From the IMG/VR virus record IMGVR_UViG_3300028027_000190, positions 1-27,564 of that record: a DNA stretch of 27,564 bases. One strand, 5' to 3'. This stretch comes from a virus. Below are positions 1 to 27,564 of the stretch, piece after piece. Every line of letters begins with the position of its first letter. Within the stretch, counting starts at the first letter, position 1. A model generated the notes under the pieces. It worked only from the letters and a program-made list of their open reading frames with translations, ran no database searches and was not told the origin of the DNA. Made by a program: the position numbers and the translations under genes.

Positions 1-1640
1 GCTTTATTTCTTAAATCTTCAAGTAATATAGATTTTGTTTTTAAATCTATTTCATTAGAATCATTTATTTCTTTTGCTTTTTCAGTTAAAGAACTTATTA
101 GGGAGACAGATTCGTTTAATTTAGTTTTAACATCTTCAGGAAGAGATTCTATTTTAGATAAATTTTCATCTATAGTTTTTTGATTTTTATCTACAAGATC
201 ATATATCTTAGAATTTATGTCGATTTTAATATTTTCTGGTATATTTGGATTTTCTAATTGAGACTGTAAATTAAATATATTTTTAGTATTATCTTTTACA
301 GCAGAAACATCACTATTATTCATAGTATTTTTAAGACCATAGAGTCCTCCGCCAAAAACAGCTCCTCCAAAAACACCACCTAAAAACGCATCTGCGCCAC
401 CTTCAAATACATTGTAATCACTTGGTTTTGCTCCAGTAACTACATCTATTGCGTTTTCAGATACTTTACTAGCCCACTCTTCAGCTCCTTCTCCAATTAC
501 AGAAGCGGTTACAGGACTTTTCTTCAATACGTTTTTATAATATTCTGTCAGACCATCTTTTAAAATTGAAAATGCTTTTTTTTCACCTTCTCTTTCAAAT
601 AAACCACGAGCGGCAGCTCCTATACTACCAGATCCTAATATTTCTGTTCCAGCCTGAGCAAGTCCAGTAGCCAATGAGTTTGCAACTCTAGCATTAGTGC
701 TCATCTCTGGATTTTCTTCTTTTAATTTTTCATTTTTTTCAGCTCCAAATATCATCGTAGAAGCAGCTAATATTTGAGGAGCTTTTGCATAGGCGCCTCC
801 AACCATTATAGACATGGTAGACGGAAGTGATTGTGCAAAACTAGACGATAATTGATCAAATCCTCCAATTATATCACCATTTTTAAATGACTCATATATA
901 CCATCTTTATATTGAGTATCTAATAATTTAGATTTTTCATTTAAAGCAGCAACCTCTCCTTTGTAAAAATCTTTTACAGCATTATGTATTCCAGTTTCTT
1001 TTTTAAACTTTTCAGAATCTGTTTCCAATGAAGGTATGTCAAATATTTTAGATATAGCGTTTTGTGGAAACGCAAAAGCATCATATATAAGTTCTGGAAC
1101 AGCAGCTAAATCAACCCCTAATTGAGAACTTCCAGTAGCTAATTTATCAACTAATTTAGAACCCAATTCCCTTGACTCTTTTTCAAAAATAGAATCTGCT
1201 TCTTTATTCAATTTAGACAGTTCATCAGTTTTTCTTAGTATCTCATCTTGGTTTTCTGGAGTTACCTTTGCAGTTGACAATTCTTTCTGAAGTGTAAGTT
1301 TTTTGCTTATTAATTCAGCTGATTTAGATATTTTAGGAACAGGTTTAGCCTGAAGAGTCTGTTGTTCTTCAGGTGTAAATCCAGTAAATGTTTTCATCTT
1401 AGGCGGTCCACCTAAACCATCCGATACCACAGGAGGTTGAATTTCTTCTGTATCCGATGAAGTAGGAGTAGGTTGAGTTTGTGTAGGAGAAACCAATTGT
1501 TTTTTTGGAGAAGTAGGTTGAGTAGCTACTTTTTTTTTTACTCCAGCAAAGTATTCATCTATTGCAATACCTATCTGTTCGTTAGTTACATCGTCTTCAA
1601 ATGTAAATGTTTTCCCGTTTGCTTTTACTTTTTTTGGCAT
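1..1640 (-). CDS. Large internal virion (ejection-type) protein, 3' end cut off by window edge
   Basis: The frame is open from an ATG at 1640 to the window edge, giving at least 546 residues with no stop. It starts two bases after the stop of the gene before it. Residues 1-30 form a short module (KVKANGKTFTFEDD followed by an EQIGIAIDEYF helix). Similar short modules open many phage virion proteins. A Pro/Thr/Gln-rich linker follows (about residues 35-100), then charged helices. Further on are Ala/Gly/Ser-rich, partly hydrophobic stretches (for example SLPSTMSIMVGGAYAKAPQI and GGVFGGAVFGGGLYGLKN) and then Lys/Glu-rich helix. Long, helical and partly membrane-compatible proteins at the end of the tail module are typical of podovirus ejection proteins, which enter the host envelope with the DNA. 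No enzymatic motif is visible in the part present. The role is inferred from composition and position. Confidence 0.8.
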   Translation of the reverse strand, partial: MPKKVKANGKTFTFEDDVTNEQIGIAIDEYFAGVKKKVATQPTSPKKQLVSPTQTQPTPTSSDTEEIQPPVVSDGLGGPPKMKTFTGFTPEEQQTLQAKPVPKISKSAELISKKLTLQKELSTAKVTPENQDEILRKTDELSKLNKEADSIFEKESRELGSKLVDKLATGSSQLGVDLAAVPELIYDAFAFPQNAISKIFDIPSLETDSEKFKKETGIHNAVKDFYKGEVAALNEKSKLLDTQYKDGIYESFKNGDIIGGFDQLSSSFAQSLPSTMSIMVGGAYAKAPQILAASTMIFGAEKNEKLKEENPEMSTNARVANSLATGLAQAGTEILGSGSIGAAARGLFEREGEKKAFSILKDGLTEYYKNVLKKSPVTASVIGEGAEEWASKVSENAIDVVTGAKPSDYNVFEGGADAFLGGVFGGAVFGGGLYGLKNTMNNSDVSAVKDNTKNIFNLQSQLENPNIPENIKIDINSKIYDLVDKNQKTIDENLSKIESLPEDVKTKLNESVSLISSLTEKAKEINDSNEIDLKTKSILLEDLRNK

Positions 1641-1642
1641 AA

Positions 1643-3115
1643 TTATTCTACTGTATATTTAATTCCACTTGCTGTTGTCTGTGCTCCTCCACCCTTTTGT
1701 ATAGTCCTCCAATTAGCCATCGCTTGAGGTTTAAGGTAGTTATAAAGTTCTTGGTATCCGCTTAGATACCTTCTTCTTACTGGGTCGTATATTTGAGTAG
1801 CTATGTTTGATATCTTTGAAATATCAGGAGCTACATCACCCTTTTTCTTGCTAGAATATGTAACATCAGCTACAGTTGTAATACCATCAACTACATTCTT
1901 TTCTTCTATCTTCATCTGCAATTCATTAGTCACAGGATCAATATAGATAGCCTTAAGGTTTTGAGCCGCTCCAGTAGATTTATCTATTACTGGTACATCC
2001 ATTGTAAATCCAGACCTAGATGTTTTCTTTCCACCAACTTCAGTAGATGTAGTATATCTTATATCCTGAGTAGTAGGTACTACTGGAGCAGGTTTGTCTG
2101 GAGTTCTATCAGGAGCAAATACTGGAGGTCTATAAGTGTTTTCAACTTGTTTTTGTTCGTATTTTATTCTTTCTCTTAAATATCTTTTTGCAGTTTCTTT
2201 AGCTGCCGTATCTTGCTCTTTAGTTAATACAGGTTCTGGATTCCCAGACGCATTTAACTGTACAAATATCTTAGAAGGATCTTTCTTAGCCTCCTCTGCA
2301 TTTATTGTAGGAGTATATCTTTGTCCTTTTATATCTCCATAGTCAGTTAATACAGATAATGCACTTAACGGATTACTTGTAAGACCATTAGCTACATTAT
2401 TCTCAAATAAATCAAAGTCTTTACGAGCAGTAGCATCGTCTATTGTCCAAATACCACCAGCCCCCACTTTGCCAACTCTTGTAAATTCAGCTATCTTATC
2501 TGCCTGAGCATCAAGTTCTTTATCAAGTTGTACTTTTGGTATAAGTAAATTTCTTTCGTTATTAAGCCAGTTAACTTCGATAACATCATTTGGATCTTTA
2601 CCAGCAATAAAACCTCTACCACTTTTAGGGTCTAGTATAATATTCTTATCCTTCAAAGAAGCAGCTAATCCAAGTGTTTGAGCCATATAGTCAGACGCAG
2701 CAGATAAATTACCAGCCTTGCTTTCTGCAATATATGTGTCGTATGCTACCTTAGCATTTTTACCTACAGCATCAATCTGAGTAAAGGTATCCATTGCGTT
2801 CTGGTTGAACATGTTGAAATCTTTCTGAGAAGCCTTACCTTCTCGAACTAGTTTGGCGTAATCTCCAACGGCTCCTTTAAAATTATAAGCAGCGTCAGTA
2901 AGTTTAGTGTTTAAAGCCTCATCCTTACCAAGAGTTACCTTACTTATAGAAGTAAGGGTATCATTAGTATCTTTCTCTAACTTATCTCTATTAGCCTGAC
3001 GAGCAGACTCACTATCTGTTAATGATTTCTGAACACCTTGTATAACAGTCCCCCAATCAAATACTGGGGTTGCTTTTACATCTGCTGGGTTAACTATTCC
3101 TCTATATTCTGGCAT
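1643..3115 (-). CDS. Putative internal virion protein, 490 aa, unknown function
   Basis: The start at 3115 lies one base after the stop of the preceding gene, and the stop is two bases before the next start, so these genes are translationally packed. Residues 1-200 are predicted mostly helical and rich in Lys/Asp/Ala. Around residues 335-350 is a Pro-rich linker (RPPVFAPDRTPDKPAPVVP), followed by a more beta-like C-terminal part ending in RTIQKGGGAQTTASGIKYTVE-type residues. There is no signal peptide, membrane segment or catalytic motif that I recognise. It sits between two other proteins that look like internal or ejected proteins, so I infer it is packaged in the virion. I do not recognise a named family. 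Confidence 0.8.
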   Translation of the reverse strand: MPEYRGIVNPADVKATPVFDWGTVIQGVQKSLTDSESARQANRDKLEKDTNDTLTSISKVTLGKDEALNTKLTDAAYNFKGAVGDYAKLVREGKASQKDFNMFNQNAMDTFTQIDAVGKNAKVAYDTYIAESKAGNLSAASDYMAQTLGLAASLKDKNIILDPKSGRGFIAGKDPNDVIEVNWLNNERNLLIPKVQLDKELDAQADKIAEFTRVGKVGAGGIWTIDDATARKDFDLFENNVANGLTSNPLSALSVLTDYGDIKGQRYTPTINAEEAKKDPSKIFVQLNASGNPEPVLTKEQDTAAKETAKRYLRERIKYEQKQVENTYRPPVFAPDRTPDKPAPVVPTTQDIRYTTSTEVGGKKTSRSGFTMDVPVIDKSTGAAQNLKAIYIDPVTNELQMKIEEKNVVDGITTVADVTYSSKKKGDVAPDISKISNIATQIYDPVRRRYLSGYQELYNYLKPQAMANWRTIQKGGGAQTTASGIKYTVE

Positions 3116-3116
3116 A

Positions 3117-3896
3117 CTATTGTCCTTTATTTAAAAATGATAGTGAACTCATCCAGTCTGGAGTTTGATACGGATTAGGTTGTGGTCCAAACGTATTAGC
3201 AGATACTGGTTGGCTTGCATTTTGTCCAAAACCAGTACTCATTGCTGGTGGATTTTGCTTATAATAAGCAGCTGTTTGAGCTTGTTGAGCTGGAGTTTGA
3301 GGAGCTTGTTTAGCAGCTCCAAACGAAGGAATCATACCAAGTCCAGTATTTAATATACCAGCACCTGCCTGAGCAGCTCCTTGTTGTAATCCTAACTCAG
3401 CAGCTCTTGCTTGAGCAGCAGTAGCTTGAGCACCCTTTAATCTTTCTGACTCTAAATCAGCTAAATTTTGATTAACATTCGTAGCAGATTGTGCTTGAGC
3501 AACACCTAGTTGATATAAATCCTGTGCCATTGCATCTCTAGTCTCGGCCTCTCCTGCAATACCAGCAGCAGCAACCTTACCGAGTCCTCCAGCTAATTGT
3601 CTAGGATCTCCCTCTTGTAATGCTCCAACAGCCTGTCCTACCTGAGCGGTAGTCTCTCTTGCTGCTCTATCATAAGCCTCTGTAGGAACCTGTAACGCAC
3701 TAAAAAAATCTTGGCTTAATAATTGTTCTTGCTTTCTAGCAGCATCTTCAGCTGCTCTTTCTGCCGACTTCTGTATGTCTTTTTGTTTGCTTGCCTGTAC
3801 TAAATCTGTAGCTATATTTACAGCTCCTAATCCCATACTTACCCAAGGCGTTGCTGCTGATGCTGCCCCTGCTAATCCGCCTGCTGCTGATCCCAT
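3117..3896 (-). CDS. Ala/Gln-rich internal virion (ejection-type) protein, 259 aa
   Basis: The N-terminus is small-residue rich and weakly hydrophobic (MGSAAGGLAGAASAATPWVS, then MGLGAVNIATDLV). A long Ala/Gln/Glu helix covers about residues 35-190, with stretches such as RAAEDAARKQEQLLSQ and AQAQSATNVNQNLADLESE. The last 70 residues are Pro/Gln/Asn-rich and probably disordered. This layout resembles the small ejection proteins of podoviruses (for example P22 gp7-type and T7 gp14-type proteins): a glycine/alanine membrane-active N-terminus, a long helix and a loose tail. The similarity is in layout and position only. The start codon lies one base after the upstream stop. It is much more Ala-rich than its neighbours. 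Confidence 0.8.
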   Translation of the reverse strand: MGSAAGGLAGAASAATPWVSMGLGAVNIATDLVQASKQKDIQKSAERAAEDAARKQEQLLSQDFFSALQVPTEAYDRAARETTAQVGQAVGALQEGDPRQLAGGLGKVAAAGIAGEAETRDAMAQDLYQLGVAQAQSATNVNQNLADLESERLKGAQATAAQARAAELGLQQGAAQAGAGILNTGLGMIPSFGAAKQAPQTPAQQAQTAAYYKQNPPAMSTGFGQNASQPVSANTFGPQPNPYQTPDWMSSLSFLNKGQ

Positions 3897-3897
3897 A

Positions 3898-4293
3898 TTA
3901 TATCTTTTTTATATATTCAACAATGTTTTTAGAAGATGATATGTAATCTGCATCTTCAAATAATTTCTTTAATACTGGATTACTACTTACTGTCATAATA
4001 AGGTCGTATCCTATGCTTTTCATATATTGCTCTGTGTTGTAAAGCAAAAAATTAAGAGCATTCTTCCTGTACTTCTTCTCTGCATCTTTATTACCAGTTA
4101 TAAAACCAATCCAGCACAAGGCAGAATCACTAGCATAAACTGGAGCAGCATACAAATCAATTCCTTCTGCACTAACCACGAATATTCTCTGTGGTAATGA
4201 TGACTTATCTAATACTGGAAAATTCCATCTTACCCACCATTTTACTAGTGTTTCGTAATAAGTATCTCTATTTTCTAACCTACACTCGTGCAT
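3898..4293 (-). CDS. GNAT-like small protein in the internal-protein block (T7 gp13-like position)
   Basis: The 131-residue protein has the order expected of an acetyltransferase (GNAT) fold. Strands occur around residues 36-64 (RIFVVSAEGIDLYAAPVY and ALCWIGFITGN). A basic turn and helix (KDAEKKYRKNALNFLLYNTEQYMKSIGYD, about 69-97) is followed by a strand (LIMTV). It ends with the typical Asn-Pro-x-Leu-x-Lys-x-Phe-Glu helix and a last strand (SSNPVLKKLFEDADYI). The acetyl-CoA pyrophosphate loop (Q/RxxGxG/A) is not clear, so it may be inactive. T7 gp13 is a GNAT-like protein needed for ejection-core assembly and sits in a comparable place, so an assembly role is plausible. The ATG at 4293 is only four bases from a promoter-like TATCTTTG. 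The first ten residues (MHECRLENRD) fit this start. Confidence 0.65.
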   Translation of the reverse strand: MHECRLENRDTYYETLVKWWVRWNFPVLDKSSLPQRIFVVSAEGIDLYAAPVYASDSALCWIGFITGNKDAEKKYRKNALNFLLYNTEQYMKSIGYDLIMTVSSNPVLKKLFEDADYISSSKNIVEYIKKI

Positions 4294-4297
4294 CGTA

Positions 4298-4305
4298 CAA
4301 AGATA
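4298..4305 (-). promoter_or_regulatory. Bacteroidetes-type -7 element TATCTTTG
   Basis: On the minus strand the motif TATCTTTG matches the TAnnTTTG consensus and is followed by TACG and then the ATG of the GNAT-like gene. The 4-base distance implies that transcription would begin at or very near the start codon. No clear TTG -33 element is seen at the usual distance. It would allow the last four (internal-protein) genes to be expressed separately from the tail-hub genes upstream. Confidence 0.45.
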
Positions 4306-4311
4306 CTAAAT

Positions 4312-5055
4312 TTAAGGCAAACTTTTGAATATGCTACTTCCTATAGAAAACATCTCTACCCTTGATGTATTATCGTTCTCTAGTTCAATCTGCATATAGT
4401 ATCCACGGACACCATAAGATTCGGCAACTGAATTTTGGAAATAAAATATAAAGTCAGAAACTAAGGGTATACTTCCACCACTAGTTGTGTTTATTGTTAT
4501 TGTTTTATCTCCTTTATTTACTATCTTACCTAATTTTAATGGAACTCCTGCGTTATTTTTATAAGCATCAGATCCAATAGTTATTATACTGCCTAAACTA
4601 TAGTTAAATGTAACTACCACAGCATCTGGAACGGTACTATTCACAGAGATTGGAACACCTATACCTTGAGTTGAACGTAAATTTAAATCTTGAGTACCTG
4701 CATTACTTCTTATATACGCAAAATAATCACCCTCCTTTAATTCAAAATACGAATGGTCAATAGATCCAGTAGATAGGTCAGTTAATATGCTACAGTCCCA
4801 GGTATCTTCACTATTTAATGATATGGTATTAAAGTTCTTAACAGATCCTTGATCTGCATTAAAGACAGTTGTTATCTTGGATGTATAATCGTTTCCGTAG
4901 AAGTTATTTCTACGCTCATTAGTGTTATGACGATATAAGTTTCCTCCTTTAAACGAATAAAAATAAGAGTTCATACCAATCATATTCTCTGGTATATAAG
5001 AGAAGAATGAGGTCCAACCTTGACTATCGTTACTGTATGCTAGTGTATTTTCCAT
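4312..5055 (-). CDS. Tail-hub-associated virion structural protein, 247 aa
   Basis: The protein is rich in aromatics, Asn, Ser and Thr and is predicted mostly beta. The N-terminal third has GWTSFFSYIPENMIGMNSYF followed by a Phe-rich strand and LYRHNTNERRNNFYGN, a pattern I associate with phage surface or tail proteins of Bacteroidetes phages. The middle part (DYFAYIRSNAGTQDLNLRST) and the end (GYYMQIELENDNTSRVEMFS) are also strand-rich. It has no signal peptide or membrane helix. It follows the Fn3 protein after a 12-base A/T-rich gap, and those two follow the 1643-residue tail protein. A joint role in the distal tail is inferred. No enzymatic function is evident. Confidence 0.75.
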   Translation of the reverse strand: MENTLAYSNDSQGWTSFFSYIPENMIGMNSYFYSFKGGNLYRHNTNERRNNFYGNDYTSKITTVFNADQGSVKNFNTISLNSEDTWDCSILTDLSTGSIDHSYFELKEGDYFAYIRSNAGTQDLNLRSTQGIGVPISVNSTVPDAVVVTFNYSLGSIITIGSDAYKNNAGVPLKLGKIVNKGDKTITINTTSGGSIPLVSDFIFYFQNSVAESYGVRGYYMQIELENDNTSRVEMFSIGSSIFKSLP

Positions 5056-5067
5056 TTATTTTATTTA

Positions 5068-5802
5068 TTAAGGAGGACATATTCCAATTAAGCCAGTTAT
5101 TGTACCTACTGAAGTAATTATTTGATTTGTTGTTACTGTATTAGATAAATCATTACAAAAAAGAGCATAATAGTCACCATCACCAGTAAATGTTATTGTA
5201 CCTGCTATATCTGTATAAACTATTGAGGTATTTGTTGCTGTAGTATCTGCTCCAACAGTATTGCTATTACTAACATATACTGTATTTGGAAGAAGAAGAC
5301 CACAGGCATCAGTTGGATCTGAAAGATTTGATATTAAAAATTCTTTTAATAATGGTACAGCTTGAGTTTCGAAGTTTAATTCGTCTCCATATATAGTGCT
5401 TCCAAACACTATAGCATACGCTTTAACGTAGTATACAGTTTCAGAAGTTAGACCAGTCGCATTAAGAGAGTATGATCCTTGACCTACAGCTGTATCCGTT
5501 AACACATTGTTTGCTGTAGTAGGATTTGGTGATGTTCCATAAACAAAACCTCTAGTAGCGCTTATATCTCCACCATTACTTATAAGGTTACCGTTAAAGG
5601 TAGCGGTAGTTTCTTCAATTGCAGTTATAGATACAGTGTCTATATTAGAACAAGATATTAGGTCTGTTAAAAATCCATCAATTTGTTGTCTATAGTTTCC
5701 TCCAAATGAATAATAGCCATCTGGAGATTTTATCGTTAGGATAGAATTTGTCCATACAGCTGTTGCTGTAGTAAAATCATTTGTATCTAAGTAATATGCC
5801 AT
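5068..5802 (-). CDS. Fn3-containing virion surface protein, 244 aa
   Basis: Three parts are visible. Residues 1-52 (starting MAYYLDTNDFTTATAVWTNS, then DGYYSFGGNYRQQIDGFL) form a compact opening module. Residues about 53-148 look like a fibronectin type III-type domain, with ITAIEETTATFNGNLISNGG, RGFVYGTSPNPTT, GLTSETVYYVKAYAI and a terminal DELNFET strand. Residues about 150-244 are Thr/Asn/Gly-rich beta structure ending in GTITGLIGICPP. Fn3-like domains of this style are common in Bacteroidetes surface proteins and on phage virions, where they mediate weak adhesion to glycans. It starts five bases after the preceding stop and lies directly downstream of the long tail protein. An accessory receptor-contact or decoration role is inferred. 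Confidence 0.75.
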   Translation of the reverse strand: MAYYLDTNDFTTATAVWTNSILTIKSPDGYYSFGGNYRQQIDGFLTDLISCSNIDTVSITAIEETTATFNGNLISNGGDISATRGFVYGTSPNPTTANNVLTDTAVGQGSYSLNATGLTSETVYYVKAYAIVFGSTIYGDELNFETQAVPLLKEFLISNLSDPTDACGLLLPNTVYVSNSNTVGADTTATNTSIVYTDIAGTITFTGDGDYYALFCNDLSNTVTTNQIITSVGTITGLIGICPP

Positions 5803-5807
5803 ATTTA

Positions 5808-8800
5808 TTAATCTTTTATTAATCTTACTGAATAACCATATGTTTTATCTCCGTAGTTTATGAAAACACCTCCAGTATTATAATTAAGGCCTCGGAACCA
5901 AGGGAGTGTAGAAATGTCCTGTGAAGAACTCCACCAGAAACCGTATATGCCAATGTTGTAGAATGTGCCGTTTAAGTAGCGAAAACCTCCAGGAAGAGCT
6001 GTAATTAAACTCTCATTTGTAGCATCTATATTTGGTGTTAACCAATGACATAATCCCGCTTCTTTCATTTTACCACCCGCAACAGTTGCTCCACCTAAAT
6101 AGTCTGTAAGAACAGTCCATTCTGCATCTGTTGGTACATGGTAACCTATTGGTGCTAATCCTCTTGGATCATTTACAGCATACCAATTGTATAATTTTCC
6201 GTAGGTAGGTCCATTAGCTGGGTCATTGTCATAATAACACCAAGCCCCTGTTGTTAATGACTCCCAAACAGTTGGATCTGTTACTTGCGGTATGGGGTCT
6301 CCATTACTATATGTTGTTACATCTAAATTACAATTTTCCCATTCATAATCTGCAATTAGTATTGGATCTCCAGATATGCAATCTATACATTCATTACAAT
6401 CACAAGCAAGTAGACTACTATTTAAATCGTAACATAAATCAAAATCAAAAGACTCTGTATAATCCCATACTAGATATAAATATTTATTACCCAATGTATT
6501 ATCGTATATAAATGAAGATTCATATATTCCAGTAGAAGGGTTTAATATAGGAGTAGCCGTATTCAATAAAGGATATAATGTATCTTTATCCGAATACAAC
6601 GTATTAGACGCTAAATATTTAAAGTTATTTTTTTCTGTATTAAATATAAAATTATCTGTAATAAATTTGTCTGACTGCATTTTAACAGTACTTCCATTAA
6701 CTGGAATAACTCCAACAGATGGCTGACCAGTCATTAAATCATAAAGAGATACTCCATCAGATTCAAGAAAAACATAATCTACATTATATACACTACTAAC
6801 TCCGTCTAAAGACCAATTAAAATTATTATGAATTGTCTGACCTTCCGAAGCTGGAGAATTATACACTATTCTAACCAATGTAAGATCCTCTATAAAAGGA
6901 CAGTTAGTTGTTAATATGTATGATGATTCCTCAAGACATTCTATGATAATTGTTATTCTAGTTGTATTTATTAAATCTTTGTAAAAATTAATAGATCCAG
7001 TTCCTGTAATTTCTTCATTTATTATTTCTACAGTATTGTAGATTACTGTAATATTTGCAGAACCAACTGGAAAGTCGTAATCAATATTTACATCTCCTAA
7101 AGAGGTGCCAACTTCTACATCATAAGTATAAGTATCAAATACTGATTGTCTAGATATAGTGGTATTACATTCATAAATATCTGGAGTAATAGGATTTAAT
7201 TGGTTATTAGTTGATATAACGTACTCGTTCATATATGGATCAAATCCACCAATCTTTTGGTTATTGAACGTAGACTTAAATTCATCTCTAAACCAGTTCT
7301 TTAATCCAAAATTAGATATTACCTCTAATTGTTCTCCAGCATAACTCTGAGCATTAGCTCCAGAACTTCCTTTTAAATTTAATACAGCATTACGTTTAGC
7401 ATCAGTAAAAAATACTTCGCTTCCACGAGATGCAAAGCTCTCAGGGTTATTACTAATACCATAGTTTTCTACTCTAGACATCTGAGTTCCAAGAACTTCT
7501 GGAATAGATGTAATAGCACCACCAGCGGCAGCGTCAGAAAGTAAGTTCTTACCTGATAGAACATAAGATATCTTATCCTCTTGAAGTACAAGAAGGTCAG
7601 TCTTACGAGCAAATAGTTTATTTATTGGTCCAAATGATTTCTCACAATCCTTCCAATTAGAAAGGGCGAGGTTGAATTCATTTAGTTTATTTAAATTTGT
7701 TTCAGCGTTATATACTCCACTATATGTAAGTCCAGCATATCTATCAGCTTCTTTAAATTCTTCCTGAGACACAGCAGTAACCCTACTTCCTAAATAAAAT
7801 GGAGCACCTACAAGAGAATCATTTATCTTATAGCTCTCAACACCATTTCCAAAAGAAAAGCAATTAAAGAAATTTAAGTCAACTACCGCTGGAGTAGAAA
7901 TTGTTTGATTAGATACATTACCAGTATGTAATCCGTCAATAATAGTAAAATTATCACTTCCTTCGTAGTATATCTCTCCATCAGAATCTTGAGCCTCGGT
8001 TTCAAACACCATTAAAGATGTAGCTCTTTGAACCTGAATCTGTATAGTTGTTCTTGAATACTTAGGGTTTATACCTCCACAATCTGGTGTACCAGTAGTA
8101 ACTACTAACCATAATTCACCAGTAGTAGCATTTTCTTGAAATTCATATTGATTATGATTTTGAATAAATGGAAGATGACAATTATTGGTTGTGCAAGTAG
8201 GATTAAAAGTTTCTAATGCAGGATTTTGATCGTTTTCATTAGGTTCTTCACCTCCAGTATATGTTCCAGAACCAAAATCTATATTATCACCCTGTACGAA
8301 ATCATATAAATTATCATAATCTTGAGAAGATGTAAATGTTTTATCAAATATATAGTTACTAGAACCACAATTACTTCCTCTTCCGTTTCTTTTTAAATCA
8401 ATAAATATATGAATCCTACTTCCAGCAGGTATGTCATAAGGAATATATGGAGTTATTAAAGGAGTTTCAGTTACAGATATATATGCTGGATTATCAATAC
8501 TACACGGATATAATGTTGTTTTACCAGTTTGTTTTAAGCCGAAATCTACATAGCTATTAGGTTTGTATTCAGCAGCAAAGTTAGATACCTTAAGAGCCAT
8601 ATATAATCCAGCGGGTTCTATTATTTCAACACCAGCTTCATTTACATTTCCAGTAATAAACTTATTAGGTTGAGACTTAAGCTCTAGTACCTTTGTTTTT
8701 ACCAAACTATCTAGCACTCCATTTGTGTCAGACTTTACTATAAGGGTAGAGTTTTCTTGAACCTTACTTCTATTATCTCCCTCTAATTTAAACCAGGTTA

Positions 8801-10739
8801 AACCAGTATCTTCAACGTAAAATTGATTTGAATATACTATCTGATATAGTGCCTTAGAAGGTTTTACTACAAACTTATATCTTTTAGCCCATGAAGGAGC
8901 TAAATTATTTATAGTAGCTACAATATAATTCTTTTTTTCTGATGCTGATGCTGGAATAAATACAGTATTTAATTTAGATACAAGTGCAGTAGAGCTTCTT
9001 AAATATTCGTCCATATATACAATTCCAACCTCGTAATCTCTATTACTATGAAGACTTCTTCTAGATCCTATTTTTGAAAAAGCAGGAGAAAAAGATGAAT
9101 TATTAAAATATTCATAAGCATAAAAATATGTCCCAACATTATCAGGATCTTCAACTCTAAATTTAACAGCTGGTACTTGAATTTGTATTATATTAGATCC
9201 AACTGAAGATGTTATAGTAAAACCACCATTTATACCAGTAATCCCACTATCAATATCTTGCCATGCACCAAATGGAGGATATGCTCCTTTTGCAACTATA
9301 GAACAATTAAATTGATCGGTAATAGAAAATTCATTACAACTATTAACATATGTTTCGTGTGTGTATATTGCATCTACAAACTCGTCACTTGTAGCAAGGT
9401 CATATACACTCGTATAATTTCTTCTTAATGTAAATATAAAATCATTTTGAAACTCATTTCTAGGAGCGGGTTCAGTAGGTGGATTATCATAATCTACATA
9501 TCCAGAAAACGTTTCGTGTTGTAAATTAAATTCCATTGAAAATAATGAACCCTCAGTTAACTCAATTCCAGTTAAATCTACTGAAACACTTGAATTTTCA
9601 GAAGTAATAGTATTATCTGGATCAATTGTATAGTTAATACCGTTTGTTATCTCATAAGGTAGTTCTACATATCCTATATCCTCACTAACTACATTTAAAT
9701 CATAATCTAATTCAGTATCAATATTATATCCATCAATATAGTTTCCGTATATAAGCCTATTCCCCATTACGGTTTGAGACTTGGCAGTTCTTGGAACATT
9801 ATCATATAGCCTAAGCAACTCACTCTCGGTAAGTGTAGTGTATATTTTTCTATTGTTAAATTCAATACTTTGAATTACATTATCTAACCATCCCTGTTCA
9901 GACTTATCATATCTTTCAATTACATTTATAATATTAGAATCAGACAGTTTAAAACATAAATCAATTCCAATTACATTATAATCTCCAGTATAAAATGAAA
10001 TATCAACAGTATTAAATATATTCTGCATAGACTGATTAGTATATGTAGAATAATCTAATTCAAAGTTACCAGGTTCAAATGCTATCTCACTAAATTGAGA
10101 TAAGGCACTATACTCATTATCCTTGTACTTGTATCTATAAGCAAATGATATAAATCTTTCATTCATATAATTCTCCTCTCCAGCTTGATTATAAAGCTGT
10201 AGCGAAGGAGCTTCTAATGGAGGCGCAACAATAACCGAAATATCATCTTCAGTTATTTCATCAACAGATAGTATAGGTTGTGGATAGCTTCTTGTTACAT
10301 TTATTTTTCTTGGAGGATTTAAATTATCGGTCCAAAATAATAAGTCATCAATCTTATTTATACCATTTATAAGGTAATCTGTGCTAAAATTTAAAACAGA
10401 TGTAGATACTATATGGTATACTATTACGTTATTGTTGGTGTTATAAGATAAAATAATATCTACATTACCAGGATCACAGACAAACCAATATAGAGTTTCA
10501 TTAGATCCATCCTCATAAGAACCAATACACTTGGCGTTTTCGCTAATAGGAACTCCTTGATATAAAATGCTTGTAAGTTTAGTATTTCCCTTTGAATTTT
10601 CTAAGGCTCCAACGCTATTTCCTTCACTTGATCCAATTCTAATATTTAATGCGTCAATATATTGACCAGGAGGAACAATCCTCTCGTCAAAATCTTTATT
10701 CATTTTTCCAGCTAAGAAGTTTACCTCAACGTTTGCCAT
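5808..10739 (-). CDS. Long tail-hub ('muzzle/stabilisation'-type) protein with C-terminal FISUMP domain
   Basis: This 1643-residue protein is the largest in the window. It opens with VNFLAGKMNKDFDERIVPPG and then a YIDALNIRIGSSEGNSVG segment, which I associate with the long tail stabilisation/muzzle proteins of crAss-like and related podoviruses (P22 gp10-like position). Most of the length is Asn/Asp/Tyr/Ser-rich beta structure. From about residue 1463 to the end is a FISUMP-type domain (fibrobacter succinogenes major paralogous domain, C-type-lectin-like fold). It is marked by NWYAVNDPRGLAPIGYHVPT, DAEWTVLTDYLGG, ALPGGFR, GFWWSSSQ and the terminal GYSVRLIKD. FISUMP domains are known targets of diversity-generating retroelements, and the last ~50 codons here show a matching codon signature (see the separate entry). 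The likely role is to close and extend the tail and to present a host-binding domain. The function is inferred from size, position and domain. Confidence 0.8.
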   Translation of the reverse strand: MANVEVNFLAGKMNKDFDERIVPPGQYIDALNIRIGSSEGNSVGALENSKGNTKLTSILYQGVPISENAKCIGSYEDGSNETLYWFVCDPGNVDIILSYNTNNNVIVYHIVSTSVLNFSTDYLINGINKIDDLLFWTDNLNPPRKINVTRSYPQPILSVDEITEDDISVIVAPPLEAPSLQLYNQAGEENYMNERFISFAYRYKYKDNEYSALSQFSEIAFEPGNFELDYSTYTNQSMQNIFNTVDISFYTGDYNVIGIDLCFKLSDSNIINVIERYDKSEQGWLDNVIQSIEFNNRKIYTTLTESELLRLYDNVPRTAKSQTVMGNRLIYGNYIDGYNIDTELDYDLNVVSEDIGYVELPYEITNGINYTIDPDNTITSENSSVSVDLTGIELTEGSLFSMEFNLQHETFSGYVDYDNPPTEPAPRNEFQNDFIFTLRRNYTSVYDLATSDEFVDAIYTHETYVNSCNEFSITDQFNCSIVAKGAYPPFGAWQDIDSGITGINGGFTITSSVGSNIIQIQVPAVKFRVEDPDNVGTYFYAYEYFNNSSFSPAFSKIGSRRSLHSNRDYEVGIVYMDEYLRSSTALVSKLNTVFIPASASEKKNYIVATINNLAPSWAKRYKFVVKPSKALYQIVYSNQFYVEDTGLTWFKLEGDNRSKVQENSTLIVKSDTNGVLDSLVKTKVLELKSQPNKFITGNVNEAGVEIIEPAGLYMALKVSNFAAEYKPNSYVDFGLKQTGKTTLYPCSIDNPAYISVTETPLITPYIPYDIPAGSRIHIFIDLKRNGRGSNCGSSNYIFDKTFTSSQDYDNLYDFVQGDNIDFGSGTYTGGEEPNENDQNPALETFNPTCTTNNCHLPFIQNHNQYEFQENATTGELWLVVTTGTPDCGGINPKYSRTTIQIQVQRATSLMVFETEAQDSDGEIYYEGSDNFTIIDGLHTGNVSNQTISTPAVVDLNFFNCFSFGNGVESYKINDSLVGAPFYLGSRVTAVSQEEFKEADRYAGLTYSGVYNAETNLNKLNEFNLALSNWKDCEKSFGPINKLFARKTDLLVLQEDKISYVLSGKNLLSDAAAGGAITSIPEVLGTQMSRVENYGISNNPESFASRGSEVFFTDAKRNAVLNLKGSSGANAQSYAGEQLEVISNFGLKNWFRDEFKSTFNNQKIGGFDPYMNEYVISTNNQLNPITPDIYECNTTISRQSVFDTYTYDVEVGTSLGDVNIDYDFPVGSANITVIYNTVEIINEEITGTGSINFYKDLINTTRITIIIECLEESSYILTTNCPFIEDLTLVRIVYNSPASEGQTIHNNFNWSLDGVSSVYNVDYVFLESDGVSLYDLMTGQPSVGVIPVNGSTVKMQSDKFITDNFIFNTEKNNFKYLASNTLYSDKDTLYPLLNTATPILNPSTGIYESSFIYDNTLGNKYLYLVWDYTESFDFDLCYDLNSSLLACDCNECIDCISGDPILIADYEWENCNLDVTTYSNGDPIPQVTDPTVWESLTTGAWCYYDNDPANGPTYGKLYNWYAVNDPRGLAPIGYHVPTDAEWTVLTDYLGGATVAGGKMKEAGLCHWLTPNIDATNESLITALPGGFRYLNGTFYNIGIYGFWWSSSQDISTLPWFRGLNYNTGGVFINYGDKTYGYSVRLIKD
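5844..5993 (-). other. Candidate DGR variable region in the FISUMP domain
   Basis: Fifty codons covering residues about 1583-1632 of the tail protein. Seventeen end in C: CGC, TAC, AAC, GGC, TTC, GAC and CTC types. All of these are reachable from AAC by changing only the two adenines. In the ~40 codons just before, I count a single C-ending codon (GAC). Local G+C rises to about 45% over 5881-6000, against about 23-33% in neighbouring lines. The position also fits, because DGR variable regions normally lie at the 3' end of the target gene within a C-type-lectin-like fold. The template repeat and reverse transcriptase are not in this window, so this remains a candidate. Confidence 0.5.
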
Positions 10740-10740
10740 A

Positions 10741-11658
10741 TTATTTTATCCATTTGTCTTTACCTCTCAGATTCATCAATAATCTTCCAGGATGCATATT
10801 GCTCAATCTTATTTTTGCATTCCTTAAAAGGGCTGTTTTATCCTTCTTAGCACGTTGTACGACATATTCTTGAACCCCTGTTTTGTTATTTAATACTGCA
10901 TACTTCATATATGCGTACATAAACTCTTCAGCAAGTTTATTTACCTGAACCTCAGAATCATCTCCGCCTTCCATTCCATCAGAAATATATTCTAAAATAC
11001 ATAACTCACCAGCCATTCCAGAACTAAAATTAATTACCCCTGATTGCTTATCGATTCTGTATGTAGGATTTGAATTTGCTGTCTCTGTGTTTAAACCAAA
11101 ACGAGAACCAACATTATAGTCGAAGTACCATCTTCCATCAATATTATATCCCTCTCTACCAGAAAATTTACCCTCTCCTAGATATATTGTTCTTACCTGA
11201 TCATTGATTCTATCATAATCTAATATAGATGTTCCTTCTAAAACATCGCCATCCTGGTCAAATAATACTCTACAGTTATTATCTTGTAAATAACTATTAC
11301 TATAATTCGCCTGTATATTTTCAGAAAGAGGTCTAAGTATTCCATTCTTGTATAAAGACATTCTAACATAGTTAACATAATTGTTTGGAAGAACAAATTT
11401 TAAATCATCACAAATACTTATCTCAAGAATCTTTATCTCCTTTAACGCATCGTAATTTATCTCTTGAATACCACGTTTAGCGTGGAATAAGATATTATAT
11501 TTACTAACATTATTTATTAATTTGTCGTTTCCAACATACATCAACATGAAGTTATTTACTAAATCAGATAATGATATATATTGATAAGAACCCCAGTTTT
11601 CATTCTCAGGATTTGTACCAGAGTTTTCATAGTATTGATAACCGTTTAAGTAAGCCAT
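10741..11658 (-). CDS. Head-tail connector/tail adaptor-like structural protein, 305 aa
   Basis: A longer frame opens at 11715, but the ATG at 11658 (MAYLNGYQYYENSG) is the better start. It lies one base after the stop of the preceding gene, and the extra 19 residues are low-complexity and would need a 56-base overlap. Early segments include YISLSDLVNNFMLMYVGNDK and NILFHAKRGIQEINYDALKE. Beta-rich segments follow (LKFVLPNNYVNYVRMSLYKN, CRVLFDQDGDVLEGTS). The C-terminal helix carries many basic residues (VVQRAKKDKTALLRNAKIRL, ending HPGRLLMNLRGKDKWIK). This layout resembles podovirus adaptor/gatekeeper proteins between portal and tail. It sits between a second adaptor-like gene and the long tail protein. 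The family is not certain. Confidence 0.7.
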   Translation of the reverse strand: MAYLNGYQYYENSGTNPENENWGSYQYISLSDLVNNFMLMYVGNDKLINNVSKYNILFHAKRGIQEINYDALKEIKILEISICDDLKFVLPNNYVNYVRMSLYKNGILRPLSENIQANYSNSYLQDNNCRVLFDQDGDVLEGTSILDYDRINDQVRTIYLGEGKFSGREGYNIDGRWYFDYNVGSRFGLNTETANSNPTYRIDKQSGVINFSSGMAGELCILEYISDGMEGGDDSEVQVNKLAEEFMYAYMKYAVLNNKTGVQEYVVQRAKKDKTALLRNAKIRLSNMHPGRLLMNLRGKDKWIK

Positions 11659-11659
11659 A

Positions 11660-12358
11660 TTATCCCTCTGTTTGTTTGTTAGTAGTTTCTTCTGAAGTAG
11701 CAAAATTATACACATCAGCCTCTCTAATAGATATACCAGCGTATTGTAGTATTTTAGATATCAATAATGGCTCGTCAGAGTACGGTATCTCAAAATCTTG
11801 ATAATCTAAAGAAGATTGATCAAATAGAGGTGTTCCTCCTACGATAAGCGTATAAGTCCACTTAGGATCCTTTGGCATTCTAACATACTGAGCACTTACT
11901 AATGAATCAATGGTGCTTGGGTATATCGTCAATGACGCACCTTCCATAGAGTATACAGGGAACATAGTAGATGGACTTGTAAGATTTGATGATAACAAGT
12001 ACATCAACTTGTCTTGAGTAACTCTATCTATCTCCTTTGTATTATTATATCTAATAGAATTTAAGTAGTAATAATCAGTAGGTATATCAAATGTACCAGA
12101 TGGTAAATCATATGCCAATGTAGCCGTTGTTGAAAAAATATCAATAGTTTCCTCTAATGATTTTACTATATCAGAATATCCGCTTCCAGACATTCTAGCA
12201 TTCTGCTTAACTACCCAATTATTGTACTGGTAAAAGTAGTTCTCAAATATATCTAACTGAGCCTGTTTCGCATATAAGTTAAAATCATCAGGTGTGATAT
12301 ACCCAAAGTTATTCTTATTAATCACAGACAATACAGTATTTCTAACCGAATTTATCAT
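11660..12358 (-). CDS. Tail adaptor / head-completion-like protein, 232 aa
   Basis: The N-terminal half is helical and contains ITPDDFNLYAKQAQLDIFEN plus YFYQYNNWVVKQNARMSGSG. The middle has the strand pattern YDLPSGTFDIPTDYYYLNSI, and the second half has a strand-rich segment ending in YVRMPKDPKWTY. This N-terminal helix bundle followed by a beta insertion ('few residues from a plastic-like DFNLYAKQAQ helix, then FDIPTDYYYLNSIRY') resembles podovirus adaptor proteins (T7 gp11/P22 gp4 position). It is the first gene after a terminator and a promoter-like TATCTTTG, so it probably begins its own transcript for the connector and tail genes. Assignment is by fold impression and gene order. A ring or adaptor function is the most likely reading. 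Confidence 0.65.
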   Translation of the reverse strand: MINSVRNTVLSVINKNNFGYITPDDFNLYAKQAQLDIFENYFYQYNNWVVKQNARMSGSGYSDIVKSLEETIDIFSTTATLAYDLPSGTFDIPTDYYYLNSIRYNNTKEIDRVTQDKLMYLLSSNLTSPSTMFPVYSMEGASLTIYPSTIDSLVSAQYVRMPKDPKWTYTLIVGGTPLFDQSSLDYQDFEIPYSDEPLLISKILQYAGISIREADVYNFATSEETTNKQTEG

Positions 12359-12373
12359 TTATAAAACTTTTTA

Positions 12374-12381
12374 CAAAGATA
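12374..12381 (-). promoter_or_regulatory. Bacteroidetes-type -7 promoter element opening the tail operon
   Basis: TATCTTTG on the minus strand matches TAnnTTTG. It lies between a rho-independent terminator (12384-12414) and the ATG at 12358, with 15 bases to the start codon. A promoter directly behind a terminator, in one of the largest gaps of the window, is the natural place for a new transcript. A clear -33 element is not seen, because that position falls in the terminator hairpin. Confidence 0.6.
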
Positions 12382-12383
12382 CT

Positions 12384-12414
12384 AAAAAAAAGCACCCTAT
12401 TTTTTAGGGTGCTT
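12384..12414 (-). terminator. Rho-independent terminator after the 244-aa gene
   Basis: On the minus strand a 10-bp perfect stem (AAGCACCCTA with TAGGGTGCTT) encloses a five-base A loop and is followed by a run of Ts. It starts six bases after the stop of the gene at 12421-13155. This separates the head genes from the connector and tail genes. Confidence 0.85.
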
Positions 12415-12420
12415 ATTAAT

Positions 12421-13155
12421 TTATTTAACGTGATTCTCTAGTAGTCGTAAGACCTCTAGTCCCTCATCTGTCTGAAGATAAGACGCTAATATGTAAATAT
12501 GATTTTCTCCGAATGGTACGGTAAGAACTTTCTTTTTATTAGAAGGTAAGTTATAATAAACATCTCTACCTTTATTTTTCAGTCTTAATATATCGTACTC
12601 AAAGAATTTGGCACAAGTATTCTGAAGTTGAAGCATTGGATCGTTCAACATCTCTAAGAACTGCATTGGATTTCTTCTAGCATATACAAAAACATCTCGC
12701 TTTAATTCAGCAGTAGACATCTTCTCAATTTTAGATCCAAGTAATACACGAGCTACAGCCTCAAGTAAGTCTAAACTTAAATCTCTTGCTGCAATTTGCG
12801 CATCTAATTCAGCAGATAACTGCTCTACATCAGAATTCGCATCCTTCTCTGTATTAACCTCTTCGAATATTGATCCATTAGCTGGATGAATTTCTAAGAA
12901 TTTTTGTAAAACTGGATTATTTTTAGGAACACTTAGTGCTCCATCCACAAAGATAATAGGTTCTAAAATAGCATTTCCATCCTGCTCATCCTCAAATGGG
13001 CTCTTTTGGTTTCTTGCATATCGTAACGCTCTTTGTGAAGTTCCATCAAAGTGCAATAATGCAGCTCTGTGGGTATTTCTTGATGCCAACATATAAGTAA
13101 GTGGTGTACTCTTTTTCTTTAGGATATATACTTTATCCGTTAATTCATTTTTCAT
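12421..13155 (-). CDS. Conserved head-region protein of unknown function, 244 aa
   Basis: The N-terminal ~80 residues contain STPLTYMLASRNTHRAALLH and ALRYARNQKSPFEDEQDGNA, followed by LEPIIFVDGALSVPKNNPVL and QKFLEIHPANGSIFEE. These look like a compact conserved module. Residues about 85-130 are a charged helix (Asp/Glu/Ala-rich, coiled-coil-like). The C-terminal half is helical and basic (YDILRLKNKGRDVYYNLPSN). I have an impression of similar proteins next to capsid genes in marine Bacteroidetes phages, but no known function. It is transcribed from readthrough past the capsid terminator and ends at its own terminator, so its level should be lower than that of the capsid protein. A head assembly or completion role is a guess from position. 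Confidence 0.7.
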   Translation of the reverse strand: MKNELTDKVYILKKKSTPLTYMLASRNTHRAALLHFDGTSQRALRYARNQKSPFEDEQDGNAILEPIIFVDGALSVPKNNPVLQKFLEIHPANGSIFEEVNTEKDANSDVEQLSAELDAQIAARDLSLDLLEAVARVLLGSKIEKMSTAELKRDVFVYARRNPMQFLEMLNDPMLQLQNTCAKFFEYDILRLKNKGRDVYYNLPSNKKKVLTVPFGENHIYILASYLQTDEGLEVLRLLENHVK

Positions 13156-13176
13156 TTTATAAGATTTAAATTATTT

Positions 13177-13213
13177 AAAAAAAATAACAGAGGGACACTG
13201 ATGTCCCTCTGTT
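13177..13213 (-). terminator. Strong rho-independent terminator after the capsid gene
   Basis: A perfect 12-bp stem (AACAGAGGGACA with TGTCCCTCTGTT) and a TCAG loop is followed on the minus strand by A and eight Ts. It begins 11 bases after the capsid stop. Terminators just after a capsid gene cap its abundant transcript and reduce expression of downstream genes. Confidence 0.9.
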
Positions 13214-13223
13214 AAGGTATTAA

Positions 13224-14618
13224 TTATGCTTCAAAGATGAAGAAGTTGTTTGCACCTAAAGTACATAAAGCTCTTTCAGATAAGAAGTGAACTTCCATAG
13301 CATCTAAGCTAGAAGTAGAAGCTCCACCAGCAGAACCAGTGATCCAAGTTTTGTAACGTCTGTCTTCAGTTTCAGAAGCTCTGTAACGTACGTGTAAGAA
13401 TGGACGTTTAGCGTTTTTACCAAGAACTTGGTCGTAAACTGTAGTAGAACCAGCTGGTACTAATACTCCATTAACAGAGCCACCTACAATACCACCTCTT
13501 AGTGTAGCATCGTTTAAGTATTTCCAGTCAGTTTTGTAGAAATCGTAACCTCTACGGAAACCTGTAAATCCTAAATTCAATGACATCTCTCTATCGTTGT
13601 CAAACAAACCGTAAGAAACTCCACCAGCAGCATTAGAAGATTGTGCTCCCAACATATCATCAACATCAAAAGAGAATTGACGGTTCAAGAACAATACATT
13701 TTCTTCAATAGCTCCTTGTTTGTCAAGTCTTTGGATAATAGCATCAAAATCAACTAAAGCAGTTGGATTTCCACCACCCCAAACATTTCCTCTATCATTG
13801 ATAGAATAAAACAAACCTTCAGAACCTTTATTTCCATAAACACTTTGAGTCGCAGCTCCAGAACCAGCTTCAGCAGGAACGGCTTCAATCATACTCATTT
13901 CTAAGTAGTCATCAAAACGCAAACGAGTTTCGTGCTCTGATTTAATGTACCATAAGTATCCAGTAGCTCCGTTTTCAGTAGTAACTTCTACCCATCCGAT
14001 TTGTGCCATATCTGAACCAGATACTGCATATTTATCTTTGATGATAATTGGGCTATTCTCGAAGATGTCATCAACTGACTCAAGAGATTCTTCCATTCCT
14101 TCAGTTCCTTTTTTGAATTCAGAACCATAAACAAATGCAGTAACAGTAGCTGTAATAGCAAATGCTTGACCAGTAGACTCGTAGAAAGCAACATCAAAAG
14201 TTCCAGCAGCGTAATCAACATCAGTAATGATTGCTTTGTTTGAATTAGCAGCAACTGCATTATCAGATAAGAAAACTGTTTGACCTTTTCTAAAAGCAAT
14301 ACTTCCAGATAATGTATCATTAACTGTAATTGTAGCTACATCAGCAGTTACAACAGCGTCAGTAGAACAATCTGCGTATTTAGTGTGTAAACGACCTTGT
14401 TCTGCCCATTTGATAAGGTCAGAGTTAGATGGCATTTCAGCTCCAACTGCTCTTAAGAAAGATGCAACTGAGCGATTTCCGTAACGTTCGAATTCTTTCT
14501 CGTAAGTATCAGGAAGATACTGGTTCAAGAAATTGAAATCTGTAATATAATTGGTTGAAAGAGTTTTTCTTTCAGCCGATGGGGTTAATGAAAACCCAGG
14601 TGTTGGCATTACTGACAT
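13224..14618 (-). CDS. Major capsid protein (HK97-fold type)
   Basis: The 464-residue size, the position after a scaffold-like gene and the strong terminator all fit a major capsid protein. The N-terminal arm is MSVMPTPGFSLTPSAERKTL, then FNFLNQYLPDTYEKEFERYG and SVASFLRAVGAEMPSNSDLI. Residues about 85-165 are a Thr/Val/Ala-rich beta region (VVTADVATITVNDTLSGSIA), probably an inserted surface domain. Helical and loop segments follow (GYLWYIKSEHETRLRFDDYL, WGGGNPTALVDFDAIIQRLD, NLGFTGFRRGYDFYKTDWKY). It ends in AMEVHFLSERALCTLGANNF. Codon use favours TTC, TAC, AAC and GAC, unlike most neighbours, as expected for a highly expressed gene. I see no cleavage site and no prohead protease in the window. 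The HK97 fold is known for tailed-phage capsids; the identification rests on context plus overall pattern. Confidence 0.85.
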   Translation of the reverse strand: MSVMPTPGFSLTPSAERKTLSTNYITDFNFLNQYLPDTYEKEFERYGNRSVASFLRAVGAEMPSNSDLIKWAEQGRLHTKYADCSTDAVVTADVATITVNDTLSGSIAFRKGQTVFLSDNAVAANSNKAIITDVDYAAGTFDVAFYESTGQAFAITATVTAFVYGSEFKKGTEGMEESLESVDDIFENSPIIIKDKYAVSGSDMAQIGWVEVTTENGATGYLWYIKSEHETRLRFDDYLEMSMIEAVPAEAGSGAATQSVYGNKGSEGLFYSINDRGNVWGGGNPTALVDFDAIIQRLDKQGAIEENVLFLNRQFSFDVDDMLGAQSSNAAGGVSYGLFDNDREMSLNLGFTGFRRGYDFYKTDWKYLNDATLRGGIVGGSVNGVLVPAGSTTVYDQVLGKNAKRPFLHVRYRASETEDRRYKTWITGSAGGASTSSLDAMEVHFLSERALCTLGANNFFIFEA

Positions 14619-14630
14619 AGTCTTTGTTTT

Positions 14631-15713
14631 TTATTGTTTATAACTTCTAATTTTTAGTCCTCTACCACTATCACTATCCGAAGCTGTAACTTTAAAACCT
14701 GATTGACTGCTAGACTGTGGTACACTACGTGTCTCCATATCTATATTCTTAATTTTTCTTGTGCTATCTAATAGCGCATCAGTCTTGCCCTGTTCATAAA
14801 AGAACTTAGCCATTTTCTCAGGATTCATAGCCGCTGCTAATGAACGATGATAACCCTTAGCATCTGATATTAGTCCATTCGCATCTAAGTGTTTAGATAT
14901 GAAGTTTGTAACATCTGATTGAGCATTCTTTAATTCTATAACATCTCCAGGTAAAAACGTTATACTCTTATCTCCAACATTGAACTCAAAACCTTTGAAC
15001 TCGTTAGAAAAAATTTCTTCAGTCTTTTTTTGAAAATATTCAGATTTTCTAGAACTCTCTTGCTGATAGGTCTGTGATTCTTGAACATATTTCTTGTAAG
15101 CATCGTAAGATTCTTTCTCATCATCTGAAACTAAACCACCTTTCGACTCGATAGGTATTTTATACGCTTCTTTTGAATCCTCAAAAAATTTCTTTGCCTT
15201 AGCAAGCTCTTTCTTCTTAGCAATCTCCTTCTTCTTAATGTCCTTTGGTTCATCAAGATCCTCATCATAAGCAAACTTATCCTCAATCATATACGCGATA
15301 TCATCTTGGTCTAAGTCTTCTTCTGTCTGAGAGTAGTACTCTGCTAATAATTGATCTGGATTTAAACTATCAAAGTCTCTACTTAACTTAGCAAAATCTT
15401 CGATACCTCTTCCAGTCTCTTTTTTATATTTGAAGTATGCAGATACGTCACCAGGTAACTCTTCTGCCTCTTCTCTTTTTTGAAGCAACTCATCAATAGA
15501 GTTAACCTCCTTATTGTATCTATTCTTAATATAAGAAAGAACATCTGAATCTCCGTATTCTGTAGTAACTACTTCTTCTGGAGTAATTACCACATCTGGA
15601 ACTAATGCTGGTTCCTGTAACGTTTCTTCGTGCTTATCTAAAAGCGTTTGTTCAATCTCTTGTACGGACTTCTGTTCGACAGCCCCCACTTCTTTTACTG
15701 TAAAATTTTCCAT
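14631..15713 (-). CDS. Scaffolding-like protein, 360 aa
   Basis: The protein is very rich in Glu, Lys, Asp and Ser with low hydrophobicity. Acidic stretches (residues about 90-150, EEAEELPGD and YSQTEEDLDQDDIAYMIEDK) alternate with a Lys-rich helix (KDIKKKEIAKKKELAKAKKF). After about residue 225 is a folded portion (FKGFEFNVGDKSITFLPGDV and SAMNP-type AAAMNPEKMAKFFYEQG). It ends in a short basic tail (GRGLKIRSYKQ). An acidic helical body and a basic C-terminal tail directly upstream of the capsid gene is the classic layout of phage scaffolding proteins, whose tail binds the inner capsid surface. It lies 12 bases before the capsid start. A promoter-like TAACTTTG precedes it, so scaffold and capsid could be expressed from it together. 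Confidence 0.7.
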   Translation of the reverse strand: MENFTVKEVGAVEQKSVQEIEQTLLDKHEETLQEPALVPDVVITPEEVVTTEYGDSDVLSYIKNRYNKEVNSIDELLQKREEAEELPGDVSAYFKYKKETGRGIEDFAKLSRDFDSLNPDQLLAEYYSQTEEDLDQDDIAYMIEDKFAYDEDLDEPKDIKKKEIAKKKELAKAKKFFEDSKEAYKIPIESKGGLVSDDEKESYDAYKKYVQESQTYQQESSRKSEYFQKKTEEIFSNEFKGFEFNVGDKSITFLPGDVIELKNAQSDVTNFISKHLDANGLISDAKGYHRSLAAAMNPEKMAKFFYEQGKTDALLDSTRKIKNIDMETRSVPQSSSQSGFKVTASDSDSGRGLKIRSYKQ

Positions 15714-15729
15714 TTGATTTAATTTTTTG

Positions 15730-15737
15730 CAAAGTTA
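15730..15737 (-). promoter_or_regulatory. Bacteroidetes-type -7 element before scaffold and capsid genes
   Basis: TAACTTTG on the minus strand matches TAnnTTTG and lies 16 bases before the ATG at 15713, in a gap of 46 bases. It would drive the scaffold and capsid genes up to the terminator at 13177-13213. No convincing -33 TTG is visible. Confidence 0.55.
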
Positions 15738-15759
15738 GTTATTTAATTCTTATGCTATA

Positions 15760-16032
15760 TTAGCAGTTCCACTTGTCTAATGCAAGTTTTTTTCTTGTAG
15801 GTTCACCATTAGGTTTCTTCATGGGTCCTGGCATTCCTGACATTCTACTACAGAAAGATTCTCTTCGTTTAGCGTCCTTACTTCCAGGTTTTAACTTAGA
15901 AGGTTTAGTCGTAACTGCGGTTTGAAGTTTTGATCCAGGATTTTCTTTTCTGTATGAAGCAACTCCCTTAGCATTTAAACCGCCTGTCTTACTTTTTCCC
16001 TCGGCTCTTTGCCAAGCTGCTGTTTTTGCCAT
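15760..16032 (-). CDS. Small basic conserved phage protein next to the portal (DUF6321-like)
   Basis: This 90-residue, Lys/Arg/Gly-rich protein has the pattern TAAWQRAEGKSKTGGLNAKG, then ASYRKENPGSKL and RRESFCSRMSGMPGPMKKPN, ending EPTRKKLALDKWNC. The combination 'WQR.EGKN..GGLNAKGRASY' with 'R.SF..RM..MPGP' belongs to a short family that I recall in many phages close to the portal or terminase, assigned from memory to DUF6321. Its function is unknown to me. Its charge and pairing with the portal suggest a nucleic-acid or portal contact. The start ATG overlaps the portal stop by one base (TAATG), implying translational coupling. Two cysteines (in SFCSRM and at the very end) are present, but no zinc motif is formed. 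Confidence 0.75.
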   Translation of the reverse strand: MAKTAAWQRAEGKSKTGGLNAKGVASYRKENPGSKLQTAVTTKPSKLKPGSKDAKRRESFCSRMSGMPGPMKKPNGEPTRKKLALDKWNC

Positions 16033-18464
16033 TATCTTGGTCCGAATTGCGATAAATCAAACGAGTCTAAGTTATCATTAGTAGATTCAAAATCTACTGG
16101 AGGCAAGTTATTCTTACGTTGATCTATCAGTTTTGATTGTTGTGTATTCTGTAAGCTAATTCGTTTGTCCTTAGCCTCTTCCTTCATCTCCTCTTTAGAC
16201 TTAATTGTCTGAACCTCAATACCTTTAAGCTGCATATTATAGTTAAACTCAACTTCCATAAGCTGCATCTTAGCCTGAACCTCACTCTGCATCTTCTGAA
16301 TGTCAAATGCAGATTCTGCCTGCTTAACCTGTAACTTAGCCTGTGTCTCAGCTTGAATCTGTTGCATAGCCACCTGAGCTGCTAACTGTTGTGATTGCTG
16401 TTGCATTTGACCCTGCATTTGCTGAGCCTCCTGAGCTTGTTTTTGCTTTAGTTCTTCTCTCTTCTTTCTCTTAAGTTTAAGCAACTGATTAGCTAGTTTA
16501 AGATTTCTCATCTCTCTAATATCAATAGCATCCTCTAATAAAATAGAATCACGAGATAGTGATATCTGAATGTTCTGTTCTAGTTGAGCCTTCTCTTCCT
16601 CATCAGGTGATACCTCAATAAAGATACCAAAATCATATATGTATAGGTCCTTAATTTCTTCTAAGATACCAACACTATACTTACCTATCTGATTTATAAA
16701 CTCTTCCTTAAAGTCAGAATACTCTAATATATCTGCAACTCTATAAGAAATTGCCTCAGATAATGAACGTGTAACGTATAAACTAGACTCTAGTATGTGT
16801 CTTGTAGCTGTGTTTGAGTTTAGCGCAGCTAACTTCTGAACACCTACTAATGCGTCTGGGTTTGGAGTAGAACCATCACGAGCCTCATTAAGACCAGTAA
16901 CATCTCTAATCATACCCATATAGTGATTATAACTTCCAATTAAACTCTGTAATTTAGCTTGTCCACTATTGGTGCCTAACTCAGAGATTGGAATTCTTGC
17001 ATTATTAAATTCACCATCACCAGTATAGCTTCTACCAATAACACTACCAGTTTGGAAGTATAATCTTAATGCATCCTCTGGATTATATGCTGCTCCAGTA
17101 CCTAAGTCTACCTCATTAATACCATCGGCATCAATAAATACACCATCAGGTACTACCTTAGATAGTACTTGTTGCATCTTAAGGTGAATTACTTGAATCA
17201 AGTCGGCAAATGGAATCATTCTTTTAACCAATGACTCTATAGCTCCCTTATACATTCTTGGCGCAACTGCTACATAGTTAGGGATAGCGTGTTGTGTAGC
17301 TGATTTAGGACGTACCATATTCTTAGATAGCTCCCACTTCAACATAATATTTGTACCAGCAACCATAATTCCATCATACCAAACATCGATAACCTTCTCA
17401 ATTTTCTCGAAGTTCCCTTCGTCCATCATCTCTTGTGGTGGATTAAACGTATCGTCCTTTGGTATCATTTTCTCGGTACCGTTCTCTAATTTCTTTTTCT
17501 TGTATACAATTCTCTTAGTAGTCTTATAGTTGAAATAAAGTAATGTAGCAGAATCTCTACTAAATAAACTATTATTTAACTGAGCTAATCCGTACTGACT
17601 ATTCCAAGACTCTCCATACTTAGATATCTCTCCTAACTGCTCTAGTGTCAGTGTTGGATCAATCTTCATAAGTTCGGTAGTGTGTACTGTTTTAACCTCT
17701 CCCCAATAGAAACAATCGTTAAAGTATGGGTTCTCTGTATAGCTATAGATAACATTCGCTGGATCCACATACTCGATTCTAACTCCATCACCAGGTAAGA
17801 ACATGTGCTTAGCCATACCTATTCCCAATGTAGCAATATCTAAATCGACACTCTTACGAATATCGTTATACTTATTATCGTCAAAGATTGTGTTAATTGC
17901 TTGTTCTTCAGCTATTTCAATAGCAGGTTTGTAGTTTATCTGCATGAACAATGAAAGCTCATCGTCTGTCTCTGGAAGTTCTTCTGGAGGAGTATCAAAT
18001 GCATCAATTCCAAACTGCCCCTTTACTTGAAGAAGTAAATCCTTTGCGGCCATATCGGTCTGAACTGCCTGTTGAAATCTATTTCGTTTATCAGTAGACA
18101 TAGCGTCTTGCGCGTAAGCCTTAACCTTAAACATTCTGTCAGTCATTCCATTAACTACAATGTCAAGGAATTTAGGTATAATTGGAACAGGAGTCCAGTC
18201 CAAGTTTAAGTGACTTAAATCACCATCAACAGAGAGTTCGTTCTTATACTTTCCAACTGATTGTTCTCCACGAGCGTATAGACGTAATTTATGAAAATTA
18301 GAACGTTGATCATAAAATCTACATCCATGACTGTCCTTCTTAAACCACTCATATAATATAGAGTTCCCCACTTGTAAACCATACTCAACAGATTCTTTTT
18401 CCTTATCAGTAGCAAATTGGTCTGGAAAGCTAATTGGATTAATCTTAATATTTACATCCTTCAT
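16032..18464 (-). CDS. Portal protein with long Gln-rich C-terminal helix
   Basis: The 810-residue length and place between the large terminase and scaffold/capsid genes fit the portal, the dodecameric ring at the packaging vertex. Residues 1-650 show the mixed portal pattern. Early segments include VGNSILYEWFKKDSHGCRFY and LDWTPVPIIPKFLDIVVNGM (typical 'P.i.k.lv.g..gr' region). Later ones are MAKHMFLPGDGVRIEYVDPA, the central AVAPRMYKGAIESLVKRMIP and NHYMGMIRDVTGLNEARDGS. From about residue 655 to 778 is a long coiled-coil/Gln-rich helix (QAQEAQQMQGQMQQQSQQLA onward). It ends in a disordered Asp/Ser tail. Such a C-terminal barrel helix is known for crAss-like and P22-type portals. The start directly follows the terminase stop (TAA ATG), and the gene ends in a one-base overlap with the next. 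Confidence 0.9.
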   Translation of the reverse strand: MKDVNIKINPISFPDQFATDKEKESVEYGLQVGNSILYEWFKKDSHGCRFYDQRSNFHKLRLYARGEQSVGKYKNELSVDGDLSHLNLDWTPVPIIPKFLDIVVNGMTDRMFKVKAYAQDAMSTDKRNRFQQAVQTDMAAKDLLLQVKGQFGIDAFDTPPEELPETDDELSLFMQINYKPAIEIAEEQAINTIFDDNKYNDIRKSVDLDIATLGIGMAKHMFLPGDGVRIEYVDPANVIYSYTENPYFNDCFYWGEVKTVHTTELMKIDPTLTLEQLGEISKYGESWNSQYGLAQLNNSLFSRDSATLLYFNYKTTKRIVYKKKKLENGTEKMIPKDDTFNPPQEMMDEGNFEKIEKVIDVWYDGIMVAGTNIMLKWELSKNMVRPKSATQHAIPNYVAVAPRMYKGAIESLVKRMIPFADLIQVIHLKMQQVLSKVVPDGVFIDADGINEVDLGTGAAYNPEDALRLYFQTGSVIGRSYTGDGEFNNARIPISELGTNSGQAKLQSLIGSYNHYMGMIRDVTGLNEARDGSTPNPDALVGVQKLAALNSNTATRHILESSLYVTRSLSEAISYRVADILEYSDFKEEFINQIGKYSVGILEEIKDLYIYDFGIFIEVSPDEEEKAQLEQNIQISLSRDSILLEDAIDIREMRNLKLANQLLKLKRKKREELKQKQAQEAQQMQGQMQQQSQQLAAQVAMQQIQAETQAKLQVKQAESAFDIQKMQSEVQAKMQLMEVEFNYNMQLKGIEVQTIKSKEEMKEEAKDKRISLQNTQQSKLIDQRKNNLPPVDFESTNDNLDSFDLSQFGPR

Positions 18465-20711
18465 TTATCTTATTATTTCGCTATGTGTTCCGCTATTATT
18501 ATACTTTGCAAAGTTAAAGATAATTTTCGATTCTTTTTTGACTTGTGCATACACATTTTTTTGATTAGCCATTATAGCTAATCCTGAACTAATTGCAGCA
18601 TCAAACTTCGTTCTATTGTTTATATCAAACCTTGACCATTCGTTAATTGTTCGTGTAAAGTACATTGAACCCATCTCATCAGAGTCTCTATACGTACCTT
18701 CTAAGTCTAATCCTACATACTTCTCAATATATGACTCAATCGCAGATGCGTGAGACTGCTTAACATCTTCAGAAGAGTTAGGAATACCTCCAAGCTCTTT
18801 CTCTGTCTTAGAGAGGTTATTATAGTGCTTATCTGGTCTATTCATAGAAAATCCTCTATAACCTCTGTTCTTGAAATGATATAGTAGCCTAGGCTTATTA
18901 TTCTCAACCAGGATAGGCATACCATAGAATACACACGCCATCAAAACCTCTTCGAAGAATATCTCTGCCGTCTGTGGCCTTGCAATGTACTCCAAGAAGA
19001 AATGATTGCTTGGAGCATTATCCATATTAAACTTCGTAAGACCGTGAAGAGATCCGTTAGAACCTCCGCCTCCTACAGTACCTGATATATCATAAGGGTC
19101 ACATCCAAATGCACCAATATGGTCATTTCCAGGATACTTCATTCCATTCTTATTAATAATCGCATTCTGTAAGTTACGTTCTGGTATCCATGAAACATTA
19201 AACCTGCCCCTTGGATCTGGAGTCCATACCACCTTGGTGTCCTTTTCTCCGTTTAACCAGCTGAACGAACCTCTAGTAAGTACTCTATCTTTTATTAGAG
19301 AGTCGTTATAGTCTATCTGTTGGTATATCTTTGTTAGGTTGAATATTGATGATTTACTCTCATCTCTAAAGGCGTGAGACTCTGTTCTTGAGAACTGTCT
19401 ATAGAACTCGTTAAGAGCATCAGCATCACTCTTTAATGAAGCAACCTCATTCTCCCAATAGTCAATGGCACCATTAGAGATCATCTGTCCATCAATACCA
19501 AGTACTGGTTTTTCTGGCTTTCTGAATACTGGCATTCCATACCTGTCTATATAGCCCTCGAAGTTCCACTCCATTGGTATATACAATGAGTACATACCAG
19601 ACTTTGTCTGACCATTAGCATTACGTGTGATTACATTTGATTCTTCGTATAACTTTTTGAAGTTAGCACCTCCCTTTTCAAGTGCGTTAGGTGTCGAACC
19701 CATCATACACTTTCCAATAATCTTAGAACCTAATCTAAGACAGGTCTTGGTTACACGCCAGTTATTTAAGATGTTATCTGGCTTAATCCATTTCCCCGAT
19801 TCGTCATGTACGAGTAATAGTAATTTCTCACCATCATAACTATTGTCAGCCGTGTTCTTCCAGTCAATTGTAGTGTCAAGACCTCTTATATCAGAGTCTG
19901 CACTTTCGTACATATTCTTCTTGGTAATCTTAGCAGCAGGAACTCTAAACGCAAGTTCTGTCTTTGGTTTATCCATACCATCCTGGATAGGCTTGAAGAA
20001 GAATGGGTAATTGCTGATAATAGGAACCACCTTGTTGGTAAACATTGTCTTAGCATCATTACCAGTCTTTGACAGGATTCCAAGCCTTGCATCTTTAGCA
20101 AGTGTTCCAGTATTAGATAACTCATTAGACCCCATAAACGAGAATCCAGAACGTCTAATCTTTAGGTATACCATACCAAATGAACGGTTATCAGCCTTAC
20201 AGGCTTCCCAAAATATAAAGTATATCCTGTTTGCCTCTCGGTAGTCTGGAAGTCCAACATCAATCTTTGTCCACTGTAGGTACATATAATGAGATCCTGT
20301 GATATAAGTTTTAACGCCATTATTCATAAAGAAAAATCCGTGATCCCTTCTATCAAACTCTCCCTCTATATAATCAACCCACTCATCCTTAAAATTCTTA
20401 GGCATAGTATGCCAGTTGAATATAGTCTTGATATTACTAAGCTCCCTTGGATACTCAGATGGTTGCCAGTACTGGTTCTCTTTCTTATTATCTCTTTTAT
20501 AAACATCGTCTGGGGTTGATGGTAGTGCAATTAATAATCCGCTAACACTATAAATATCTCCAATGGTTCCATCTTTAGATATAACCACCATATCATACTT
20601 CTCATTATAGCCATACTCCCAAGTCTTGCTCTTGTTCTTTACTACAATAACACTCTTAGGTACATGTTCTTGGACTATCCTGTATATACTATTTTGATCT
20701 TCTTTCTGCAA
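18465..20711 (-). CDS. terL: Terminase large subunit (packaging ATPase-nuclease)
   Basis: Residues 1-500 form the ATPase domain. The Walker A position has KIRRSGFSFMGSNE (about 184-197), a variant without GKT. Walker B is LLLLVHDESGKW (297-308, with D303 and E304). The coupling motif is MMGSTPN (337-343). From about residue 530 is the RNase H-like nuclease domain, with FGCDPYD (D538) and LVENN (E603), and a possible third acidic residue in TKFDAAISSG (D704). The protein cuts concatemeric DNA and pumps it through the portal encoded by the next gene. It starts inside the upstream small gene (23-base overlap); the next Met is too far in, so 20711 is the best start. Length (748) is at the long end for terminases. 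A promoter-like motif lies within its 3' end. Confidence 0.92.
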   Translation of the reverse strand: MQKEDQNSIYRIVQEHVPKSVIVVKNKSKTWEYGYNEKYDMVVISKDGTIGDIYSVSGLLIALPSTPDDVYKRDNKKENQYWQPSEYPRELSNIKTIFNWHTMPKNFKDEWVDYIEGEFDRRDHGFFFMNNGVKTYITGSHYMYLQWTKIDVGLPDYREANRIYFIFWEACKADNRSFGMVYLKIRRSGFSFMGSNELSNTGTLAKDARLGILSKTGNDAKTMFTNKVVPIISNYPFFFKPIQDGMDKPKTELAFRVPAAKITKKNMYESADSDIRGLDTTIDWKNTADNSYDGEKLLLLVHDESGKWIKPDNILNNWRVTKTCLRLGSKIIGKCMMGSTPNALEKGGANFKKLYEESNVITRNANGQTKSGMYSLYIPMEWNFEGYIDRYGMPVFRKPEKPVLGIDGQMISNGAIDYWENEVASLKSDADALNEFYRQFSRTESHAFRDESKSSIFNLTKIYQQIDYNDSLIKDRVLTRGSFSWLNGEKDTKVVWTPDPRGRFNVSWIPERNLQNAIINKNGMKYPGNDHIGAFGCDPYDISGTVGGGGSNGSLHGLTKFNMDNAPSNHFFLEYIARPQTAEIFFEEVLMACVFYGMPILVENNKPRLLYHFKNRGYRGFSMNRPDKHYNNLSKTEKELGGIPNSSEDVKQSHASAIESYIEKYVGLDLEGTYRDSDEMGSMYFTRTINEWSRFDINNRTKFDAAISSGLAIMANQKNVYAQVKKESKIIFNFAKYNNSGTHSEIIR
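18509..18516 (-). promoter_or_regulatory. Possible internal promoter element before the portal gene
   Basis: TAACTTTG on the minus strand fits TAnnTTTG and lies 44 bases before the portal ATG, inside the terminase coding end. It overlaps a 12-base palindrome ACTTTGCAAAGT (18503-18514). Such motifs occur by chance in AT-rich coding DNA, so confidence is low. Confidence 0.3.
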
Positions 20712-20970
20712 ATCCTTGTACTTTAGGTTCAGTTTTTACACTGGTTACGGATTCGTCAATTAGTTTTTCTTGCTCTAGTTCTATCCTATTCAGAATCTGA
20801 AAGGCATCTTCGATTGCTAAGCGCTTTGTAGCTGCTGCGTTCTTGAGTTTATCAGCAGATAAATCATCATCACCTCCAGATAAAATCTTATCCTCAGCAA
20901 TTTTAATTAATTCGTCCACTGCCTTATAACCAGCTGCAATAATTCTTTCTTTAATTGACTTTAATTCCAT
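20689..20970 (-). CDS. Small helical protein before the large terminase; possible small terminase subunit
   Basis: This 93-residue acidic/helical protein has IKERIIAAGYKAVDELIKIA, then EDKILSGGDDDLSADKLKNA and IEDAFQILNRIELEQEKL, ending in a Lys/Pro-rich tail. It overlaps the gene before it by 10 bases and the terminase by 23. Small terminase subunits commonly lie just upstream of the large subunit and have a helical DNA-binding N-terminus with an oligomerisation helix. This one is at the short end and I see no clear helix-turn-helix. Position makes TerS plausible but not shown; it could be another packaging or head factor. Confidence 0.6.
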   Translation of the reverse strand: MELKSIKERIIAAGYKAVDELIKIAEDKILSGGDDDLSADKLKNAAATKRLAIEDAFQILNRIELEQEKLIDESVTSVKTEPKVQGFAERRSK

Positions 20971-21527
20971 TTTAATGTAATATTTTTAGTAAGCATTCTG
21001 TATAGCTTCTCATCATTTATATAAAATGGGTACTCACTATTTGGCTCAAACGAAATCTCATTTCCAATACTTAGACCTAGGTCTAGTAACTCTTGATTTA
21101 TGTACTCTATCGTTCCGATTAAAGGTTCCTCTAATGTATTCTTATGAATAATCGAGCTCCTTGTCTTAATTGGTTTTACAAAGCAGTACTTAGAGTGAGC
21201 ACTCCATTTATTGTCGTGGAAGTACATGAAGAACTGTTCGTTATCTACCATGAATAAGTCATCCTTGAGATAACTTGCACCACTCTTCTCATTACCCTTC
21301 ATATCATAGTATAACTTAAACACATTATGATGAACGAGTAATAAGTCTCCTACTATTATATCTCCTTTATATCCGATAGGAGTAGATACTACTACACCTA
21401 GTCTATTAGATACGGTATGATCTTCTTGAGATGTACTCACAACTAAATCAATTCCACCTATACTCTTGGTATTATTATATCGCTTACCATCTAATGGCTT
21501 TACGATGAAGCAGTAAGGAGATTTCAT
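20961..21527 (-). CDS. Tandem GroES-like protein (phage co-chaperonin candidate)
   Basis: The first half (about residues 4-112) follows the GroES pattern. An opening strand is YCFIVKPLDG, and TKSIGGIDLVVSTS strikingly resembles the GroES mobile loop TKSAGGIVLTGSA, which binds GroEL. Next come NRLGVVVSTP, the VGDLLLVHHNVF strand (like 'VGDIVIF') and a closing section. The second half (about 113-188) begins again with YCFVKPI and has IGTIEYIN, LSIGNEISF and YINDEKLYRMLTKNITL, matching the rest of a GroES domain but without a mobile loop. T4 gp31 is a known phage GroES-like protein needed to fold its capsid protein. By analogy, this protein may direct the host chaperonin to the capsid or another virion protein. 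The start directly follows the preceding stop. The fold is my reading of the pattern, not a search result. Confidence 0.65.
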   Translation of the reverse strand: MKSPYCFIVKPLDGKRYNNTKSIGGIDLVVSTSQEDHTVSNRLGVVVSTPIGYKGDIIVGDLLLVHHNVFKLYYDMKGNEKSGASYLKDDLFMVDNEQFFMYFHDNKWSAHSKYCFVKPIKTRSSIIHKNTLEEPLIGTIEYINQELLDLGLSIGNEISFEPNSEYPFYINDEKLYRMLTKNITLKWN

Positions 21528-21752
21528 TTAGAAGTTTATATTATACTCTACAGAGACTGGAATATTAGAATTGAATTCCTTCCATAGAATAGTTTCATCA
21601 GATTCATTCTCTATCCATACCTGAAAACTACATTTAGATTCATTGAAGAATATTAGATGTATCTTATGAGAACCTCCAAGAACCTCTTGTCCCTGGAGAT
21701 AACTCATAGCATTCTTATAGTCTGGACCTACTGATATTTTACGGATGTCCAT
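21528..21752 (-). CDS. Small conserved phage protein of unknown function, 74 aa
   Basis: The protein reads as one beta-rich domain. It opens MDIRKISVGPDYKNAMSYLQ, then GQEVLGGSHKIHLIFFNE, followed by FQVWIENESDETILWKEFNS and the end PVSVEYNINF. I recall similar short proteins near packaging genes of Bacteroidetes phages, always without a known role. It begins three bases after the S74 fibre stop and abuts the next gene's start, so it is co-translated with the GroES-like protein. There is no signal peptide, membrane helix or catalytic motif. Confidence 0.75.
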   Translation of the reverse strand: MDIRKISVGPDYKNAMSYLQGQEVLGGSHKIHLIFFNESKCSFQVWIENESDETILWKEFNSNIPVSVEYNINF

Positions 21753-21755
21753 TGG

Positions 21756-22976
21756 TTATTTGGCTTTTAGAATTTCAATCTCTGCTTTTAATTCTTTAAC
21801 TGCATTGATAAGCGCAAATGTTAAGTCGCTTGAGTTGAAGTCGTACAATTCTGTTTTTTCTTCATCCTCTTCATTTAATTTTGCCTTGTATGTACTGACT
21901 GTCTCAGGAAATATTTCTTTCATCTCTTGAGCTATAACCCCTGTGTATTTTGCTCCCTTAGTAGTACCCGCTAATCCATTGTATTCATAGGTAACTGTAT
22001 TAATAAGCAATATATCCGCTAATCCTTTTGTATAAGGTGTAACGTTTTCTTTTATTCTTGAATCACTAAAGACACTCCAAGAACCACCTCCAGGTTTTGC
22101 TGCACTTTGTGCTGCAACTAAGGAATAAGAACTATTACTAGAAAAATAACCTCCAAAACCACTAGTAGAATATCCATAAACACCATAACTGTACTCTGAC
22201 TGACCAAAAATCCCCCAGCCATAATCACTAGCCCCATAAACTCCAGTATCCTCACCCGCTATTCCTGAAACGGCAGGACCTGAGTTTCCAGCACTAGCAA
22301 CATCTATTAATATTGCATTTTCTGAATAGTTACCTGCGTCAACTATTTGTTGTAATGTTGGAGTAGTTGATATAGAACCATCTGCCTTTAAGAACTGAGC
22401 AGAAGTACCACCTGTTTTTATAAATGATTTCGCAGTTGTGTCTCCATTATTCGCCACTTTAAATACTACTGAATCTGCACCTAAAACATATTTACGTGCT
22501 TTAAAATAATCTCCTGTATGTGCGTCAAAACTGTTTACCTCATAACCACGAGAGGTTCCTGAAGTAGCGGTTAAGTCAGCAAAAAATGCAACATTATCAT
22601 CACCAGTAGCACTGGCTAAAAATCCAACTACAGATCCTGCTAGGGAACCTGGAGCTTGTCCATTTATATTTGCAACAAATGCATCTGGAGCAGGTTGATA
22701 GGTTGGGTATTCTCCTGTTTGAGCAGGGATTGTAACTGATATTCCGTTTTGATGTACTGTAGACGAATTTGATAAAGTAATATCAATTCCCTCTGATACA
22801 GTAGTTGGAACTACAATTGTATTTCCAGAGTCAACAACTTGTTGCAATGTAACCAAATCGATTACACTCTGAATACTAAAATTCTTAGTCTGATTTTGAG
22901 TTTCAACATCAGTCCCTATTAATAGGTCATCGGTAGTTGGAACTGCTATTTCTGGATATGCACTAATCTTAGTCAT
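21756..22976 (-). CDS. Tail fibre/spike with C-terminal S74 self-cleaving chaperone
   Basis: This is a 406-residue trimeric-fibre type protein. Residues 1-40 (MTKISAYPEIAVPTTDDLLI, then GTDVETQNQTKNF) match the N-terminus of the 979-residue fibre, so this is probably the virion-attachment module. The middle has two LQQ(V/I)VD segments (about 44 and 208), TSAQFLKADGS and a glycine-aromatic repeat (GVYGASDYGWGIFGQS, GVYGYSTSGFGGYF, residues 245-278). From about residue 300 is a Peptidase_S74 domain, FSDSRIKENVTPYTKG with the catalytic Ser304 and Lys309, then AKYTGVIAQEMKEIFPE and a C-terminal coiled coil. In this family the domain helps fold the trimer and then cuts itself off before the serine. 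A clear Shine-Dalgarno AGGAG lies six bases before the start, unlike its neighbours. Confidence 0.9.
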   Translation of the reverse strand: MTKISAYPEIAVPTTDDLLIGTDVETQNQTKNFSIQSVIDLVTLQQVVDSGNTIVVPTTVSEGIDITLSNSSTVHQNGISVTIPAQTGEYPTYQPAPDAFVANINGQAPGSLAGSVVGFLASATGDDNVAFFADLTATSGTSRGYEVNSFDAHTGDYFKARKYVLGADSVVFKVANNGDTTAKSFIKTGGTSAQFLKADGSISTTPTLQQIVDAGNYSENAILIDVASAGNSGPAVSGIAGEDTGVYGASDYGWGIFGQSEYSYGVYGYSTSGFGGYFSSNSSYSLVAAQSAAKPGGGSWSVFSDSRIKENVTPYTKGLADILLINTVTYEYNGLAGTTKGAKYTGVIAQEMKEIFPETVSTYKAKLNEEDEEKTELYDFNSSDLTFALINAVKELKAEIEILKAK

Positions 22977-23187
22977 TTATTTCTCCTGTTTGTAAATTAA
23001 CACTCACCTTACCATAATTTTCAAGTAGTAGGGCCTCTAGTTCTTTATATTCTTTAGACAGATTGTCTAAATCAATAAATAATTTTTGCTTCAATATTTC
23101 AGCATCAGCAATATTTAATTTTGTTTCATTAAATTTCTGGTGCAAGGTCCTTAGACCTTCCAATTCTTCTGTAGTTACTGTTTTCAT
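22969..23187 (-). CDS. Small coiled-coil protein, 72 aa
   Basis: Nearly all of it is a heptad-like helix (LEGLRTLHQKFNETKLNIAD, then LKQKLFIDLDNLSKEYKELE). A short beta end (GKVSVNLQTGEIND) follows. It overlaps the S74 fibre by eight bases. A promoter-like TATCTTTG stands four bases before its ATG, in the 18-base gap after the preceding gene. Its function is unknown; a fibre-associated or assembly role is possible from position. Confidence 0.7.
   Translation of the reverse strand: MKTVTTEELEGLRTLHQKFNETKLNIADAEILKQKLFIDLDNLSKEYKELEALLLENYGKVSVNLQTGEIND
22983..22987 (-). promoter_or_regulatory. Shine-Dalgarno site of the S74 fibre
   Basis: AGGAG on the minus strand is six bases before the ATG at 22976, within the coding end of the 72-residue gene. 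It is notable because most starts in this window have no such motif, as usual in Bacteroidetes. Confidence 0.55.
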
Positions 23188-23191
23188 ATTG

Positions 23192-23199
23192 CAAAGATA
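23192..23199 (-). promoter_or_regulatory. Bacteroidetes-type -7 element TATCTTTG before the coiled-coil gene
   Basis: TATCTTTG followed by CAAT and ATG on the minus strand. The four-base distance is identical to that at 4298-4305 and implies a transcript with almost no leader. A possible TTG lies too far upstream (24 bases from the motif). It could serve the coiled-coil, S74 fibre and packaging genes. Confidence 0.45.
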
Positions 23200-23205
23200 G
23201 TAAAA

Positions 23206-23508
23206 TTATTCTACTAAATATCCCAACTGCTCAAAAGCTAATTTAGAATACAATTCCGCACTTGTTAAATCTTGCATTTGTGCATCTACTAATTCAACAG
23301 AAAACGCTCCTTGTTGAACATCTGTAAAGATTGCACCCGCTCCGTCTTTGTATGCTTCGTGACTTGCATAAGTAGCCGCTGCTATTTCTAACGTCACACC
23401 GTTTGCACGTCCTGCATATTCTAAACGAACATAAACACTTGGCAACTCAATTTCTGTACCTTTAATTAAAATCTTTTTTTCTGCCGTAGCACTTACTAAT
23501 AATCCCAT
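23206..23508 (-). CDS. Small protein of unknown function between the fibres, 100 aa
   Basis: It is a compact, probably mixed alpha/beta protein. The N-terminal strands are GLLVSATAEKKILIKGTEIE and VYVRLEYAGRANGVTLEIAA. The middle has ASHEAYKDGAGAIFTDVQQG and FSVELVDAQ, and it ends in a helix (LTSAELYSKLAFEQLGYLVE). I do not recognise a family. It begins after a 16-base gap made of TTTA repeats (A-rich leader on its own strand), typical of starts in this window. Its position between two fibres suggests a virion or fibre-related role, but nothing in the sequence proves that. Confidence 0.65.
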   Translation of the reverse strand: MGLLVSATAEKKILIKGTEIELPSVYVRLEYAGRANGVTLEIAAATYASHEAYKDGAGAIFTDVQQGAFSVELVDAQMQDLTSAELYSKLAFEQLGYLVE

Positions 23509-23524
23509 TTTTTTATTTATTTAT

Positions 23525-26464
23525 TTATATTACTACTTTAACAACTCCCGCAGTGTGATAAAAAGCCCCTACTGTTAAACCTCCCGCAATAGCTAGAGCG
23601 TTTGTCGCGTAATCTACCAATCCTACCACTTGAAGTTTTGAAGTTGGAGCGGTCGTTCCAATACCTACGTTTCCACCATCTTTCATTAACAATAATTTAC
23701 TGAATCCGCTTGCTACATTAGAAATTCTAAAAGCTGGGTAGTAAGTTCCTCCGTTCCAATATGATATATCGGTACTTTCACCCGCTAATCCACTATTACT
23801 AATTAATGAAAAGTTGCCGTATGTTCCTAACGATGTTCCCGCTAAAACTCCAACTACCGCTGTTTGCGCTGTATTTATATCAATTCTACTTGTTGACCTA
23901 AAAATAACATTCCCAATTACCTCTAATTTTTGATTAGGAGTTGCCGTTCCTATACCTACATTCCCTCCTATACCTACATTCCCTAATCCATTAATAGTCA
24001 TTAAATCCCCACTATCAGCACTATTCCTAACTCGTAAAGCTATATCAGTTGATAATGCTCCAGGTGCTGCAATATGTAGTCTTGAGGTTGGATTAGTCGT
24101 TCCAATACCTACGTTACCTTGTGAATCAAATCTTACTCTTTCACCAACTATACCGCTAGTATTTTTTGTGTGAAAAGTAAATGCATTACCACCACTTCCT
24201 GCAGCTGTATTTACTAAACTAATTTTTGCACCAGGAGTAGCCACTCCCTCTCCCGACCAAGTAGAAAATCTTATATCACTTGAATTACCTAAAGTTGAAG
24301 CTGCAATATTATCTAAATATAAAATAGGTCCAGCTGTACCAGCCCCACTTAAACTTAAATGTAACATACTTTCTGGTGTTGCCGTTCCAATACCTACATT
24401 CCCCAATCCATTAGCAACTAACAAATCACCAGTATCAGCACTATTCCTAACTCGTAAAGCTATATCAGTTGATAATGCTCCAGGTGCAGCAATGTGTAAT
24501 TTAGCTGTTGGAGCAAGTGTCCCAATACCTACATTGCCCCCAGCGGTTTGTAAATTTATATTATAGGCTGTTGCTGTATCGTTTCTTTGTGATTGAATCC
24601 AAGTACTTCCTGTGTCTGAAATACCTGTATATAATCCATATAATCCATTTGAACTTAAAATAGAAGTTGTTCCTGAGGTTTTTGAACCTAATACAGGATT
24701 TGCATAGTTTTGATTTGAGAATACTTCAAATCTAAGATTTATACCTAATCCACCAATACCTATTCTTGAACCTGTATCATAAATAATGCTATTACCCAAA
24801 GAGCTCGACCCTGTAAACTTAGGTAAATAGTTTATTGTTCCAGTTCCTGTAATTGGATTTGTTAATGCGTTTTGTTTCCCATTAAATGTAGTCCAATCTG
24901 TTGATGTTAAATATCCGTTTACACTTGAACTTGCAGGGCTTAATAAATCAATTACAGAGGAGTGCTCCCATAAGCTATCAGCGTCGTTCCAATATAATAT
25001 CTCGTTATTTAAAGCATCAACATTTTCAACATCTGCCAAGTCTCTTAAATAAATATTTGGTAATACTGCTACAGGAATAGCTGCCGTACTTCTCACAGGG
25101 CTTATTCCACCAAATTGAAATTTATATGTTGGATTTGAACCTACAGGACTCGTTAATCTATCAGCGTAATATTTTAAAACTACTCTATCGGTATCTAAAA
25201 ATACACCATCGTTCCATAAAGCAACCGCTGAAAATTCAACGTATCCACCATTTGTAACTGGTAAAGTTTTTGATGACTCAGTTATAAAAGTTTCAACTCC
25301 TAAATTATCACGTTTGTAAACTCTAAAAAAGAACTCAGCTTGTCCTGTTCCACTTGTACGTGAGATATTTCCTATAGTTGTAATGTTAAAAATACCAGGA
25401 TTTCCCGATATTATATTCGCATCACTAATTAAAGAACCGACTAACTGATTTGTTGTGGTAATTACACCCGTTGAAACGTCAACTGCTGTAGTATTAAAAC
25501 GTGAGTCACTTATATTTCGAACTAAAACAGTATATCCAGAAACATCGGAAGCCGTTGTAGTTGCATATAAATCCAAAGTCGAAGGTAAATCCGCTGAAGT
25601 TAAATAAACATTATTATCAACTGAACCATCTGCCTTTAAAAATTGAGTTGCTTGCCCACCATCTTTTATTAAATGAGCCGCTGTAATATCAAACTCTCCC
25701 AAATCTACGTCTTGCGTAGCACCAGTATAAGGTACAAAACCAGCAGTATCTAACGAAGTAATAAAAGGATTTATTCCATCCTCTCCATCGTTAATAAAGT
25801 CGGAAGTATTTGTCGGTTTATTTAATATCTCTGAAACTCCAGAAGTCGCATCCCAATCACTATTAACTTGTGGCGTTACATCTGCTGCCGTTATAAAAGG
25901 ATGTACTCCATCCTCACCATCATTAATAAGGTCAGATGTTTTTGTTGGAATATCTCCACTATCTATTAAAGACACTAGATAGTCCTTATCCTCAACTATA
26001 GATCCATTACCAGTAGTGTAAGAAACTACCACATCAAAGAAATCAGGTTCGTCTATATTCTCTACAAGACTAACTACCTTATAAAGTCCAAATATGTTTA
26101 TATCATCAGCCTTATAAATCAATACGTTACTTCCTATTAAGAAGTTGAGGTACTGAGTTACATCATTACCCTTAAGCGTATACTTACTAAGTATAAATGA
26201 AGATATGCTAGCTAAACTATACGGAGTTCCAACCTGTGGCTCAAATGTTATGGTACCTGGCAATCTAGTATCACCAACCTCAAGTATATCGTACCTATAT
26301 CGTATAGGAGTACCAATATCTATTACCTGGTTCTCGTTAAAATAAACAGCTAACTTTGTTGGAGTAAAATTCTTTGTTGTGTACTGAGTCTGCGCATCTG
26401 ATCCAATCCACTTGTCTGAACCAGTAACCTTGTCGTCAATAACGTATCTGCTTATTTTTGTCAT
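23525..26464 (-). CDS. Long tail fibre with GIGT repeats, 979 aa
   Basis: Residues 1-33 (MTKISRYVIDDKVTGSDKWI, then GSDAQTQYTTKNF) form the module shared with the S74 fibre. Residues about 174-240 hold two copies of SD(L/F)INDGEDG..PFIT. Then come FVPYTGATQDVDLGEFDITA (about 243-262) and QATQFLKADGS (271-281), all common fibre linkers. From about residue 610 on there are multiple NVGIGT..P...LH repeats. The end (YATNALAIAGGLTVGAFYHT, then VVKVVI) resembles a common C-terminal capping motif of Bacteroidetes fibres. There is no S74 domain. Likely a trimeric receptor-binding or side fibre. Exact DNA repeats inside the gene (see repeat entries) suggest that length can vary by recombination. Confidence 0.88.
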   Translation of the reverse strand: MTKISRYVIDDKVTGSDKWIGSDAQTQYTTKNFTPTKLAVYFNENQVIDIGTPIRYRYDILEVGDTRLPGTITFEPQVGTPYSLASISSFILSKYTLKGNDVTQYLNFLIGSNVLIYKADDINIFGLYKVVSLVENIDEPDFFDVVVSYTTGNGSIVEDKDYLVSLIDSGDIPTKTSDLINDGEDGVHPFITAADVTPQVNSDWDATSGVSEILNKPTNTSDFINDGEDGINPFITSLDTAGFVPYTGATQDVDLGEFDITAAHLIKDGGQATQFLKADGSVDNNVYLTSADLPSTLDLYATTTASDVSGYTVLVRNISDSRFNTTAVDVSTGVITTTNQLVGSLISDANIISGNPGIFNITTIGNISRTSGTGQAEFFFRVYKRDNLGVETFITESSKTLPVTNGGYVEFSAVALWNDGVFLDTDRVVLKYYADRLTSPVGSNPTYKFQFGGISPVRSTAAIPVAVLPNIYLRDLADVENVDALNNEILYWNDADSLWEHSSVIDLLSPASSSVNGYLTSTDWTTFNGKQNALTNPITGTGTINYLPKFTGSSSLGNSIIYDTGSRIGIGGLGINLRFEVFSNQNYANPVLGSKTSGTTSILSSNGLYGLYTGISDTGSTWIQSQRNDTATAYNINLQTAGGNVGIGTLAPTAKLHIAAPGALSTDIALRVRNSADTGDLLVANGLGNVGIGTATPESMLHLSLSGAGTAGPILYLDNIAASTLGNSSDIRFSTWSGEGVATPGAKISLVNTAAGSGGNAFTFHTKNTSGIVGERVRFDSQGNVGIGTTNPTSRLHIAAPGALSTDIALRVRNSADSGDLMTINGLGNVGIGGNVGIGTATPNQKLEVIGNVIFRSTSRIDINTAQTAVVGVLAGTSLGTYGNFSLISNSGLAGESTDISYWNGGTYYPAFRISNVASGFSKLLLMKDGGNVGIGTTAPTSKLQVVGLVDYATNALAIAGGLTVGAFYHTAGVVKVVI
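23948..23983 (-). repeat. 18-bp exact tandem duplication in the fibre gene
   Basis: The unit TCCTATACCTACATTCCC occurs twice directly in tandem on the plus strand. It encodes a doubled GNVGIG in the fibre (GNVGIGGNVGIGT) and keeps the frame. It looks like a recent slippage event. Confidence 0.9.
24013..24067 (-). repeat. 55-bp direct repeat, copy 1
   Basis: The 55 bases are identical to 24433-24487, exactly 420 bases (140 codons) away and in the same frame. They code for the STDIALRVRNSAD-type segment before a GIGT repeat. Confidence 0.9.
24433..24487 (-). repeat. 55-bp direct repeat, copy 2
   Basis: Identical to 24013-24067, while flanking repeats in the fibre are diverged. The identity points to recent duplication or gene conversion within the fibre gene. 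Confidence 0.9.
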
Positions 26465-26466
26465 AA

Positions 26467-26601
26467 TTATTTACCTTGACCTACATTTTTTTTAATATAA
26501 TTCTTAGAAGTTTTTAATTTTGAAGACTTAGATTTAGAATGTATCCCTGGTCTGCTAATATTATTACTCAACTTCTTAACTCCCTCTGTCTGCTTTGCCA
26601 T
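26467..26601 (-). CDS. Short basic conserved protein, 44 aa
   Basis: The frame from the ATG at 26601 to the TAA at 26467 codes MAKQTEGVKKLSNNISRPGI, then HSKSKSSKLKTSKNYIKKNV and GQGK. The start overlaps the u-spanin stop by one base (TAATG) and the stop is two bases before the long fibre start, so it fills the gap exactly. I recall very similar short proteins (SRPG.H.K.K.S.LK.SK.YKK..GQG) in many phages, without a known function. More than a quarter of the residues are Lys or Arg, suggesting nucleic acid or virion binding. Confidence 0.75.
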   Translation of the reverse strand: MAKQTEGVKKLSNNISRPGIHSKSKSSKLKTSKNYIKKNVGQGK

Positions 26602-27029
26602 TATTTTAATTTATATAGTATAAACAATAATATAAGTAACCATAACCACCATAACTGTGTAACTAATGAAGTCTTACGTTCAATAACCTTGTCATCCTTT
26701 ACGACCTCTATTTTTTCAACAGTCTTTTTTTTGCTTGTATCAGACGTTGTTTTATCTAATACGATACTTGTGTTGACTTTTCTTTTTTTATGCTTAATTT
26801 TGACGTTTAAATAGCTCTTACCGTCTATTACCATCGGCTTTATACTGTCGATTGGTTCGATAGAAATTTCATCGGTGCTATCTATAACTTTTACAGATAC
26901 ATTCTCCTTAACCTGAATATTATTTTGTATAACCTCAACCTTGTCCTGCTTAGTCTCCTCTGTAGATTTATTTACCCTTCTTGTACCACAGGAAGTTAGT
27001 AGTAGTAATAATATTAGTAAGTATCTCAT
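26601..27029 (-). CDS. Lipoprotein with C-terminal membrane helix: u-spanin candidate
   Basis: The N-terminus MRYLLILLLLLTSC is a lipoprotein signal with lipobox Leu-Thr-Ser-Cys14, so the mature protein would be anchored to the outer membrane. The central region (about 20-120) is charged and polar with repeated Val/Lys/Asp strands. The C-terminus (about 123-139, SLVTQLWWLWLLILLFILYK) is a transmembrane helix. One protein anchored at both ends to the outer and inner membranes is the known topology of unimolecular spanins, such as T1 gp11, which fuse the membranes at lysis. It overlaps the endolysin by four bases (ATGA) and lies in a lysis cassette. The topology is visible in the sequence; the function is inferred. 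Confidence 0.7.
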   Translation of the reverse strand: MRYLLILLLLLTSCGTRRVNKSTEETKQDKVEVIQNNIQVKENVSVKVIDSTDEISIEPIDSIKPMVIDGKSYLNVKIKHKKRKVNTSIVLDKTTSDTSKKKTVEKIEVVKDDKVIERKTSLVTQLWWLWLLILLFILYKLK

Positions 27030-27451
27030 TTTATGTATAGTATTTGTTTTCTATTCTTCTCCTTAGATACATAGGATACATGAACCCATGCTGGATTCTT
27101 ATTTGTTCCATACTCCCAAATTAACTGATCAAAATCTAACTTATCTTTTATATATTCAAATATCATTTTATTAGAAATATCTCCAGTTGCCTGTATGTCA
27201 ATAGCTTGACCTTTAACATGTTGAGATGTTTTAGATCCTCCAACAGAATTATTTAAAAGCAAACTTCTGTAAAAACTAGACACCCTGAGTGGTATATCAA
27301 AATACTCTCTTACAACATCAAAAACTTCTGTAGCGACTAGTTGCATATTTATAAGTTCCTTATCTCCTGGAGTATTTACTATTCCCTTGCGTATTGCAGT
27401 CTGGCTTGTAGTTGCCTCTAAGTAGGTTATATATTTTGATATATTTTTCAT
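27026..27451 (-). CDS. Endolysin, M15 zinc peptidase
   Basis: The 141-residue protein is a single Peptidase_M15 (M15_3-like) domain. Zinc ligands are His78 and Asp85 in SQHVKGQAIDI and His124 in WVHVSY; Glu113 in IWEYG is the likely catalytic base. Also typical is the substrate segment RVSSFYRS (56-63). Such enzymes cut the peptide stems of peptidoglycan. There is no signal peptide, so release depends on a holin. The ATG at 27451 overlaps the stop of the holin-like gene (ATGA), and the 3' end overlaps the u-spanin start in the same way. Confidence 0.85.
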   Translation of the reverse strand: MKNISKYITYLEATTSQTAIRKGIVNTPGDKELINMQLVATEVFDVVREYFDIPLRVSSFYRSLLLNNSVGGSKTSQHVKGQAIDIQATGDISNKMIFEYIKDKLDFDQLIWEYGTNKNPAWVHVSYVSKEKNRKQILYIK

Positions 27452-27564
27452 TTGAATGCTTTAAATAACAATGTGATCAATGCGCCAAATAATATTACGA
27501 ATGCAACCTTGAACTGATTTACATATACAGAAATTTCATTTTTTGAAAGTTTCCAAATCTTCAA
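27448..27564 (-). CDS. Partial holin-like membrane protein (5' end outside window)
   Basis: The frame is open from the window edge to a TGA at 27448, giving 38 residues. A charged start (LKIWKLSKNEISVYVNQFK) is followed by one hydrophobic helix (VAFVILFGALITLLFKAF) and a Lys end. The TGA overlaps the endolysin ATG as ATGA. A small membrane protein translationally coupled to the endolysin is what a holin should look like, but only one helix is visible and the true start is not in the window (TTG at 27564 could also be internal). Confidence 0.6.
   Translation of the reverse strand: MKIWKLSKNEISVYVNQFKVAFVILFGALITLLFKAFK

Follow-up and report, generated by a model that had tools for sequence, protein, structure and literature searches.

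A FISUMP domain on the muzzle homologue of a crAss-type phage with a predicted DGR-type variable region

The window, i.e., the whole stretch of DNA analysed here, is a virus record of 27,564 bases without end repeats, in which crAss-type genes for terminase, portal, tail and a capsid-type protein are found (Table 1). Judged from G006 and MW202828, the full genome probably measures about 60-64 kb. Gene order indicates that the capsid-type gene probably encodes the major capsid protein. The product of the gene under study, P0001, is a virion structural protein (phrog_14478, E 6e-254), the first 150 aa of which are homologous to gp44, the muzzle protein of crAss001 (31% identity; hhalign probability 90, E 1.7e-6). 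This homology and the position of the gene, after the ring-type genes and before the muzzle C-terminal domain protein, place P0001 among the muzzle proteins. No solved structure matched it by sequence.

An earlier note on this DNA had described the protein as a tail hub. This name has to be abandoned, as P0001 is a muzzle homologue of 1643 aa with a gp44-like N-terminus, and the crassvirus tail hub proteins (THA/THB), gp38 and gp39 in crAss001, are small collar proteins of only about 215 and about 114 aa. The note had also placed the diversified site on the tail tip and not on a separate fibre, and this is supported by the fusion of the FISUMP domain to the muzzle homologue, a core protein of the tail tip. 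In the window, the crassvirus muzzle C-terminal domain (PF25729) forms an ORF of its own, split off the muzzle core. An endosialidase-type chaperone domain (PF13884) is present in the protein encoded at 21756-22976, near a 979-aa protein (23525-26464), the gene of which contains internal repeats (a 153-nt direct repeat with 83% identity). Both proteins look like fibre components.

Table 1. Positions of the genes and features considered in the window
Feature	Coordinates	Strand	Basis or remark
Muzzle C-terminal domain protein, 247 aa	4312..5055	-	PF25729, E 5e-14; next-but-one gene from P0001
P0001 gene	5808..10739	-	ORF, 1643 aa / 1643 codons
3' end after the variable region, putative IMH place	5808..5837	-	GGT TAT TCA GTA AGA TTA ATA AAA GAT TAA; putative role
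Fib_succ_major (FISUMP) domain, aa 1462-1642	5814..6356	-	PF09603, E 4e-38
DGR-type variable region (predicted)	5823..5993	-	Stretch aligning to cellular DGR templates; NNC cluster at about 5853-5981
Conserved muzzle core, about aa 1-1440	6420..10739	-	At least 598 matching stretches in IMG/VR
Probable major capsid protein	13224..14618	-	phrog_13704 virion structural protein; homologues in G002, G006 and MW202828
Portal protein	16032..18464	-	phrog_6547
Terminase large subunit	18465..20711	-	phrog_6681

The C-terminal end of P0001 was assigned to the FISUMP (Fib_succ_major) family, as the earlier note had proposed, by the profile match listed in Table 1. The AlphaFold2 model of this domain has a pLDDT of 88.8. 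In a Foldseek search with the model, the best match was the C-terminal domain of Legionella Lcl (E 0.0036), followed by C-type-lectin-like proteins, all of these matches being weak. The region thus lies as in DGR-type targets, at the 3' end of the gene and in a domain with a predicted C-type-lectin-like fold (from PF09603 and the model). In the best 80 of at least 598 IMG/VR matches, the conserved muzzle core stops near aa 1437, and the sequence beyond it is short or unrelated, which marks the muzzle C-terminus as a plug-in site. The muzzle-core relatives (L118-L197) have at their end either a short tail rich in Cys or an unrelated extension of up to about 550 aa. In G002, L126 and L006, the FISUMP domain is a separate ORF located directly after the muzzle. 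Domains of this family were furthermore found in many unrelated phage proteins, also as tandem arrays.

Codons ending in C (NNC) reach their highest density in the P0001 gene at codons 1580-1636, among the last 65 codons, where 17 of 50 are of this type; the gene mean is 4.0 (sd 2.6). The count of 17 given in the earlier note is therefore the maximum of the gene. It was matched in one of 20,000 codon shuffles, and none of 200,000 simulations that kept the amino acids of the cluster and the codon use of the gene reached it, the expectation being 4.1 per 50. Among the large ORFs of the window, the cluster shows the highest synonymous NNC excess (z 5.1; runner-up 3.9). The local rise in G+C was likewise reproduced, with 45% in the 120 bp at 5881, which is within the top 2% of the window. 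The figure of one NNC codon in about 40 preceding codons was close: codons 1547-1586 contain none, and codon 1546 is GAC. It is also true that all the codons of the cluster can be reached from AAC, but this holds trivially for every codon of the NNC type. What counts is whether the region agrees with a template outside the adenines, and such agreement was obtained with a consensus of cellular templates, as described below.

Where a phage genome has several Fib_succ_major copies in tandem or close together, their NNC content can be very unequal (G009, 29613-33947; G012, 22128-26458; G118, 18541-19665). The copies of G009 contain 20, 1 and 1 NNC per 50 codons, as if one copy alone might be the live target in such arrays. 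Codon bias acting genome-wide was ruled out, since the tandem copies of a single genome can have as few as 1/50 and as many as 20/50.

The frame conserved in NNC-rich relatives provided a template-core pattern, AAC TGG TGG AGT TC.. GAR AAC. It was found in nine contigs of Bacteroidota MAGs, i.e., in cellular genomes, and gave no match in IMG/VR, the two collections being of different size. Most of the nine contigs carry adenine-rich template repeats, and several of the templates adjoin a Fib_succ_major target and a DGR reverse transcriptase (motifs GLPIGNLTSQ and YVDD). One of them, in a MAG labelled Chryseobacterium gleum (L106/L110, CAMAXI010000024.1), is a complete cellular DGR. It consists of a target with collagen repeats and Fib_succ_major, a bAvd-like gene, a template and a reverse transcriptase, and avd was found in this locus alone.

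A template consensus was formed from six MAG loci, all of them from Bacteroidota; a reverse transcriptase adjoins in at least four of them. The variable region of the window matches this heterologous (cellular) consensus at 67 of 88 non-adenine positions (0.76). By codon position the matches are 18/20, 23/25 and 26/43, i.e., 41/45 for the first and second positions together and 0.60 for the third. Less than half of the template adenines are kept (31/65), and 11 of the 17 AAC columns are occupied by NNC codons. The non-adenine match is 0.85-0.92 in bacterial variable regions, 0.74-0.90 in NNC-rich phage domains and mostly 0.33-0.62 in the NNC-poor phage domains serving as controls. At the third position, the bacterial regions reach 0.81-0.88, compared with 0.60 in the window. 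With a larger set of domains the ranking was unchanged but continuous; the window scored 0.74 and the best NNC-poor domains about 0.70-0.72, so that the window stands on the intermediate side. A continuum of template similarity across phages is expected if many copies decay. Several variable regions of phages without a DGR, e.g., G039v1 (0.89) and L209 (0.90), are as template-like as the active bacterial ones.

Differences between close relatives are concentrated at the same sites. The phage contigs L001 (IMGVR_UViG_3300036978_000314) and L005 (3300045539_000125) are 98.5% identical over 6.5 kb. Within the variable region, they differ at 35 of 65 template-adenine sites, compared with 7 of 97 other sites (odds ratio 15, p 4e-11). 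The corresponding odds ratio was 10.7 for a pair of bacterial variable regions and 9 for the two variable regions of G039; for unrelated control FISUMP pairs it was about 2.7, because the template-adenine columns are binding-face residues. L001 and L005 are also mosaic upstream within the FISUMP domain, so ordinary recombination contributes to their differences. Taken together with the presence of the domain in many unrelated phage proteins, this mosaic structure means that domain exchange certainly happens. The template-like variable regions of DGR-less phages and the adenine-site differences in near-identical phages suggest that mutagenesis in the group is recent. Four IMG/VR contigs from different records (L200-L203) share one strong variable region with identical protein sequence; such regions thus do not all vary between samples.

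The fit to the cellular templates and the differences at adenine sites among relatives uphold the proposal of the earlier note that the FISUMP domain contains a DGR-type variable region. Judged from these sequence comparisons, the region of the window appears to be a DGR-written variable region. The window copy is probably somewhat decayed, with a partly eroded third-position frame, and it may no longer be updated.

The template and the DGR reverse transcriptase, for which the note had proposed a search, were found neither in the 27.6-kb window nor in related records, whereas the controls were recovered. The window contains no RVT_1 domain and no template. RVT_1 was also not found in about 150 related phage records; the same search found BPP-1 and all nine IMG/VR records picked for a DGR reverse transcriptase. 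A profile built from the cellular reverse transcriptases gave no match in the fetched phage records and recovered five of five controls. The 50 muzzle-bearing records, several of them of about 60 kb, were free of RVT_1. No template was detected, after masking of the Fib_succ_major copies, in the 736 kb of 13 phage records whose variable regions are strong: the scores of 23-34 were at the level of the reversed variable-region control, and the five positive controls, four of them bacterial DGRs and the fifth a phage DGR, scored 225-320. A window-specific template pattern had no match in IMG/VR. Apparent templates in G039, G007 and G003 were rejected, as they are neighbouring FISUMP copies.

A 127-nt overlap of the two ends, as usual in circular assemblies, was found in two of the 13 records, G039 (121 kb) and G128 (30.6 kb), which therefore look complete. 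A muzzle-type protein is encoded in G039 near its three-domain target, and portal and terminase genes are present in G128. G039 (IMGVR_UViG_3300034082_001419) is an apparently circular, crAss-like genome. Its 611-aa protein at 55389-57224 (L092:15389-17224) consists of three tandem Fib_succ_major domains with two strong DGR-type variable regions, and the genome contains neither template nor reverse transcriptase. A phage-encoded DGR acting in cis is thus not supported by the window or by the related phage records. The lack of a reverse transcriptase in these phages, together with the matching templates in Bacteroidota genomes, suggests that the mutating machinery is probably located outside them.

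The sequence following the variable region, a putative IMH place, is kept among the phage relatives but differs from the corresponding sequence of the cellular DGRs detected: their templates end in SVRCVRD, and the phage type is SVRLIKD. In 395 Bacteroidia genomes, a thin sample searched with one exact pattern, two unrelated hits were obtained but no template ending in the phage manner (TCAGTAAGATTAATA). In IMG/VR, the pattern for a template with this end matched only variable regions or unrelated DNA. An AAC-rich template of this kind would end in GGNTWYTCNGTAAGATTRATA. The different 3' ends, and the fact that no cellular template with a phage-type end was found, count against simple trans action by the cellular DGRs detected here.

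Considering all these data, it appears slightly more probable than an even chance that the region is a DGR-target variable region in a muzzle-fused FISUMP domain, diversified now or recently by machinery outside the phage. A DGR in the host chromosome, in a prophage or in a co-infecting element would then provide mutagenised cDNA in trans. Alternatively, homologous exchange would bring the phage an already diversified domain. The outcome would be an altered receptor-binding surface of the tail tip. Since the window is a fragment, the phage's own genome could still carry a DGR. A complete DGR of its own, the template and reverse transcriptase of which would lie outside the 27.6-kb fragment, is nevertheless unlikely. 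In its favour are the probable genome length of about 60-64 kb and the complete cassettes of other crAss-like phages (PMC7290462, PMC12386605, PMC11054128). Yet in the cassettes examined here and in the cited papers the template and the reverse transcriptase are kept close to the target (within about 2 kb in L318), and in the window neither was found in the 5.8 kb downstream of the target or in the 16 kb upstream of it; the RVT_1-free muzzle-bearing records argue in the same direction.

It is improbable to about the same degree that the domain is a fossil, captured once from a DGR genome or left behind after loss of the DGR, and changed since then by point mutation and domain exchange only. 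The low third-position match of the window compared with the bacterial regions and the continuous template similarity among phages are consistent with this, as are the wide distribution of FISUMP domains in phage proteins and tandem arrays and the crAss phages reported to have variable regions without a template (PMC7290462). Such a history would not account for the highly template-like regions of G039v1 and L209 in the absence of a DGR, or for near-identical phages differing at adenine sites. An origin unrelated to DGRs, through local codon or G+C bias or through ordinary positive selection on the binding face, is very improbable and already disfavoured. The enrichment at template-adenine columns in the control FISUMP pairs and the absence of cis machinery would agree with it, but the NNC excess is far above the need set by the amino acids, tandem domains of one genome diverge strongly in NNC content, and the fit to the templates is specific. 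The preferred reading, diversification by machinery outside the phage, can be extended only tentatively: that environmental phages, freshwater and crAss-like ones included, keep receptor-binding variable regions diversified in trans by DGRs of hosts or mobile elements is possible but rather doubtful.

The DGRs of Bacteroidota (L100, L104, L106, L107) resemble the window in having a Fib_succ_major target whose gene carries the variable region at its C-terminal end, and their templates have the skeleton CGC ... GGC AAC AAC GGT AAC TGG TGG AGT TCT ... in common with it. In these systems the target, the template and the reverse transcriptase (with avd in L106) form one locus, whereas the window has the variable region only, located on a phage virion protein and with a different 3' end. 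Fib_succ_major was already known as a DGR target, including examples from the human microbiome (PMC4159848). The cassettes of crAssphage LMMB and of Zeta and Epsilon crAss-like phages also belong to crAss-like phages and act on C-type-lectin-like receptor-binding targets (PMC7290462, PMC12386605, PMC11054128). Their targets are tail fibre or receptor-binding proteins with adjoining template and reverse transcriptase; in the window the target is the muzzle, and neither of the two was found. In Mtd of the Bordetella phage BPP-1, a receptor-binding tip with a C-type lectin fold is likewise diversified at template adenines, but mtd, avd, TR and brt are united in one cassette, unlike in the window. 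Variable regions without their own reverse transcriptase or template are also present in Thiohalocapsa PB-PSB1, for which activity in trans was proposed (PMC10907252). The helper DGR is there on the same chromosome, whereas that of the window would be outside the phage genome.

The largest survey of DGRs in metagenomes states itself that remote targets are invisible to it (PMC8144416). No report of phage variable regions without their own DGR, or of a variable region fused to a muzzle, was found in the open-licence literature. What seems to be new is that a number of phages have strong variable regions while lacking a DGR, and that one region of this type is joined to the muzzle. As a reverse transcriptase beside the target is what DGR surveys search for, phages of this kind would be missed entirely. 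If the proposed reading is true, hypervariation would affect a conserved virion component of crassviruses, the muzzle, and not accessory fibres, and the phage would borrow the mutator of its host for the variation of its tail tip. With a host-borne mutator, the receptor adaptation of the phage would depend on a host gene.
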